From Prolixibacteraceae bacterium (GTDB lineage: Bacteria > Bacteroidota > Bacteroidia > Bacteroidales > Prolixibacteraceae), in contig JAQUIJ010000004.1 in NCBI GenBank assembly GCA_028683385.1, positions 213,416-277,415 of the forward strand: DNA of 64,000 bases. Reading direction: 5' to 3'. Positions 1-64,000 of the stretch are shown one piece after another; the first letter of the stretch is position 1; every line of letters starts with the position of its first letter. Position numbers and translations under genes: made by a program. The notes beneath the pieces were generated by a model that was not told the origin of the DNA, ran no database searches, and saw only the letters and a program-made list of their open reading frames with translations.

Positions 1-1027
1 AAGAAAAATCCAACTCAAACAACTCATCTATACGGTCAATCATTTCTTTGGGCGTATCAGCTTGATGGCAAAGGTGTTCCAGTCCTGTTTTGTGGATCAT
101 TGGCGCATTGGCTATACAAAAACGTCCGGAGAAAAGCGATGCCAGAAGTTTTAGCTTCAACCCGGTATCCTGAAAAGTGGGGATCAAACAAATGTGCGAA
201 TTCTGAATCAGGTTTTCCATTTGTTCATTTCCGGGATTTGAAACCAGTTGAATGTTAGTGAGTTTCTGTATTTTTTGAATTAGTCTTTCCGAAGGATTTT
301 TTCCGGCAATAATAACCGGCTGACTAATTTTTGAAAAAACATGCTGAATCAGGTATTCAACTGCCTGAATATTTTCTGATACCGAAAGGTTTCCATGAAA
401 CAAGATGTATTTGCCGCGACCTTCTCTCGATTTGATTTCGTTGAACGGATGAAAAGCCGGAATGAAATGCGAGTTGCCAAATTTTTGGTCGAAATATAAA
501 TTGTCGTTTGGCGAAATGCAAAGCAAGTGAGAAGCGTTTTTAAGTACACTTTCGTACCGTTTTAATTTGCAAGCCTCCATCCTGAAGAATACTTTTTTGA
601 AAATATTTTGCTCAGCTTGGTACAAGTTCAGGTAGTATTCGTGTTCCACATTGTGAGTTCGAACTAGTTTTAGATGGCTTTTTAATGCCGGATTGTCAAG
701 GAGTAAACACGTGTGAAGCCCTTCGAATAAAATAGGGGCATTGTTAGATGATAAGTTATTTAATAACTGATCGTTATTGCGTGTAATTGCAATGTATGGT
801 TTAGTTGATAATTGGTAGCGAATGCCGTGTTTTCGTGGGTAATAAAAAACCTTCGCGCAGTACTTTTCAAGCTCGGCTGCCTGTGGACGGTTGTATTCAA
901 AGCAATGAAGGTAAATTGAAACACCACTTTCAGCAAGTGCTTTAATTTTGTAGAAAATATCTATCACCCCGCCATAATCGGGAGGATAAGGAATATTAAA
1001 AGCAACCAATTGAAGAGCTGTTTCCAA
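1..1027 (-). CDS. Glycosyltransferase (GT-B type), 3' end cut by window edge
   Basis: About 341 codons are open on the minus strand and run off the left edge. The N-terminus reads VAFNIPYPPDYGGVIDIF, the usual opening of GT4-like sugar transferases that build surface polysaccharide. Later come a donor-site-like FHGNLSVSENIQAVEYL, VIIAGKNPS and a GLKLKLLASLFSGRF segment, which match the C-terminal Rossmann half of GT-B enzymes. No ATG is available after the upstream in-frame stop, so TTG at 1027 (M-E-T-A-L-Q-L-V-A-F) is the likely start. Acceptor and sugar donor cannot be told. A terminator hairpin lies just upstream. Confidence 0.8.
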   Translation of the reverse strand, partial: METALQLVAFNIPYPPDYGGVIDIFYKIKALAESGVSIYLHCFEYNRPQAAELEKYCAKVFYYPRKHGIRYQLSTKPYIAITRNNDQLLNNLSSNNAPILFEGLHTCLLLDNPALKSHLKLVRTHNVEHEYYLNLYQAEQNIFKKVFFRMEACKLKRYESVLKNASHLLCISPNDNLYFDQKFGNSHFIPAFHPFNEIKSREGRGKYILFHGNLSVSENIQAVEYLIQHVFSKISQPVIIAGKNPSERLIQKIQKLTNIQLVSNPGNEQMENLIQNSHICLIPTFQDTGLKLKLLASLFSGRFCIANAPMIHKTGLEHLCHQADTPKEMIDRIDELFELDFS

Positions 1028-1054
1028 TGCTGTAATTTTATTCTAAATATAAAA

Positions 1055-1090
1055 GAAAAACCACGAACCGACAATCGATTCGTGGTTTTC
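1055..1090. terminator. Bidirectional hairpin terminator
   Basis: The arm gaaaaaccacgaa is followed after about eleven bases by ttcgtggttttc, giving an 11-12 bp stem with A/T runs on both flanks. It separates the glycosyltransferase from the DUF4097-like gene, whose 3' end lies at 1164 on the minus strand. Confidence 0.7.
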
Positions 1091-1163
1091 TATTTGTTTG
1101 AAAAGTATGCTCTTGTTTTTCTATTTTTCAGACTTCCGACTTCGGTCTTCCATCTTCCCGCTT

Positions 1164-2204
1164 TTACTCTTCGTTGAGTTTTACTTCACCATAACGGCTT
1201 TCGATCACAACACTACCACCGCCGCTTCCAACGGTTCCGTCAAGCGAGAATTTTGTGTTTTCGCGAATTTTACTCCCCTTGTACCGATCAGTAGGATATT
1301 TCACATCGCAATAGCTGCAATCGGCCTTAAGCTTGTAGTTAAGTTCGTTTAACCCGATTTTGATGCCACCATAACTGTTTGCGATACGAATTTTGTCGAA
1401 TCTGGATCCCACTTTTTCAATCCTGACAGATCCGTAGCCCGTATCGAGGTCTAAACTCTCGGTTAATGTGCCGATTTTGTAATTGGTGTATTTGGATATC
1501 GATTTCAATTTGCCAATTTCGTCGATGTTAATGCCGTCATACTTCGAATCCAATGTCAGGCTGGATGATTTGCCAAGATTCAATGTAGAATATTTGGAGT
1601 CCAATACAACGTGACTAATTTCGTCAGCATACAATTTAGAATACTTGATTTCCATGTTGGCGTCATTTACTGTTTCCAGCGTTGCTTTTCCATAGCCCAA
1701 AACAATCTTTATCGGGCTTCCGGCAGGTGATTTCATTTTCCCGGCTGTCATCGATCCATAGCTAACGTCAAACGAACCTTTTGCTTCCAATTCGTTAATC
1801 ACAACATTCCCGTATTTGTTCGTGATGGTCAAATCCCTGTCTTTTGGAATATTGATGAGGTAATCAATTGAAAATGAATTATTCCCTTTGAAATTTTCCT
1901 CGATTTCAGTTTCACCTATCACTTGGCTGCCACTTTTCTGAAGGCTGATGTGTATCTTATCCATCAGGGCTTTTGCCCGGCTTTCAGAGGCATTGTCGAT
2001 GGTAATCAGTACTTTAATCGTAATTGAATCGCCTCCCATGTCGATGACTTTTACTTCACCAAATTTGTTGGTAATTTGTAATCCTGTAATTCCACTTTTT
2101 GGCCAGCCTTTCCGGTATTGTTTGTTGAATTCGGCTCCTGTAGCATTGACTAAAAGCGTTGAAAATAACAGGATTGCAAGGGTAAGGTTAAATATTGATT
2201 TCAT
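1164..2204 (-). CDS. Exported DUF4097-like repeat protein
   Basis: 346 residues with a signal peptide (residues 1-23, cleavage probably after VNATG-A). The mature part consists of short beta-strand repeats of the type ITNKYGNVVI, VSYGSMTAG, LDSKYSTLNLG, LDTGYGSVRIEKV and ESRYGEVKL, which suggests a right-handed beta-helix of the DUF4097/head-GIN adhesin type. It is probably periplasmic or on the outer surface. It overlaps the upstream membrane protein by 17 bases and lies in one operon with an ECF sigma factor, so it may be part of an envelope-stress module. The biochemical role is unknown. Confidence 0.75.
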   Translation of the reverse strand: MKSIFNLTLAILLFSTLLVNATGAEFNKQYRKGWPKSGITGLQITNKFGEVKVIDMGGDSITIKVLITIDNASESRAKALMDKIHISLQKSGSQVIGETEIEENFKGNNSFSIDYLINIPKDRDLTITNKYGNVVINELEAKGSFDVSYGSMTAGKMKSPAGSPIKIVLGYGKATLETVNDANMEIKYSKLYADEISHVVLDSKYSTLNLGKSSSLTLDSKYDGINIDEIGKLKSISKYTNYKIGTLTESLDLDTGYGSVRIEKVGSRFDKIRIANSYGGIKIGLNELNYKLKADCSYCDVKYPTDRYKGSKIRENTKFSLDGTVGSGGGSVVIESRYGEVKLNEE

Positions 2205-2745
2205 TGTGTAAACGTTTATGTTGTTTTACTTCCTTTAATTTGTTGATAACCAATGATAATACATTCATTCTCGACTGGTAGTATTCAAGCATCGCATTTA
2301 TAACTCGCTCGTCATCAGGATTTGCTTTCAGGTCTTCGATCAATTTTTGATACATCTGGTCAAACTCTTTTTGTTCCTTCAGCATCATTTTTTGTTCCGA
2401 TTCTGTGATCAAACCTTCTTTTTCGAACACAGCCAGTTGTTTAATGTCTGTTTGTATCGCATTGGTGTAGTAAAATTCAACTTCGCGGTATTCAGGCGAA
2501 ATTGAACCCAGAGAGAGAGTTTCTTTCTTTTCAGGAGTTAACCAAATGCGTGCCTGATTGACTACCAGTAGCGCAAAAACTACGATGGCAGCAACTTTCA
2601 GTACCATTTGAAAATCGAATTTCCGGGTTGGTTTCGATGCTTTCTGAAGCCGGGCTTCAAATCGTTCAAAGTGACCTTCCAGTGGTTCTTCGTTCTGAAA
2701 AGAATGTTGGTTATTTAAGATTAATCTTTCTAATTCGTCTTTCAT
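2188..2745 (-). CDS. Single-pass membrane protein, candidate anti-sigma factor
   Basis: 185 residues: about 46 cytoplasmic residues (MKDELERLILNNQHSFQNEE...), one membrane helix at about 47-65 (VLKVAAIVVFALLVVNQA), then a charged helical periplasmic part. The gene sits directly after an ECF sigma gene and before an exported protein, the usual place for a sigma regulator. I see no zinc anti-sigma motif (HxxxCxxC), so an anti-sigma role rests on context only. Similar proteins after ECF genes are common in Bacteroidota. Confidence 0.65.
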   Translation of the reverse strand: MKDELERLILNNQHSFQNEEPLEGHFERFEARLQKASKPTRKFDFQMVLKVAAIVVFALLVVNQARIWLTPEKKETLSLGSISPEYREVEFYYTNAIQTDIKQLAVFEKEGLITESEQKMMLKEQKEFDQMYQKLIEDLKANPDDERVINAMLEYYQSRMNVLSLVINKLKEVKQHKRLHNEINI

Positions 2746-2825
2746 GACATGTAAGTTTCAGGTTTCAAGTTCCGGATTGCGTGGTACGGGCTTTATCTCT
2801 ATGCCCCATGCTCCATGCTTTTCCC

Positions 2826-2858
2826 AAATCTTCAAATTATCTCATTTTCAAATCATTT
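2826..2858. repeat. TTCAAAT-type low-complexity intergenic repeat
   Basis: The stretch aatcttcaaattatctcatt and following bases repeats the TTCAAAT word between the sigma gene and the membrane-protein gene. The same words occur at 10988-11013, 23996-24086 and 30728-30765. Confidence 0.5.
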
Positions 2859-3413
2859 TTAATTGTATTCAAACAATTCTTCTTTGTGCAACATCTCCCG
2901 AAGTTTCAGCTTGGCTCGTAAATATTGCGATCGCGATGAAACATTGGTAATGCCGAGAATTTGCGAAATTTCTTCATGGTCATATCCTTCAAGTAAATAA
3001 AGGTTCAAAACCACTCTGTAGCCATCGGGCAACCGTTGAATGGCCTTTTTTAATTGCTCCATCTGAATTTCTGAAATTTCAAGCCCAACAGGTTCTTCGT
3101 CAGGAATTTTTTCATTCAGTTCTTCAAATTTCACTTTTCGCTTTTTCAGTTGATCCAATGAACGGTTAATCACAATTTTCTTCAGCCAGGCGCCAAAGCT
3201 CACTTTCCCTTCGTAGCTGTCAATCTTTGTAAACGCTTTTAAAAAGGCTTCCTGCATTACATCTTCAGCTTCAACTGCATTGCCAACCATGCGCAGACAA
3301 ACGTTGTACATGGGCTTGTAATAAAGCTTATAGAGCTCAAATTGTGCCTGAGTATCGCCTTTCCGGCACCTTTCAATCGCATCATGATGAATATTTGGGT
3401 ACTGCGTTTCCAA
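2859..3413 (-). CDS. ECF (sigma-70 family) RNA polymerase sigma factor
   Basis: Region 2 is clear (AQFELYKLYYKPMYNVCLRMVGNAVEAEDVMQEAFLKAFTKI), with the DVMQEAF core helix; region 4 (LPDGYRVVLNLYLLEGYDHEEISQILGI) is the -35-binding helix-turn-helix. It directs polymerase to an envelope-related regulon and is followed by the candidate anti-sigma gene. The longest ORF begins with TTG at 3452, but an ECF-promoter-like motif (AAC-N17-CGTC, 3441-3464 on this strand) would then lie inside the gene. I therefore prefer the in-frame TTG at 3413 (LETQYPNIHHDAI). No ATG fits either choice, so the exact start is uncertain. Confidence 0.85.
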   Translation of the reverse strand: METQYPNIHHDAIERCRKGDTQAQFELYKLYYKPMYNVCLRMVGNAVEAEDVMQEAFLKAFTKIDSYEGKVSFGAWLKKIVINRSLDQLKKRKVKFEELNEKIPDEEPVGLEISEIQMEQLKKAIQRLPDGYRVVLNLYLLEGYDHEEISQILGITNVSSRSQYLRAKLKLREMLHKEELFEYN

Positions 3414-3440
3414 GTATTTGAATTTGTTTTCTGATTGAAT

Positions 3441-3464
3441 GACGATAGTCAAATTAGGAATGTT
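3441..3464 (-). promoter_or_regulatory. ECF-type promoter candidate before sigma gene
   Basis: On the minus strand GCAAC (AAC at 3464-3462) is followed after 17 bases by CGTC (3444-3441), the classic -35 AAC / -10 CGTC pattern of ECF sigma factors. A near-identical arrangement precedes the second ECF gene at 11088. This suggests autoregulation (inference). Confidence 0.45.
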
Positions 3465-3501
3465 GCATGAAAGTGAAAAAAACTGGCAAATATGAATTGT
3501 G

Positions 3502-4200
3502 TTAATTTGGATTATCGGCCATATATTCCATCAGATGAATCAATTGCGATTCGTCTTTTGTATCGATTTTGTTCGATTTTATGAAGTCAATTACTTGCTG
3601 CGATATAGGTTGTAATGTTTTAATCAGTTTTTTTTGCGAATAAACCAAATGTGCCATACCATTGCCATAGATCAAATAAAACTGGGGTGGTAGTTTCTCA
3701 AACCGCAGGGAATCGTTCGGGTTTGTTTTATCCGAAGGTGACTTAACGACGACCTGATCCTTTCTTAATAGTTGATAATCCCCTTCATACAATACCTGAA
3801 AGAAACCGTAGTCGATATTTTTGGGTTTCATATATTTGGCGTAGACAAATATCTTACCACCCATTTTTATTCGCTGTATTTCCGATGGAAATCCAATAGC
3901 GAGAATCTTTCCATCTTTCTTAAATTCCATGTTGTTGTTATAGAGGTTGAATCTTAACGGCACATCCTTTATTTCGACACCATTGGTTTTTAAAATGTAT
4001 GATTTCTGAAATTGCCTATCGAGAAATGGACTTCCTGCAATGTCTTTTTCTTCCAAAAGTTTCTTTTCGTGGTTCTGGTTTATAAAATTTAACTTTGCGA
4101 CTTCGTATCCTACATCTTTCGTTTCTGAATAATCTTTAACCTGTCCAAATACTTGCCCTGTCCATATTAATGCCGAAAGAATGATCAAAACCGTTTTCAT
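3502..4200 (-). CDS. Exported protein of unknown function
   Basis: 232 residues with an N-terminal signal peptide (MKTVLIILSALIWTGQVFGQ, cut after VFG). The mature part is mixed alpha/beta with no motif I recognise; it contains KDVGYEVAKLNFINQNHEKK, a beta-rich middle and a C-terminal helix ending HLMEYMADNPN. It lies alone, 49 bases before the CDS-free leader of the ECF operon and divergent from the CDF transporter. It may be a periplasmic protein; no function is proposed. Confidence 0.6.
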   Translation of the reverse strand: MKTVLIILSALIWTGQVFGQVKDYSETKDVGYEVAKLNFINQNHEKKLLEEKDIAGSPFLDRQFQKSYILKTNGVEIKDVPLRFNLYNNNMEFKKDGKILAIGFPSEIQRIKMGGKIFVYAKYMKPKNIDYGFFQVLYEGDYQLLRKDQVVVKSPSDKTNPNDSLRFEKLPPQFYLIYGNGMAHLVYSQKKLIKTLQPISQQVIDFIKSNKIDTKDESQLIHLMEYMADNPN

Positions 4201-4275
4201 ATTGTTTATTTTTAACGAATATTATTTCAGGTACAGGAAATTTTGATTTTTTATTGTTTGTTAAATATAGAAAAG

Positions 4276-5154
4276 ATGTCGCACAATCATGAACATACAG
4301 GCCGAAATCTGGCAATAACCGTTATCCTGAATGGAATTATCACTATTGGTCAGTTTGCCGGTGGTATTATCTCTGGTAGTTTGGCTCTGATATCGGATGC
4401 CTTACACAATCTTAGCGACGTAATTTCGGTAATTTTAGCTTATTTGGCGCACCAAATCGGACTTCGGCCACAAACACAGAAATCAACATTTGGCTACAAA
4501 AGAGCCGAAATACTGGCTGCATTCATAAATGCAATCACATTGATAGCCATTTCGGTTTATTTGATGGTTGAGGCTGTAAAAAGGTTTCTAAATCCGAAGG
4601 AAGTTGATTATATCTGGATGCTGGGGCTTGGAATTTTAGGAATTATCGCCAATGGATTGTCGGTTTTGATTCTTCATCACAACAAAGATGAGAATCTGAA
4701 CATCAGAGCGGCATATTTGCATTTGATTGGTGATGCATTAACTTCTGTGGCAGTTGTTGTTGGGGCTGTTTGTATTTGGCTTTTCCATATTTACTGGATC
4801 GATCCGCTGGTTACTGTGTTAATCAGCATTTATATTTTTGTACATACATTTACAATCCTGAAAGAAAGCGTTGGAATTTTAATGCAGTTTTCTCCATCTG
4901 AAATTGATCAGGAGGATGTTATTTCCGCGATGGAAGAAATTGTTGAAATACGAAACGTTCATCATGTGCATTTATGGCAATTGGCCGATCATCAGATTTA
5001 CTTTGAAGCGCATCTGGAATTGATTGAAAATTATCCGGTCTCGGATACATTAAACATCAATAAAAAAGCAAAACAACTATTAAACAGTCGATTTGGTATC
5101 ACTCATACCACTTTTCAGTACGAATATAATTCAGGAGATGGCTGCAAATGTTAG
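4276..5154 (+). CDS. Cation diffusion facilitator (CzcD/ZitB-like)
   Basis: 292 residues from the ATG at 4276, preferred over an upstream non-ATG start because the protein then opens with the His-rich MSHNHEHTGRN typical of this subfamily. Six membrane helices. The metal site shows as SDALHNLSDV in TM2 (HxxxD) and HLIGDALTSV in TM5 (HxxxD). The cytoplasmic C-terminal domain contains VHHVHLWQLADHQIYFEAHL. It exports Zn2+ or similar divalent ions against protons across the inner membrane. The protein ends GDGCKC, a small Cys pair of possible metal-binding use. Confidence 0.9.
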   Translation: MSHNHEHTGRNLAITVILNGIITIGQFAGGIISGSLALISDALHNLSDVISVILAYLAHQIGLRPQTQKSTFGYKRAEILAAFINAITLIAISVYLMVEAVKRFLNPKEVDYIWMLGLGILGIIANGLSVLILHHNKDENLNIRAAYLHLIGDALTSVAVVVGAVCIWLFHIYWIDPLVTVLISIYIFVHTFTILKESVGILMQFSPSEIDQEDVISAMEEIVEIRNVHHVHLWQLADHQIYFEAHLELIENYPVSDTLNINKKAKQLLNSRFGITHTTFQYEYNSGDGCKC

Positions 5155-5162
5155 ACATCGAT

Positions 5163-6494
5163 TCAGAGAATAAATAGTGAAGTAATCCAGATACATGCAA
5201 AAACGGTTGTGCCCATAACGATAGTTGCACTCGAATAAACTTTTAAAGTTATGTTGGTATCCAATTCAGAAAATTTTGTAACCACCCAGAAATAAGAATC
5301 GTTTGCATGTGAAATCATCATTGATCCGGCTCCCATAGCCAAAGTCGCAAACAATCTTCCAGATTCGGTATCCAGACCCAGCAAAGAGAGCATTGGTGCA
5401 ACAAAGGATGCAGTGGTAATAATTGCGACAGTTGAAGAGCCTTGCGCTGTTTTCATGAAAAAGGCAATCAGAAATGGTACAGCTATGCCTAAGCCAGTTT
5501 GACTGAGAAATTTACCCGCTTCCAGTCCGATACCAGTTTCTTTAATGACCATTCCAAACATACCACCAGCTGCAGTGACAATCAGAATTGGTCCGGCTTT
5601 CTCAATGGCTGTTTCAAAAATGCCATTTAGTTTTTCCCGATTTAAATCTTTCAGAAGTAAGTATGAAAAAAGCATTCCAACAAAAAGGGCGATAATGGGT
5701 TGTCCGATGAAAAGTACTATTTTGAAGAAATAGATTTGGTCTTTCCAGCCAAATACTGAAAATAATGACGCCAATGTAATTAGCAGTATTGGTACAATTA
5801 CAGGTAAAATTGATAGAAGAGGAGAGGGGAGTTCTTCATCAGTTAACTCCTTGTTTGACTGTTCATATTGTGCCGGTCTGTACCCCTTGTTTTTTGTCAT
5901 TTTTTTAGTCCAGAAAAATGCAGCCAAAGCCCCTGGTATTGCAAATGCTATTCCCCATAAGATGAAATTACCAATATTCACATTCATGATGCCTGCAGCC
6001 GCCAAAGCGCCAGGATGAGTAGGTACGAGACAATGGACAGAATACAGCGAACAGGCAAGAACAACCGCAATAAACGGCATGGCAATTTTTGTTTTGGCAC
6101 TGAATGATTTAGCCAAACCACTAAGTATAATATATCCAGAATCGCAGAAAATAGGTAAGCCTGCCAAAAAACCAGTAATTCCTAGTGCTGCCGGCGCTCG
6201 CTTGTCTCCTGTTTTTGAAAGCAGGTAGCTGGCGATACTCAAAGCTCCTCCACTTTTTTCCAATACGATAGCGATGACAGCACCGAATATGATTAGAAAA
6301 CCGATTGATCCCATCGTATTTCCAAACCCATCTTTTAAAATTTTCAAGATGTCGGCATTTGGGAGAGCTACCAGAGCCAATAAAAGGGATACCAGAAAAA
6401 GCGAAATGAAAGCATTTATCTTTAGTCTGGAGGTCAGAATAATAATACTTACTATGCTTGAAATTACAAGAATAGAGGTAGTTAAAGTGCTCAT
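5163..6494 (-). CDS. GntP-family gluconate/organic-acid permease
   Basis: 443 residues, about 12-14 hydrophobic helices. The stretches GFGNTMGSIGFLIIFGAVIA, FLAGLPIFCDSGYIIL and HCLVPTHPGALAAAGIM are typical of the GntP family of H+ symporters for gluconate and related hydroxy acids. Its 3' end converges on the CDF gene with eight bases between. No sugar-acid catabolic gene is adjacent, so the substrate cannot be fixed. Confidence 0.9.
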   Translation of the reverse strand: MSTLTTSILVISSIVSIIILTSRLKINAFISLFLVSLLLALVALPNADILKILKDGFGNTMGSIGFLIIFGAVIAIVLEKSGGALSIASYLLSKTGDKRAPAALGITGFLAGLPIFCDSGYIILSGLAKSFSAKTKIAMPFIAVVLACSLYSVHCLVPTHPGALAAAGIMNVNIGNFILWGIAFAIPGALAAFFWTKKMTKNKGYRPAQYEQSNKELTDEELPSPLLSILPVIVPILLITLASLFSVFGWKDQIYFFKIVLFIGQPIIALFVGMLFSYLLLKDLNREKLNGIFETAIEKAGPILIVTAAGGMFGMVIKETGIGLEAGKFLSQTGLGIAVPFLIAFFMKTAQGSSTVAIITTASFVAPMLSLLGLDTESGRLFATLAMGAGSMMISHANDSYFWVVTKFSELDTNITLKVYSSATIVMGTTVFACIWITSLFIL

Positions 6495-6686
6495 TTCGAG
6501 ATGGAATTTAGTTGTTAGCTTTGCCTAAATTTAAGATTAGCTGATGCTGTTTTACCAACTGTATGACAAACATAACACAAATTTATCTTGTTTTAACAAG
6601 CACATCTATTTTGGATTTGCGAGCCAGGTATGATCAGATTTTAGTGCCTCAATGAATATCAAAATAGAAAGGTAATTAATTTATAA

Positions 6687-7568
6687 TTAGTTTATTAGCT
6701 GTAGTTCTTTTTCAATTAATGAAAAGGTGGCTGCTGAAACCGGAACGTTTGGTAATCGTACCTGATTTTTTACGGTTCCCATTATTTCCATCAAGGCTTT
6801 AACTCCGGCAGGACTTCCTTCTTTGAAGATGAGTTTCAGCATTTCAGCCATTTCTAAATGTAACTGAGTGGCAAGAGGCATGTTTCCTTCGAGCGATGCA
6901 CGCGTTAACTGGCTTAATTTTTTAGGTAATGCATTGGCAATAACTGAAATTACTCCAATTGAGCCGATGACAATAGAGGGTAGGGTCAAGCCATCGTCGC
7001 CTGAAATAACCTTAAAATAGCTTGGTGCTTCATTGATAATCTTTGTAAATTGAGCTAAAACGCCGCATGCCTCCTTAATTCCAACCACTTTTTCAGAAAG
7101 TTGTGCAATGCGAAGTGTGGTTTCGGCTTCCATATTTACGCCGGTACGACCAGGTACATTGTACAAAATGACTGGAACCGGACTCGCTTCAACAACAGCT
7201 TTAAAATGTTGGAAAAGACCTTCTTGTGTGGGTTTGTTGTAATATGGAGTTACCGAAAGAATGGCATCAATACCTTCAAAATTGTAGTTCTGAATGGATT
7301 GAACCAACCCAAGTGTATTGTTGCTGCCAATTCCAACTACAATTTTTAAACGTCCGGCATTTTTTTCAATGACAAAACGTACGATTTCCTTTTTTTCTTC
7401 ATCCGAAAGGGCGGGGGTTTCACCTGTGGTTCCAAGTACCACCAAATAATCAATTCCTCCTGAAATCTGATTTTCAATTAATCTTTCCAATGCGCTGTAA
7501 TCAACGCTCATATCTTCATTAAAAGGAGTTATCAATGCTACTCCGGCTCCCGTAAATGGATGTGTCAT
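6687..7568 (-). CDS. dapA: 4-hydroxy-tetrahydrodipicolinate synthase
   Basis: 293 residues, the full family length. It condenses pyruvate with aspartate semialdehyde, the first dedicated step towards lysine and diaminopimelate for the cell wall. The TIM barrel shows the catalytic residues: T47-T48 in GTTGE, Y110, Y136 in ILYNVPGRTG, R141, and Schiff-base lysine K165 in VVGIKEACG. Its start codon overlaps the stop of the upstream small gene (ATGA), so the two are translationally coupled. No lysine riboswitch is visible, as the gene is internal to an operon. Confidence 0.97.
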   Translation of the reverse strand: MTHPFTGAGVALITPFNEDMSVDYSALERLIENQISGGIDYLVVLGTTGETPALSDEEKKEIVRFVIEKNAGRLKIVVGIGSNNTLGLVQSIQNYNFEGIDAILSVTPYYNKPTQEGLFQHFKAVVEASPVPVILYNVPGRTGVNMEAETTLRIAQLSEKVVGIKEACGVLAQFTKIINEAPSYFKVISGDDGLTLPSIVIGSIGVISVIANALPKKLSQLTRASLEGNMPLATQLHLEMAEMLKLIFKEGSPAGVKALMEIMGTVKNQVRLPNVPVSAATFSLIEKELQLIN

Positions 7569-8089
7569 TCTATCGTTGTTTTATTAATCCGTTTTAAATA
7601 ATACAAAATTTGTTCAGCCAATTGGTTCGCTTCTGGTTTTTCCTGAAATTCAATATTTAGGTCGAAATAATTTGTCGAACCACCCGCATAACCAACCTTA
7701 AATGTCGCCTCTGACAAGGCAGTTGCATAAACCATTGGAAAACTTTTCTGCCCGGTTATGTCAATCAGAATGTCAAATTTCTGGCGTATAAAATCCTCGA
7801 CCAACTGCGTTTTTGGAATTTCGAGCCACCAGCTTGTTTGTTTTCTCGAAAAACCATTGATTTCTTCAGGAATAACAGCCTTCTTTAATGGGAAGTAACA
7901 AAGTCCACCAGCCTTAATTCCAGCCAGGTAAAGTTCATTTTTAACCTTGATAAAAGCCTCCTTCTGATCAATTTCCCATAGGATTCCAACAGTTTGAGCA
8001 GAATCAAGATTGACCACTTTTTTTTCCCTGACCACTAAATTCAATTTCGAATTCAGTATCCGATTGGCAAGCTTTGATTTTATTCCCAT
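7565..8089 (-). CDS. DUF6913-like Bacteroidota protein
   Basis: 174 residues from the ATG at 8089; a TTG at 8110 would add seven residues (MLFLHKI). I recognise the layout of the small DUF6913-like family found next to dapA and ligA in Bacteroidota: a basic N-terminal helix (GIKSKLANRILNSKL), then alternating strands and helices with KFDILIDITGQKSFPMVYATALSEATFKVGYAG near the end. The function is unknown. It is coupled to dapA by a 4-base overlap and lies about 100 bases downstream of ligA, probably in the same transcript. Confidence 0.7.
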   Translation of the reverse strand: MGIKSKLANRILNSKLNLVVREKKVVNLDSAQTVGILWEIDQKEAFIKVKNELYLAGIKAGGLCYFPLKKAVIPEEINGFSRKQTSWWLEIPKTQLVEDFIRQKFDILIDITGQKSFPMVYATALSEATFKVGYAGGSTNYFDLNIEFQEKPEANQLAEQILYYLKRINKTTIE

Positions 8090-8192
8090 AATTTTGTGCA
8101 AAAATAACAATTCGTTTGTTTTACGATGTTTAAAAATGCTAAAAGTTTTAGATTGAAAGTATAAAGCTTAATAAAATGATAATCTATTACTT

Positions 8193-10202
<2,010 letters not shown>

Positions 10203-10269
10203 TCAAAAATTTGCACTAAAATACAAAAAAGAAAGTGCCTGTATCATTCGAAAAACACTTTCAGGATCA

Positions 10270-10350
10270 AGTTGTTTTTTTGAAAACTAGTTTTTTCAAA
10301 ATAAAAAACTGTCATTCAGGCTCTTTGTCTAAGACCCAAATGACAGTTCC
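10270..10350 (-). terminator. Terminator after the DUF6249-like gene
   Basis: aactgtcatt (10307-10316) pairs with aatgacagtt (10339-10348). On the minus strand the stem is followed by TTTTTTATTTT. A second palindrome, ttttgaaaactagttttttc, follows at about 10277-10300. Confidence 0.75.
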
Positions 10351-10369
10351 TGAAGAAAACGGAATCTGT

Positions 10370-10714
10370 TTACTTGTTTTTGAACTTTCCCTGAAGTAAA
10401 AATGAAACTACCAGTCCAATTCCGCCAAAAAGGAAAATCATTGAAAAATAGGCAGCAGTTTCGTCCATTCCTGATTCGGTCAGGAAATAACCAGCGATGA
10501 TGCCCAAAGCAATTCCGATCAGGAAAAGACCCGACTTAAATGTTGTGTAGCCAGAACTTTCTGTAGGTTTTGCTTTAAAAAGATCGGGACTTGCACCTTT
10601 CTCGATTAATGCCAGGCGTTCTTTGTTCCTTGTGGTTAGATGGACATACAATGATGCAAATACCAGAGCAAAGAAAGCAAACGGGATTAGAACTCCTAAA
10701 ATTTCGACTTGCAT
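10370..10714 (-). CDS. Small membrane protein, DUF6249-like
   Basis: 114 residues from the ATG at 10714 (MQVEILGVLIPFAFF); the longer ORF adds an unlikely hydrophilic tail. Three hydrophobic helices: about 5-25, 59-78 and 86-106. Between the first two lies HLTTRNKERLALIEKGASPDLF, the signature cytoplasmic loop of the small DUF6249-like membrane family. In Bacteroidota such proteins often lie beside an ECF sigma operon, as here (sigma gene at 11088, divergent). The role is unknown. Confidence 0.75.
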   Translation of the reverse strand: MQVEILGVLIPFAFFALVFASLYVHLTTRNKERLALIEKGASPDLFKAKPTESSGYTTFKSGLFLIGIALGIIAGYFLTESGMDETAAYFSMIFLFGGIGLVVSFLLQGKFKNK

Positions 10715-11087
10715 AATATTAAATTTAAAGTGTTTAATTGTTTTCGAACTTGCCAGTATGACGCAGGTATTTTGCATCGGTTACAAAATTTTTCAAAAAA
10801 GTGGGAAGTGCCTAAAGTGAGCTAAAGTTAGGAGTTGAAAATAGTTGCGGGTTACGGGTTTCAAGTTTCATGAACAGCTTCCGGCCTGTCTATTAATAAG
10901 CCTGCCTGAATAGAAGAGAAATCCATTGGACGAAAATTTTCATTCTTAGCCATTTATCAATTTAACTATTTAACCCTATTTTTCTACATCTTCAAATCTT
11001 CAAATTTCCAAATCCTCGAATATCTTTAGTTGTTTTTTTCTTTGAATACTGTAACCGCTTTTAAGAATCTGCGTCTATTACCTTAGA
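10715..11087. other. Divergent intergenic region with repeats
   Basis: 373 bases without a gene, between the DUF6249-like gene and the ECF sigma gene. It holds a short tandem repeat (gtgcctaaagtgagctaaag, 10808-10827), a gggttacgggtttcaagttt low-complexity piece, the TTCAAAT cluster at 10988-11013, and the ECF-type promoter motif at 11051-11077. I see no small ORF that I would support. Confidence 0.6.
11051..11077 (+). promoter_or_regulatory. ECF-type promoter candidate
   Basis: GTAACC (AAC at 11053-11055) is followed after 16 bases by CGTCTA (11072-11077), the -35/-10 pattern of ECF-dependent promoters. The start codon at 11088 is only about ten bases downstream, so the message would be nearly leaderless. 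Compare 3441-3464. Confidence 0.45.
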
Positions 11088-11663
11088 ATGAATAAAATCG
11101 ATGACATATACTACATTGAGGCTGTCAGGAAAGGCAATGTGCAGGCATTCTCATTTCTGGTTGAGAAGTATCAGAAACTGGTATATACATTGGCTTTAAA
11201 ATTACTGAAGAAGCCTGAAGAGGCTGAGGAAATGGCTCAGGATACCTTTATTAAGGCATTTCAAAAGCTTGATAGTTATGAAGGTAAATCGAAATTTTCG
11301 ACCTGGTTATACAGTATTACCTATAATGCATGTATTTCTGAATTAAGAAAGCGGAGGATTGAATTTAAATCGCTCGACGATCGGCAAATATCTGATCAGG
11401 ATGAACAGAAAATGCATGATTATTACAGGGAGACCAAAAAAGAAGATCAGGAAAAATATTTGAATTTGGCTCTGGCAAAATTGCCGGAAGATGATCAGGT
11501 ATTAGTCACTCTTTATTATTACGAGAATCAATCGATGGATGAGATAAGCCAGATTACAGGATTGACAGTAAGTAATATAAAAGTAAAGATTCATCGGGCA
11601 AGGAAACGAATGTATGTTCTGCTTCACGAAATGCTGAAAGAAGAAGTTTATTCTTTGATGTAG
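11088..11663 (+). CDS. ECF (sigma-70 family) sigma factor
   Basis: 191 residues. Region 2 (AFSFLVEKYQKLVYTLALKLLKKPEEAEEMAQDTFIKAFQKLDSY) and region 4 (LPEDDQVLVTLYYYENQSMDEISQITGLTVSNIKVKIHRARKRM) are both intact. The linker is long and acidic (ISDQDEQKMHDYYRETKKEDQEKY). It is followed after one or 58 bases, depending on the start chosen, by a two-helix membrane protein that probably controls it. This is a second system, distinct from the one at 2188-3413: the regulators are not alike. Confidence 0.92.
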   Translation: MNKIDDIYYIEAVRKGNVQAFSFLVEKYQKLVYTLALKLLKKPEEAEEMAQDTFIKAFQKLDSYEGKSKFSTWLYSITYNACISELRKRRIEFKSLDDRQISDQDEQKMHDYYRETKKEDQEKYLNLALAKLPEDDQVLVTLYYYENQSMDEISQITGLTVSNIKVKIHRARKRMYVLLHEMLKEEVYSLM

Positions 11664-11721
11664 GTTGGACGATGATGAATTTAAATTGTATTTGAATTTG
11701 AAAATATTGATATTTGAAACC

Positions 11722-12156
11722 ATGAATAAGCTTGACAAACAATTCGAACAAATGATGAAGGGAGCAAAAATTGACTCTCCTTCGGAAGATTTCAGGATTA
11801 AGGTGATGAGCAGGATTTTGGCTGAAGCAGCCGTGATACGGCGACCTTTGTTGCAGGACTACAAGCCGGTAATCAGTAACCGTACCTGGATCGTTTTAAG
11901 TGGAATCTTTGTTGCCCTGGTGTCTTTTGTTATTTTTCAGGCCATAAATGCAGCTCCATCGCAAGTCGATCAGGGTACTTTATCAACCTTGGCAGATTCT
12001 ATGTCGAAGGTAAATACATCTTTGGTGAAGAAGGGATTTGGTTTATTTTCCTCTATCCCAACAGTAGCCTATTTAATTGTACTGGCTTCATTATCACTAT
12101 GGACACTCGATTCATTTCTATCAAAACTAAAACATCATCCATCCAACATCGAATAA
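11722..12156 (+). CDS. Two-helix membrane protein, candidate sigma regulator
   Basis: 144 residues from the ATG at 11722 (MNKLDKQFEQMMKGAKIDSP); an in-frame TTG at 11665 would add 19 residues. The N-terminal part, FEQMMKGAKIDSPSEDFRIKVMSRI, resembles the N-terminal segment often seen in Bacteroidota proteins encoded after ECF genes. Membrane helices at about 54-72 and 110-130. No zinc motif. Anti-sigma function is inferred from position. The 3' end meets pdxH head-on, with four bases between. Confidence 0.65.
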   Translation: MNKLDKQFEQMMKGAKIDSPSEDFRIKVMSRILAEAAVIRRPLLQDYKPVISNRTWIVLSGIFVALVSFVIFQAINAAPSQVDQGTLSTLADSMSKVNTSLVKKGFGLFSSIPTVAYLIVLASLSLWTLDSFLSKLKHHPSNIE

Positions 12157-12160
12157 CCGA

Positions 12161-12799
12161 TTAGGGGGCAAGTCGGAAAATATCCCATGCTCCGCTTGAT
12201 TTTTGAAACGCAATCCGGTCGTGCAGGCGATTTGAGCGTCCCTGCCAGAATTCAAAATATTCAGGGCGAATAAGGAAACCACCCCAATGAGGTGGTTTTA
12301 TAATTTCGTGATCCTGAAAATAGTGCTGATAATGACTGAAGTTTTTGTCCAAAATCCCACGGTCTGAAATTACCTGACTTTGCGGTGAAGCCCATGCACC
12401 AAGCTGACTGTCTATTGGACGTGACTTGAAATAATCCACAGAATATTCTTCCGGAATTCGTTCAGTAACGCCTTTAATCCGAACTTGTCTTTCCATTTTA
12501 GACCAGAAAAAATTAACGGCAACATTGGGGTTTGCTGTTACTTGACTCCCTTTTTTGCTGTTGTAATTGGTGAAAAATACCAATCCTTCTGAGTTAATCT
12601 CTTTCAAAAGAACCACTCTTGAATCAGGAAAACCTTTGGCATCAACAGTTGAGAGCACCATGGCTGTTGGTTCCGGATTTTTCTCTTTGATGGCCGATTT
12701 CAACCATTCTTCTAATTGCCTGAAAGGATCTGAGTTGATTGTTTCTTCGGTGAGCTCAGATTTCTGATAATTGGTGCGTAAATCTCTTAGCATATTCAA
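12161..12799 (-). CDS. pdxH: Pyridoxamine 5'-phosphate oxidase
   Basis: 212 residues, normal length. It oxidises pyridoxamine- or pyridoxine-phosphate to pyridoxal 5'-phosphate using FMN and O2. Family features: LRTNYQKSELTEE at the N-terminus, PTAMVLSTVDAKGFPDSRVVLLKEI, FFTNYNSKKGSQ, RQVRIKGVTERI, and the C-terminal WGGFLIRPEYFEFWQGRSNRLHDRI with the FMN/PLP-binding QGRxxRLHDR. A single gene converging on the ECF operon. Confidence 0.96.
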   Translation of the reverse strand: MNMLRDLRTNYQKSELTEETINSDPFRQLEEWLKSAIKEKNPEPTAMVLSTVDAKGFPDSRVVLLKEINSEGLVFFTNYNSKKGSQVTANPNVAVNFFWSKMERQVRIKGVTERIPEEYSVDYFKSRPIDSQLGAWASPQSQVISDRGILDKNFSHYQHYFQDHEIIKPPHWGGFLIRPEYFEFWQGRSNRLHDRIAFQKSSGAWDIFRLAP

Positions 12800-12890
12800 A
12801 CAGTTGTGGTTTTCTATGCACTATAAAACAAGGGAAAATCAGTTTTGTTAACTCCGGAATATATGTAGTTAAACCTGATGCGCTTGATGA

Positions 12891-13109
12891 CTATTCTGAA
12901 AGTATCAATTCCGCTTGGTATCCGGCTGTTTTCATCACCGAAGTGATTTCTTCTGCACTAATTTCTTCAGTTTCTACAGTCATGATTTTGAGTGGATCTG
13001 TGGTGTCAACATTCCAGCTAATTATGCCTTTTAACTGATTCAAGTGCGGAGTTACGGTGGCGATACAACCACCACATTTTACATTGGTTTTGAATTTTAA
13101 TGTGTTCAT
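12891..13109 (-). CDS. CopZ-like HMA-domain metallochaperone
   Basis: 72 residues, a single heavy-metal-associated domain with the metal pair C12-G-G-C15 in NVKCGGCIATVTPHL and the end ITSVMKTAGYQAELI. It probably carries Cu(I) in the cytosol to CopA, encoded 87 bases upstream. The canonical Met two before the first Cys is replaced by Val (NVKCGGC), a common variant. It is last in the minus-strand copper group. Confidence 0.88.
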   Translation of the reverse strand: MNTLKFKTNVKCGGCIATVTPHLNQLKGIISWNVDTTDPLKIMTVETEEISAEEITSVMKTAGYQAELILSE

Positions 13110-13195
13110 TTTTTTTGAGTTTTTAAGTTTATTTTGAATTTATATATAGAGTTCCTAAGTTTTCAGACCGTTACCAACTGTAACGACTCCAACAA

Positions 13196-15418
13196 CTATT
13201 CTATGTCCAACTTCCTAAATTTCAGTCGTAAACTATTGCTGACCACTGATACTGAACTCATGGCCATTGCAGCTCCAGCAATCATCGGGTTGAGTAGATA
13301 TCCGGTGAATGGATAAAGCAATCCGGCAGCGATTGGAATACCGATGATGTTGTAAATAAATGCCCAGAAAAGGTTTTGTTTGATGGTTCGGATGGTTTGT
13401 TTCGAGAGTTCGATCGCTGTTGAAATGTATTCCAATCTTGACGAAACGATGGTCATTTTGGCCACATCCATCGCGATATCAGAACCGCTGCCCATGGCAA
13501 TACTCACATCGGCCTGCGCCATAGCGTGCGAATCGTTGATCCCATCACCGGCCATGGCAACCACCTTTCCTTGCTGCTGAAGGTTTTTGATGTATTCGGC
13601 TTTGTCTTCTGGCAAACAACTTGCCTTAAAAATGTCAATTCCGGATTTTTTGGCTACTGAACTAGCCGTGTGTTCATTGTCGCCGGTAAGCATATGAATT
13701 TCAATGCCGCTCCGTTTCAGCTTTTCAATAGCTGCACGCGATGAATCTTTTATCGGATCGGTAATGCCGATAATGGACAGAATTTGATTTTCTGCGCCAA
13801 AGAAAAGAACGGTTTTGGCCTGTACCTGCAAAGCGTCAGCAGTTTTTTTATCTTCCGGGGTGAGCTGAATTCCAAATTCATTCATCAAGAGTTCATTTCC
13901 AACAGCATATTTCGAATTCTGAACTGTTGCTAAAACTCCTCTTCCGGTTTTACTTTCGAAATGATTTAGTGGAATTGTTTGCACTCTTTCATTTCGTAAA
14001 ACTCCGGAAATTGCTTCAGCTAGTGGATGTTCCGATTGTGATTCGATACTCAGCAAGATTGATTTCAATACATCTGAATTTTCGTTTTTCCACAGAAAAT
14101 CGGTTACCTGAGGTTTTCCTTCAGTAATGGTTCCGGTTTTATCTAACACCAGCACGTTTATTTTGTGAGCCAGTTCCAGTCCATCGGCGTCTTTAATGAG
14201 GATGCCCAGTTCGGCACCGCGCCCGATTCCAACCATAATTGCGGTCGGAGTGGCCAAACCCAACGCACATGGACAGGCAATAATCAGAACGGAAACCATC
14301 GTGAGCAAAGCCTGTGGTAGCGCATTTTCGCCTCCCAACACCATCCAAGTGACAAAGCTGAAAATTGAAATCGAAATAACTACAGGAACGAAAATCGAAG
14401 CTACTTTGTCGACCAGTTTCTGAACCGGAGGCTTGCTTCCCTGTGCTTCCTGAACCATGCGAATGATACGGGCAAGCAGAGTTTCGCTACCTACTTTTTG
14501 AGCCTCCATTACAAAACTGCCTTTCTGGTTGATGGTTCCGGCGAAAACAGAGCTGCCTGCTGATTTCTCAACAGCCAATGGTTCGCCAGTAATCGAACTT
14601 TCGTCAACAAACGAAGTTCCTTCAAGTAAAACACCGTCAACCGGAATGCGTTCGCCGGGCTTTACACGAAGTTTATTCCCGATTTTAACTGCCGAAATGG
14701 GCTGAATTGATTCAATTCCAAAGTTCTCAACCAGCGTGACGGTATCGACCTGCAAGCCCATCAGTTTTTTGATGGCCGATGAAGTGTTGGCTTTGGCGCG
14801 TTCTTCCAACATTCGTCCCAATAAAATAAATACGATGATGACTGCCGATGCTTCGAAATACACTGGGGGATGACTGTCTCCAAACATCAGGAAATGTGGA
14901 AAAACCGTATTGAAAAGGCTGAATGTCCATGCTATTCCGGTGCTTAATGCCACCAGCGTGTCCATGTTGGTCTTGCCATGTTTGATTTGCTTGAAAGCTG
15001 TGATGTAAAAGCTTCTTCCGAACCAGAAAACAACCGGAGTTGAAAGTACAAGCATGATCCAGTTGGCAAATGGAAGGTTCATCATGAACATACCAATAAT
15101 CACAACCGGTAAAGTAAGGATTGCTGAAAAAATGGTTTTTTGTTTCAGAACCGCCGATTCGTGTTGCTTGATTTCTTCTTGCTGATCAGCTTCTTTTTCG
15201 TCTGAAATAAGATCATACCCAATGGATTGAATGACTTCGCGAAACGATTTTGGATTGGTGATTTCAGGATTATATTCAACCCAAACGCTGGATGCAGCAA
15301 AATTGACGGATGCATTGATGACACCTCGCTGAGCCTTCAGCATACTTTCGACACTAATTGCACATGAAGCACAGCTCATGCCGGTAACCGGAAAATTATT
15401 TTTGACTGTTGTTGCCAT
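13196..15418 (-). CDS. copA: Copper-translocating P1B-type ATPase
   Basis: 740 residues. It pumps Cu(I) from the cytosol using ATP. One N-terminal HMA domain with C16/C19 (GMSCASC), then membrane helices, TGEP at 277-280 (actuator), the transport motif C382-P-C384 (ACPCALGLATP), phosphorylated D426 (DKTGTITEG) and SEHPLA at 462-467. C-terminal helices include FWAFIYNIIGIPIAAGLLYP and MAMSSVSVVSNSLRL, the MSSxxVxxNxxR motif of Cu(I) pumps. Its promoter has a TAACTTTG -7 box on the minus strand (15435-15442) and a direct repeat upstream (15460-15489), a likely site for the adjacent AraC regulator. Confidence 0.96.
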   Translation of the reverse strand: MATTVKNNFPVTGMSCASCAISVESMLKAQRGVINASVNFAASSVWVEYNPEITNPKSFREVIQSIGYDLISDEKEADQQEEIKQHESAVLKQKTIFSAILTLPVVIIGMFMMNLPFANWIMLVLSTPVVFWFGRSFYITAFKQIKHGKTNMDTLVALSTGIAWTFSLFNTVFPHFLMFGDSHPPVYFEASAVIIVFILLGRMLEERAKANTSSAIKKLMGLQVDTVTLVENFGIESIQPISAVKIGNKLRVKPGERIPVDGVLLEGTSFVDESSITGEPLAVEKSAGSSVFAGTINQKGSFVMEAQKVGSETLLARIIRMVQEAQGSKPPVQKLVDKVASIFVPVVISISIFSFVTWMVLGGENALPQALLTMVSVLIIACPCALGLATPTAIMVGIGRGAELGILIKDADGLELAHKINVLVLDKTGTITEGKPQVTDFLWKNENSDVLKSILLSIESQSEHPLAEAISGVLRNERVQTIPLNHFESKTGRGVLATVQNSKYAVGNELLMNEFGIQLTPEDKKTADALQVQAKTVLFFGAENQILSIIGITDPIKDSSRAAIEKLKRSGIEIHMLTGDNEHTASSVAKKSGIDIFKASCLPEDKAEYIKNLQQQGKVVAMAGDGINDSHAMAQADVSIAMGSGSDIAMDVAKMTIVSSRLEYISTAIELSKQTIRTIKQNLFWAFIYNIIGIPIAAGLLYPFTGYLLNPMIAGAAMAMSSVSVVSNSLRLKFRKLDIE

Positions 15419-15434
15419 GACTTTATCTTTTTAG

Positions 15435-15489
15435 CAAAGTTAGAGGTCGGAGGCAACGAAAGTTTTATATAATTCCGTTATAAGTTTAT
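15435..15489 (-). promoter_or_regulatory. copA promoter with candidate operator
   Basis: TAACTTTG (minus strand, 15442-15435) fits the Bacteroidota -7 box, but no TTG lies 19-21 bases upstream. Instead there are two similar words in direct repeat on the plus strand, aagttttata (15460) and aagtttataa (15482), offset by 22 bases. A weak promoter with paired sites is what an AraC-type activator would use (inference). Confidence 0.4.
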
Positions 15490-15501
15490 AAAATTTACTG
15501 A

Positions 15502-16065
15502 TTATACCAGGTCAAGCGGGATGCGTTTATTCTCTTTTATCTGTTTGAAGTGCTTGGGAGTGAGCCCGGTGATCTTTTTAAATTGCGCAGAAAGGGCCGA
15601 CACGCTGCTATATCCAAGCTCCCAGGCAATCTCACTTAGGGTGAGTTCGTCGTAAACCAGCAATTCTTTCACCCGCTCAATTTTTTGGCTAATAATGTAT
15701 TTTTCGATGGTAACTCCGGTAACTTCCGAAAAAAGGTTGCTCAGGTAGTTGTAATCCTTATTCAGTTTTGATTCGATGTATGCCGAATAATTTATCTTGA
15801 TGTCTTCTTCATTTTTGTAGCGAATCAGTTCAATAACCAGCGTTTTAATTTTCTCAATGAGCTTACTTTTAGCATCGTCGATAAGCTCGAACCCGAATCC
15901 AGTGAGTTTTTTGCGTAAATTATCAAGTTCATCTTCTCCGATTGAACCTGCTGTTTCAACCTCACCTAAGGAGATGTGAAGCGGAGGATAATTCAATCCT
16001 TCGAACACTTGTTGCACCACCATAATGCAGCGGTTGCAAACCATATTTTTGATGTAAAAATTCAT
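15502..16065 (-). CDS. AraC-family regulator with N-terminal HMA-like metal motif
   Basis: 187 residues from the ATG at 16065 (MNFYIKNMVCNRC). A longer ORF to 16182 exists but runs through the 39-residue gene below in another frame, so the short form is preferred. Residues 1-70 resemble an HMA fold with the M-x-C-x-x-C motif (M8, C10, C13). The C-terminal AraC DNA-binding domain is complete: VKELLVYDELTLSEIAWELGYSSVSALSAQFKKITGLTPKHFK. It lies 83 bases upstream of copA on the same strand. It is likely a Cu(I)-sensing activator of the copper genes; sensing is inferred from the motif and position. Confidence 0.85.
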   Translation of the reverse strand: MNFYIKNMVCNRCIMVVQQVFEGLNYPPLHISLGEVETAGSIGEDELDNLRKKLTGFGFELIDDAKSKLIEKIKTLVIELIRYKNEEDIKINYSAYIESKLNKDYNYLSNLFSEVTGVTIEKYIISQKIERVKELLVYDELTLSEIAWELGYSSVSALSAQFKKITGLTPKHFKQIKENKRIPLDLV

Positions 16066-16085
16066 GGCTGATACGTAATGCCCTC

Positions 16086-16205
16086 TTATTTCTTTCTGAT
16101 TTTCATATAAATACCAATAACTACAACAAGAATTGCAATGCCAATAATCAAGCCCCAGCCCAATCCATTTTCCATTCCCCAACCATTATTCATTCCGTTC
16201 ATCAT
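16086..16205 (-). CDS. 39-residue Met/Asn/Gly-rich membrane micropeptide
   Basis: ATG at 16205 (a second ATG at 16202), TAA at 16086-16088. It is preceded by a good ribosome-binding site, AGGAGAAATTAC, which is rare in this window. The N-terminus, MMNGMNNGWGMENGLGWG, has four Met; one helix follows (LIIGIAILVVVIGIYM), then KIRKK. The positive-inside rule puts the Met-rich end outside. It is immediately upstream of the AraC gene with 20 bases between and probably co-transcribed. Comparable tiny membrane peptides are seen in copper loci of Bacteroidota, but I cannot name a family. The role may be Cu(I) binding at the membrane surface (inference). Confidence 0.65.
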   Translation of the reverse strand: MMNGMNNGWGMENGLGWGLIIGIAILVVVIGIYMKIRKK

Positions 16206-16375
16206 GTAATTTCTCCTAAACTATAAAATTAGATTTTCATTCCTAAATTCAACCTTCTACTCTGGATGAGTTTTCAATGATCGAAGGTGTGAACACTGAG
16301 TCAGAAAATGTTACACAATTCAGGAATAGAGTTACATCATTCACACATTTAGAGTTTTAACGATTGATAAAACGA

Positions 16376-16408
16376 ACTGATCCGATGATTTCGATTCATC
16401 GGATCAGT
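16376..16408 (-). terminator. Terminator after the DUF302 gene
   Basis: actgatccgatga (16376-16388) pairs perfectly with tcatcggatcagt (16396-16408) over 13 bp; on the minus strand the stem is followed by TCGTTTTATC. It ends the cus transcript before the separate 39-residue/AraC unit. The rest of 16206-16440 shows no gene. Confidence 0.7.
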
Positions 16409-16440
16409 ATAAAATATGGTTTGAAAACAGCAATACAAGC

Positions 16441-16857
16441 TTAAACCAACCCAAATGATTCGACCCCCGTATGCAATGATTCAATCACCCGCTCGAGTTT
16501 CGTTTTAATTTCTGCCGCAAGTTTGGCAAGTTTAGGATTTTCAACGGCCATCATCGATGCAATTGGGTCAACGGCTGCCACCTCGATTACATTTTTGCCC
16601 AATTCCTGTATAATCACATTACAAGGAAGCATAGTTCCAATTTTGTCTTCGCTTTGCAGCGCTTTGTAGGCGTAGGCCGGATTACACGCGCCCAGAATGG
16701 TATATCTTCTGAAATCGACATCCAGTTTTTCTTTTAGCTTTTCGTGGATATTAATTTCTGATAACACTCCAAATCCTTCAATTCCAAGTGATTCTTTCAC
16801 CCGATCAATAGCCTGTTCAAAAGTAGCGTCGATTTTTTTACTGATGTAGTACTTCAT
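16441..16857 (-). CDS. DUF302 protein
   Basis: 138 residues: MKYYISKKIDATFEQAIDRVKESLGIEGFGVLSEINIHEKL, then FRRYTILGACNPAYAYKAL and LPCNVIIQELGKNVIEVAAVDP. These are the conserved blocks of DUF302, with Cys in LGACNP and LPCNVI. Such proteins are often next to copper or other metal efflux genes; the function is not established. It follows the CusB-type adaptor gene by 53 bases and ends at a terminator. Confidence 0.88.
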   Translation of the reverse strand: MKYYISKKIDATFEQAIDRVKESLGIEGFGVLSEINIHEKLKEKLDVDFRRYTILGACNPAYAYKALQSEDKIGTMLPCNVIIQELGKNVIEVAAVDPIASMMAVENPKLAKLAAEIKTKLERVIESLHTGVESFGLV

Positions 16858-16910
16858 AGTTTCTAGTTTTTATCATGTTTACATCATAACAAACCTATTG
16901 GGCATTAGTT

Positions 16911-18524
16911 TTATTTTCGGTACAAACAACACTCCGGAAGTTCCTTGTAAACATCATCAGTCGCTTTATATTTCTCAGTATCGTGACCAACTTTGGCTAT
17001 TGCTTTCTGTATCCCATCCGAATTTGTCCTTTTGCCATCAAACTCAACATGAAGCATTTTGGTTTCTGTGCTCCAATCGGCTAAAGTTACTCCTGAAACC
17101 GATTTGGCGGCTGTTTCAATCCGGTCTTTACACATCTCACAGTTTCCAGAAACCTTGATTTGTATTTTAGTGAGGGTTTCACTTGGAGTGAAGCCCTCAC
17201 TTGTTTCTGACGTACTTCCCATATCCATTCCCGGCATTGATGATACTTTGCCACCTTCCTGCCTGTCTGCCGAAGATTTATCGGAGGCGGAATTCATCAT
17301 GCTCGGTTTGCCTTCCAGTTGGGCGGCTGCATCAACACTAAATGCTCCTTCAGTAACAATTTCTTCTCCATCCATCAGTCCACTGGTCACTACAATGCTA
17401 TTTCCAAGTTTCGGTCCCAGTTCAATTTCACGGAGTTTAAATATGGGATCATCACCCGGCTGTTTGACGTAAACTACCGAACGTTTGCCGGTCCAAAGGA
17501 CGGCTGAACCGGGAATAACCAACTTATCTTTAAATTCATTGAGGTTCGATTTTACGATTCCGGTAGCAAACATTTCGGGCTTTAGTTTTGCTCCCGGATT
17601 ACTCATTTCTAATCTTACTTTGGCTACGCGGTTCACAGGATCAATCACCGGATCGATGAACATGATTGTTCCCGAATAAGCAACTCCCGGCAACGCCTGA
17701 ATGGTAAAATCTACCTTATCTCCTTTTTTCAGGAAAGGTAGATCGCTTTCGTAAGCATCGAACAAGATCCAAACCCGCGAAAGATCAGAAACTTCATAAA
17801 GAACTGAACCCTGACTAACGTAGTCGCCATTATTGACTCTGCGGGCAGTAACAATTCCGCTGGCAGTCGATTCCACTTCCATATTGGTCCGTACTTTGTC
17901 CGAATTTTCGATTTCTTCAATTTGTTTATCAGTTAACTTCCACTGTCGCAGCTTCTCTTTTGCCGCTTCGTAGATTTCGGGCTGAGATTGTTTTGTTTTG
18001 GCTGCTTCGAGCAATTCCTGCTGTGCAGTAATGAGTTCAGGAGAATAAATTAGGGCTAATGGCTGACCTTTTGCAATCATTTCACCGGTGAAGTTCACCA
18101 TCAGCTTTTCTATTCTTCCGGGAATATATGCAACCTGGTTTTTCAGCAAACGCTCGTCAGCCTGAACTTTTCCATAGAGACGAAGTTCTTTAACCGGATT
18201 TTGTGTACTTACAATGGTGGTTAATACATTGGCCAAAGCAGCCGATTCTTTTGTGAAATGCACTACTCCGGAATCTGAATCTGAAGCGCTGCTTTGAACG
18301 AGCGGAATGAGGTCCATGCCGCAGATAGGGCATTTACCTGGTTCATCCATCCTGATTTGCGGATGCATGGAGCAAGTCCAGATTTCAGCTTTTTTTTCTT
18401 CAACCGAATGATTATGTGTTTCTTCCTTTTTATATGAAGAATGAAAAACAGCCCATCCGATAAACAGTCCGATTACGATAAAAAAACTGTTTCGAAAAAA
18501 TTGATTTGAAAATATCTTTTTCAT
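16911..18524 (-). CDS. CusB-type periplasmic adaptor with metal-binding domains at both ends
   Basis: 537 residues. An N-terminal membrane anchor (12-28) precedes a heavy-metal-binding YHS-like finger (C51, C65, C68 in WTCSMHPQIRMDEPGKCPIC). Residues about 95-410 are the membrane-fusion core (NQVAYIPGRIEKLMVNFTGE, the helical hairpin, GIVTARRVNNGDYVSQG, ALPGVAYSGTIMFIDPVID). From residue 456 the protein carries an extra HMA domain (GNCEMCKDRIE, C462/C465) ending in LPECCLYR (C532/C533). This tail matches the separate secreted protein at 24099-24440. It links CusA to TolC and passes Cu(I)/Ag(I). The HMA tail suggests added metal capture. Confidence 0.93.
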   Translation of the reverse strand: MKKIFSNQFFRNSFFIVIGLFIGWAVFHSSYKKEETHNHSVEEKKAEIWTCSMHPQIRMDEPGKCPICGMDLIPLVQSSASDSDSGVVHFTKESAALANVLTTIVSTQNPVKELRLYGKVQADERLLKNQVAYIPGRIEKLMVNFTGEMIAKGQPLALIYSPELITAQQELLEAAKTKQSQPEIYEAAKEKLRQWKLTDKQIEEIENSDKVRTNMEVESTASGIVTARRVNNGDYVSQGSVLYEVSDLSRVWILFDAYESDLPFLKKGDKVDFTIQALPGVAYSGTIMFIDPVIDPVNRVAKVRLEMSNPGAKLKPEMFATGIVKSNLNEFKDKLVIPGSAVLWTGKRSVVYVKQPGDDPIFKLREIELGPKLGNSIVVTSGLMDGEEIVTEGAFSVDAAAQLEGKPSMMNSASDKSSADRQEGGKVSSMPGMDMGSTSETSEGFTPSETLTKIQIKVSGNCEMCKDRIETAAKSVSGVTLADWSTETKMLHVEFDGKRTNSDGIQKAIAKVGHDTEKYKATDDVYKELPECCLYRK

Positions 18525-18534
18525 GTGATCTGTT

Positions 18535-19938
18535 TTATTGAATTTGTGAACAAGCCATCAGGCGTTTAATCCAGGCAATGGCTGTATTATTGTCCGAAAT
18601 CGCTTCTATTTTCTTTAACTCATAATCGAGTGTTTGTTGTCGAACTCGAAGAACATCAGTCAAATCCGAACCTGAAACTGAGAAACTTTTCTGGAGGATA
18701 TTCAGTGATTTTTCAGCCAATTCATATTGATTCCGATAGAGTTTCATCCTGCGCTGTGCATCCTGATAGAGCTGAATGGCTTCATAATATTCTGTTTGTA
18801 AAGAATTGGCGGTCGCCTGATAACCTTGCTTGTTCGCCGTTTTCATCAGTTCAACTTCTTCGCGCATGGCTTTATACTTTTTTCGGTAAATAGGCAAAGT
18901 CACCGTTACCATGGGCATAATCATGTCGCTGCCATTCATGGCTGATGTTGACATTTCACTTTTGTTGATTAACGAATAATTCAAGCCAAGACCAACCATT
19001 GGGTAGCCCATTTTTGTAACCATCGACTTGCGGGCATCGAGCGATTGCTGCTCATATTCAAGCATTCCGAGCATCGGGCTTTGCGTGAGCATACTGTCGG
19101 AAACTGTGGTTAGCGAATAGGCTAGGGAATCTGCCTGCAATTTCTCCGGAAGTGTCACCAAAGTTTGAGGAGGACGGTTCAGATAGTTATTAAATCGGGC
19201 AGTAATGGTTTGCACCTGATTTTTTAATAAGGCAATGCTGTTTTCCAGTTCGCCAGTTTCCATTTGTATCCGGTAAATATCAGCCAAACCCGAACCTCCT
19301 GAAGATGTCATTGGACTGGACGACATTGACGACGAGGCCTGAGGCGCTGAAGTTCCTGCACTGCCTCCCATCGAATTCATTCCTGAAGAATTTGGCACTG
19401 AAGCTGAATTGCCTGACGTACCCGAAGGTCCAGAAGATGCACCTCCACCTGACGAAGCAGCTTTAAATTTCACCACTGAAAGCCGTTCGAGCGAATGCAG
19501 TATTTCCAGGTTTTTCTCATTGATCAGGATCGATTGCTGAACTTTTTGCAATTCGTTCCAGGTGCGTTGAACATCGTAATAAACCTGTAATTTAGTTTCG
19601 CGAAACGATTCGAATTTGGCTTTGGCCATCAGGCTCATTTCGTCTTTGGCATTTTTCAATTGGCCAAACCATGGAAACATCTGCATCAGGCGAATGTCTG
19701 CAACCTGCTTACCGCCAATTAATTCCATCGGACTCAGAAACACCCCAACATTCAATTCAGGATCGGGCAGGCTGCCAACCTGCGGCACTTTTTGCAGAGC
19801 CGCCTGATATTCGGTGAATTTCTGCTGAACCGAAGGGTTGTTTTTGGCCGCAATTTCCAGATAGTAATTCAGCGAATCAGTCTGTGCAGAAACCGTTCCA
19901 GACAGAAATGCCAAAATAACGATTAGGGCAGTTTGCAT
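18535..19938 (-). CDS. TolC-family outer-membrane channel with Gly/Ser/Met-rich insert
   Basis: 467 residues from the ATG at 19938 (MQTALIVILAFLSGTVSAQ, signal peptide); the longer ORF to 20160 runs backwards through a palindromic repeat and is rejected. Two TolC/OEP repeats: LQKVPQVGSLPDPELNVGVF and VKFKA...LADIYRIQMETGELENSIALL in the first half, SYTKK-like helices and DVLRVRQQTLDYELKKIEAI in the second. Residues 161-217 are an unusual insert of Gly, Ser, Ala, Thr and Pro with four Met (M187, M190, M205, M210), placed where other TolC proteins have a short KAG turn. It forms the outer part of the Cus pump; the gene lies 10 bases upstream of the adaptor gene. Confidence 0.9.
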   Translation of the reverse strand: MQTALIVILAFLSGTVSAQTDSLNYYLEIAAKNNPSVQQKFTEYQAALQKVPQVGSLPDPELNVGVFLSPMELIGGKQVADIRLMQMFPWFGQLKNAKDEMSLMAKAKFESFRETKLQVYYDVQRTWNELQKVQQSILINEKNLEILHSLERLSVVKFKAASSGGGASSGPSGTSGNSASVPNSSGMNSMGGSAGTSAPQASSSMSSSPMTSSGGSGLADIYRIQMETGELENSIALLKNQVQTITARFNNYLNRPPQTLVTLPEKLQADSLAYSLTTVSDSMLTQSPMLGMLEYEQQSLDARKSMVTKMGYPMVGLGLNYSLINKSEMSTSAMNGSDMIMPMVTVTLPIYRKKYKAMREEVELMKTANKQGYQATANSLQTEYYEAIQLYQDAQRRMKLYRNQYELAEKSLNILQKSFSVSGSDLTDVLRVRQQTLDYELKKIEAISDNNTAIAWIKRLMACSQIQ

Positions 19939-19944
19939 TTGTCT

Positions 19945-20140
19945 TAAAGTCCTGAAGGGACTGAATTTGAATAGCCGTGGGTGAAGCCCACGGAAAATAG
20001 CAAGTAGGTCAATCAACCCTGAAGGGGTTGAATCTAAAGAGTTTGAGATATTCAACCCTTTCAGAGTTGCAAATTCATTTGTGTGGACATTCCACCGGTT
20101 GCACCGGTGGTTATTCAAATTATACCCTTTCAGGGTAATA
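19945..20140. repeat. Inverted pair of composite palindromic repeats
   Basis: Six small hairpins lie in a row: agtcctgaagggact (19949), ccgtgggtgaagcccacgg (19975), caaccctgaaggggttg (20014), an imperfect caaccctttcagagttg (20053), ccaccggttgcaccggtgg (20092) and taccctttcagggta (20123). The first three, read on the minus strand, have the same order as the last three on the plus strand, including the shared TATTCAAATT spacer. So this is one about 90-bp unit in two facing copies, lying between cusA and tolC. Confidence 0.8.
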
Positions 20141-20143
20141 GAC

Positions 20144-23100
20144 TTATATATTTTCATCATGCTGCAGATTTTTAGTTTTTTTTACAGCATTTTCGCGCCA
20201 CATCGACTGAAACATCGGCACCACGAAAACGGTCATGACCTGAATAACCATGCCGCCAAACATCGGAATAGCCATTGGAATCATAATGTCGGAACCTTTC
20301 CCGTTCGACGATAAAACCGGCAACAGTGCAATTACGGCAACGGCCGTTGTCATCATTGCCGGACGAACGCGTTTCATTCCGGCGGAAACTACTGCTTCGC
20401 GCACATCGTGGACAGTTGAAGGATGGCGGTCTTCGAAAACCTGGTGAATATAGGTTCCCATAATTACGCCGTCGTTGGTGGCAATTCCAAAGAGGGCAAT
20501 AAATCCGACCCAAACCGCCACACTCAGGTTAATGGTGTGCATTTGGAAAAGGTCACGCAGATTGATTCCGGCCAGTGAAAAATTCATAAACCAATCCTGC
20601 CCGTACAACCAGATCATGATAAAACCTCCGGCAAAAGCCACAAACACTCCTGAGAAGTGAATAAACGAAGCCGTAACTGTGCGAAACTGGAAATAGAGTA
20701 ACAGCAAAATCAAGAGCAAACTGATCGGAATGACGATAGCCAGGCGTTTGGTTGCCCGAACCTGATGTTCGTAATTTCCGGCGAATTTATACGATACACC
20801 GGCAGGCAGAACCAGCGAACCTGAGCTTATTTTTCCCTGAAGAACTTTTGTCGCTTCGTCCACCACATCCACTTCAGCCTTGCCTTCGTTTTTGTCGAAA
20901 ATTACATAGCCATTCAGGAACGTATTTTCGCTACGGATCATTTGTGCCCCTTTGGTATAATCGATATCGGCTATTTCGCTCAACGGAATCTGAACTCCGT
21001 TCATCGCCGGAATCAGGATGCGTTTTATGTCGTCGGGATTATCGCGCAATTCGCGGGCATATCGAACCCTGATCGGGAAGCGCTCACGGCCTTCAACCGA
21101 CGACGAAAGCGCCATTCCGCCAACGGCAACCGACAAAACTTCCTGCACATCGCTGACACTCATTCCGTAACGTGCCATGGCTTCGCGGTTCAGCTTAATT
21201 TCAAGGTAAGGTGCTCCAACCGCGCGGTCGTAAAATACCGACGAACCTTTGATGGACGGCACTTCTTTCAAAGCCTGTTCAAGCAACAATCCGCCTTTTT
21301 CAATCGCATCCAGATCGGGACCGAAAACCTTCAATCCCATTGGTGCGCGCATTCCGGTTGAAAGCATTACCAGTCGTGTTTCGATTGGCTGTAACTTGGG
21401 CGCTGAAGTCAGCCCGGGAATGTTGGTCACTTTCACAATTTCGTTCCAGATGTCGTTGGGGTGTTTGATTTCCGGCCTCCATTGGCGGAAATATTCGCCA
21501 TTCTGATCGGGAATAAAACTATCAGCCGGAATAATCTTGAATCCTTCCTTCTCCAAATTGTATTTCGATCCGCTTTTCAGAATATAACTTCCATCGCGAT
21601 CCACTTTAAATTGCATCCGATGACCGTTTTCGTCGAGAATGTATTCCGGACGATAATTGATTGTATTTTCGAACATCTGTACTGGCGCCGGATCGAGCGC
21701 TGAATTAACACGGCCCCATTTGCCCACAGCCACTTCCACTTCTGGAATAGCAGCCAGACGTTTATCAAGTATTTCAACGTATTCCAGATTTTTTTGTATT
21801 CCGGAGTGCGGCATACTGGTAGGCATCAACAGAAACGAGCCTTCATTTAGCGAGGGCATAAATTCCTTTCCGGTTCCGGGAAAATGCTTCTCAGGAGTTT
21901 GCCAGAAAGAGGTTTTCCTGATGTTTTTCCACCCCAGTTTTTCTGCTCCGGAAGCCGCAAGTCCAAAAGTTTTATCAAAACCTTGCCAGGCTAATAGCCC
22001 GAAAATTAGGGTAACGGCAGGAATCACGAGAAATTTCCATTTGTTTTCCAGAGCCCAGCGCATGATGTTTTCATAAAAATGAACCATCGACATCAGGGCA
22101 CCCAGTATTACGGCAATGATTCCAGCCACGAAAAAGTAGTTCACGAGCGTACTGTTGTGAGCGCCCAGCGGAAGCCACTCAATGGTAAGATACCAGGCCG
22201 AAACCAGCACCGTAATTGCAATGTTGATGTAATTCGGAAATTCTTTTCGTTCCTCTGACCATCTGTCGTTAAGCAAATTATTGATGCCAATGGCTATCAA
22301 AGCCAAAGCTGGCCATGTTTGCCAGAAAATGATGAAAAGCGCTCCTGCTATAATCAGGCTTCCGTTCCAAATTCGGCTAATTTTACGGCGGTTGAAACTG
22401 ATATTGAAAAGCAGATAGGTTATGGTTGGCAGCACCACAATTCCGAGAACGAAAGCAGCAATCAGCGCGAAGGTTTTAGTAAAAGCCAGCGGGTGAAATA
22501 ACTTTCCTTCGGCTGCCTGCATGGCAAATACCGGCAGGAAGCTGACGATGGTTGTGGCAATGGATGTGACCACGGCAGCACGTACTTCAGTGGTTGCCTG
22601 ATAAATTACCGACATGAGCTTTTTGCCACGAATGCCTTTATTTTCGGGCATTTCCAGATGTCGGAGAATGTTTTCCACATCCACAATCCCAATATCGACC
22701 ATCACTCCAATAGCAATGGCGATTCCTGAAAGAGCCACCACATTAGCCTCGATTCCAAAGACCCGCATCAGGATGAAGGTCATCAAAACGCCAATCGGAA
22801 GTAATCCGGCGACAATCAATGATGCCCTCATATTCATGACCAGGATAATAATAACGATGATGCTGATCAGAATTTCGTGCGAAAGCGCCGATTCGAGTGT
22901 GCCAATAGTTTCCTTGATAAGCCTGGTACGATCGTAAAACGGAACAATGGTCACTTTGGAAATGGTACCGTCGGGCAAGGTTTTTTGAGGCATTCCGGCT
23001 TCCAGTTCCTTTATTTTGCCTTTCACATTATTGATGACATCCAAAGGATTTGAGCCATAACGGGCAACCACAACTGCACCAACAGCTTCTGATCCAGCTT

Positions 23101-23986
23101 TGTCCAATCCGCCGCGACGGGTAGCGGGCCCGAACGAAACATGAGCCACATCTTTGATGCGCACCGGAACATTATTCCGGACTGCAACTACTGAAATCTC
23201 AAGATCTTCCAGATTTTTGACATAACCCAAACCGCGGATGATGTATTCCACATTGTTCAGTTCAATGGTTTCGGCACCGATGTCAAGATTGCTTTTACGC
23301 ACGGCATTCATCACATCCATGGTCGAAACATTGAAGGCTTTCAAGGCTTCAGGATTTAAATCGACCTGGTATTCCTTGATGAACCCACCGACTGATGCTA
23401 CTTCTGAAACGCCTTCCGCAGTAGTAAGTCCGTATTTCACATAGAAATCCTGAATGGTACGCAATTCCTGCGGATCCCAGCCTCCGGTTGGTTTTCCGGT
23501 TTTGGGATCGCGTCCTTCAAGGGTGTACCAATAAATTTGGCCAAGCGCTGTGGCATCGGGGCCAAGTGTGGGCTGCACTCCTTGCGGTAAAGTACCTGAT
23601 GGAAGTGAATTGAGTTTCTCGAGAATGCGCGAGCGGCTCCAGTAAAATTCTACATTATCTTTAAAAATGATGTAGATAAACGACATTCCGAACATGGAAG
23701 TACTGCGGATCGTTTGAACGCCCGGAATTCCGAGCAAAGCTGTAGTCAATGGGTAAGTGACCTGATCCTGAATGTCTTTGGGCGAACGGCCCATCCATTC
23801 AGTGGCGACAATCTGCTGGTTTTCGCCAATGTCTGGAATGGCATCCACGGCGATCGGATCGCGAGGAAAAAAATCTGTTTTCCAGTTGAAAGGCATGAAT
23901 ACCATTCCCAAAACCACAAACGCGATCAGGAAAATAAAGGTAATCAGCCGATTCTCAAGGAAATATTTGACAAGTCGGTTAAACAT
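20144..23986 (-). CDS. cusA: CusA-type Cu(I)/Ag(I) RND efflux pump
   Basis: 1280 residues, longer than the about 1045 of E. coli CusA because of insertions after TM6 and in the porter domain. Inner-membrane proton antiporter of a tripartite Cu+/Ag+ export pump. TM4 reads GIAIAIGVMVDIGIVDVEN, the CusA pattern with one Asp. The three methionines of the CusA export site appear in matching contexts: FLLMPTSMPHSG, APVQMFENTI and LVMLSTGMRAPMGLKV. An extra hydrophobic block follows TM6 (RRKISRIWNGSLIIAGALFI). It lies in one cluster with TolC, adaptor and DUF302 genes. The start at 23986 (MFNRLVKYFLENRLITF) is standard. Confidence 0.95.
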   Translation of the reverse strand: MFNRLVKYFLENRLITFIFLIAFVVLGMVFMPFNWKTDFFPRDPIAVDAIPDIGENQQIVATEWMGRSPKDIQDQVTYPLTTALLGIPGVQTIRSTSMFGMSFIYIIFKDNVEFYWSRSRILEKLNSLPSGTLPQGVQPTLGPDATALGQIYWYTLEGRDPKTGKPTGGWDPQELRTIQDFYVKYGLTTAEGVSEVASVGGFIKEYQVDLNPEALKAFNVSTMDVMNAVRKSNLDIGAETIELNNVEYIIRGLGYVKNLEDLEISVVAVRNNVPVRIKDVAHVSFGPATRRGGLDKAGSEAVGAVVVARYGSNPLDVINNVKGKIKELEAGMPQKTLPDGTISKVTIVPFYDRTRLIKETIGTLESALSHEILISIIVIIILVMNMRASLIVAGLLPIGVLMTFILMRVFGIEANVVALSGIAIAIGVMVDIGIVDVENILRHLEMPENKGIRGKKLMSVIYQATTEVRAAVVTSIATTIVSFLPVFAMQAAEGKLFHPLAFTKTFALIAAFVLGIVVLPTITYLLFNISFNRRKISRIWNGSLIIAGALFIIFWQTWPALALIAIGINNLLNDRWSEERKEFPNYINIAITVLVSAWYLTIEWLPLGAHNSTLVNYFFVAGIIAVILGALMSMVHFYENIMRWALENKWKFLVIPAVTLIFGLLAWQGFDKTFGLAASGAEKLGWKNIRKTSFWQTPEKHFPGTGKEFMPSLNEGSFLLMPTSMPHSGIQKNLEYVEILDKRLAAIPEVEVAVGKWGRVNSALDPAPVQMFENTINYRPEYILDENGHRMQFKVDRDGSYILKSGSKYNLEKEGFKIIPADSFIPDQNGEYFRQWRPEIKHPNDIWNEIVKVTNIPGLTSAPKLQPIETRLVMLSTGMRAPMGLKVFGPDLDAIEKGGLLLEQALKEVPSIKGSSVFYDRAVGAPYLEIKLNREAMARYGMSVSDVQEVLSVAVGGMALSSSVEGRERFPIRVRYARELRDNPDDIKRILIPAMNGVQIPLSEIADIDYTKGAQMIRSENTFLNGYVIFDKNEGKAEVDVVDEATKVLQGKISSGSLVLPAGVSYKFAGNYEHQVRATKRLAIVIPISLLLILLLLYFQFRTVTASFIHFSGVFVAFAGGFIMIWLYGQDWFMNFSLAGINLRDLFQMHTINLSVAVWVGFIALFGIATNDGVIMGTYIHQVFEDRHPSTVHDVREAVVSAGMKRVRPAMMTTAVAVIALLPVLSSNGKGSDIMIPMAIPMFGGMVIQVMTVFVVPMFQSMWRENAVKKTKNLQHDENI

Positions 23987-23995
23987 GGCGGTAAT

Positions 23996-24086
23996 TTGAA
24001 GATGAATTGATTTGAAAATTTGAAAATGAAAAGATGGGAACTTGAAGACTTAATTTTCAAATCTTCAAATTCCACAATCTTCAAAT
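23996..24086. repeat. TTTGAAAAT / TTCAAAT low-complexity repeat
   Basis: About 90 bases made of repeated words (gatttgaaaatttgaaaatg, ttttcaaatcttcaaattcc) in both orientations, between the HMA gene and cusA. Same word family as at 2826, 10988 and 30728. No ORF. Confidence 0.5.
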
Positions 24087-24098
24087 GATTTCTTCAGA

Positions 24099-24440
24099 TT
24101 ACCGGTATTTACAGCAGCTTGGAAGCTTATCGTAGGCAACTTCAGTTGCTTTTGCCTTGTCGTTGTCGTGACCGGCCGCTGCAATCTTATTGGCGATAGC
24201 ATCGATATTGGTCTTTGACGGATCGAATGTTGTCGTAAGGGTTTTGTCTTTTTTGCTCCATTCAGCTTTGGTAACACCATCGATTTTTGCAGCTTTCTCG
24301 ATACGTGCTTTGCACATGTCGCAGTTTCCGGAAACTTTAATCGTTTCTGTTTTCGACTTTGCTGTAGTTGTTTGAGCGTTTGTATTTGAAGTAAATGCGA
24401 TTGCCAGAATGGCTATGATAATGATTTTTACCGTTTTCAT
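24099..24440 (-). CDS. Secreted HMA-domain metal-binding protein
   Basis: 113 residues: signal peptide (1-22, cut at TNA-Q), then an HMA domain with C40/C43 in VSGNCDMCKARIEKAAK and a C-terminal LPSCCKYR (C109/C110). It therefore acts in the periplasm, not the cytosol. The whole mature part aligns with the last 82 residues of the CusB-type adaptor at 16911, including the LPxCCxYR end. It is upstream of cusA and probably supplies Cu(I) to, or takes it from, the pump. Confidence 0.88.
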   Translation of the reverse strand: MKTVKIIIIAILAIAFTSNTNAQTTTAKSKTETIKVSGNCDMCKARIEKAAKIDGVTKAEWSKKDKTLTTTFDPSKTNIDAIANKIAAAGHDNDKAKATEVAYDKLPSCCKYR

Positions 24441-24479
24441 GATATTTTGTATTTGATGTTTTTGAATTGAAATTTGACT

Positions 24480-24551
24480 GCCACGAAGGCACTAAGCCGC
24501 AAAGGCACACCTAGTTTATAATGAGACTTCGTGCCTTTGAGTCTTTGTGGC
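24480..24551. repeat. Interspersed inverted repeat (GCCACGAAGGCAC type)
   Basis: gccacgaaggcactaagccg and aaaggcac on the left pair with gtgcctttgagtctttgtgg c on the right, about 20 bases apart. It lies between the HMA gene and the HYC_CC_PP-like gene. This word is one I associate with common Bacteroidota intergenic repeats. Confidence 0.6.
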
Positions 24552-24576
24552 TAAAGACTGAAAGGGAATAAAAACA

Positions 24577-24996
24577 TCAAATCCGGAAAACGCAAATTTT
24601 GGGCAGGCTTACAGCGTCAACCAGCGGATTTCCTGGTGGACTGGTATCTGTGCAGCTTAAGTTAATTGCAGTGAATGAACGTATTGAGGTGCTTTCAGGA
24701 ACAATAAAAACCTGAAGTACGTTTTGAGCAAAAGAATGGAAATCAGTAAAAGAAGGAGTGAAGTTGTGATCGACTGCATATACCGATACTTTGTTGTCGC
24801 AGCAACTCGATTCGACATGATTGCCCGGTTGAGTGCAATCGTCGGTTGCCGATTCCATACCGCATGATGCCACATGACCCGTCAGGGAAACTTTCGACTG
24901 GGCAAGTTCACCACCGCAGTAATGCCTGGATATGGTGAGCTGCAAGCCCGAAAGCAGCATGAGAAAAGCAACTGATATGGAAAAGAGTTTTTTCAT
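24577..24996 (-). CDS. HYC_CC_PP-family secreted Cys-rich protein
   Basis: 139 residues: signal peptide (1-20), then in order the family marks HYCGGE, CGME, a Cys pair SSCCDN, and SPPGNP near the C-terminus. The family is known from Bacteroidota next to metal-efflux genes and has no proven role. His, Met and Cys suggest periplasmic copper binding (inference). The gene has its own -7-like box TAACTTTG on the minus strand at 25033-25040 and precedes the HMA and cus genes, so it may lead that transcript. Confidence 0.82.
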   Translation of the reverse strand: MKKLFSISVAFLMLLSGLQLTISRHYCGGELAQSKVSLTGHVASCGMESATDDCTQPGNHVESSCCDNKVSVYAVDHNFTPSFTDFHSFAQNVLQVFIVPESTSIRSFTAINLSCTDTSPPGNPLVDAVSLPKICVFRI

Positions 24997-25111
24997 TTAA
25001 TTCTCAAACAGAAGATGTTGAAAAAAGTTCTTCAAAGTTAGGGTTATTTGTAAATGCTGAGAATAATAGCTTGTTAATAATTGCAAATAGCTCATATTGA
25101 GTGTAAGCAAA

Positions 25112-25144
25112 AGTCAGGGTGTGACTTCAAGTCACGCCCTGACT
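25112..25144 (-). terminator. Terminator of the Czc-type pump operon
   Basis: agtcagggtgtgact pairs with agtcacgccctgact (15 bp, one G-T) around a three-base loop; on the minus strand it is followed by TTTTGCTT. It lies eight bases after the stop of the adaptor gene. Confidence 0.8.
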
Positions 25145-25152
25145 AAAACATA

Positions 25153-26325
25153 TCAACAAGCCATTTCTCCGGCGTTTTTCTTGGCCGACAACAGATTGTA
25201 AGCACCTTTTAGTACGACCTTCGCTGTTGTAATGTTGAACCCTTCAGGCAAAATAACTTCGGTAAAACCACCATCAGTCACACCTTTGTGCACTTCAATG
25301 ATACGGTATTCAGTAAAAGGTTGTCCGGCTTCTTCTTTATTTTTATCGAAGATGAAAATGAAATCCTTGTCGTCGAAGCTAACTACGGCGTCGGAAGGTA
25401 AGGATGCCACCTGATTTCCAGAAGTTTCAATGATCGCATTGACATACATTCCGGGCAGTACATTTTTACAGACTCCGGTCACATTCGCATACACTTTGTA
25501 GGTTTTGTCGGCATCGATGGCACGTCCGGGTTGAGTAATAATCGCTTCGTGCGGTTCGGTTTCATTGTTGATGAAGAACCGTATTTTCTGCCCCTGAGCC
25601 ACTTTATCGGCATCTTTTTCAAACATGGTGAGTTCAAGGAAAAGCTTGTCGCTGTTGATGATTTCGAACATGACATCGGCTGGCGCAACAAATTTTCCAA
25701 GGTTGATATTTACCGTTTTCAGGAACCCGGAAATGGGTGCAACAATTTTTACTGAACTGCTAATGTCGTCTTCGTGAAGGTTGTCCGGATTAATGCCAAT
25801 CAGCGTTAGTTTTTGTTCCAATGCTTTTACCTGCGACTTCAGGCTTTTGTAGTCGGAAGTAACTTGTTGAAGATTTTGTTGCGAATACACCTCGTTTTTG
25901 TACAATTCGGTGTGACGTTTAAATTCGCCTTCAGCGAATTCGAACTTGTTTTTGGCTTCCAGATAACTTTGTTGAATATCAACAAATTCCTGGTTTTCGA
26001 TCACAGCTAACGTTTGCCCTTTGGTGACTGAATTGCCTGGCATCAGTGTAGTACTTTTGATGAATCCGCCCATTGGCGCACAAACTGTAGCCATATTTTG
26101 AGGTGCAACGGCAATGGTGCCATTTACTTTCAGGGTTCCGCTCATCGCTCGCATTTCGATTGAACCGGTTTCAATGTTGGCCAGCTTAATTTGGTCGGCA
26201 CGCATTTCGACAATATCTTCCGGAATTACCTCTTCAGCTTTGCTTTCTTCAGCTTTTTTCGGAGTTCCATTGCACGCGATTAATGCGATCAAAAGGAAAG
26301 TTGTGATATATTTATATTTCGACAT
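25153..26325 (-). CDS. RND periplasmic adaptor lipoprotein (CzcB-type)
   Basis: 390 residues from the ATG at 26325 (MSKYKYITTFLLIALIAC), with a lipobox ending LIALIAC-N, so it is anchored to a membrane by lipid. Core: biotinyl-lipoyl-like half (PMGGFIKSTTLMPGNSVTKGQTLAVIENQEFVDIQQSYLE), hairpin helices, then IVAPISGFLKTVNINLGKFV and the beta-barrel domain. It ends in CGAYNLLSAKKNAGEMAC-like residues with a terminal Cys. Unlike the Cus adaptor it has no metal finger and no HMA tail. It is 11 bases downstream of the RND-TolC fusion gene. Confidence 0.92.
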   Translation of the reverse strand: MSKYKYITTFLLIALIACNGTPKKAEESKAEEVIPEDIVEMRADQIKLANIETGSIEMRAMSGTLKVNGTIAVAPQNMATVCAPMGGFIKSTTLMPGNSVTKGQTLAVIENQEFVDIQQSYLEAKNKFEFAEGEFKRHTELYKNEVYSQQNLQQVTSDYKSLKSQVKALEQKLTLIGINPDNLHEDDISSSVKIVAPISGFLKTVNINLGKFVAPADVMFEIINSDKLFLELTMFEKDADKVAQGQKIRFFINNETEPHEAIITQPGRAIDADKTYKVYANVTGVCKNVLPGMYVNAIIETSGNQVASLPSDAVVSFDDKDFIFIFDKNKEEAGQPFTEYRIIEVHKGVTDGGFTEVILPEGFNITTAKVVLKGAYNLLSAKKNAGEMAC

Positions 26326-26336
26326 GGTATATTGAT

Positions 26337-29300
26337 TTAAAACGTTTTTCCGGAAATAAATTCGATGTTGATGATAGTCTGGTTGCAACTGTTGAGGGCA
26401 TCCAGGTAATTCTGTTTGATTGTCAGTGCACGTCCCAGACTCAGCACATAATCCAGATAATCCAATGCACCGGCTTTGTAGGCGCGGGTCGATTGATCGA
26501 TAATCAGATTGGCTTCAGGAATGGCTTGTTTTTCGTAATAGTCAATACTCTTATTGTATTTTTCGAACTCATCAAGCAACGATTGGTAGCTTCCCTGAAG
26601 TGACTTGTTGTAATATTCAGCATTGGTGCTGGCCACTTGCTCTTTCAGTTTGGCGGCTTTCACTTTCGATGCAAACGGTGCAACCCAAAGTGGAATCGCA
26701 ATTCCTGCCTGAATTCCATTGAAACGATCACCAGGACCAAAACTGCGCGGTACACCATTTACTTCCTGTTCGCCTTTCATGGTTTGGCTGAAATAACCAA
26801 CATTGAAATCGGGTAGGGCACGGCTAACTTCCAATTGCTTTTCGAGATGAGAAACCTGAACCTGTTGGTTGATATAGCCCACAGAAGGATTGGCCGACAG
26901 CGCAGTGTTATTATCAATCGGTGCAAAATCGATGCGGCGCAATACGGTATCAGCCGGATACAAAGCCATCCTGACATTCAGGAGCGTTTGCAATTGCCGG
27001 TTCAGGATGGCTTTATCGGCAATGAGTTGCTGCAACTGGTTTTTGATTTCGAGGCTTTGCGAACGGGCGGTAATCATTTCCAGCTTATTGGTTTCGCCTA
27101 CTTTTGCCCTGAGTTCAGCCGCCCGACTGAATCCTGAAAATAAACTATCCTGATAACTCAGCAGCTTTTGTTTCGAATACAGGTAAGCCAGTTGCCAATA
27201 TACCTGTTTCACCTGGGTGGCGGTTTCGAGTTGCGAAGTTTTCAATTGCCATTCGCTGCTTTTTACGCTGGCATTGGCCAGTTTATGCTGATTGATGTAA
27301 ACTGAAGGAAACGCAAACGACTGCGAAAGGGTAAAACTATTGTCTTTCGTGTACGAATTGAATTGCCCGTATTGCATGTCGAAATTGGTTTTGCCCAAGT
27401 CCCAGGATGCACCTTTCAAGGCTTTTTGTACTTCCACTGAATAGGCCGATGAACGAACATTCAGGTTACTATCCAAGGCCATCTGGATTGCTTCGTGCAG
27501 GTTGATTGTCTTTGTTTTTTGTGCCTGAATTGGACTTAAAAACGATGAACCGAAAATCAACATCAGCAAAATAAGAAGTGTTTTAACCGAATTGTTTTCC
27601 ATCATAAACCTGAATTTGCGTGAGAAGAAGATATAGAAAATTGGAAGGATTACCAGAGTTAGCAGCGTTGCTGTGATCAATCCTCCAATCACGACAGTTG
27701 CCAGCGGCTTTTGGACTTCGGCACCGGCCGAACTTGACAAAGCCATTGGCAAAAAGCCCAAAGACGCAACAGCAGCAGTCATTATTACCGGACGAAGTCG
27801 GGTATGCAAACCTTTTTTCACCCGCTCAGTGATATCGGAAACGCCTTCCTTTTCAAGTCGGTTAAATTCGGCAATCAGCACAATGCCGTTGAGTACCGCC
27901 ACACCAAACAACGCAATAAAACCCACACCTGCCGAAATTGAGAAGTTCATTCCACGCATCCAAAGCGCAAATACACCACCAATGGCCGACATGGGAACTG
28001 CCGTAAAAATCAACAGCGACTGTTTTATCGAATGAAAAGAGAAATACAGCAAAACAAATATCAACAGCAGTGCTACCGGAACGGCAATAGCCAGGCGGTT
28101 TTTGGCCGCTTCGAGGTTTTCAAACTGACCGCCGTACGACACGTAGTAAGCCGATGGAAGTTGAATTTGCTGATCAATTTTTTGAGAAACATCTTGTATT
28201 ACGGCTGCAACATCGCGGTTTCGGACGTTAAAACCAACGGTAATGCGCCGCTTGGTATCTTCACGCGAAACTTGTGCCGGACCTGAGCGAATCGAAATGT
28301 CAGCCACTTGTTCAAATGGAATCTGTCCACCGTTTGGCAAAGCTACCGATAGATTTTTTACATCGTCCAGACTTTGACGGTAATCTTTGTCCAGTCGAAC
28401 TACCAACCCGAAGCGCTTTTCTTCGTCGAAAACCACACCAGCCTGACTCCCGGCGAAAGCGGCACGCAGTACACGGTTCACATCTTCTACCGAAAGGCCA
28501 TATTGTGCCAGACGATCGCGGTTATAATCGACCTGAACCTGTGATAATCCAGTCACTTTTTCCACATTGATGTCTTCAACACCTTCGATGCGTTGGATAA
28601 TTCGCTCTACTTCCGAAGCTTTCTCGGCCAAAATGGTCAGATCGTCGCCGAATATTTTAATGGCTACATCCTGTTTCGATCCGGTCATTAGTTCGTTGAA
28701 GCGCATCTGAATAGGTTGCTGAAACTCAAATTTTACACCAGCAAGCGGAATCAAAGCTTCTTCCATTTTTGCGACCAGTTCTTCGCGGGTTTTGGCCGAA
28801 GTCCATTCATCTTTGTCCTTCAGGGTAATGATGTAATCACCGGTTTCCATCGGGGTTGGATCTGTTGGAATTTCGCCAGCACCGATTTTGCAGACTGTAT
28901 GTTTTATTTCAGGAAACTGACTGAGCAGTATCTTGTTGGCTTTTTCTACCATTTCAACCGTGTGGGAAAGCGAACCTCCCTGCAAAGTCATCACTCCGGC
29001 TGCCAGATCGCCTTCTTCGAGTTGCGGAATAAACTCGCCACCCAAACGGGTAAATAAGAGTATGCTAATCAGAAAAAGTACAATGGCAGAGGCCGAAACC
29101 AGCAGTTTAAACCTCAAAGCAAAGTTGATTATAGGATTAAAAGCTTTATGAAGCCGATCCATTAACCTGTCGGAAATCGTGCGTTTGTGTTCAGTCTTTT
29201 TGCTCAGGAATAAGGCTGAAGCCATTGGGACATAAGTGAGCGAAAGTATTGCAGCGCCAATTAAGGCAAAAACTACCACTTGTGCCATGGGGCGGAACAT

Positions 29301-30725
29301 TTTTCCTTCGATGCCCACCAATGCCATAATTGGCAGGTAAACAATCAGGATAATTACCTGACCGAAAGTAGCCGAACTCATCATGCGTTTGGCCGATTCG
29401 AATACATTTTCGTCCATTTGCTCTTGACTCAGCTTTTCAACTCCAACATGGTGTTGCTTGCTCATGAATATCCGGTGAACCACGCTTTCGACGATGATTA
29501 CCGCACCATCTACTATCAAACCAAAGTCGATAGCTCCCAAACTCATGAGATTTCCGGATACGCCAAAGAGGTTCATCAGCGAAATGGCAAAGAGCATCGA
29601 AAGTGGAATGACCGAAGCTACAATCAGTCCTGCGCGAACATTTCCCAACATCAGCACCAATATGAAAATGACGATCAGCGCACCTTCCAGCAGGTTTCGC
29701 GATACAGTTCCTATTGCACGACCAACCAAATCAGAGCGATTCAGGAATGGTTCTATACTTACGCCTTCAGGAAGCGATTTCTGGATGGTGGCAATGCGTG
29801 TTTCAACATCATCAATCACCTGATGGGCATTGGCCCCTTTCAGCATCATCACCACGCCGCCAACGGCTTCGGTGGTATCCACCACAAAGGCACCGTAACG
29901 TATGGCACTTCCGTATTGAACAGTGGCAATATCCCTGACCAAAATTGGAATTCCGGAGTTATTGACTTTTACTACAATTTTCTCAATGTCGTCAATGGTT
30001 TTCACCAGGCCGATACCACGAATAAAATAGGCATTTGGTTTTTTGTCGATGTAGGCGCTTCCGGTATTCTCGTTGTTTTTTTCGAGGGCGCTGAAAATGT
30101 CGGTCAATGAGAGATTCATCCCTCGTAACCGTTCAGGATTAACAGCAATCTCGTATTGTTTCACAAAACCGCCATAGCTGTTGATGTCGGCAACACCATG
30201 TGTTCCAAGCATTTCGCGGCGAACCACCCAATCCTGAAGGGTGCGTAGTTCCATCGGGTTATACTTTTTTTCAAGACCTTTGTCAACTGCCAGCCGGTAC
30301 TGGAAAATTTCGCCCAATCCGGATGAGATCGGTGCAAGCTCAATTTTAGCCAATCCGGCTGGAATATCTTCTTCGGCTTCTTTTAGCCGCTCGTTCAATT
30401 GCTGGCGTGCCCAGTAAACATCTACATCATCCTTGAAAACTACCGTGATAACCGATAATCCGAGGCGAGAAATGGAGCGAAGTTCAATAATGTCGGGAAT
30501 ACTTGCAATGGCAACTTCGATGGGTGCGGTTATAAAGCTTTCAACTTCCTGAACGGCAAGCGAGGGAGCGATTGAAATGACTTGAACCTGGTTGTTGGTA
30601 ATATCCGGAATGGCATCAATGGGCAGTCGGACAAGCGAATAGCCTCCCCAGCCAATTAGAGCTACTATAAACAATCCAACAATAAATTTATTCTTGATTG
30701 AAAAATGAATGATTCGTTCTATCAT
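26337..30725 (-). CDS. CzcA-type RND efflux pump fused to a TolC channel
   Basis: 1462 residues from the ATG at 30725 (MIERIIHFSIKNKFIVG). Residues 1-1040 are the RND antiporter; TM4 has DFGLIVDGAVIIVE, the D-D-E proton pattern of CzcA-type pumps for divalent ions, and the three CusA methionines are absent. From residue 1041 the reading frame continues as MMENNSVKTLLILLMLIFG and SSFLSPIQAQKTKTINLHEA, which looks like a complete signal peptide followed by a 400-residue TolC protein. The fusion is seen in other Bacteroidota. A natural cut at the inner signal site would release the channel (inference). Confidence 0.93.
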   Translation of the reverse strand: MIERIIHFSIKNKFIVGLFIVALIGWGGYSLVRLPIDAIPDITNNQVQVISIAPSLAVQEVESFITAPIEVAIASIPDIIELRSISRLGLSVITVVFKDDVDVYWARQQLNERLKEAEEDIPAGLAKIELAPISSGLGEIFQYRLAVDKGLEKKYNPMELRTLQDWVVRREMLGTHGVADINSYGGFVKQYEIAVNPERLRGMNLSLTDIFSALEKNNENTGSAYIDKKPNAYFIRGIGLVKTIDDIEKIVVKVNNSGIPILVRDIATVQYGSAIRYGAFVVDTTEAVGGVVMMLKGANAHQVIDDVETRIATIQKSLPEGVSIEPFLNRSDLVGRAIGTVSRNLLEGALIVIFILVLMLGNVRAGLIVASVIPLSMLFAISLMNLFGVSGNLMSLGAIDFGLIVDGAVIIVESVVHRIFMSKQHHVGVEKLSQEQMDENVFESAKRMMSSATFGQVIILIVYLPIMALVGIEGKMFRPMAQVVVFALIGAAILSLTYVPMASALFLSKKTEHKRTISDRLMDRLHKAFNPIINFALRFKLLVSASAIVLFLISILLFTRLGGEFIPQLEEGDLAAGVMTLQGGSLSHTVEMVEKANKILLSQFPEIKHTVCKIGAGEIPTDPTPMETGDYIITLKDKDEWTSAKTREELVAKMEEALIPLAGVKFEFQQPIQMRFNELMTGSKQDVAIKIFGDDLTILAEKASEVERIIQRIEGVEDINVEKVTGLSQVQVDYNRDRLAQYGLSVEDVNRVLRAAFAGSQAGVVFDEEKRFGLVVRLDKDYRQSLDDVKNLSVALPNGGQIPFEQVADISIRSGPAQVSREDTKRRITVGFNVRNRDVAAVIQDVSQKIDQQIQLPSAYYVSYGGQFENLEAAKNRLAIAVPVALLLIFVLLYFSFHSIKQSLLIFTAVPMSAIGGVFALWMRGMNFSISAGVGFIALFGVAVLNGIVLIAEFNRLEKEGVSDITERVKKGLHTRLRPVIMTAAVASLGFLPMALSSSAGAEVQKPLATVVIGGLITATLLTLVILPIFYIFFSRKFRFMMENNSVKTLLILLMLIFGSSFLSPIQAQKTKTINLHEAIQMALDSNLNVRSSAYSVEVQKALKGASWDLGKTNFDMQYGQFNSYTKDNSFTLSQSFAFPSVYINQHKLANASVKSSEWQLKTSQLETATQVKQVYWQLAYLYSKQKLLSYQDSLFSGFSRAAELRAKVGETNKLEMITARSQSLEIKNQLQQLIADKAILNRQLQTLLNVRMALYPADTVLRRIDFAPIDNNTALSANPSVGYINQQVQVSHLEKQLEVSRALPDFNVGYFSQTMKGEQEVNGVPRSFGPGDRFNGIQAGIAIPLWVAPFASKVKAAKLKEQVASTNAEYYNKSLQGSYQSLLDEFEKYNKSIDYYEKQAIPEANLIIDQSTRAYKAGALDYLDYVLSLGRALTIKQNYLDALNSCNQTIINIEFISGKTF

Positions 30726-30727
30726 AT

Positions 30728-30765
30728 GTGATGAGATAATTTGAAAATGAGACAATTTGAAAATT
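30728..30765. repeat. TTTGAAAATGAGA low-complexity repeat
   Basis: gataatttgaaaatgagaca is followed by atttgaaaat directly upstream of the RND-TolC fusion start codon. Same word family as at 2826, 10988 and 23996. Confidence 0.5.
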
Positions 30766-30865
30766 ATCGGGCAGCTTAAAAGATTGTAATATAAACAGGA
30801 GCGACAATGTTTTGTCAAGAAAGTATAAGCCTGCTTTATTACTGAAATCTAATAAGAGATTGGAA

Positions 30866-31183
30866 TTAAGCTATTTGTGGCGGTTGCCAGATGGAGCTGA
30901 GAGGACTGAAGAAAATAGCGGATGTATATTCAGTGGAAATACTTTGTTCGATAACGGAAAAGCCATCGAACTGAACATTGAAATCCTGATAAATGACGGG
31001 AGTTGCACAACAATTACAAGTGCAAAACGGAGAGCATTGGTCACCCTCGGTATGCTGATGACTATTTGCTGCATTACCTCCAATTTCTGATTTTTGCAAA
31101 TGGCTATCCTCTGGTCGGTCAATGCAGGGGATTGCAGTGAGCGCCACAATGTAAATGGATAATATGCATGCAAAAAGTTTCAT
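30866..31183 (-). CDS. DUF6660-like secreted Cys/His protein
   Basis: 105 residues with a signal peptide (MKLFACILSIYIVALTAIPC). The middle has a metal-binding-looking block: HQHTEGDQCSPFCTCNCC, with five Cys and two His in 18 residues. The end is SSIWQPPQIA. I recognise the layout of the DUF6660-like family that heads metal-efflux operons in Bacteroidota. It is 140 bases upstream of the RND-TolC fusion on the same strand, so it is probably the first gene of that operon. No activity is known. Confidence 0.8.
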   Translation of the reverse strand: MKLFACILSIYIVALTAIPCIDRPEDSHLQKSEIGGNAANSHQHTEGDQCSPFCTCNCCATPVIYQDFNVQFDGFSVIEQSISTEYTSAIFFSPLSSIWQPPQIA

Positions 31184-31284
31184 CCGTCGATTTATACCAA
31201 CAAAGATATAAAAAAGATGATGTGGCGACGGTAATTATCAGATTTTGCTTTTACAATAAGGTAATTAAAATGATGATAATGCTA

Positions 31285-31884
31285 TTATTTTGATTGTTTA
31301 TCGAAGAATTGGCGTTGATATTCCTCCATTTTCTCCATTTGCATCTGCATCATTTGCATCATTTCTTCCATGGTTTTAGGATGCAATCCGAGTGAATTTC
31401 GTGGTGATTTCGAAGAAATACTGTCTTTTTTACCTTTGCTATTTTGGTCAAAGAAGTTATCAGGCATATTGAAATTTAGTGCAATTGAATCATCGCGCGA
31501 ATCGAAATCTTTAAAATTATGAAACTGTTCAAACCTCTTAATCAGCATTGAATCCCTGACACCGTTAAATGGTTGGGCAAAAAGCTGGTCAAAATCATCA
31601 AAGAACGGATGGCCTTTAAAGGTACTGTCGGCAAAGAAACCAAAATCGTTACCAAACATATCCGGAAAATCTTTTGGAGAAAACGATTTCAGCATGGTCG
31701 TGTCGTTGCCCGACCAACTATATGTATAAACTGAGTCAAATCTGGTAAGGTTACCCTTTTCATCGTATTCCTTTGTAACCTTTGAATTTTCTTGAGGTTG
31801 GTTTTGCTTTTTTATTGGATTCTGCGCCAAAAGGCCAATTATCAACCCTACAGTTAGAAGTAAAATAATACTAAAACGTTTCAT
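31285..31884 (-). CDS. Exported protein of unknown function
   Basis: 199 residues from the ATG at 31884 (MKRFSIILLLTVGLIIGLLAQ, signal peptide). The mature part is rich in Asp, Phe and Lys (DMFGNDFGFFADSTF, HPFFDDFDQLFAQPF) and ends in a Met/Gln-rich helix, TMEEMMQMMQMQMEKMEEYQ. No known family. The Met-rich helix could bind copper or simply be a coiled coil. It is 101 bases upstream of the DUF6660-like gene on the same strand, so it may belong to the metal island or stand alone. Confidence 0.6.
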   Translation of the reverse strand: MKRFSIILLLTVGLIIGLLAQNPIKKQNQPQENSKVTKEYDEKGNLTRFDSVYTYSWSGNDTTMLKSFSPKDFPDMFGNDFGFFADSTFKGHPFFDDFDQLFAQPFNGVRDSMLIKRFEQFHNFKDFDSRDDSIALNFNMPDNFFDQNSKGKKDSISSKSPRNSLGLHPKTMEEMMQMMQMQMEKMEEYQRQFFDKQSK

Positions 31885-32056
31885 AGCCAGATGATTTAAA
31901 TTCAATTCAAAAATAAGGTCAAAACCTGAAATTTGAATTTTAAAAAATCTTAAAACAGTATAAAAATTTCTAAACAATCCAATTTCGTCAATTTGTATGT
32001 AATAAACTATAATTTGAGAATTTCGCTTATCTTTATTTTTTCCAATAAACGATCAG

Positions 32057-32389
32057 ATGGAGAATTTTACTTTTCGAAAAACGCTAGGTGAACAAGGCCG
32101 GATTGTGGGCATTGAAATAAGTGGCTTGCTAATTCTTGAAAATTCACAAGAGCTAAAGAAGGAATTTCTCAGCGTAATTGATTGCCTGAATAATCAGGTA
32201 AAAATATCTGTTTCAAATGTTTCAGATATAGATCTTTCATTTATTCAGCTACTTATGGCTTTTATAAGACAGATGAATGTAGCTCACCTGGCCTATCAGT
32301 TTGAGTGGAATCTTGATGAAGATCAAAAGACTTTATTTGAAAATGTAGGTTTGAGTAACGAATTAAATATGAATAATTTATATGCCTAA
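32057..32389 (+). CDS. STAS-domain protein of chemotaxis operon
   Basis: 110 residues, a SpoIIAA-like STAS domain: IVGIEISGLLILENSQELKKEF, then VKISVSNVSDIDLSFIQLLMAFIRQ. The loop that holds the phospho-Ser in anti-sigma antagonists (DSSG) is here DIDLS, with Ser shifted; this variant is usual in chemotaxis-operon STAS proteins. It probably acts as a binding adaptor rather than an anti-anti-sigma factor. It opens the operon and overlaps cheY by eight bases. Confidence 0.8.
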   Translation: MENFTFRKTLGEQGRIVGIEISGLLILENSQELKKEFLSVIDCLNNQVKISVSNVSDIDLSFIQLLMAFIRQMNVAHLAYQFEWNLDEDQKTLFENVGLSNELNMNNLYA

Positions 32390-32747
32390 ACAAATTTTAA
32401 TTGCTGACGACTCAGAAAGTATCCGTGAAATATTAGCTTTCAACCTAAAGAATGCCGGATATGAAGTTTTGGTTGCGAAAGATGGTTTGGATGCAATGCA
32501 ATTTTTAGATGGACGATCAATCGATTTAGTGTTGACAGATTATCATATGCCGAATCTTAGCGGGCTCGAATTAATTGTTAAAGTAAGACAGATAGAAAAA
32601 TACAAATTCATCCCAATTTTGGTGCTAACTACTGAAAAGCAGGTTGAGATTATCCGTGAAGCCAGGGATTCAGGGGCAACAGGTTGGTTATTGAAACCAT
32701 TTAGTACTGATAAACTTTTACAAACCTTGCGAAAAATAATTCGTTAA
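32382..32747 (+). CDS. cheY: CheY-like single-domain response regulator
   Basis: 121 residues: acidic pair D9/D10, phospho-acceptor D53 (LVLTDYHMP), Thr switch in LVLTTEKQ and Lys in WLLKPFSTD. It takes phosphate from CheA and carries the output signal. It overlaps STAS by eight bases and cheA by one (TAATG), so the three are translationally coupled. No output domain. Confidence 0.92.
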   Translation: MPKQILIADDSESIREILAFNLKNAGYEVLVAKDGLDAMQFLDGRSIDLVLTDYHMPNLSGLELIVKVRQIEKYKFIPILVLTTEKQVEIIREARDSGATGWLLKPFSTDKLLQTLRKIIR

Positions 32748-34807
32748 TGAATTCATTTGTCGAGAAATTTAAAGTTGAGGTTAGCGAGTATTTCGAGCGG
32801 CTCGAATCCAGATTACTCCAATTAGAGCAGGATCCGGAAGATCTCCAGATTATTGGCGATATTTTCAGGATTATGCACACCATGAAAGGTAGTGGAGGAA
32901 TGTTTGGTTTCGATTTGCTGAGCGATGTTACTCATGATTTGGAGTCGCTATTCGAGATTTTTAGATCGAAAGAGAAAATTGTTGATTCTGAGGTGATAAG
33001 CTTTACTTTAAATTCGATTGATGGATTAAAACAGCTCATGGTTGAGAATCCAACCGATGAAAACAGATTATTGGCTTCGAAATTGAAATCGGATACACTG
33101 TTGCAGATTACACGATTTTCGCAAACTGATTTAAACAGTGAGATTGGAATACTACCAGGTAACAGCGCTGAAAATAGCATTGAAGCAAAGCAAACAACCT
33201 ATTATATTTCGTTTGTCCCCGATGAAAATATTTTAAATAATGGAACCAATCCACTTTATTTGATCGACGAACTGAATGCTTTAGGCGAATGCAACATTCA
33301 GGTTTCATTCGATCGTCTTCCTCCATTGGCAGAAATCGATCCTTTGAAATGCTATATTTCATGGTATTTGTTTATATCAACATCTGAAAGCGTTGATACA
33401 TTGCAAGATGTGTTTATTTTTGTTGCCAATAGCGCCCTGATTACAATTCAAAAAGTAGCTAACGAAAATGTGATTCATAAGGAAGCCGTTTTAGCTGCTT
33501 TCCTGAATGCTCAAATTAATGAAGAACCCTGGACGTTGCTTGAGTCTAATCTTCAGGAATCTGCGGAAAGTAACGAGGTTGACAGGGTTGAAGAAAAAGA
33601 AATTGCTGGTGTATTGTTGAAGTCTTCGACTGAAGTCAGTAAAAATACAGGTTTCACGCAAACAACAGTAGATTCGATACGGGTTGATTCGGGCAAGATT
33701 GATCTTTACATGAATCTGGTAAGTGAATTTATTACCGCTCAATCGAGACTTGAGCAGATTTCTTCGAACCTGAAAAATCCGGAACTGGAGTTAGTTACTG
33801 AAACCTTTGAAAAATTAAACAGGCAATTACGCGACAATGCTTTCGATATGAGCTTAATTCCAATCGAAAGCCTAACAACCCGTTTGAAACGACTTGTTCA
33901 TGATTTATCGAAATCACTCGATAAAGAAGTTGTTTTGGTGACAGAAGGCTTAGAGGCGGAGTTGGATAAAAACATCATTGAAAAACTGATCGAGCCATTG
34001 TTACATATCGTCCGGAATTCAATGGATCATGGTATTGAAAGCAAAAGTGAAAGACTGTTGAAACAGAAAAATGCGATTGGAACGATCTCAGTAAAAGCTT
34101 ATACAGTTGGAAGTTATGTGCAGATTGAGATTGAGGATGACGGAAATGGATTGAATGTTGATCAGATTCGCGAAAAGGCGATTGCCAGCGGACTTATTTC
34201 CAATCAAGAGAACCTGACTGATGCGGAGGTTTGTCAGTTAATCTTTGAGCCTGGGTTTTCAACCTCTGAGTCGGTTAATAGTTTATCAGGTCGGGGAACT
34301 GGTATGGATGTGGTTAGAAATTGTGTGCAGTCTATGCGCGGTTTTATTGAGTTGGTTTCAGAACGAGATCAATTTACCCGGTTTATCATCAAATTACCGC
34401 TTTCATTATCGATCATCGATGGGCTATTAGTTCAAATAGGTGATAGTTTCTATATCATTCCATCTTCCTTAGTCAGTAAGTTATACCTGATAAAGTCAGA
34501 ACTTCTGAAAAAAGAAATTAATCAGGTTGTTGAACTAGACGGCGTTCAGATTCCATACTTAAATTTACACGAAGAGTTTGATGGTGATAAAAGAGTTCCG
34601 GAAGAACAGTTTGTGGTAGTTGTTTTTTACGGCAATCATTTCTTTGGATTAGCGGTTGATGAAGTGATTCGTGAATATCAGGCCGCAATTAAACCATTGG
34701 GGCGGATGCCTAAAAGTCAGAATTTATTTTCAGGAGCCAGTATTCTGGGATCGGGGCAGCTAGCTCTTGTGATAGATACCAATAAGTTGATACAAAAATA
34801 TTCGTAA
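32747..34807 (+). CDS. cheA: Chemotaxis histidine kinase CheA
   Basis: 686 residues. P1 Hpt domain with phosphorylated H44 (RIMHTMKGSGGMFGF); a variable segment at about 145-250 (YYISFVPDENILNNGTNPLYLIDEL) seen in many CheA proteins; P3 dimerisation (SGKIDLYMNLVSEFITAQSRL); P4 ATPase (LLHIVRNSMDHGIESKSERL, EDDGNGLNVDQI, SLSGRGTGMDVVRN); P5 CheW-like domain to the end. It is the central kinase linking the one MCP to CheY and CheB. All catalytic boxes are intact. Confidence 0.96.
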   Translation: MNSFVEKFKVEVSEYFERLESRLLQLEQDPEDLQIIGDIFRIMHTMKGSGGMFGFDLLSDVTHDLESLFEIFRSKEKIVDSEVISFTLNSIDGLKQLMVENPTDENRLLASKLKSDTLLQITRFSQTDLNSEIGILPGNSAENSIEAKQTTYYISFVPDENILNNGTNPLYLIDELNALGECNIQVSFDRLPPLAEIDPLKCYISWYLFISTSESVDTLQDVFIFVANSALITIQKVANENVIHKEAVLAAFLNAQINEEPWTLLESNLQESAESNEVDRVEEKEIAGVLLKSSTEVSKNTGFTQTTVDSIRVDSGKIDLYMNLVSEFITAQSRLEQISSNLKNPELELVTETFEKLNRQLRDNAFDMSLIPIESLTTRLKRLVHDLSKSLDKEVVLVTEGLEAELDKNIIEKLIEPLLHIVRNSMDHGIESKSERLLKQKNAIGTISVKAYTVGSYVQIEIEDDGNGLNVDQIREKAIASGLISNQENLTDAEVCQLIFEPGFSTSESVNSLSGRGTGMDVVRNCVQSMRGFIELVSERDQFTRFIIKLPLSLSIIDGLLVQIGDSFYIIPSSLVSKLYLIKSELLKKEINQVVELDGVQIPYLNLHEEFDGDKRVPEEQFVVVVFYGNHFFGLAVDEVIREYQAAIKPLGRMPKSQNLFSGASILGSGQLALVIDTNKLIQKYS

Positions 34808-34811
34808 AACA

Positions 34812-35294
34812 ATGGTTGCAAAAATTATAGATGGGCTCAATTCATATTTGACTTTCCGATTGGGAAGTGAACTTTTTGCTGTAAATGTTGGCCTGGTAAC
34901 AAAGATTCTGGAATTAACCAAGATTACAAAGGTGCCCAATTCACCGAAGTATTTTAAAGGAATAATTAATCTTTTTGGTGATGTTATGCCCGTATTTGAT
35001 GGTAGATTGAAATTTGGATTTCAGGAATCTGAAAATACACGTGAGACCTGCATCCTGATTTTTGCTTTTGAATTTGATGGCTATACCTATAATTCCGGAA
35101 TTACTGTCGATTCGGTTGAAAAGGTTCTGATTTTTGAACCGGAGCTGATTATGCCTGCTCCAATCTCTGATAAAGGGTATAATCCGGAATTCATCAACGG
35201 AATGGCAACTTTTAATAATGAATCTGTCATTTTCCTGAATATTGAGAAGATATTTTCGGAAGAAGAAATTAAACTGATAACTACTGTTGAATAA
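34812..35294 (+). CDS. cheW: Chemotaxis coupling protein CheW
   Basis: 160 residues: SYLTFRLGSELFAVNVGLVTKILELTKITKVPNSPKYFKGIINLFGDVMPVFDGRLKFG, the typical CheW double beta-barrel, then GITVDSVEKVLIFEPELI. It bridges the MCP and CheA. Four bases after cheA. Confidence 0.95.
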   Translation: MVAKIIDGLNSYLTFRLGSELFAVNVGLVTKILELTKITKVPNSPKYFKGIINLFGDVMPVFDGRLKFGFQESENTRETCILIFAFEFDGYTYNSGITVDSVEKVLIFEPELIMPAPISDKGYNPEFINGMATFNNESVIFLNIEKIFSEEEIKLITTVE

Positions 35295-35312
35295 CCAAAT
35301 AAATTCTAAGCT

Positions 35313-37100
35313 ATGAGATTTGTTGATTATAAAATTCGGACAAAATTAATGGGGGCATTCGGAGTTCTGATTCTGATCGCTTTCATTTTGTCGATCAACA
35401 CTATAGTAACACTATTATTCTTTAAAAAGGATATTAACTCTTTTACCGCGGAGTTTATTCCTCAATTAGAATTATCCAATCAGATTAATTCTGAAACTCA
35501 AATGCTTTTGTTTAATATGGAGGGTTATTATTTAACGGGGAAACCCTATTATTTTTCCAAAGCAGAGGTTGAACTCGCATCGTTAAAGAAATCACTTGAT
35601 GAAGGGGTCGAGCTTCTGGAAAACTCGAAAAAGCGGACCAGTCTTGAAGAGAATTTAAGCGAAGCAAAAATATTGATTCCCCAGTGTGAACAGAACATGA
35701 TGATGAGTTTTAAGATTATCCAGGATATCAATATTTTACAGAATAAGGGAAAACAGATTCCGGAGACAAATGCTCCTACCGATAATATTGTATCGAAAAA
35801 GAAAAAAAAAGGTGCTATTCTAAATTCAAAACCAAAAAATTCTTATCATGACGTTAGTGTTGATCTGGCTGAAAAGAACGCCCAGCTTCTAAAATTGAAA
35901 GTGAAGAATTCTGCAATTTTAGCCGATCTGAAAACAAACTCAGATAACCTTCGAAGTTCTGTTGTAGACTACACTTCCGAGGTTGCCACGAAGTTTGATA
36001 ATTCAATCTTGTCATCCATTATTATTACGATTGTCATTGTTTTAATTTCGTTGGGTTTTGCGCTTTTTGTTATCATTTTTATTTCGCGGATGATTACCCA
36101 ACCGCTTTTGAAAGGAATTGAGTTCGCGCAAAATTTGGCAAAGGGCGATTTGACGGCTACGATTGACATCAATCAGAAAGATGAAATTGGAGTTCTGGCT
36201 CAAAATCTGCAAATGATGAGTGTTCGTTTACGGGAAGTAATCGCATACGTCTCTTCTACTGCAGAAAATCTGTCTGCGGCCAGCCTGGAGCTAAGCTCAA
36301 CTTCACAAATTGTTTCTCAGGGAGCATCAGAGCAGGCTTCTTCTGCTGAAGAAGTCTCTGCCGCAATTGAAGAAATGGCAGCCAATATTCAACAAAATAA
36401 AGAGAATGCAAATCAAACCGAAAAGATAGCGGTTAAAGCCGAAAAAGATATTCATTTCGGCAGTGAAAAAGTAGTTGAAACGGTTGATGCTATGCGTGTA
36501 ATTGTCAATAAAATTTCAATTATTGGCGACATCGCTTTCCAGACTAATATCCTGGCATTGAACGCAGCCGTTGAAGCTGCAAGGGCTGGCGAACACGGAC
36601 GTGGATTTGGGGTTGTGGCGACAGAAGTTGGAAAACTGTCAGAACGAAGCAAATTGGCGGCTTCAGAAATTGACAAGCTTACCAAATCAAGCGTTTTTAA
36701 TGCAGAAGAAGCCGGAAAACTTATGAGTGAAATCGTTCCTGAGATTCAAAGGACTTCGCAACTAATTCATGAAATATCGGCTGCCAATAAAGAGCAAAGT
36801 GCTGGTGCTGATCAAATCAATATAGCAATTCAGCAACTTAATATGGTAACGCAGCAAAATGCGGCAACTTCAGAAGAGTTGTCTACCAACGCGGTTGAAT
36901 TATCAGCTCAGGCAGAGCAGCTTCAGGAGATTATTTCTTTCTTCAAAATAGATAATGAAGATCATGATCCAAAGAAAAATAGAACTGTATCCGAGACCCC
37001 TGTTCCACATGAAGTTAAATCGGGAGATGTTAAACGAGGTGTTATTATTGAGTTGGATGAACTCGATGATATTTCAGACGATGAGTTTGAACGATTTTAA
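35313..37100 (+). CDS. Methyl-accepting chemotaxis protein
   Basis: 595 residues: TM1 at about 13-35, a four-helix-type periplasmic sensor (36-232) holding an odd Lys run (SKKKKKGAI) and [20 protein letters not shown]2 at about 233-258, HAMP ([22 protein letters not shown]), and a signalling hairpin with [28 protein letters not shown]. After a flexible linker of about 40 residues it ends in E-F-E-R-F, which fits the aromatic-x-x-aromatic tether that recruits CheR or CheB. The Lys run is encoded by nine consecutive A residues (35802-35810). It is the only receptor in the window. Confidence 0.95.
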
Positions 37101-37134
37101 AACCATTAAACAGATCAATAATAACGTTTAAGTA

Positions 37135-37998
37135 GTGAAGTCAGAATTTATCGAAATATCAGATGAACTTTTTCTTAAGGTTGGAAAGATGATTACTGAA
37201 AAGTATGGGATTAAAATGCCTCTGGAAAAGAAGATCATGTTTCAGTCCAGACTTCAGCGTCGTTTGCGTGACCTTGATATGGATTCGTTTGACGAATATG
37301 CGATGCAATTGTTCTCTGATAGTGGCGAATCAATGGAATTTAATTTGCTTGCCGATTTTATTTCGACCAATAAAACTGAATTTTTTCGTGAGAAAGAGCA
37401 TTTCCGTTTCCTGACCGAAAATATTTTGCCTGAGTACTTAGAAAATAATACATCCAATCTGTTCCCGGATTTGAACTTTTGGAGTGCTGGTTGTTCCAGC
37501 GGTCAGGAGGCCTATTCTATCGGAATTCAAATCGAAGAATTTATGCGATTGAGTGGAATTCAATTTAAATACTCAATACTGGCAACCGATATTTCAGGTA
37601 AAATGTTACGATTTGCCAGAGATGCAGTTTACCCGATGCTAGAGGTTGACGAAATGCCCATTGAACTTAAACATCGCTATTTTTTGAAAAGTAAAAATTC
37701 AAAAGACCCGAAAGTCAAAGTAGTAAAAGCGATTAGAGAAAGGGTAAAGGTAGGTTATCTGAACCTAATGGATAGTTTGTATCCATTTGATGCGCAATTT
37801 GATGTTGTGTTTCTCCGGAATACACTGATATACTTCGATCAAATGATTCAATTAAAAGTCTTGACAAGAGTGTTAGGTAGTTTAAAAACAGGAGGTTATC
37901 TGTTTATTGGTCATTCGGAATCACTAATAAACCTACATCTGCCAATTAAATCAATTGCTCCAAGTGTTTACATTAAAATCAATACAGAAGGATTATGA
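37135..37998 (+). CDS. cheR: Chemotaxis receptor methyltransferase CheR
   Basis: 287 residues with a GTG start. N-terminal helical domain (ITEKYGIKMPLEKKIMFQSRLQRRL), then the SAM-binding domain: STNKTEFFREKEHF, LNFWSAGCSSGQEAYSIGI, ILATDISGKMLRFAR, FDVVFLRNTLIYFDQ and GGYLFIGHSESL. The small beta-subdomain (HRYFLKSKNSKDPKVKVVKAI) seems as long as that of CheR proteins which bind C-terminal pentapeptides, matching the EFERF end of the adjacent MCP. It overlaps the next gene by four bases. Confidence 0.95.
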   Translation: MKSEFIEISDELFLKVGKMITEKYGIKMPLEKKIMFQSRLQRRLRDLDMDSFDEYAMQLFSDSGESMEFNLLADFISTNKTEFFREKEHFRFLTENILPEYLENNTSNLFPDLNFWSAGCSSGQEAYSIGIQIEEFMRLSGIQFKYSILATDISGKMLRFARDAVYPMLEVDEMPIELKHRYFLKSKNSKDPKVKVVKAIRERVKVGYLNLMDSLYPFDAQFDVVFLRNTLIYFDQMIQLKVLTRVLGSLKTGGYLFIGHSESLINLHLPIKSIAPSVYIKINTEGL

Positions 37999-38879
37999 AT
38001 TCCAGAAATGAAATTGAATCAGAGTTAGAAAATTGCAGGATGCAAATTTCTAAACTTGAGAAGGAAAATGAAGAATTGGTCAGAAGTCTTTCCGAAGTCA
38101 ACGAAAAATTGCACGATTCTGAGCGACTGAAAGGTCATTTTATTAGCAATATAACCAACGAGATTGTAAATCCATTTACGAGCGTCCTCGCATTGGCTGA
38201 AAATATTAAACGGTTGAAGGAAGGCGAAATCCCGATGGCTCACCATATGGCTGAACTCATTTTTGAAGAAGCATTTCATCTCGATTTTCAACTCAAAAAT
38301 ATATTTGCAGCCGCACTTATTGAGGCAGGTAAAGAACAAGTCAAGTGCTCTGTTATTAACCTGAATGAATTAAACAGTCAAATCAGTGAGTACTTTCGGC
38401 AACTGCTCGATAAAAAACGAATTCAACTTTCAATCAGTTTTTCGAATGAATCTTCTGACAACGATCAAATTTCGTTTACTTCTGATCGGGAAAAACTGGA
38501 CATAATTCTTAAAAATCTGATCAGTAATTCGATTAAATACAGTCCGGAAGATTCTGTTATTGAGTTGAAATATTTTATGGGTAAAAAAGAACTTCATTTT
38601 GAAGTCTCCGATCAGGGAAAAGGGATTAATCCGAAAGACCGAAAGATTATTTTTGATCGGTTTAAGCAACTCGATGAAAAAATAAATTCAATCAATACTG
38701 GTCATGGTTTGGGGCTGTCAATTGTTCAGGCTTATGCCGAAATGCTAGGCGGGAAAGTCAGGCTGAACGATAACTTCGATAAAGGGGTCAATGTAATGGT
38801 TATCATTCCGGAAAGCGCTGAAGCCAGCGATTGGGATGATCTGGAGGATTTTTTACTCGATTCTGAAGCCAGCTACTAA
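37995..38879 (+). CDS. Histidine-kinase-like protein lacking the phospho-accepting His
   Basis: 294 residues, no membrane helix. A coiled coil at 8-45 is followed by an H-box-like segment, FISNITNEIVNPFTSVL, in which Asn55 stands where kinases have His (SHE becomes TNE). The ATPase domain is complete: N box NLISNSIKYSPED, G1 DQGKGINP, F box FDRFKQ, G2 TGHGLGLSIVQAYAEMLGG. It cannot autophosphorylate at the usual site, so it may regulate the hybrid kinase or act as a phosphatase or scaffold (inference). It lies between cheR and cheD; ends in an acidic tail (DWDDLEDFLLDSE). Confidence 0.9.
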   Translation: MNSRNEIESELENCRMQISKLEKENEELVRSLSEVNEKLHDSERLKGHFISNITNEIVNPFTSVLALAENIKRLKEGEIPMAHHMAELIFEEAFHLDFQLKNIFAAALIEAGKEQVKCSVINLNELNSQISEYFRQLLDKKRIQLSISFSNESSDNDQISFTSDREKLDIILKNLISNSIKYSPEDSVIELKYFMGKKELHFEVSDQGKGINPKDRKIIFDRFKQLDEKINSINTGHGLGLSIVQAYAEMLGGKVRLNDNFDKGVNVMVIIPESAEASDWDDLEDFLLDSEASY

Positions 38880-38884
38880 ACAAC

Positions 38885-39358
38885 ATGGACAGGCAAAATC
38901 CATATTTTCTGCATCCGTCAACGATTTACGTCAGTCAGGATTCGCAATGGATAGTTACAATCCTTGGGTCGTGCGTGTCTGTTTGCTTTTTCGATACCAA
39001 AAGAAATATCGGTGGAATCAACCATTATATGACGCCCTATTGGAATGGCGATGGGTTGGAATCGCCCAAATATGGCAATGTATCAATTTTACAATTATTT
39101 CAGAAAATGCTTGGCTTTGGTGCAAAAAAAGAAGATATTGTATGTAAAATATTTGGAGGTGCCGAAGTATTAAGTGAACAACTGTCAGTATTTAATGTCG
39201 GACAACGAAATATTGAACTGGCCTATAAAATGGTTGCTGAATTAGGCATTTCAGTAGTTAGTTCAAGTACTGGTGGAAAACAGGGTCGGAAAATTTATTT
39301 TAATGCAGGAACAGGTGAAGTTTTGCAAAAATATCTGGTAAAGAGTAATCCAAAATGA
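38885..39358 (+). CDS. cheD: Receptor glutamine deamidase CheD
   Basis: 157 residues with catalytic C30 (TILGSCVSVC) and H47 (GGINHYMTPYW), plus KIFGGAEVL, GQRNIELA and GGKQGRKIYFNAGTGEV. It converts receptor Gln to Glu, preparing methylation sites for CheR. Five bases after the pseudo-kinase gene, seven bases before cheB. Confidence 0.94.
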   Translation: MDRQNPYFLHPSTIYVSQDSQWIVTILGSCVSVCFFDTKRNIGGINHYMTPYWNGDGLESPKYGNVSILQLFQKMLGFGAKKEDIVCKIFGGAEVLSEQLSVFNVGQRNIELAYKMVAELGISVVSSSTGGKQGRKIYFNAGTGEVLQKYLVKSNPK

Positions 39359-39364
39359 GCCAAA

Positions 39365-40426
39365 ATGATCAGGAAAATAAAAGTATTGATTGTTGATGAT
39401 TCTGTTTCAGTGCAAAATGTGCTTCAGGAAATACTGACAAATGATCCTGAAATCGAAGTTATTGGTACAGCTTCAAATCCTTACGAAGCGGTTGCCAAAA
39501 TTGCTGAGGTTCTTCCTGATGTAATTACTCTGGACATTGAAATGCCACGGATGGACGGGATTACATTTTTGCGAAAACTGATGAAGCAGCATCCTATTCC
39601 GGTTGTTGTTATTTCGTCGGTTGTTGGCGAAGGTTCGAACAATGCAATGCAGGCTTTAAAACTGGGGGCGAGGGAAATTATTACAAAACCAAGATTATCC
39701 AGTCCGAAAGAGCTCGAAGAATACAGTATCCGCATTATTGATGCCATTAAAGCTTCTGCGCAAACGATTCAAATCCCTATAAAATCGCAAAAACATGAAG
39801 GTATTCCAATAAATAATGGGAATTCGTCATCACCGGACAACCAAAATAACGATCTGATTTCTGAAAAATTAATCCTCATTGGAGCTTCAACTGGCGGTAC
39901 CGAGGTTATTTCTAAAATCCTGAAGGGTCTTCGAAACGATTTGCCCGGAATACTAATTGTTCAGCATATGCCCGGAGAATTTACCAAAGCATTTGCTAAC
40001 AGGCTGAATATGGAGTGTAACCTGCAAGTAAAAGAAGCAGAGCAAGATGATGTAATTAAGCGAGGATATGTGTATATTGCAAATGGATTTCACCATCTTT
40101 CTATTGTTAGGGAAAATGGCATATACAAATGTAGATTGGAAATGAGTGAGCTGGTTAACAGACATCGCCCTTCGGTGGATGTGTTGTTCAAATCAGCCAG
40201 TAAATTTCAGGGTAAAGATATAACCGCAATTTTGCTTACCGGAATGGGATCTGATGGCGCTAAAGGATTGCTTGAATTGTCCACAATAGGGGCAAAAACA
40301 TTTGCTCAGGATGAAAAATCATCGGTCGTATTTGGTATGCCCAATGAAGCAATCAAGTTAAATGCTGCAAAAATGATCGGAAATCCGGATGAATTAATAA
40401 ATTGGCTAAATACAATATTTCATTAA
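39365..40426 (+). CDS. cheB: Receptor methylesterase CheB
   Basis: 353 residues: receiver domain with D57 (VITLDIEMPRMDG), linker at about 130-165, then the esterase domain with the triad S175 (IGASTGGTE), H201 (IVQHMPGEF) and D297 (GMGSDGAKG). It removes methyl groups from the receptor when phosphorylated by CheA. Confidence 0.96.
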   Translation: MIRKIKVLIVDDSVSVQNVLQEILTNDPEIEVIGTASNPYEAVAKIAEVLPDVITLDIEMPRMDGITFLRKLMKQHPIPVVVISSVVGEGSNNAMQALKLGAREIITKPRLSSPKELEEYSIRIIDAIKASAQTIQIPIKSQKHEGIPINNGNSSSPDNQNNDLISEKLILIGASTGGTEVISKILKGLRNDLPGILIVQHMPGEFTKAFANRLNMECNLQVKEAEQDDVIKRGYVYIANGFHHLSIVRENGIYKCRLEMSELVNRHRPSVDVLFKSASKFQGKDITAILLTGMGSDGAKGLLELSTIGAKTFAQDEKSSVVFGMPNEAIKLNAAKMIGNPDELINWLNTIFH

Positions 40427-40427
40427 A

Positions 40428-42011
40428 ATGATGGATAAGGATCAAGGATCAAAAATTCTTATTGTAGATGATGTTCAGTTAAATCTTGATCTGATGAAAG
40501 AAATATTGTCAGACAAGGGGTATCTGATTGCAACTGCGATTAATGGAAGGTCAGCTATTGCCAAGGCCAAAGCTCATAAATTTGACTTGATATTGCTTGA
40601 CGTTGTCTTGCCTGATATTGATGGGTTTGAGGTCTGTTCTCACTTAAAGGCCAATGCACAGACTCAGGATATTCCAATTATTTTCCTGACTGCCAAAAAG
40701 GAAAAAGACAATATCACACATGGGTTTAACCTTGGAGCAGTTGATTACATTCCTAAACCATTCAGTAAGGAAGAACTTTTGGCTCGGGTAAATCTTCACC
40801 TGACTTTACGTAAATATCAGGACGAACTTATTCGTTCAAAAGAAATGGCCGAAGCTTCAGCGCAGGCTAAAGCTAGCTTTTTGGCCAATATTTCGCATGA
40901 GATCAGAACTCCGATGAATGGTATCATTGGAATGATTGACATACTTAAGCGGACTTCATTAACAGCAGAACAGCTTGAATACATTGATATTATTGGCATC
41001 TCAGGCGAAAACCTGCTGATGATAATTAATGATGTACTCGACTTTTCGAAGATCGAAGCAGGTCAGATCACTTTTGAGCATATCAGGTTTAATTTGTGGG
41101 ATGAAATTAATGAGGTGATAAAAATTCTCCGTTACAAAGCCATACAGAAGAATCTTGACCTCAGGTTTGAAATTGCTCCTGATGTACCTCAACTTCTTAT
41201 TGGCGATCCTCTGAGGTTGAAACAGGTATTGATTAATCTGTGCAACAATTCGATCAAATTTACATCTGAAGGATTTGTACATGTATATGTGAAACTTGTG
41301 GACAAAAATGAAAGTGCTGTTCGTTTGCAATTTGATGTTAAAGATTCGGGAATTGGAATTTCACCTGAAAATCAATTGAAACTGTTTAAATCGTTTGCAC
41401 AGGCCGAAGTCTCGACCACACGCAAATTTGGAGGAACCGGGCTTGGACTTGCTATTTCAAAAAATTTGGTGCAGTTAATGGGTGGTGAAATAGGTATTAT
41501 CAGCGAAGAAGGGAAAGGAGCTATTTTCCATTTCGAAGGTAAATTTGGGATAGCCGGGCATGATCTTACTGAAGCCGAAAATCATGAACTGGAAGAATCA
41601 GTTCAACACGATCGAAAATTGAAAATATTATTGGCTGAAGACAATGTAATTAACCAAAAAGTTGCTAAATTAAATCTGGAAAAACTTGGACATTCAGTTA
41701 TACTTGTTTCCAATGGTATTCAGGCTGTTGAGCAGTTTATAAAGGAATTACCCGATGTGATTTTTATGGATGTATTTATGCCGGATATGGATGGAGTAGA
41801 GGCAACAGGCAAAATCCGGGAGTGGGAAAGAATAAATAACATAACTAATCGTGTTCCGATAGTTGCGATGACTGCCAATACAAATAAAAATGATAAAGAT
41901 TTATTCGTGGCTGCCGGCATGGACGATTATTTAAGTAAACCTTTTAATGTTAGTGAGTTAGTCAGGCTTTGTGATAGGATATACAAGCAGTTGGAACGAA
42001 AGAATATATAA
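40428..42011 (+). CDS. Hybrid histidine kinase (REC-HisKA-HATPase-REC)
   Basis: 527 residues, soluble. Receiver 1 with D58 (LILLDVVLPDIDG), a linker helix, HisKA with H157 (FLANISHEIRTPMNGIIGM), ATPase (INLCNNSIKFTSEG, DSGIGISPENQ, FGGTGLGLAISKNLVQLMGGEIG), and receiver 2 (VIFMDVFMPDMDG, SKPFNVSEL). With the pseudo-kinase and the final regulator it forms a phosphorelay attached to the Che system. No DNA-binding domain. The N-terminal receiver may tie it to CheA. Confidence 0.94.
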   Translation: MMDKDQGSKILIVDDVQLNLDLMKEILSDKGYLIATAINGRSAIAKAKAHKFDLILLDVVLPDIDGFEVCSHLKANAQTQDIPIIFLTAKKEKDNITHGFNLGAVDYIPKPFSKEELLARVNLHLTLRKYQDELIRSKEMAEASAQAKASFLANISHEIRTPMNGIIGMIDILKRTSLTAEQLEYIDIIGISGENLLMIINDVLDFSKIEAGQITFEHIRFNLWDEINEVIKILRYKAIQKNLDLRFEIAPDVPQLLIGDPLRLKQVLINLCNNSIKFTSEGFVHVYVKLVDKNESAVRLQFDVKDSGIGISPENQLKLFKSFAQAEVSTTRKFGGTGLGLAISKNLVQLMGGEIGIISEEGKGAIFHFEGKFGIAGHDLTEAENHELEESVQHDRKLKILLAEDNVINQKVAKLNLEKLGHSVILVSNGIQAVEQFIKELPDVIFMDVFMPDMDGVEATGKIREWERINNITNRVPIVAMTANTNKNDKDLFVAAGMDDYLSKPFNVSELVRLCDRIYKQLERKNI

Positions 42012-42020
42012 TTTAATATT

Positions 42021-42434
42021 TTGGATATGGAATTTTCTGATACAACTTATTCGTGGTTGGGGAAAACAATATTGATCGTTGAAGACAACGAAACCAGTAA
42101 TATCTATTTTGAAGCTGCATTGAGAAAAACTAAAGCAGTTTTGATTTGGGCCAAGAATGGGTTGGATGCAGTTGAAATGGTTAAAAAAAACAATCAGGTT
42201 GACTTGATTTTAATGGATATTAATATGCCTAAATTAGATGGCATTGAGGCTACCCGCATCATTAAAGGCATTAATCCTGAAATTGTAATTGTTGTACAGA
42301 CAGCTTTTATCCTATCGGGAGAAGAACGAATGTGTCAGGAAGCTGGTTGCGACGAGTTCATTACCAAGCCAATTCGTCTTAAATATCTTCTCGATACCAT
42401 TAATCGCTATTTGGCTTCGCCTAAAGAAATATAA
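42021..42434 (+). CDS. Single-domain response regulator
   Basis: 137 residues: acidic pair in LIVEDNETS, phospho-acceptor D66 (LILMDINMPKLDG), VVQTAFILSGEE, and Lys in FITKPIRLKYLL. It resembles the receiver 2 type of hybrid kinases rather than CheY. It is last in the chemotaxis operon and overlaps the convergent ATP-grasp gene by 28 bases. Confidence 0.9.
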   Translation: MDMEFSDTTYSWLGKTILIVEDNETSNIYFEAALRKTKAVLIWAKNGLDAVEMVKKNNQVDLILMDINMPKLDGIEATRIIKGINPEIVIVVQTAFILSGEERMCQEAGCDEFITKPIRLKYLLDTINRYLASPKEI

Positions 42435-43636
42435 GCTCCAAACTTGTTTTGTTTGCTTGGTTCAACCAAGGCTACAAAACCGGAATAAAGCCTTCCTTCA
42501 GAAAACTGAGGTTTTTTAAGTTGCATTTGTTTTAGCGCATAAGTTTCAAAATCTCCAGTCTTTCCGTAAAAGAGCTCAAATTTCCCCGTTGCATCCGGAT
42601 GGATTTGTTTCTCTATAAACATCGTTAAAACTCCCATATTCATTCGGCTGTTTATTTCGATGCACGGCTGCATCAACAAGTCTTTCTGATGTTTGAAGAT
42701 CATTGCATCAACTCCCAGAAATCCCCGATGCCAGTTTGCATAATTTGATTTTTTCAACGCATCGCTGATTATTTTAGCCGTTGCGCTAATCATTTCCATC
42801 AATTCAAACACATTTTCATCAGGTGCAATCTTTCCCAAATCCGGATGGATTAAGGTTCCCCTATATTGGCCATTCGAATTGGTTTCGAAGATTGAAAAAC
42901 CCAGATATTCAATTTTAGAGTTGGATAATACCCGAAACTGAAACGATAAATCAATCAACTTTTCGAGGTAAGGCTCTGCAATCAGGTAACTTTGTTGTTT
43001 TAATATTCCTGAAATCCATTGTTTATTGGATGTATTCAATTTGATATTCCGGATAATCTGAATTCCCCTTCCTGAAGAACTCATTGGCGCTTTCAAAACC
43101 AACGGGGAATGGTCTCTCAAAAGCAGCTCAATTTCTTCGCAACTGGTCGCTTTGGAACCTATCATTTCTCTTTTGATAAACCAATCAGGAGGATTGTTTG
43201 CCAGCAATCCATTTAGAAAATCAAGCGATGTTGAGCGCTCAAAAAGTAATTTGTGCTCATCTTTCCAGTTAAATACCGGACTTTCTCTGAATTTATCAAT
43301 GCATTTTTCTTTCAGATTCTTCAATTTGAAATGAGCTGCCGGACTCCAGCCCCATGGATAAATGGCATCAAAAGAGTTGCTTGGAAGCGATTCGAGTTCA
43401 GCTAAATTGCAAAATTGTGGCAATGTAAATCCAGCAATACGCATTTTTTGTTGAAAAGCGAGAGTAGGCTGGTTTTCCGTCAGTACAAAATCGTTTTCAG
43501 TACAAAAGGCGAAGGGAAGTATTGATAAGTCGCGTTCCATTTCCTGAAGCAAAAGAGGAGGCTGGTAACTGAATGATCCATTGGCAACGGCCAGTTCGCA
43601 CGTTGGATTAAAATAATAAACATTTGCTTCTGCCAT
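42407..43636 (-). CDS. ATP-grasp-like protein of unknown substrate
   Basis: 409 residues from the ATG at 43636 (MAEANVYYFNPTCELAVANG); a TTG nine codons upstream lies inside a -7-like box (TATATTTG, minus, 43668-43661). Features of an ATP-grasp fold: LVLKAPMSSSGRGIQII (nucleotide-binding Lys and Gly loop), YLIAEPYLEKLIDLSFQF and CIEINSRMNMG (the ExN metal site). The N-terminal segment YYFNPTCELAVANGS is well kept in Bacteroidota homologues I recall, but no function is known. A ligase acting on a small acid or peptide is likely. It is convergent with the chemotaxis operon. Confidence 0.75.
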   Translation of the reverse strand: MAEANVYYFNPTCELAVANGSFSYQPPLLLQEMERDLSILPFAFCTENDFVLTENQPTLAFQQKMRIAGFTLPQFCNLAELESLPSNSFDAIYPWGWSPAAHFKLKNLKEKCIDKFRESPVFNWKDEHKLLFERSTSLDFLNGLLANNPPDWFIKREMIGSKATSCEEIELLLRDHSPLVLKAPMSSSGRGIQIIRNIKLNTSNKQWISGILKQQSYLIAEPYLEKLIDLSFQFRVLSNSKIEYLGFSIFETNSNGQYRGTLIHPDLGKIAPDENVFELMEMISATAKIISDALKKSNYANWHRGFLGVDAMIFKHQKDLLMQPCIEINSRMNMGVLTMFIEKQIHPDATGKFELFYGKTGDFETYALKQMQLKKPQFSEGRLYSGFVALVEPSKQNKFGAYISLGEAK

Positions 43637-43720
43637 AGATTTTTGCTGAATTTCAGTCGACAAATATAGATTCCAATTGGGTGCTTTCCAGTAATTAATG
43701 AAAAATAAACACGAATTTGT

Positions 43721-43750
43721 TTTGATTTGTGAAATTAGAATCTACATTTG
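43721..43750 (+). promoter_or_regulatory. Promoter of the sulfite-reduction operon
   Basis: TTTG (43721-43724), 18 bases, then TACATTTG (43743-43750) fits the Bacteroidota vegetative promoter (TTG / TAnnTTTG). The transcript would start near 43757, about 32 bases before the leader ORF. Confidence 0.6.
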
Positions 43751-43788
43751 CAGTATTAAATAGTAGCAGATATTAAAGTCTTTTTCTA

Positions 43789-43902
43789 ATGAAACAATAT
43801 TCTTCTGAAATAGCAAAAATGAATTCTTCACTGATCATGGCTCAAACTATGTGTATGTGCATGTGTTTTCATTTAACTTTTCAGAAGGAGAACAGGATAT
43901 AG
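43789..43902 (+). CDS. Cys-rich leader peptide of the sulfite-reduction operon
   Basis: 37 codons, ATG at 43789 and TAG at 43900-43902. The middle reads MAQTMCMCMCFHLTFQ, with Cys codons TGT, TGC and TGT at 43852, 43858 and 43864, each separated by one Met codon. It stands between a good promoter and a terminator hairpin, upstream of the genes that reduce sulfite to sulfide. A ribosome waiting for Cys-tRNA at these codons would leave 43882-43890 free to form an antiterminator. The peptide itself is probably without function. Met codons may add sensitivity to methionine. Confidence 0.75.
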   Translation: MKQYSSEIAKMNSSLIMAQTMCMCMCFHLTFQKENRI

Positions 43903-43959
43903 GTGAATTTTCACCAAATATTTATAAGCTCTTCTGGAAATCAGAGGGGCTTTTTTTTT
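43882..43959 (+). promoter_or_regulatory. Cysteine attenuator: antiterminator and terminator
   Basis: Terminator: agctcttctg (43927-43936), loop gaaat, cagaggggct (43942-43951), then nine T (43951-43959). Competing arm: cagaaggag (43882-43890), which can pair with ctcttctg (43929-43936) and so break the terminator. A small hairpin, ggtgaa/ttcacc (43902-43915), lies between. A ribosome at the leader stop codon (43900-43902) would cover 43882-43890 and favour termination; one stalled at the Cys codons would not. Confidence 0.75.
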
Positions 43960-43972
43960 GACATCTAACAAC

Positions 43973-44209
43973 ATGAACATGAGTGAAAAATCATACCGGA
44001 GTATTGTAAAATCGATTTCATGGCGAACCATTGGAACCATTGATACCATTATAATTTCGCTGATAATTACGGGAAAGCCTACGTTAGCTTTATCGATTGG
44101 CGGAATTGAAGTGTTTACGAAGATGGCCCTGTATTACTTTCATGAACGAACCTGGAATCGGATCAATTTTGGCCGGATTAAGAAAATCGATTCAGACTAT
44201 CAAATATAA
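43973..44209 (+). CDS. DUF2061 small membrane protein
   Basis: 78 residues from the ATG at 43973 (another at 43979); the ORF also extends to a TTG inside the terminator T-run, which is rejected. KSYRSIVKSISWRTIGTIDTIIISLIITGKPTLALSIGGIEVFTKMALYYFHERTWNRI is the DUF2061 signature, with two membrane helices. Family members are often found with sulfate-assimilation genes; the role is unproven. It is first structural gene after the Cys attenuator. Confidence 0.9.
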   Translation: MNMSEKSYRSIVKSISWRTIGTIDTIIISLIITGKPTLALSIGGIEVFTKMALYYFHERTWNRINFGRIKKIDSDYQI

Positions 44210-44217
44210 TCAAGTGA

Positions 44218-44679
44218 ATGGAAAAGAACTATTTACCTATAGCAATCGACATTTCGAACAGTAAAATATTGATCATTGGCGGCGGGCAGAGCGCCTTGAA
44301 GAAAATCAGGATTTTGCAGCGCTCTGGTGCAAATATCGAAGTGGTGGCCGAGAATATCATCGACGAAGTTTATGCTTCAGGAGTAATCTGCCGCAATAAA
44401 AGGTACGAAAAGGGCGATTTAAACGGCTATCTGATGCTTTATTCCTGCACAAATAACAAAACGCTCGACAAGCAGATTGCAGAGGATGGGAGAGAAGCCG
44501 GAGTCTTGGTCAATGTTCACGATAATCCTGCTCTTTGCCAGTTTGTTTCCCCGGCAATTTATCGCGATGGAAATATATCGGTTGCTGTAAGTTCGAATGC
44601 TGAAAATGTTTACGAAGCAATTCGGGTGAGAAATCTGATTCAGGAATATTTAGAAAATCTTAAAAACACACAAATATGA
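44218..44679 (+). CDS. Precorrin-2 dehydrogenase / sirohydrochlorin ferrochelatase (short form)
   Basis: 153 residues, shorter than the about 200 of most members. N-terminal NAD site ILIIGGGQSALKKIRILQRSGANIEVV, then CTNNKTLDKQIAEDGREAGVLVNVHDNPALCQFVSPAIYRDGNISVAVSS. It corresponds to the N-terminal part of CysG (Met8 type) and lacks the methylase part, which is encoded separately by cobA at 50073. It oxidises precorrin-2 and may insert iron to give siroheme for CysI. It overlaps cysJ by four bases (ATGA). Confidence 0.88.
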   Translation: MEKNYLPIAIDISNSKILIIGGGQSALKKIRILQRSGANIEVVAENIIDEVYASGVICRNKRYEKGDLNGYLMLYSCTNNKTLDKQIAEDGREAGVLVNVHDNPALCQFVSPAIYRDGNISVAVSSNAENVYEAIRVRNLIQEYLENLKNTQI

Positions 44680-46451
44680 GCATTCAATTGAGTCCATTAA
44701 ATGAACAGCAGCTAAGCGCCTTGGCCAGCTTGACTGCCGGGTTGAACCGAGAGCAGTTGCTCTGGATAAATGGTTATTTTCAGGGATTCTTAGCTTCCTC
44801 CGGAGCTACTCAGCAGGTTGTTGGTAAAAGTCAGCCCAAGAGCAATAAACAATTGAAAATACTTTACGGTACACATACTGGCCGAAGTAAAATAATCGCC
44901 GGAAAACTTGCCGGAAAACTTGCCGGCCTTGGCGTTGAAGTTGTTTCAGTTGCTCTGGACGAATACAAGACCAGGCAATTGATCTCGGAAACCAATGTGG
45001 TTTTCATTGTAAGTACTCATGGCGAAGGCGAGCCTCCTGCAATGGCTGAAGATTTTCACAGCTTTATTACCGGAAAACGCTCGCCAAAACTTCCTAACCT
45101 GAACTATTCGGTGGTGGCCTTGGGCGATAAAAGTTACAAGTTTTTCTGCAAAACAGGAATCGATATCGATCAGGCTTTAGAAAAGTCAGGGGCAAATTCT
45201 ATTTTACCAATTCTGACTTTAGATGTTGATTTTGATGAAGAGATAGATCGCTGGATCGCTGATTTTGCTGATGTTTTTGCCGATATACCGGCTGATAAAA
45301 CTCAATCAAATATTCAAAATAGTGCTGAAAGCACTGAAACTTATACGCGAAAGAATCCATTTCTTGCCACGGTTGTTGATAAAGTGAAAATTACCGGCCG
45401 CGATTCGGATAAGGAAGTTTATCATGTAGAGCTTTCGCTTGAAGGATCTGGAATTACATACGAACCGGGCGATTCGGTAGGTGTTCTGGCCAATAACCCA
45501 CCACAGTTGGTCGATGATATTCTCAATCGTTTAGGTCTTGATGGAGCTGAATCAGTTACGATAAAAGAAGGTGTTTTCTCGTTGAGCGAAGCATTATCGA
45601 ACCATTTGGAAATTACTGTTATCAATCGCGATGTTATTCAGAAATACCAGGCAAAAGCAGAAAATAGTGAACTTCAGAAGGTAATTGAAAGTGAAGAACT
45701 CCTAGATCGATATTTATATGGACACGATGTTCTTGATCTTTTAGAAGACTTCCCATTCTCATTCTCAGCACAGGATTTGGCTGATGTTTTACGGGCATTT
45801 CCTGCGCGTTTGTATTCTATTTCTTCAAGCCAGGCTGCCGTTGGCGATGAAGTTCATATTACAGTATCAACAGTTCGCTATTCAAATAAAGGTCGATTAA
45901 GAGGGGGTGCCTGTTCAACTTATTTAGCCGACCGCATTGAAATCGATTCACAGGTTGCGGTATTTATTGAAAAGAATCCGGCATTTAAGCTTCCGGAGAA
46001 TGAAGAAACACCAGTTATTTTAATCGGAGCAGGAACGGGAGTTGCACCATATCGTGCTTTTTTGCAGCACCGCGAAGCCAACAATCAAAAAGGAAAAACT
46101 TGGTTGTTCTTTGGCGAACGCCGTTTCCATTCCGACTTTTTATACCAGGTTGAATGGCAGAAGCTCTTGAAAGATGGCTATCTGGAGAAAATTGATGTTG
46201 CTTTTTCGCGCGATCAGGAAGAAAAAATATATGTGCAAACCCGGTTGATCGAAAAGCAAAAGGAAGTTTTTGAATGGCTTAAAAATGGTGCAAACATTTA
46301 CCTCTGTGGCGATATGAAACAAATGGCTCACGATGTACAAAACACTTTACTCCGGATATTTGAAACACAAGGCGGATTGACAGAAGAAAAAGCGCTGGAA
46401 TACCTGAAAACCCTGAAAAAGGAGAAACGTTTTCAAACGGATGTTTATTAG
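44676..46451 (+). CDS. cysJ: Sulfite reductase flavoprotein alpha subunit
   Basis: 591 residues: a leading helix (1-60), FMN-binding flavodoxin domain (LKILYGTHTGRSKIIAGKLAGKLAGLG), FAD domain (YEPGDSVGVLANNPP, RLYSISSSQAAVGDEVHITVSTV, GACSTYLADRI) and NADPH domain (VILIGAGTGVAPYRAFLQHREA, FFGERRFHSDFLYQVEWQ, NIYLCGDMKQMAHDVQNTL). It passes electrons from NADPH to CysI. Inside the FMN domain GKLA occurs twice in tandem. The next gene, cysI, follows after a 280-base gap with an inserted repeat. Confidence 0.96.
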   Translation: MSIQLSPLNEQQLSALASLTAGLNREQLLWINGYFQGFLASSGATQQVVGKSQPKSNKQLKILYGTHTGRSKIIAGKLAGKLAGLGVEVVSVALDEYKTRQLISETNVVFIVSTHGEGEPPAMAEDFHSFITGKRSPKLPNLNYSVVALGDKSYKFFCKTGIDIDQALEKSGANSILPILTLDVDFDEEIDRWIADFADVFADIPADKTQSNIQNSAESTETYTRKNPFLATVVDKVKITGRDSDKEVYHVELSLEGSGITYEPGDSVGVLANNPPQLVDDILNRLGLDGAESVTIKEGVFSLSEALSNHLEITVINRDVIQKYQAKAENSELQKVIESEELLDRYLYGHDVLDLLEDFPFSFSAQDLADVLRAFPARLYSISSSQAAVGDEVHITVSTVRYSNKGRLRGGACSTYLADRIEIDSQVAVFIEKNPAFKLPENEETPVILIGAGTGVAPYRAFLQHREANNQKGKTWLFFGERRFHSDFLYQVEWQKLLKDGYLEKIDVAFSRDQEEKIYVQTRLIEKQKEVFEWLKNGANIYLCGDMKQMAHDVQNTLLRIFETQGGLTEEKALEYLKTLKKEKRFQTDVY

Positions 46452-46482
46452 TGCAATAACAATAAACTACTGATGCAACGTC

Positions 46483-46567
46483 ATGCTCTGAACTTCCTGC
46501 CCGCTTGCCTGGCATGTGGGGTTTCAGAATCTCTAATGATGAGACCCTGAATCAAGTTCAGGGTGAC
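46483..46567. repeat. Composite palindromic repeat between cysJ and cysI
   Basis: The clear hairpin accctgaa-tcaag-ttcagggt (46544-46564) follows a second, broken one: cgtcatgctctgaactt and gtttcagaatctc are parted by about 26 bases (cctgcccgcttgcctggcat and following). In other Bacteroidota I recall these as two joined hairpins (GTCATGCTGAACTTGTTTCA type), so the first arm here looks interrupted. The rest of 46452-46731 has no ORF. Confidence 0.6.
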
Positions 46568-46731
46568 CGGCCTCGGTTAATTTAACAGAGATATGACACT
46601 ATTTCCGATGCAATGTTAAAAGATTTAAACAATAGTAAATAATAACAATAAAGAATGAACAAAGTGAGTTTTGAAATGTATCTTAGTGGTATAAATACTT
46701 ACTTGTTCGTACGCATAAAAACTGACTGAAG

Positions 46732-48432
46732 ATGAACGATACTATTAATTGGGATGAACTTTCAGAGTTAGAGCGAATCAAATACGAAAGTAACTACCTC
46801 AGGGGTACTTTGGTTGAGAGCCTTGCCGATCCGATAACCGGATCAATTGCTTATGCTGATACCCAGCTCTCAAAGTTTCACGGTTTGTACCAACAGTTCG
46901 ACCGTGATTTGGAAAAAGAACGCAAACGCCAGAAACTGGAACCGGCCTATTCTTTCCTGATTCGGGTGAGGCTTCCCGGTGGAGTTGTAACTCCAAAGCA
47001 ATGGCTGCAAATGGATGAAATCTCGGAGCAATATGCCAATCATACGCTGAAACTGACTACGCGTCAGGCTTTTCAGTTACATGGCGTAATTAAATCGAAC
47101 CTGAAGAAAACCATTCAGGGAATCAATGCCACATTGCTGGACACAATTGCAGCTTGTGGCGATGTGAACCGAAATGTGATGAGTCATCCAAATCCTGCTG
47201 AGTCGGAGTTGCATGCCGAAGTTTATGAAACTGCGCGTCGCATCAGCGAACATTTATTGCCATCGACTACTGCATATCACGAAATCTGGCTCGATCAGAA
47301 ACTGATAGCCGACAGTAAAAAAGATGTTGAACCAATTTATGGCGATCGTTATCTGCCACGGAAATTTAAGATCGCGATTGCAATTCCGCCATACAACGAT
47401 TCTGATGTTTTCTCGCAGGACCTGGGTTTTATAGCCATTGTCGGGAATAACCGGATTATCGGTTATAATGTGGCAGTTGGCGGTGGAATGGGCACCACTT
47501 TCGGAATGCCTGAAACTTATCCGCGATTGGCCGAGGTGATTGGTTTTTGCACTCCTGAGCAGGTGATTGATGTAGCTGAAAAAGTGGTTTTGGTGCAGCG
47601 CGACAACGGAAACCGTCAGAACCGTAAAATTTCAAGGCTGAAATATACGATTGACCGATTAGGAATCGAAGCGTTTAAAGCTGAATTGTACAACTATCTT
47701 GGATACGAACTTCAGGAAGCTAAACCGTATGCTTTTACACGCAATGGCGATCGTTTGGGCTGGAAGAAAGGTACCGATTCGAAATGGAGCCTTTCGCTTT
47801 TTGTTGAAGGTGGCCGTGTTGCCGACCGGAACGGTTTTAACCTGAAATCGGCGCTTCGTGAAGTGGCGCAACGCATCAACGGGCAATTCATTCTGACTGG
47901 AAATCAAAATTTGATCATCGCCAATGTAACGGCTGATGAAAAGGATACAGTGAGCGAAATCCTGAAAAGCAATGGGGTTTTGCCTGGCGAAATTTCAGGA
48001 TTACGTCAGAATTCAATTGCTTGTGTAGCGCTCAATACCTGTAGTTTGGCGTTTGCCGAAGCCGAAAGGTATTTGCCATCGCTGGTCACCAAAATTGAAT
48101 CGATTTTGAATCAGCACGACTTGTTTCAGGAGGAAATCGTGATTCGAATGACCGGTTGCCCGAACGGTTGTGGTCGGCCATATTTGGCTGAAATTGGGTT
48201 TGTCGGAAAATCAGAAGGTCACTACAACCTCTATTTAGGTGGAAATTTTAACGGAACCCGCCTCAATTCGCTCTACAAAGAAACGCTTACCGAAGATGAA
48301 ATTCTGGCCGAATTAACTCCCATCATTGCCGATTATGCAACGAACCGAAGCGCTGGGGAAAAGTTTGGCGATTTTGTTATCCGTAAGCAATATGTAAATG
48401 AAATAGTAAAAGGAAGTGATTTCAGACATTAA
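46732..48432 (+). CDS. cysI: Sulfite reductase hemoprotein beta subunit
   Basis: 566 residues. It holds siroheme and a 4Fe-4S cluster and reduces sulfite to sulfide with six electrons from CysJ. Cluster ligands: C-x5-C in [21 protein letters not shown] and C-x3-C in [18 protein letters not shown]. Other conserved parts are [32 protein letters not shown] and [14 protein letters not shown]- and C-terminal ferredoxin-like halves are complete. Confidence 0.97.
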
Positions 48433-48444
48433 AAATATTTTATC

Positions 48445-49152
48445 ATGAAAACACCAGTATTTTTTATCGGCGAAAAGCTCTCAGCAGTTACTCGCCAGTG
48501 GTTGCAAAAGCAACACGTTCAATACATCGAACAACCGTTTTTACGCATTGAGTACAAAAAACCAAACCTGTCATTTTTTAGCACAATGACAAATACCCGC
48601 AAACAATGGGTTATTACCAGTGTTTATGCGGCTCATTGGCTGGCCCGATTCCATTCACAGATTGGCTTGGGAGAGTCGGATAGTTTGTATTGCTGGTCGG
48701 AAAAGGAGGCCGGGATCCTAAAAGAACTCAACCTCCCAATTTCGATTTCTTCGTATTCCAATACATCCGAATTAGCTGAGAATGTGATTAGTCAAAATCA
48801 GGGCGACTCTGTTTTGTTTTTGCGCGGCGACAAGCTGCATAGCGAAATAACTTCAGTATTCTCTGTGTTTGCTCTTCAATATTCTGAAATTGAGGTGTAT
48901 AAGAATACGCCGATTGAGAAATTTGTAAGTGGAATATTCGACGCTTATCTGTTTTTTAGTCCTTCGAGCATCGATAATTTTAAAGCATCGGGTAATTTCA
49001 CAAACCAAACCTCACTTATTCTGGCTAACGAAAATTCGACAGCTAGAGCGGCCTGGCGCGTATTCGATAATAAAGTTTATCTTTCACCTGAACAGGAAGA
49101 GCTGTCGTTTGTTCAAGATTCGATAGCGCGTTGGAAGAAAGAAAACATTTAA
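48445..49152 (+). CDS. hemD: Uroporphyrinogen-III synthase
   Basis: 235 residues, divergent but with the HemD layout of two Rossmann-like halves: VFFIGEKLSAVTRQWLQKQHVQYIEQPFLRIE, KQWVITSVYAAHWLARF, GDSVLFLRGDKLHSEI, FDAYLFFSPSSIDNFKA and SLILANENSTARAAW. It closes the tetrapyrrole ring for siroheme. It is 12 bases after cysI, in the place where Bacteroidota siroheme operons carry hemD. The identification is reasonable, not certain. Confidence 0.78.
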   Translation: MKTPVFFIGEKLSAVTRQWLQKQHVQYIEQPFLRIEYKKPNLSFFSTMTNTRKQWVITSVYAAHWLARFHSQIGLGESDSLYCWSEKEAGILKELNLPISISSYSNTSELAENVISQNQGDSVLFLRGDKLHSEITSVFSVFALQYSEIEVYKNTPIEKFVSGIFDAYLFFSPSSIDNFKASGNFTNQTSLILANENSTARAAWRVFDNKVYLSPEQEELSFVQDSIARWKKENI

Positions 49153-49161
49153 CAAATCTGG

Positions 49162-49998
49162 ATGAAGTCGGGAACAGTTTCAATTTTGGGATGCGGTTGG
49201 CTGGGAGTAGCACTAGGGAAACATTTACGGAATCGACGATTTTCGGTAAAAGGTTCGGTTACTTCTCCTGAAAAGTTTGGACAGCTTCGTACTTCAGGTA
49301 TTGTGCCTTACCGGATTGTGTTGAATGAAAACAATGTAGAGGTTGATGACCCTGCATTTTTTGAAACGGATGTGCTGGTTATTGCCATTCCTCCTCGTCG
49401 TATTGATGAGATTGAGCGTATATTTCCAACTCAGATTGCGCAACTGATTCCAATCATCCTGAAGTCAGGTATCCGAAAGGTGATTTTCATTTCATCAACG
49501 TCGGTTTATCCTGAAAATTTAAAGACGGCACATGAAAATGATGTGCTTTATCCGGACAAAGCAAGTGGAAAGGCTTGTTTGGCTGCGGAGAATCTGTTGA
49601 ATAATCTCACTGATTTTGAAACGACAATTCTGCGGTTTGGCGGATTAATTGGTGCCGATCGCAATCCTGCACGTTTTCTCCTGAAATCTGCTCGTCCAGT
49701 TGCAAATATTCCGGTGAATTTGATTCATCAGGATGATTGCATTGGCATTATTGATGCAATTCTGGAAAAAGATCTATGGGGTGAAACGCTGAATGCCTGT
49801 TGTCCTGAACATCCGCTCAAAAAGGATTTTTACGGAAAGGCAGCTCAAATTTCAGGTTTGCCTGCACCACTGATTTCTGATGAAGCTGAAGCTTATAAAA
49901 TAGTTGACAGCAGCAAATTAAAGCTATTACTGAAATATAAGTTTAAATATCCAAGCCCGATGGATTACCTCGATAGCCTTCAGCCAAGTCAAAAGTAG
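49162..49998 (+). CDS. NAD(P)-binding SDR/epimerase-like protein
   Basis: 278 residues: SILGCGWLGVALGKHLRNRRFSVKGSVTSP (Rossmann Gly motif GxGxxG-like), VLVIAIPPRRIDEIE, VIFISSTSVYPENLKTAHEND, and TILRFGGLIGADRNPARFL with NLIHQDDCIGIIDAIL. It resembles the YeeZ-type extended short-chain dehydrogenases whose substrate is unknown. The catalytic Tyr-x3-Lys is weak here (YPENLK / YPDKASGK). It lies between hemD and cobA and is probably co-transcribed. Confidence 0.8.
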   Translation: MKSGTVSILGCGWLGVALGKHLRNRRFSVKGSVTSPEKFGQLRTSGIVPYRIVLNENNVEVDDPAFFETDVLVIAIPPRRIDEIERIFPTQIAQLIPIILKSGIRKVIFISSTSVYPENLKTAHENDVLYPDKASGKACLAAENLLNNLTDFETTILRFGGLIGADRNPARFLLKSARPVANIPVNLIHQDDCIGIIDAILEKDLWGETLNACCPEHPLKKDFYGKAAQISGLPAPLISDEAEAYKIVDSSKLKLLLKYKFKYPSPMDYLDSLQPSQK

Positions 49999-50072
49999 AT
50001 CCGGAAATGTTTTATCCATTAATCCGAACTGCCTTTCATTAATCATTTATAACTCATAATTTATAACTCTTA

Positions 50073-50810
50073 ATGGGTTCACTCATTTCTATAGTTGGCG
50101 CCGGTCCAGGTGATCCGGAATTACTGACCATTAAAGCACTGAAACGCATTCAGGAAGCTGACTGCATATTGCACGATGCGCTGGTTAGCGACGAAATTAT
50201 GAATCTGGCCAAACCTGAAGCTCAGCGGATTTACGTTGGAAAACTGTATCAGGATGGGCAAGATCAAACCGACCGTCAGGAATGGATCAACCAGTTGATT
50301 ATTGAATTGGCGGGTAAAGGACAAAAGGTGGTCAGGCTGAAATCGGGCGATCCGATGATTTTTGGCCGTGGCGCTGAAGAAATCAGGTTTTGCATTGAAA
50401 ACAGTCTCAATTATGAAGTTATTCCTGGTGTGACTTCAGCACTTGGAGCTGCTTCGTTGTATGGCATTCCACTCACCGAACGAGGCAAGAACAGCATGGT
50501 TTTGTTTGGTACCGGTCACTATTGCGAAGGCGATTTCTGCGATCTCGAAACCTTCGTTTCAGTGCTGAAATCGGGTTCACCCATCATTTTCTTTATGGGA
50601 CTCAATAAACTGGTCCGGTTAGCCCAACGATTAATGGATCAGGCTATTTCCCCGGAAATAAAAGTTCAGATTTTAAGCAAAGTCTCGCAGCCCGACACTG
50701 TAGCTTTTGAAGGTACGCTCGGAAACATTGCCCAGATTCTGGAGACAGAAAAGCCACCTATGCCTGCCTTGGTAATTATTGGCAAAAATGTGGAGCGATT
50801 GAGTAAGTAG
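50073..50810 (+). CDS. cobA: Uroporphyrinogen-III C-methyltransferase
   Basis: 245 residues: SIVGAGPGDPELLTIKALKRIQEADCILHDALVS, VVRLKSGDPMIFGRGAEEI, YEVIPGVTSALGAASLYGIPLTERGKNSMVLFGTGH and PIIFFMGLNKL, all signatures of the SUMT family. It adds two methyl groups from SAM to give precorrin-2, the substrate of the dehydrogenase at 44218. It is last in the siroheme/sulfite operon. Confidence 0.96.
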   Translation: MGSLISIVGAGPGDPELLTIKALKRIQEADCILHDALVSDEIMNLAKPEAQRIYVGKLYQDGQDQTDRQEWINQLIIELAGKGQKVVRLKSGDPMIFGRGAEEIRFCIENSLNYEVIPGVTSALGAASLYGIPLTERGKNSMVLFGTGHYCEGDFCDLETFVSVLKSGSPIIFFMGLNKLVRLAQRLMDQAISPEIKVQILSKVSQPDTVAFEGTLGNIAQILETEKPPMPALVIIGKNVERLSK

Positions 50811-51143
50811 TTTGATCCTTTCATTTCGTCCGAAAGCTGGTAAATGCTCTGATTTACACCTAGTTTCGGACGACTGATTTATTTTGATTTTCACTTTCTA
50901 TAAATATATTACCCCGCTGGGGCTAGTTCTGTAACTGGATGGGAAACAGTGCCAGAGGCACTAAATATTTGTAGAATGATGATCAGATGATGAATCCAGA
51001 GTGCCGTAGGTACGAAACATTTATATTGAAATCATAATAAAGAATTTGATCTTTTCATTTCATTAGGAAAGAGATCAATGCTTTGCTTTAAACCTCGATT
51101 CGAATTCCCATTAGAAAAAGCTTATGTCTCAACACCTGGGAAA
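50811..51143. repeat. Repeat-rich intergenic block
   Basis: 333 bases without a gene. A degenerate direct repeat of about 60 bases occurs at 50811 (tttgatcctttcatttcgtc) and at 51045 (tttgatcttttcatttcatt), offset by 234. The first copy folds: cgtccgaaagct pairs with agtttcggacg, and may end the cobA transcript. Between the copies lies a palindromic unit: accccgctggggct (50931), agtgccagaggcact, atatttgtag, then gtgccgtaggtacg (51001). Confidence 0.65.
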
Positions 51144-51590
51144 TTAGGCTACTTCCAGGCTTCTTTTTGATTTCCGGTACAGGTAGGAATTAAAAATATT
51201 CCTCTTTGCAAACCGCAATTGTTTATCCGAATTCACCAATTTAATGTACACACTTTTCGGAACACCGAAATATTCATAGGTGGTGCCATCCAGAAATGTA
51301 ACTTCAAGCAAAAGTCCTTTGTGTTTGAAATCAGCGATATTCGATTCGGAGGTAATGGTGTTGTATTCTTCTAAATTAGCAGCTATCGTTTCAGGCGCAA
51401 TACTCACCAGAAAATGATACGCATCAATGATTTGACGGCTTTTCAATTCGGCCTCTTTTGCCATTTCTTCTTCCTGAAACTTGTCGGGATGCCATTCTTT
51501 TACCAAATTCCGGTATGTCGATTTTAATGTTTTGAGGTCGGTGTCAGCTTCAACATTGAACAATTTCTTGTATTCATTAATACGCTTCAT
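51144..51590 (-). CDS. J-domain protein with KTSC domain
   Basis: 148 residues from the ATG at 51590 (MKRINEYKKLFNVEADTDL). The N-terminal 60 residues are a J domain with the HPD motif (LVKEWHPDKFQEEE), which stimulates DnaK-type ATPases. The C-terminal part, SNIADFKHKGLLLEVTFLDGTTYEYFGVPKSVYIKLVNSDKQLRFAKRNIFNSY, matches the KTSC domain (Lys-tRNA-synthetase-like short domain) seen in small proteins. No zinc finger. It may target DnaK to RNA or to a specific partner (inference). Confidence 0.85.
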   Translation of the reverse strand: MKRINEYKKLFNVEADTDLKTLKSTYRNLVKEWHPDKFQEEEMAKEAELKSRQIIDAYHFLVSIAPETIAANLEEYNTITSESNIADFKHKGLLLEVTFLDGTTYEYFGVPKSVYIKLVNSDKQLRFAKRNIFNSYLYRKSKRSLEVA

Positions 51591-51767
51591 AGATGCTTCT
51601 TTCTTAATTTTCTGATCTTTAACAAAACCATGAGTATCGTTACCCGGCTTTTTTAACAAGGCGCAAAATTACCCTTTTAAAAGTCTTGAATGCTACGTAA
51701 TTGTTAAATGTCAGTTGTTCTGGAATTTATGGTTAGCGTTTATTGTTCCTGAACGATTATTCCGAGT

Positions 51768-52676
51768 TTAGTCAGTCACATCAGGCTCGAAGAAACTCCA
51801 TTGAATGGCTGGGTTGTGCTTTTTTAGCGCTACTTCGCACCGGTTAATGTTCTGAATCAGTTCGTCAACCGTTTCGGTATTTTCCATCTTTGCTTTTACA
51901 GCGACCATAATTTGTTCTCCCAATTGAAGTGTGATCAGGTTCAATACCGATGTAACTTCAGGCTGAGCTTCGAGGAAATCAATGATGTCTTGCCGAACTT
52001 CAGGAGCAATGCTTTGCCCGATGAGTAATCCTTTGATTTTAACCGCCAGAAATATGGAAATAACAACCAGCAAAGCGCCGATTCCAATACTGCCAATGGC
52101 ATCGTAAATTGGGTTTCCGGTAATCATGGACAAAACAACTGACAGAAGCGCAAAAGCCAAACCAAGCAACGCCGCAACATCTTCGCCCATTACCACAACC
52201 AATTCGCTTTGGCGACTATTCCTGAACCATTTCCACAAACTTTCGTCGTGCCTGATTTTGTTTATTTGGGCAATGCAGCCCCAAAGCGAAGCCCCTTCGA
52301 GTAGCATACTTACCGATAGCACTGCGATGGCAATGTAAGGATTGCTTATTTCTTCGCTCGAATTGAGTTTGTGTACACCTTCGTAAATCGAAAACAAACC
52401 GCCCATGCTGAATAAAATCAGGGCCACGATAAACGACCAGAAATAGATGGCTTTCCCGTGTCCCAGTGGATGATCGATGGTTGGCGCTTTCTTCGCGTTT
52501 TTTAGCCCCACAAACAGCAATCCCTGGTTACCACAGTCGGCAAACGAGTGGATCGATTCGGCCAGCATGGCTCCCGAACCGGTTATGATTGCGGCAACCG
52601 TTTTGGTAATGGCAATGCCCAGATTGGCCAGCAAGGCAAATATGATTGATTTTACAGATGAACTTTGGTGCGACAT
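51768..52676 (-). CDS. CDF transporter, ZNT9/SLC30A9-like subgroup
   Basis: 302 residues, six helices. TM2 keeps HxxxD (AESIHSFADCGNQGLL), but TM5 reads VVMGEDVAALLGLAFAL, with Glu in place of the His of classic zinc pumps. That exchange marks the subgroup related to SLC30A9. The substrate may differ from zinc. C-terminal domain: FLEAQPEVTSVLNLITLQLGEQIMVAVKAKM. Not closely similar to the CDF protein at 4276. Confidence 0.9.
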   Translation of the reverse strand: MSHQSSSVKSIIFALLANLGIAITKTVAAIITGSGAMLAESIHSFADCGNQGLLFVGLKNAKKAPTIDHPLGHGKAIYFWSFIVALILFSMGGLFSIYEGVHKLNSSEEISNPYIAIAVLSVSMLLEGASLWGCIAQINKIRHDESLWKWFRNSRQSELVVVMGEDVAALLGLAFALLSVVLSMITGNPIYDAIGSIGIGALLVVISIFLAVKIKGLLIGQSIAPEVRQDIIDFLEAQPEVTSVLNLITLQLGEQIMVAVKAKMENTETVDELIQNINRCEVALKKHNPAIQWSFFEPDVTD

Positions 52677-52749
52677 GGGTGGTGTAGTGTTATTTGTTTA
52701 AGTTGGCAAATTTAGGATTTTTGGGTTAACTAAAATGCCCGCCGCCACC

Positions 52750-52931
52750 CGCCCTGCTGAGTTTTTCGTCGCCCTGTTTAAGATTTTGCCGTCTTGTTAC
52801 GTTTTTTGCCATCTGAGTAGCCTTTTCTCACACACGAGTTAAAGTTCTAAGTGTCCTGCTAAAGTTTTCATCGTCCTGCTGGTTTTCTAGCCGTCCTGCT
52901 AATGGTTGTTGTGTCCTTTCGCGGGTTAAAG
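52750..52931. repeat. Degenerate 20-bp tandem repeat array upstream of purT
   Basis: Nine units begin at 52750, 52770, 52790, 52810, 52830, 52852, 52872, 52892 and 52912; all are 20 bases except the fifth (22). The best copies read cgccctgtttaagattttgc, tgtcctgctaaagttttcat, cgtcctgctggttttctagc and cgtcctgctaatggttgttg. The centre is T-rich, the ends C/G-rich. The array fills the 377-base gap between the CDF gene and purT. Confidence 0.75.
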
Positions 52932-53053
52932 CGTTTTTTTACGTATTTACAGAGATTTTACGCTTGACTGATTCGGTGAAATGTGCAGAACGCTAATGTA
53001 CCGGCTTTCTAAAATTTTATCTTTGCAGCTTGTTCGTTTATAATTGAAAAAGT

Positions 53054-54226
53054 ATGCAAAAGAAAATAATGTTGCTGGGTTCGGGCGAGTTGGGAAAAGA
53101 GTTTGTAATTGCTGCCAAACGCCTTGGACAAACAGTAATTGCCGTTGATAGTTATGCTGGCGCTCCGGCCATGCAGGTTGCCGATCAGTTCGAAGTGATT
53201 AATATGCTTGATGGCGCTGAGCTCGACCGTATCGTGGCCAAACATCGGCCCGACCTGATTGTGCCTGAGATTGAAGCCATTCGTACCGAACGTTTCTACG
53301 ATTACGAAAAAGCTGGAATTCAGGTGGTACCTTCGGCCAAAGCGGCCAATTTCACCATGAATCGCAAGGCTATTCGCGATCTGGCCGCGCAGGAGCTTGG
53401 TCTGAAAACGGCCAATTATCGTTACGCGAAAACTTTCGAAGAGCTGAAGGCTGCTGTAGCTGAGGTTGGAATGCCATGTGTGGTTAAACCACTGATGTCG
53501 TCGTCGGGTAAAGGGCAATCGACCATCAAAAGCGAAGCCGACTTCGAAAAGGCATGGAATACGGCTTCGGATAAAGGACGCGGCGACTTAAACGAAGTGA
53601 TTGTTGAAGCTTTTGTTCCTTTCTTAAGCGAAATTACGCTGCTCACTGTGACTCAGAAAAATGGCGAAACACTATTTTGTGCGCCAATTGGCCACAGGCA
53701 GGAGCGTGGTGATTACCAGGAAAGCTGGCAGCCGGTATTCCTTCCTGAAGGTTTTGAAGAAGAGGCCCGCCGCATGGCTGCGCAGGTGACCAAAGCTTTG
53801 GGAGGCGTAGGTATTTGGGGAGTTGAGTTTTTTATCGTTGAAGAAGGCGTGGTGTTTTCAGAATTGTCGCCCCGTCCGCACGATACTGGTATGGTAACTT
53901 TGGCCGGAACACAAAATCTCAGCGAATTTGAATTGCATTGCCGGGCTGTTTTGGGCTTACCTATTCCTGAAATCAGGCAGGAAAAAGCGGGAGCCAGCGC
54001 GGTTATTCTTTCAGGTATTGAAACCATTTCTCCGGAATATGCGGGTATTGATTTGGTGTGCCAAAATTCACATGCTGATGTCCGGATATTTGGTAAAGAG
54101 ACCGCCCGCATTCATCGTCGTATGGGAGTGGTAGTCGTAAATGCCGAACTTGGTGCCGATGTGTTGGAATTAAAGCAAACCGCCCGAAATCTTGCTGATT
54201 TGGTAGAAGTGAAGGCTTCAAAATAA
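53054..54226 (+). CDS. purT: Formate-dependent GAR transformylase
   Basis: 390 residues, ATP-grasp enzyme of purine synthesis: it makes formyl phosphate from formate and ATP and formylates glycinamide ribonucleotide, without folate. [53 protein letters not shown] (ATP lysine and Gly loop), [40 protein letters not shown] -7 box lies at 53018-53025; no -33 TTG is seen. It ends in a strong terminator. Confidence 0.97.
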
Positions 54227-54240
54227 TAGTGACCCCTTCA

Positions 54241-54288
54241 TACGAAAGAGGCTGTCAGGTTTTAATTCCGACAGCCTCTTTCGTATTT
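54241..54288 (+). terminator. purT terminator
   Basis: tacgaaagaggctgtc (54241-54256) pairs perfectly with gacagcctctttcgta (54270-54285) over 16 bp, then tttt. It also separates purT from the convergent permease gene. Confidence 0.85.
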
Positions 54289-54300
54289 TAAGTCATACGT

Positions 54301-55827
54301 TTATTGCGGTTTTTGATTTCGGATTTTGCTATTCCTGATTCCGTAGGTAAAATAAATGGCGAACCCAATGGCCATCCAAATAATCAGCCGTAGCCAAGTG
54401 TCTAAAGGCAGTGAAGCCATCTGCAAAATACAAATGCCGGCGCCCAAAATCGGGACAAGCGGAACGAACGGAGTTTTAAATGTCCGTTCAATATCTGGCC
54501 GTTTTACCCTCAGTACTATAATTCCGATACAAACGATGGCAAATGCCAGCAAAGTCCCAATCGAGACCAATTCACCAAGAATATTTATTGGTAGGATTCC
54601 GGCAATAATCATCGCTACAAATCCTGTGACTAAGGTACTCACATGTGGCGTTTTAAAACGTGGATGAACTTTTGCAAAAATGGGTGGTAAAAGCCCGTCT
54701 TTAGCCATCGAGAAGAAAATTCGTGGCTGACCAAGTAACATGACCAGAATAACCGAACTAAGTCCGGCGATTGCTGCAATCTTAATAATCGGACGTAACC
54801 AGAAAAGGCCTTCGCCCATGGCATTAACCCCAACTGCAATCGGGTCGGCCACGTTCAGAAAGGTATAACTAACAATTCCGGTTAACACAATGGCAACAAA
54901 AATGTAGAGCAGTGTCGAAATCCCTAGAGATCCTAAAATCCCGATAGGCATATCGCGTTTGGGGTTTTTAGCTTCCTGAGCCGCAGTTGAAACGGCATCG
55001 AAACCAATGTAAGCAAAGAATATAACGGCTGCCCCCCGGAAAATTCCGCTCCACCCATAATGTCCCCATTCGCCTGTATTTTGGGGAATGAATGGATGCC
55101 AGTTGGCTTTATTTACAAACATGAATCCGATTCCGATGAACAACAGAATAACGAACACCTTTATCACCACCATGAAATTGTTGAATTTGGCCGATTCTTT
55201 GATTCCGATTAAGAGTAATATAGAAATGGCAGCCACTATAAACATAGCTGGCAGGTTTAATAATCCGGTAAGATGAGGCAGGCTATCGATAGAAATTCCT
55301 GTATCAGCCAGGTTTTTGGTTAGTTCAGGCGTCAACGATTTCCATCCCACTTGCGGCACGTCCACCATAACAGTTCCCATGGCCGCTGTAAATTGCGCCG
55401 GAATGTTAACGCCAAAGTCTTTCAGAAAGCTTACTACATAACCCGACCAACCCACCGCAACCGTTGATGCAGCAAAAAGGTATTCCAGAATTAAATCCCA
55501 GCCAATGATCCAGGCCACAAACTCGCCCATAGTGGCATAAGCGTATGTATAGGCACTACCCGAAATCGGGATCATTGAGGCAAACTCGGCATAGCACAAG
55601 CCTGCAAATAAACAGGCAAGCCCGGAAATCAGGAACGAGATAACAATTGCAGGACCAGCATATTGAGCAGCAGCCTGACCTGTTAATACGAATATTCCGG
55701 CACCAATAACGGCACCAATTCCTAAAGTTGTAAGGTTAAATGCGCTTAGCGATTTTCGCAGGCCGTGATCGGAATTGGATTCGGCCATTAATAGTGATAA
55801 AGGTTTTGTAAGAAATAATTTGGACAT
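54301..55827 (-). CDS. APC-family amino-acid permease
   Basis: 508 residues, about 12-13 helices. [20 protein letters not shown] (TM1 of the APC fold), [40 protein letters not shown], and [28 protein letters not shown] are typical of the cationic amino-acid (YfnA/CAT-like) branch. The substrate is not determinable. Downstream of dedA on the same strand with 46 bases between. Confidence 0.92.
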
Positions 55828-55873
55828 AGGGACTGTTTTTGAAGACTCAAAAATAGCTTTTTTGTTTAATAAA

Positions 55874-56551
55874 TCAGTTGTCCTGGTAATTTGTTGGGGG
55901 GTATTTGGCTTTTTTATTAAATATAAATGTTTTAAATGCTGCGTAGAAGAATGGGATTAGCGTTACAATGATAAGTCCAAGGAAAACAATCTCGAAATTA
56001 TCTTTAATCCAGGTCAATTCTCCCAGAAAATATCCGGTTAAGGTAAAGAAAGGTACCCAAATTGCCGACCCAATGATGGTATATTGTTTAAAAATCGGAA
56101 AATCAAACGAAACGGTTCCTGCAAAAAAAGGAATATAAGTGCGGATTACCGGGAAAAAACGGCCAAAGATAATTGACTTTTTTCCGTGTTTGTGATAAAA
56201 TTCCCGTGTTTTGACAATTGAGGGAACCAGATATTTCTGAATTAGTTTTCGCTGGCTGCGCTCAATGCGATGCCCAATCAATGCCCCAATCTGGTAATTA
56301 AAATGATTTCCAAGGACAGCCGCTAAAATTAAGATCGGCACCAACACCCAGATACTCATGTCAGACGAAGCTGCAATTACACCGGCAGAGAAAAGCAACC
56401 CATCGCCAGGTAAAAATGGAAAAACAATTAATCCGGTTTCCAGAAAGATAATCAGGAATAAAACCAGATAAGCTTCCCATACGTTTTCGTCAACCAAGGC
56501 AAAAATAGCTTCGTTGGTATGAAATAGTATGTGGTAAATTTGTTCCAGCAT
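55874..56551 (-). CDS. DedA-family membrane protein
   Basis: 225 residues. [29 protein letters not shown] and [16 protein letters not shown], then [32 protein letters not shown], the VTT/SNARE-like core of DedA proteins that act as lipid (undecaprenyl phosphate or phospholipid) scramblases. The key acidic E in LETGL and R in GRFFPVIRT are kept. Confidence 0.92.
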
Positions 56552-56745
56552 CTTATGGGTTGAATTGATTGGCTTGTGTCTCGCACAAAAAATATGGTGT
56601 AGTTTACAGAACGTATAAAATTACTGCAAATTACACCATCTAAACAACTATAAGCCCTAATTGATGCCTATTCTATGAATTATTTCAGTTAATATTTCTT
56701 AATGACTGTTTTTCTGATGTTTACTAATTCACTCAGTTGATTCGC

Positions 56746-57207
56746 TCAATTAAAACAATCGGTTAATAAATTGCAAACCTGACTTAGGAATTCATTATCT
56801 CTCTCAGTAAATGGGGCAGGAGAGTGGCTGTCGATGTCGAGCTCGGCTACAAATTTTCCATTTTTCAAAACCGGAACCACAATTTCCGACTGGACTTCCA
56901 ATCCGCACGAAATGTAGTTCTCAACCTGAGTCACATCCTGCACCACCATAGTTTGGCCACTGGCGGCTACCTGTCCACAGATGCCTTTCCCGACAGCAAT
57001 ATGTGTGTGCTGGGTTGGTTTTCCGACGAATGGACCTAAAACAAGCTCATTCTTCTCCGGGTCTAAAATGTAAAAGCCTACCCAATCGTAATGATAAACT
57101 TCTTGTTTCAAAAGTTCACAAATCCGGAACAAAAGGTCTTCCGGATTAATTTTTACCAATGCGGCAATCTTTTGATATACTTCTTCAAAATTAGTTGTCA
57201 TTGTCAT
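56746..57207 (-). CDS. GAF protein, free methionine-(R)-sulfoxide reductase type
   Basis: 153 residues, one GAF domain: YDWVGFYILDPEKNELVLGPFVGKPTQHTHIAVGKGICGQVAASGQTMVVQDVTQVENYISC, then EIVVPVLKNGKFVAELDIDSHSPAPFTERD. Family members reduce free Met-R-sulfoxide. Two of the three Cys of the yeast and E. coli enzymes are present 24 residues apart (GIC and ISC), the pair that carries the reaction; the third, ten residues before the first, is His. Function likely kept, not certain. Single gene. Confidence 0.85.
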   Translation of the reverse strand: MTMTTNFEEVYQKIAALVKINPEDLLFRICELLKQEVYHYDWVGFYILDPEKNELVLGPFVGKPTQHTHIAVGKGICGQVAASGQTMVVQDVTQVENYISCGLEVQSEIVVPVLKNGKFVAELDIDSHSPAPFTERDNEFLSQVCNLLTDCFN

Positions 57208-57308
57208 ATTCTTCTTCTGTTTTCACCTTTAATATACTGGAAAAAGTCAATAGTCATATGGAAAATGTTTTATAGAGTTTTTTCGAATGACTGTTGACTA
57301 TTCCCTTG

Positions 57309-57779
57309 TTACTTGATTACCATTTGATCTTCGTGGGTAATTTTCTCGCAATATTTACATTTCAAATCTAAAGGATTTTTTGAAATGACATTGAAATAGG
57401 TAGTAATTTCCTCGTTGTTGGTGATGCATTTCGGGTTAAAGCATTTTACAATTCCGATTACTTTGTCCGGAACTTCAACCACACGCTTTTCAACCACTTC
57501 GTAATCACGGATAATATTCAGCTTGGCATTGCGGGCAATCAGCGAAATTTTGTTGATTTCGTCGTCTTCAAAAAATACGTCGGAAAGCTTGATGATGGCT
57601 TTGCTACCCAATTTTTCGCTTTCGAAATTGGCGCCAAATGTAATTTGGGTTTTCACATTCTGAAGTCCCAGAATGGAAATAACCTTAAACAGATTTTCGG
57701 AAGGGATGTGATCGATTACAGTGCCATTGTTAATTGCACTAACTTTCAGTTTGAGTTTCTTTTTTAAACTATCGGGCAT
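57309..57779 (-). CDS. pyrI: Aspartate carbamoyltransferase regulatory subunit
   Basis: 156 residues. N-terminal allosteric domain (KLKVSAINNGTVIDHIPSENLFKVISIL) and C-terminal zinc domain with the Cys ligands C-x4-C (VKCFNPKCITN) and C-x2-C (LKCKYCEKI). It binds CTP/ATP and holds PyrB trimers in the regulated holoenzyme. It follows pyrB by eight bases. Confidence 0.96.
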   Translation of the reverse strand: MPDSLKKKLKLKVSAINNGTVIDHIPSENLFKVISILGLQNVKTQITFGANFESEKLGSKAIIKLSDVFFEDDEINKISLIARNAKLNIIRDYEVVEKRVVEVPDKVIGIVKCFNPKCITNNEEITTYFNVISKNPLDLKCKYCEKITHEDQMVIK

Positions 57780-57787
57780 GGCTGTAA

Positions 57788-58699
57788 TTATTTAAGGTTG
57801 AGAATGTGTGCGATAATGGCCTGGCGGGTGAAAACGCCGTTCCGGGCTTGTTCAAAATAATAGGCTTTTTCGTTACTGTCAACATCCGGATGTATTTCGT
57901 TGACGCGGGGAAGCGGGTGCAGAATGCGCATGTTTGGTTTCGTATTGGCGAGCATATTGTTGCGTAAAATGTAAACGTTTTTCACTTTTTCGTATTCAAT
58001 CGGATCCATGAATCGCTCTTTCTGAACTCGGGTCATGTAAATGATTTCAGCGTGATTGATGTTTTCGTTGATTTCGCTGTGCTCGAAATAACGGATACCC
58101 TTTTCTTTCAGGAACAATTTATACTCTTCAGGCATGGCCAGTTCGTCAGGAGCAATAAAGTTAAAAATCGGGTTCTCGAATTGCGACATCGCCATCAGCA
58201 GGGAATGAACTGTTCGTCCGTATTTCAGGTCGCCAATCATGAAAATGTTGATGTTATCGAGGGTTCCCTGTGTTTTCAGGATCGAATACATGTCGAGCAG
58301 GGTTTGGGTTGGATGCTGGTTGGCGCCATCGCCAGCATTGATCACCGGAACATCGGCCACTTCGGCTGCATACCGCGAACTGCCTTCCAGCGGGTGGCGC
58401 ATCACGATTAAATCGACATAATTGCTGACCATTCTCGTGGTGTCGTGCAAAGTTTCGCCTTTCGAAACGCTGGATGAACCTGCATCCGAGAAGCCAATGA
58501 TTCGGCCACCCAACCGGTTTATCGCAGTTTCGAAGCTAAGCCGGGTTCGGGTCGATGGTTCAAAAAACAAAGAAGCTACTACTTTTCCTTCAAGCAGTTT
58601 CTGGTTGGGGTTTTTCTCAAAATCGGCTGCGAGTTCCAATATTCGCAGGTAATCTTCTTTTGAATAATCTGTAATCGAAATTAAATCTTTCTTCTTCAT
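57788..58699 (-). CDS. pyrB: Aspartate carbamoyltransferase catalytic subunit
   Basis: 303 residues. First committed pyrimidine step: carbamoyl phosphate plus aspartate gives carbamoyl aspartate. [21 protein letters not shown] (carbamoyl-phosphate loop), [54 protein letters not shown] and [14 protein letters not shown] are all in place. Transcription must pass a hairpin with nine U residues 36-70 bases upstream, a likely attenuator. Confidence 0.97.
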
Positions 58700-58714
58700 T
58701 TTATGTGATGTGTT

Positions 58715-58912
58715 TTAAAGATGATAAAGCAAAAAAAAACCAACAGAAAGGATATTTCTGTTGGTTTTTAAGTATTTCCGGTGAAACCGGATAAAATAAT
58801 GTTGAGCTAAATTGTTATCATGATGGAAACAAAACAGGGAATTTGGGAAAAACTTTTCCCGGTGAAGTGTTTCACTGGAAAAGTGGGAATATTGTCTGAT
58901 CAGGTGTTCCAT
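58715..58912 (-). CDS. Candidate pyrBI leader ORF across the attenuator
   Basis: 65 codons from an ATG at 58912, stop at 58715-58717, 15 bases before the pyrB start codon. It begins MEHLIRQYSHFSSETLHREK, contains a pyrimidine-rich codon stretch encoding KFFPNSLFCF, and reads through the whole terminator hairpin. The arrangement matches the enterobacterial pyrL leader, where a ribosome close behind polymerase prevents termination when UTP is low. It may be chance in AT-rich DNA; no clear ribosome site is seen. Confidence 0.4.
   Translation of the reverse strand: MEHLIRQYSHFSSETLHREKFFPNSLFCFHHDNNLAQHYFIRFHRKYLKTNRNILSVGFFLLYHL
58726..58769 (-). terminator. Terminator/attenuator hairpin in the pyrBI leader
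   Basis: aaaaaccaacagaaa (58735-58749) pairs with tttctgttggttttt (58755-58769) over 15 bp with loop ggata; on the minus strand a run of nine T follows (58739-58731). A second hairpin, tccggt-gaa-accgga (58777-58791), lies before it. The space left to pyrB (36 bases) is too short for a promoter, so the hairpin most likely lies within the pyrBI transcript. Confidence 0.75.
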
Positions 58913-59014
58913 CAAAATCCAAAATTAGAGTGTTTTTGCAATCTATTCTAAATAGTCCTTTATTAGTTATGAAAAGGTTATTAACACCATTGATTTCGGG
59001 TGCAAGACTGAAAG

Positions 59015-59617
59015 CTATGGCAATTCGGTAACCTTCAAACCTTCTATTTTATTCAGTCCATCTTCAATCCGGCTTAGTTCACTCAACCTGATGTGTGTGC
59101 TGATCCGACATCTCAAATCGAACTGTGGGTCAATCTGGGGAAGCTTTTCATCTTTGAATAGTTTCATTACGTCATTCATTACCCCATAGTCGAACTCAAT
59201 TAAAAGTTGCTTCTCTACAAGCTTTTCAACGATTTCAGCCTGATTGATAGCATCGAGGGCTGCATTGCGGTACGCATTAATTAAACCACTGACGCCCAGT
59301 AAAGTTCCGCCAAAATAGCGGACAACTACGATTAGAATATTGGTGAGGTCGAAGCTTTGTATTTGCCCCAGAATTGGCTTCCCGGCAGTCGACGAAGGTT
59401 CTCCATCATCGTTGGCCCTGAAAAGCAATTTCTCGTGTCCCAACCGCCATGCATAGCAATGATGCCGTGCCGAATAATGTTCCTTTTTTATGGTCTGTAC
59501 AATTTCCTTAATCTGATCTTCGGAAGTTACGGGAAAAGCGTACGCAATAAATTTGCTGCCCTTGTCTTTGAACAATCCTTCCGAAGGATTCGATATGGTT
59601 CTGTAGGTATCTTCCAT
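59015..59617 (-). CDS. YigZ/IMPACT family protein
   Basis: 200 residues. EGLFKDKGSKFIAYAFPV, HYSARHHCYAWRLG, RANDDGEPSSTAGKPILGQI and VVRYFGGTLLGVSGLINAYRNAA are the signatures of the YigZ half of the IMPACT family; a C-terminal DUF1949-type ferredoxin-like part follows. It may bind RNA or the ribosome; the bacterial role is not settled. The start ATG shares one base with the stop of the permease gene (TGATG). Confidence 0.93.
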   Translation of the reverse strand: MEDTYRTISNPSEGLFKDKGSKFIAYAFPVTSEDQIKEIVQTIKKEHYSARHHCYAWRLGHEKLLFRANDDGEPSSTAGKPILGQIQSFDLTNILIVVVRYFGGTLLGVSGLINAYRNAALDAINQAEIVEKLVEKQLLIEFDYGVMNDVMKLFKDEKLPQIDPQFDLRCRISTHIRLSELSRIEDGLNKIEGLKVTELP

Positions 59618-60501
59618 CAGAAATTCATTAAAATCAGGATGGCAATAACGGCCATCAAAACTCCGGCAAAGTTAACTCTTGAAAACTTCTCTTTAAAGAA
59701 TACTAATCCAATCAGGATCGAAAATAATACAATACAGATGTTATTCAGTCCAAAAACGATAGAACTGTCAAGTTTGCTGTTGTTTAAAGCCAATATGAAG
59801 AAGTACAATGAGCCAAAATTAGCGATTCCTAAAATTGTCCCGCCAACCAATTCCGCAATAGAAATGTTCTTTGAAAGCGACTTTGGTTTTATCAAGATGA
59901 ATATCAGACCAAGAATCAGGGCAGCAAGGAAAACTGTAGCAGAGAACAATAAACTCATGTTGTTGGCTACATGATAGGTTTGCGCATATTTTACAATTGA
60001 GTCGGTTATTCCTGATCCCAGAAAAATAGCAATTGGAATCGCAATCAGTTTAATGTTTTTTGCTTTATCAATTGGTCGATAACTTGTTAGTAAAACAGCG
60101 ATCGTCGCTAATACTAATCCGGAAATTTTAAGAATGGTGGTTTTTTCGGAGAAATACAGGATGGAGAATAAAATCGGGATAACCATTGACAATTTTCCGG
60201 CAATGCTTGTGACGGCAACTCCGGAAAGGCGGGTCGAATAGCCAATCAGAAAAAACATCAGGATAAAAGAGAAGCCAATCAACAGGGCATATGGAAGCCA
60301 ATTGGAAGTTAGAACATTCAGGATAGAAATGGGGTGGCGGTTGAAGCTGAAGCCAAGTATTGCAGCCAACAGGTAATTGACTGTAATCAGCTTGATCAGG
60401 TTGGTTTTAAACCGCTCAGTAACTTTGAAGGTGATGAAAATTACTGATGACGAAAGAATGCTCAGCAAGAGATAAATCATCTGATGTGATTTTAAAGACA
60501 A
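59617..60501 (-). CDS. EamA/DMT-superfamily transporter
   Basis: 294 residues, ten hydrophobic helices in two halves of five. PYALLIGFSFILMFFLIGYSTRLSGVAVTSIAGKLSMVIPILFSILYFSEKTTILKISGLVLATIAVLLT in half 1 and SIAELVGGTILGIANFGSLYFFILALNNSKLDSSIVFGLNNICIVLFSILIGLVFFKEKFS in half 2 show the EamA pattern. Metabolite exporter of unknown substrate. Coupled to yigZ. Confidence 0.88.
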   Translation of the reverse strand: MSLKSHQMIYLLLSILSSSVIFITFKVTERFKTNLIKLITVNYLLAAILGFSFNRHPISILNVLTSNWLPYALLIGFSFILMFFLIGYSTRLSGVAVTSIAGKLSMVIPILFSILYFSEKTTILKISGLVLATIAVLLTSYRPIDKAKNIKLIAIPIAIFLGSGITDSIVKYAQTYHVANNMSLLFSATVFLAALILGLIFILIKPKSLSKNISIAELVGGTILGIANFGSLYFFILALNNSKLDSSIVFGLNNICIVLFSILIGLVFFKEKFSRVNFAGVLMAVIAILILMNF

Positions 60502-60538
60502 GAAAAAAGCAGATCGAAATTGACCTGCTTTATATCTG

Positions 60539-61969
60539 TTACAATTTTAATTTCTTTTCAATCTCGTCGACACAAAGTTTAAAGGCTTTGTCCGTTTCTT
60601 TCAGGTTATTCACCGTTTTGCAGGCATGCAACACCGTTGCGTGGTCTTTATGCCCAATTTGCGAACCGATGGATGCCAGCGACGATTTGGTCATGTTTTT
60701 CGAGAAGTACATGGCCAGTTGCCGGGCCTGAACAACTTCGCGTTTCCGGGTTTTTGCCTGAAGTGAATCGACCGGCATATTGAAATAATCGCAAACGACT
60801 TTTGAAATATAGTCGATTGATAATTCTCGTTTCGAGTTCTTAACCAGCTTATTAATCATCTCGCTGGCCAATTCAATGGTGATTTCTTTCCGATTCAGTG
60901 TCGATTGAGCCAGAAGAGAAACCAGTGCTCCTTCGAGTTCCCTAATGTTATTTGTAATATGTGAAGCGATGTATTCCAAGACTTCGTCAGATATTTCAAT
61001 GCCGTCCTTGTAGATTTTCCGCCTTAAAATATCCATTCTGGTTTCGAAACCTGGCTGTTGTAAATCGGCAGTCAAACCCCATTTGAAACGTGAAAGTAAG
61101 CGTTGTTCCAATCCTTTTAATTCAATTGGCGGTTTGTCAGACGTCAGAATAAGCTGTTTCCCGCTTTGGTGCAAATGGTTGAATATATGGAAAAAGGTTT
61201 CCTGAGTTTTTTCTTTTCCTGCAAATTCCTGAACATCATCAATAATCAGAACATCAATCATCTGGTAGAAATTCAAAAAGTCGTTCCGGTTATTGTTCCG
61301 GGTCGCTTCGGTGAATTGAGTCTGAAATTTATTTGAATTGACATACAATACAACCTTGTCAGGATGGCGTTCTTTCACTTCAATACCAATGGCGTGTGCC
61401 AGGTGAGTTTTACCAAGACCTGAATTTCCATAAATCATCAGCGGGTTGAATGCAGTACCTCCCGGATTTTGGGAAACTGCATATCCGGCGCTTCGGGCCA
61501 AACGATTACATTCGCCTTCAACAAAATTATCGAAGGTATTATCCAGGCGTAATTGTGGATCAATCTGGATCTTTTGAATTCCGGGAATAATAAATGGATT
61601 CTTTATCGATGATTTTCCTTCGCTTTTCAGAGGAATGCTCATCGGTTTATTCTGAATTTTGCTGTTGTTATTTGTCGGATATTTAACGGTGTACGGTTGT
61701 GAGTTACTTTGATTGTTACCCATAACCACAACATATTCGAGTTTGGCACCGACCCCTACTTCTTTTCTCAGTGTTTTTCTGAGCAAATCAATGTACTGTT
61801 CTTCGAGATATTCATAAAAAAATGGACTTGGAACCTGAATTGTAAGTACTTCATCATCCAGATTAACAGGAACGATTGGTTCAAACCATGTCTTAAAACT
61901 GATGCCTGGTACGTTGTCGCGAATAACTGAAAGACAACGATCCCAAACCAAACGATGATCATTAATCAT
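60539..61969 (-). CDS. dnaA: Chromosomal replication initiator DnaA
   Basis: 476 residues from the ATG at 61969 (MINDHRLVWDRCLSVIRDNV); an upstream TTG at 61999 lies inside a -7-like box (TAGTTTTG, minus, 62004-61997), so the ATG is right. Domain I (FKTWFEPIVPVN), linker II, AAA+ domain III with Walker A GNSGLGKTHLAHAIG and Walker B VLIIDDVQEF, and DNA-binding domain IV with SLASIGSQIGHKDHATVLHACKTV. It binds DnaA boxes at oriC and opens the origin. No clear cluster of TTATCCACA boxes is near, so oriC is not in this window. Confidence 0.97.
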   Translation of the reverse strand: MINDHRLVWDRCLSVIRDNVPGISFKTWFEPIVPVNLDDEVLTIQVPSPFFYEYLEEQYIDLLRKTLRKEVGVGAKLEYVVVMGNNQSNSQPYTVKYPTNNNSKIQNKPMSIPLKSEGKSSIKNPFIIPGIQKIQIDPQLRLDNTFDNFVEGECNRLARSAGYAVSQNPGGTAFNPLMIYGNSGLGKTHLAHAIGIEVKERHPDKVVLYVNSNKFQTQFTEATRNNNRNDFLNFYQMIDVLIIDDVQEFAGKEKTQETFFHIFNHLHQSGKQLILTSDKPPIELKGLEQRLLSRFKWGLTADLQQPGFETRMDILRRKIYKDGIEISDEVLEYIASHITNNIRELEGALVSLLAQSTLNRKEITIELASEMINKLVKNSKRELSIDYISKVVCDYFNMPVDSLQAKTRKREVVQARQLAMYFSKNMTKSSLASIGSQIGHKDHATVLHACKTVNNLKETDKAFKLCVDEIEKKLKL

Positions 61970-62258
61970 TTTGGAGCCGGATATTAAAAAATTTGACAAA
62001 ACTATATTCCCTGATTATTTTTCCCTGAAACAAATTTTGTGAAAAAAAATGTAGAAAAAAAATGGATTTGCACTTGACTTTTATAAAAATAAGATAAGGT
62101 CTTTAAGGCTCAGGCATTTAAAAATAAAAAATATTTTAATATTTTTTTAATATGGCTAAATTACTGATTGTGAGAGTTTTAGTTGTGCTAGTTATTTAAG
62201 TGCTTGCCAGTAAAGGGATGTAGCCAATTAAACAATAATAATTAGCATTGTTTGATAA
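61970..62258. other. AT-rich upstream region of dnaA
   Basis: No gene. It holds the -7-like TAGTTTTG box of dnaA (62004-61997, minus) and a very AT-rich block, about 62119-62155 (aataaaaaatattttaatat). No DnaA box matching TTATNCACA; the nearest, TTTTTCACA on the minus strand (about 62037), has two mismatches. Confidence 0.5.
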
Positions 62259-63518
62259 CTAATTAGGCAGTTTTTTGATCGCTTTTTCAAGTTTTATCTT
62301 TCTTCCGTTCTTAAATGCGACCAAAGTTGCATCTGGAAAATTGATTCTGGCAGTTTCGAGTAGCCCAGAAATTTTTTCAAAATCAGAAGATTTCCCAGCC
62401 ATGTAATTGTACGTTTCACTAACCTTCATTTCTTCAATTTTACCTAAACCCTTAAAAAGTCCCGATTCGGTCGATAATTTTGCCGGACTGGAAATTAAAT
62501 GAACTTTGTAAATAATCTGATCCTTTTCTTCAGGAGATGACGGTTTCGCAGTTATGTAAACATCTTTGCCAATGTTGAAAGCTGAAAAATGGACATATCG
62601 TTTCGGGTTATTCCGTACATCTTTCAATAATAAATCAAGGCTACTTGATAAATTATTCAAGTTTTGATACAATACAGGGTCATTGATCAGTAGACCAGCA
62701 GAACTGTCGGTAGTGTTCAATTTCTGAATGATCTTGTTGATCCCGGCAACTGATGAGCTGATTTCTGCAAATACAGGGCTAATATTTAATTTAGAAAGTG
62801 AATCGGAGAGTGACGAAAAGTTTTTAATGATGTTGGTAATCTGTCCTGAGTTTTGATTAATCGATTGAGTAATGCTATCCAGGTTGGTTACAATTGAGTT
62901 CACTTTTCCGCTACCAATTATTTTATTCAGTTCAGCCGAGGCTGATTCGATGTTTGCCACAGTTCTATTGATGTTTGCAAAACTTTCAGTCAGATTTTCT
63001 CTGGTTTTCTCATTAAAAACATAGGTAACTACTGTTAATGCCGAATCAAGAGAAGCAATTAGTTCTTCTGCCTTTTTCTTTAATGGAAGTACCTGCATGC
63101 TAACTTGCTCTTTTAAATCACCTTCAGTAGCTCCGGGGATAGTATCATTGGGTTGATAATATTCGCCGGAATGAACAATCTCCATCTTGATGGACTTTGT
63201 TCCCATGATATCACTTGAAACGATCTTTGCAGTAGAACCTTTGGCAATTTTGTAGTTACCCTGAAGCGATAAGGTTACAAAAAGTCGACCGGAATAGTCG
63301 TTCATCAGTTCGATGTCCGAGACCTGTCCAACCTGATAGCCATTTATTGTAACAGTACTTGATTTGAGTAGTCCGTCAATTTTTTCGTAAATAACGTAGT
63401 AATTGGTGTTTCGCTTTAATATGTCGATGCCTTTCAGGAAATTTGTGCCCCAAACAAGGATGGCTGTACAGGCTATAACTAAAAAGCCCAATTTGGTGTA
63501 TTTCGAAATCTTAATCAT
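62259..63518 (-). CDS. MlaD/MCE-family lipid-transport protein with SPOR-like tail
   Basis: 419 residues from the ATG at 63518 (MIKISKYTKLGFLVIACTAILVWG), confirmed by a strong promoter at 63548-63578 that would cut off a longer ORF. One membrane anchor (about 8-26), then an MCE domain (NYYVIYEKIDGLLKSSTVTINGYQVGQVSDIELM), a long helical part (about 130-310), and a C-terminal domain of about 80 residues (YKVHLISSPAKLS ... YMAGKSSDFEKISGLLETA). That tail aligns with the end of the neighbouring gene. Part of a periplasmic lipid shuttle between membranes; the SPOR-like tail may bind peptidoglycan. Confidence 0.88.
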   Translation of the reverse strand: MIKISKYTKLGFLVIACTAILVWGTNFLKGIDILKRNTNYYVIYEKIDGLLKSSTVTINGYQVGQVSDIELMNDYSGRLFVTLSLQGNYKIAKGSTAKIVSSDIMGTKSIKMEIVHSGEYYQPNDTIPGATEGDLKEQVSMQVLPLKKKAEELIASLDSALTVVTYVFNEKTRENLTESFANINRTVANIESASAELNKIIGSGKVNSIVTNLDSITQSINQNSGQITNIIKNFSSLSDSLSKLNISPVFAEISSSVAGINKIIQKLNTTDSSAGLLINDPVLYQNLNNLSSSLDLLLKDVRNNPKRYVHFSAFNIGKDVYITAKPSSPEEKDQIIYKVHLISSPAKLSTESGLFKGLGKIEEMKVSETYNYMAGKSSDFEKISGLLETARINFPDATLVAFKNGRKIKLEKAIKKLPN

Positions 63519-63547
63519 ATTTCTACTAATTTTCTGTTTCCCTGATA

Positions 63548-63578
63548 CAAAGCTATGCAGCATTAATCAGGAAACCAA
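63548..63578 (-). promoter_or_regulatory. Vegetative promoter of the MCE gene
   Basis: On the minus strand TTG (63578-63576), 20 bases, then TAGCTTTG (63555-63548), an exact match to the Bacteroidota consensus. The transcript would start near 63541, giving a leader of about 23 bases to the ATG at 63518. Confidence 0.7.
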
Positions 63579-63612
63579 ATCGTTTTTATTCAATCGGTAT
63601 TTTCCTGACCTG

Positions 63613-64000
63613 TTAATTGGAGTTCGTATTGATGATAGTACGTTTGCCATCAATAAAGTAGACAATAAATGCCTGCGGAAATTTCAATTTAATCTTTTGC
63701 AGTAATGGCGTTATATTATCCATCGATGCTTCTTTCCCAATAAAGTACCGGTAATATTTATCAGTTTTTTCTCTTCTGACTTCTTTCAATCCTTTGAAAT
63801 TTGAGGCAGATGGTTCTACAGGTGTTGTATTGGCTCCAATTTGAACACTATAATAGGTATTGCTGTTTGCTACTTCTCTGTTTGACAAGGTATCCTTTGC
63901 GACCGGTGTTTCATTCGATTTGCTTTTTTCGTCCACCTCAGTTGTTTTTGCAACTTCAGGCTTACTTTCTTCTACCTTAACTGTCTTCTCTATTGGTTTG
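63613..64000 (-). CDS. C-terminal part of a SPOR-like-domain protein, probably a cell-wall amidase
   Basis: The reading frame is open to the right edge (129 codons seen, start outside). A Lys/Glu/Thr-rich linker (KPIEKTVKVEESKPEVAKTT, SKSNETPVAKDTLSNRE) leads to a SPOR-like domain: YYSVQIGANTTPVEPSASNF, KYYRYFIGKEASMDNITPLL and FPQAFIVYFIDGKRTI. In Bacteroidota an N-acetylmuramoyl-L-alanine amidase with such a tail usually precedes an MCE gene, so that is the likely identity. The catalytic part is not visible here. Confidence 0.65.
   Translation of the reverse strand, partial: KPIEKTVKVEESKPEVAKTTEVDEKSKSNETPVAKDTLSNREVANSNTYYSVQIGANTTPVEPSASNFKGLKEVRREKTDKYYRYFIGKEASMDNITPLLQKIKLKFPQAFIVYFIDGKRTIINTNSN

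Follow-up and report, generated by a model that had tools for sequence, protein, structure and literature searches.

A predicted cysteine-responsive, ribosome-mediated attenuator ahead of the sulfite-reduction operon in Prolixibacteraceae

In Proteobacterial attenuators of the trp and his type, the leader carries codons for the end product of the operon together with four RNA arms and an intrinsic terminator, and the position of the stop codon brings a finishing ribosome over arm 2. A 2020 study by Canestrari reportedly concerns cysteine-codon leader ORFs of Actinobacteria. An earlier survey (Seliverstov 2005, PMC1262725) describes, in its accessible part, short Actinobacterial ORFs that precede cys genes and carry Cys-codon runs near the stop codon, with no conserved terminator hairpins, and the available portion of PMC13236596 treats attenuation with regulatory Cys codons in Mtb. 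For Bacteroidetes, a table in the accessible part of Weinberg 2010 (PMC2864571) includes Bacteroid-trp RNA (RF01692) as a candidate regulatory RNA; the term “bacteroid” does not occur in PMC2965389. Clues of leader-peptide attenuation before amino-acid operons, the amino acids being unnamed there, come from Flavobacterium psychrophilum (PMC9723704), and leader-like short ORFs from Bacteroides thetaiotaomicron (PMC7366714), in both cases according to the accessible text. Tandem attenuation, with two short ORFs in one attenuated leader, is described for Salmonella mgtCBR in the available part of PMC3641672.

Here we analysed a 64,000-nucleotide stretch of DNA from a Prolixibacteraceae bacterium (the window), and taken together its sequence, conservation and modelled folding suggest, with a probability that we put at roughly 0.86, that the leader ahead of its sulfite-reduction operon is a ribosome-mediated transcription attenuator responsive to cysteine and perhaps also to methionine. 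The observation as made in a first-pass annotation is real. The 37-codon ORF that it reported lies at 43789-43902 on the forward strand, as do all features given below (ATG at 43789, stop at 43900-43902), and translates into MKQYSSEIAKMNSSLIMAQTMCMCMCFHLTFQKENRI. In its middle, TGT ATG TGC ATG TGT at 43852-43866 encodes Cys-Met-Cys-Met-Cys, with Cys codons at 43852, 43858 and 43864 and a Met codon before each, and the putative sensing codons Met-Cys-Met-Cys-Met-Cys therefore span 43849-43866; codons for the product of the operon’s own pathway are in this way clustered in a short leader ORF. The terminator hairpin and its nine T, said to use the same bases as the antiterminator, are also present: arm 3 (AAGCTCTTCTG, 43926-43936), common to the 2:3 and 3:4 pairings, and arm 4 (CAGAGGGGCTT, 43942-43952) form a terminator-like stem at 43926-43952 followed by T (nine-T run at 43951-43959), and by both sequence and fold an intrinsic terminator stands between the leader ORF and the first gene. 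The proposed antiterminator arm is found as arm 2 (CTTTTCAGAAGGA, 43877-43889), which encodes Gln-Lys close to the end of the ORF and pairs its CAGAAGG with the CTCTTCTGG portion of arm 3. All parts of the layout first described are thus in place, except that arm 1 (ATTCTTCTGAAAT, 43799-43811) had been overlooked; it resembles arm 3, can pair with arm 2, which is common to 1:2 and 2:3, and completes a four-arm layout of 1:2, 2:3 and 3:4. The fold of the window leader beats 200 of 200 dinucleotide shuffles (z -3.81). A small hairpin between arms 2 and 3 (GGTGAATTTTCACC, 43902-43915), kept with changes in near relatives when alignment A1 is inspected by eye, is perhaps a pause or spacer hairpin.

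Similar to the trp and his type, the window leader has end-product codons, four arms that can pair as 1:2, 2:3 and 3:4, a terminator and a stop codon at which a finishing ribosome would cover arm 2. Unlike that type, its codons are those of Cys and Met, its host belongs to Bacteroidota, some genera carry tandem units, and some 40 nt separate arm 1 from the sensing codons downstream of it, which means that one stalled ribosome does not cover it. With the Actinobacterial cysteine leaders, as far as the accessible part of PMC1262725 describes them, it shares runs of Cys codons in short ORFs ahead of cys genes, but here the terminator and antiterminator are conserved and 11 codons lie between the last Cys codon and the stop; this comparison is one of features. 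Like Bacteroid-trp (RF01692) it is a candidate regulatory RNA in Bacteroidetes; unlike it, the window leader reaches no Rfam gathering score. Across the 64 kb no Rfam family attains its gathering score, and RF01692 is absent from the leader’s six weak matches, all far below cut-off. At E 0.01 neither Pfam nor NCBIfam yields a match to the leader peptide, and the 15-base Cys-Met codon pattern alone is unremarkable, with one match in the genome and one for the reversed pattern.

The genes downstream bear out the cysJ, cysI and siroheme genes named in the first-pass annotation, all by profile matches. The leader is followed by a DUF2061 membrane protein (43973-44209; PF09834, E 2.6e-22), a siroheme synthase CysG of the N-terminal-domain type (44218-44679), the sulfite reductase flavoprotein cysJ (44676-46451; TIGR01931 over cut-off) and hemoprotein cysI (46732-48432; TIGR02041 over cut-off), a HemD-like uroporphyrinogen-III synthase (48445-49152; PF02602), an NAD(P)-binding protein encoded within this gene row (49162-49998; PF13460) and a uroporphyrinogen-III C-methyltransferase of the cobA or cysG C-terminal type (50073-50810; TIGR01469 over cut-off). 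Chemotaxis genes (MCP, CheR, CheD, CheB and kinases) lie at 35313-42011, with no evident operon link. Upstream, the promoter that had been claimed fares less simply: a sigma-70 scan finds none directly before the leader, and a motif match predicts TACATTTG at 43743-43750, of the form TAnnTTTG, which we take to be a -7 box of the Bacteroidota type. Within 80 nt before the leader ATG, TANNTTTG occurs in 31 of 48 leader loci against 2.9 expected from shuffles, and in 23 of those 31 it sits 42-52 nt ahead of the ATG. A CRP-like palindrome, TGTGA-N6-TCACA, follows the -7 box in 8 of 49 leader loci (L025, L030, L031, L050, L061, L063, L089 and L104), 29-39 nt before the leader ATG, and hints at an extra DNA-binding regulator in that subgroup.

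A search for MCMC-like short ORFs followed by a T-run hairpin upstream of DUF2061, cysJ and cysI, which the first-pass annotation had proposed, recovers many such leaders. DUF2061 matched in 47 of 100 family genomes, from which 30 loci were fetched; named genomes contributed a further 80 of 90 related places, giving 110 loci, or 96 once repeats were removed. A rule that asks for a Cys-rich ORF and a terminator flagged 50 of the 96; the leaders of L014, L032, L033 and L037, missed by the automatic rule or with their start codon missed, were added by hand, and repeats were dropped (L040 = L010, L049 = L022 and L051 = L021, with one L067 leader duplicating another). This yields 59 distinct leaders in 49 of the 96 loci; each combines a Cys/Met run with a terminator and a pairing partner of arm 3, and their ORFs have 23-39 codons. 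The titles of these loci name Prolixibacteraceae, Bacteroidetes or Bacteroidota MAGs, Sunxiuqinia, Draconibacterium, Mariniphaga, Maribellus, Marinifilum and Labilibaculum, and two MAGs are titled Chlorobiota (L052) and Melioribacter (L071); NCBI taxonomy places Draconibacterium and Sunxiuqinia in Prolixibacteraceae, Marinifilum and Labilibaculum in Marinifilaceae, and all of them in Marinilabiliales. Downstream of the leader, cysJ was detected in 46 of the 49 loci. Among the other 47 loci it was detected in five, three of them the repeats of leader loci (L040, L049 and L051) and two (L028 and L055) with a leader about 1 kb further up, ahead of a 302-303-codon ORF that precedes DUF2061. Every fetched DUF2061 locus with cysJ detected downstream therefore has a leader, and homologous operons devoid of both the Cys codons and the pairing, which would have spoken against the first interpretation, did not turn up among these. 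Where cysJ and cysI instead lie upstream of DUF2061 (L066, L069 and L070) the scan finds no leader, and 36 of the other 47 loci have none of the five tested genes downstream.

A strict scan of the 96 loci for all 20 amino acids, which asks for a short ORF and a strict terminator, returns Met in 43, Cys in 41, Asn in 12 and the rest in fewer, and the opposite strand of the same 96 loci gives Cys 0 and Met 0, with only one Leu and one Val. That the terminator is constitutive and tunes basal expression beside an unrelated short ORF is very improbable given this absence from the control strands and the conservation of the frame, the Cys/Met codons and all three pairings, even though the 2:3 pairing outdoes 95% of shuffles in only 6 of 12 isolated terminator-bearing leaders when each is taken by itself. 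Cys and Met make up 240 (13.2%) and 267 (14.6%) of the 1824 non-initiator residues in the 59 leaders, percentages to be read knowing that the flagging rule favours Cys and, less so, Met; the genome background is 0.77% Cys and 1.29% Met (2328 residues, five proteins). Among 39 aligned single leaders one Met-Cys pair is invariant, both residues occurring in all 39, and the Met that comes next occurs in 35. The number of Met-Cys repeats varies, and L014 and L037 are among the leaders with two Cys codons only. In the core the Met codons are as conserved as the Cys codons, so the signal, originally taken to be cysteine, may be Cys plus Met.

Support for the pairings comes from alignment A1 of 37 leaders. 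In 1:2, 2:3 and 3:4, respectively, 81.4%, 92.7% and 98.0% of cells are paired, with 21, 30 and 6 two-sided-change cells, and each pairing exceeds its own controls slid by 1-3 columns in cells paired; for 3:4, one slid control has more two-sided cells (12 vs 6). The pairing of arms 2 and 3 lies above shuffles in cells paired, two-sided cells and covariation score (0/500), but not in the number of pairs with two-sided change, which 497 of 500 shuffles reach. The weakest of the three is 1:2, which forms at least 5 pairs in 27 of 59 free folds. Arm 2 fits the arm 3 of its own group better than those of the other main groups: with its own arm 3 the energy is -13.8 kcal/mol in single leaders (37), -14.5 in the first Marinifilaceae unit (10) and -10.0 in the second (11), and cross-group means among these three main groups are -6.5 to -11.6 kcal/mol; for the one L071 leader its own arm 3 is best at -15.6, with the others nearly equal at -12.8 to -14.5. 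Swaps within the single leaders are weaker than the native arm 2/arm 3 pair in 73% of cases. Judged from these alignments, compensating changes accompany the conserved layout, reading frame and pairing of the leader, arms 2 and 3 vary in concert, and the antiterminator pairing would exclude the terminator.

We then consider how a ribosome might act on these arms, using folding models that mask its footprint and, for stalled states, take an RNA that stops short of arm 4; the models assume queuing, the footprint sizes and the order of folding. A ribosome at the stop codon leaves 2:3 with fewer than 5 expected pairs and the terminator in place in 59 of 59 models, in agreement with the suggestion that a finishing ribosome would sit over the antiterminator arm. 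A single ribosome placed on the run’s first Cys lets 2:3 reach at least 5 pairs in 40 of 59 models, the window not being among them because 1:2 persists there; with a second ribosome queued behind the stalled one, 55 of 59 reach it, the window with 9.9 pairs, and the exceptions are L007, L010, L041 and one L056 leader. The stalled-ribosome switch as first envisaged is accordingly insufficient in the window with a lone ribosome and works in the models with a queue: since plain folding leaves 1:2 in place behind a single stalled ribosome, a queued ribosome or steric hindrance is needed. In the full-length RNA the stable fold is that of the terminator whether or not a ribosome is present (median 11.7 pairs in either case); the switch therefore has to be kinetic, with the antiterminator forming ahead of the synthesis of arm 4. 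Within the models, then, the geometry fits an attenuator in which a ribosome at the stop codon covers arm 2 and one at the sensing codons frees it, in the window only with a queued ribosome.

In the mechanism that we propose, transcription would start from a promoter near 43743 and ribosomes would translate the 37-codon ORF behind RNA polymerase. With ample charged Cys-tRNA (perhaps also Met-tRNA) a ribosome would reach the stop at 43900 and cover arm 2, arms 3 and 4 would pair and transcription would end at the nine T. When Cys is short, a ribosome would stall in the Met-Cys run with a second queued over arm 1, arm 2 would be free to pair with arm 3 and prevent the terminator, and DUF2061-cysG-cysJ-cysI and the siroheme genes would be transcribed. 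RNA that is not translated would presumably adopt 1:2 and 3:4 as a default off state.

Tandem leader-terminator units occur in Marinifilum and Labilibaculum, about 400 to 85 nt before DUF2061 (L053, L054, L056, L057, L059, L060, L062, L064, L065, L067 and L068). Similar to mgtCBR, as the available part of PMC3641672 presents it, these leaders hold two short ORFs; unlike it, both units have Cys/Met runs and each has its own terminator. A MAG titled Melioribacter (L071:2612-2950) has an MNCMCMMMN leader with a terminator and then an ORF ending Met-Cys-Cys-Cys-stop, upstream of DUF2061 and two PAPS-reductase-domain genes, and such leaders may thus extend beyond Bacteroidales. In DUF2061 loci of the Flavobacteria type (L076, L079, L082, L083, L084, L094 and L095) a similar Cys-containing ORF end stands just upstream; the ORF of L083, the sole one tested, matches Rrf2, which suggests that a DNA-binding regulator may replace the attenuator in these loci.

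Leaders of this kind are found before other sulfur genes too. The genome of the window has a second Cys leader, MKANFSYMYMCCCYKRSGEGMFSMNI, with a terminator upstream of cysK, which together with the conserved arrangement, the frame and the compensating changes lends support to the attenuator interpretation first given. In the family, cysK matched in 72 of 100 genomes, and 28 of 30 fetched loci have a Cys leader; of the exceptions, L266 is truncated by the start of its contig, and L267 retains the terminator, with no leader ORF found upstream of its cysK. The 3:4 pairing of these leaders covaries (20 two-sided cells, 0/500 shuffles), and 2:3 is conserved (89.3%) with no covariation beyond shuffles; for the genome’s own cysK leader taken singly, 24% of shuffles are as good in 2:3. 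We rejected a restriction of mixed Met and Cys codons to the shared sulfite trunk, as the cysK leaders are similar in Cys and Met (15.2% and 11.2% vs 13.2% and 14.6%). At the level of the order, cysK matched in 76 of 149 genomes, and a Cys-run leader with terminator precedes it in 7 of 30 fetched loci by the loose scan and 6 of 30 by the strict one. Met-run leaders precede metY in 3 of 30 fetched loci of the order by the loose scan (L173, L174 and L175, two of them double) and 2 of 30 by the strict one. Before cysD the strict scan finds no Cys or Met leader within 1.5 kb in 30 fetched loci. The order search for cysI matched in 12 of 247 genomes, and among 11 extended regions beyond the window’s group L248 has a mixed Cys-Met leader with terminator, its 2:3 pairing not beating shuffles (34% as good), and L249 a Cys run without terminator. 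A covariance model, R1, run over 247 order genomes matches 50 at E 0.01 or better, and of 29 loci inspected besides our own (L113-L141) four have Cys/Met leaders, before cysE-cysK (L117 and L129), cysK (L122, one more cysK Cys leader) and metY (L140); L121 and L134 have Cys-Met ORFs with no fitting gene by eye, and the other 23 of the 29 show no convincing leader. The other R1 hit in the window’s genome, on contig 41, resembles an ordinary terminator that follows an 85-aa ORF. On visual inspection we judged these flags to be spurious: L154 (cysK), L187, L189 and L201 (metY), L217 (cysD), and L251, L253 and L254 (cysI), the last being a Cys-Cys-Cys run 7.9 kb upstream of cysI.

These further leaders bear on a different sensor, in which the nascent Met-Cys peptide itself senses copper, zinc or thiol/sulfide, or arrests the ribosome, and switches the same RNA arms. 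The invariant Met-Cys pair of the single leaders would suit it, Met-Cys repeats resembling metal-binding motifs, as would the second Marinifilaceae leader peptide, whose Pro-Pro-stop end, present in 11 of 11, is a context in which translation is known to be slow. However, the cysE/cysK leaders of other lineages differ in their Cys run (CCCCC, CCICC, CCCC..CC, WCCMW), and the runs ahead of metY in L173 and L175 hold Met without Cys, which indicates that residue content follows the pathway and not one peptide; moreover, the operon genes serve sulfite reduction. We consider a peptide sensor unlikely.

Ahead of lysC-metY-metA in the family (lysC assigned by Pfam, metA by eye) a Met-rich ORF is present in 26 of 30 fetched loci and has no T-run terminator, so these genomes may use further modes of output. 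Such ORFs, often ending Met-Arg-stop, lie at L259:2582-2762 (own genome, contig 25) and in L291-L320, and in many rows GCCTTC at the stop codon can, by eye, pair with a downstream GAAGGC, perhaps as another output mode. An output through translation or Rho-dependent termination in place of the intrinsic terminator was suggested for Mycobacterium cys leaders by the 2005 authors in the accessible part of PMC1262725, and the lysC-metY-metA ORF is in keeping with it; for the leaders studied here it is hardly credible, as a stem with T-run stands behind every one of the 59.

Considering these loci jointly, we offer as a tentative picture, towards which we lean less than halfway, that Prolixibacteraceae and Marinifilaceae control their sulfur amino-acid supply largely through leader peptides, which would stand in for a DNA-binding regulator that senses cysteine. 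In this picture sulfite reduction would answer to a combined Cys and Met sensor, present in tandem in Marinifilaceae, cysK (in other families cysE-cysK) to a Cys sensor, and lysC-metY-metA to a Met sensor. In their accessible parts PMC9723704 and PMC7366714, like our leader, hint at leader-peptide attenuation in Bacteroidota, so attenuation in itself is no novelty for this phylum; unlike it, they name no cysteine or methionine leader there, and the Cys/Met specificity appears new. Among the matches listed, which covered open-licence literature and few subscription papers, we recognised no cysteine or methionine attenuator in Bacteroidota. As far as these searches go, the kind of attenuation is known, and this cysteine member, its phylum and the tandem form are new.

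Cysteine sensing in Bacteroidota is little described, as far as the literature searched shows. The leader list and covariance model are an aid for finding unannotated short ORFs, the natural tandem variants offer a way to ask why two attenuators are stacked, and L267, with its terminator, is a natural test case. If our reading is true, attenuation by an intrinsic terminator is extended to cysteine, and a switch reporting charged Cys-tRNA, perhaps together with Met-tRNA, would explain how sulfite reduction is controlled without a dedicated regulator protein.
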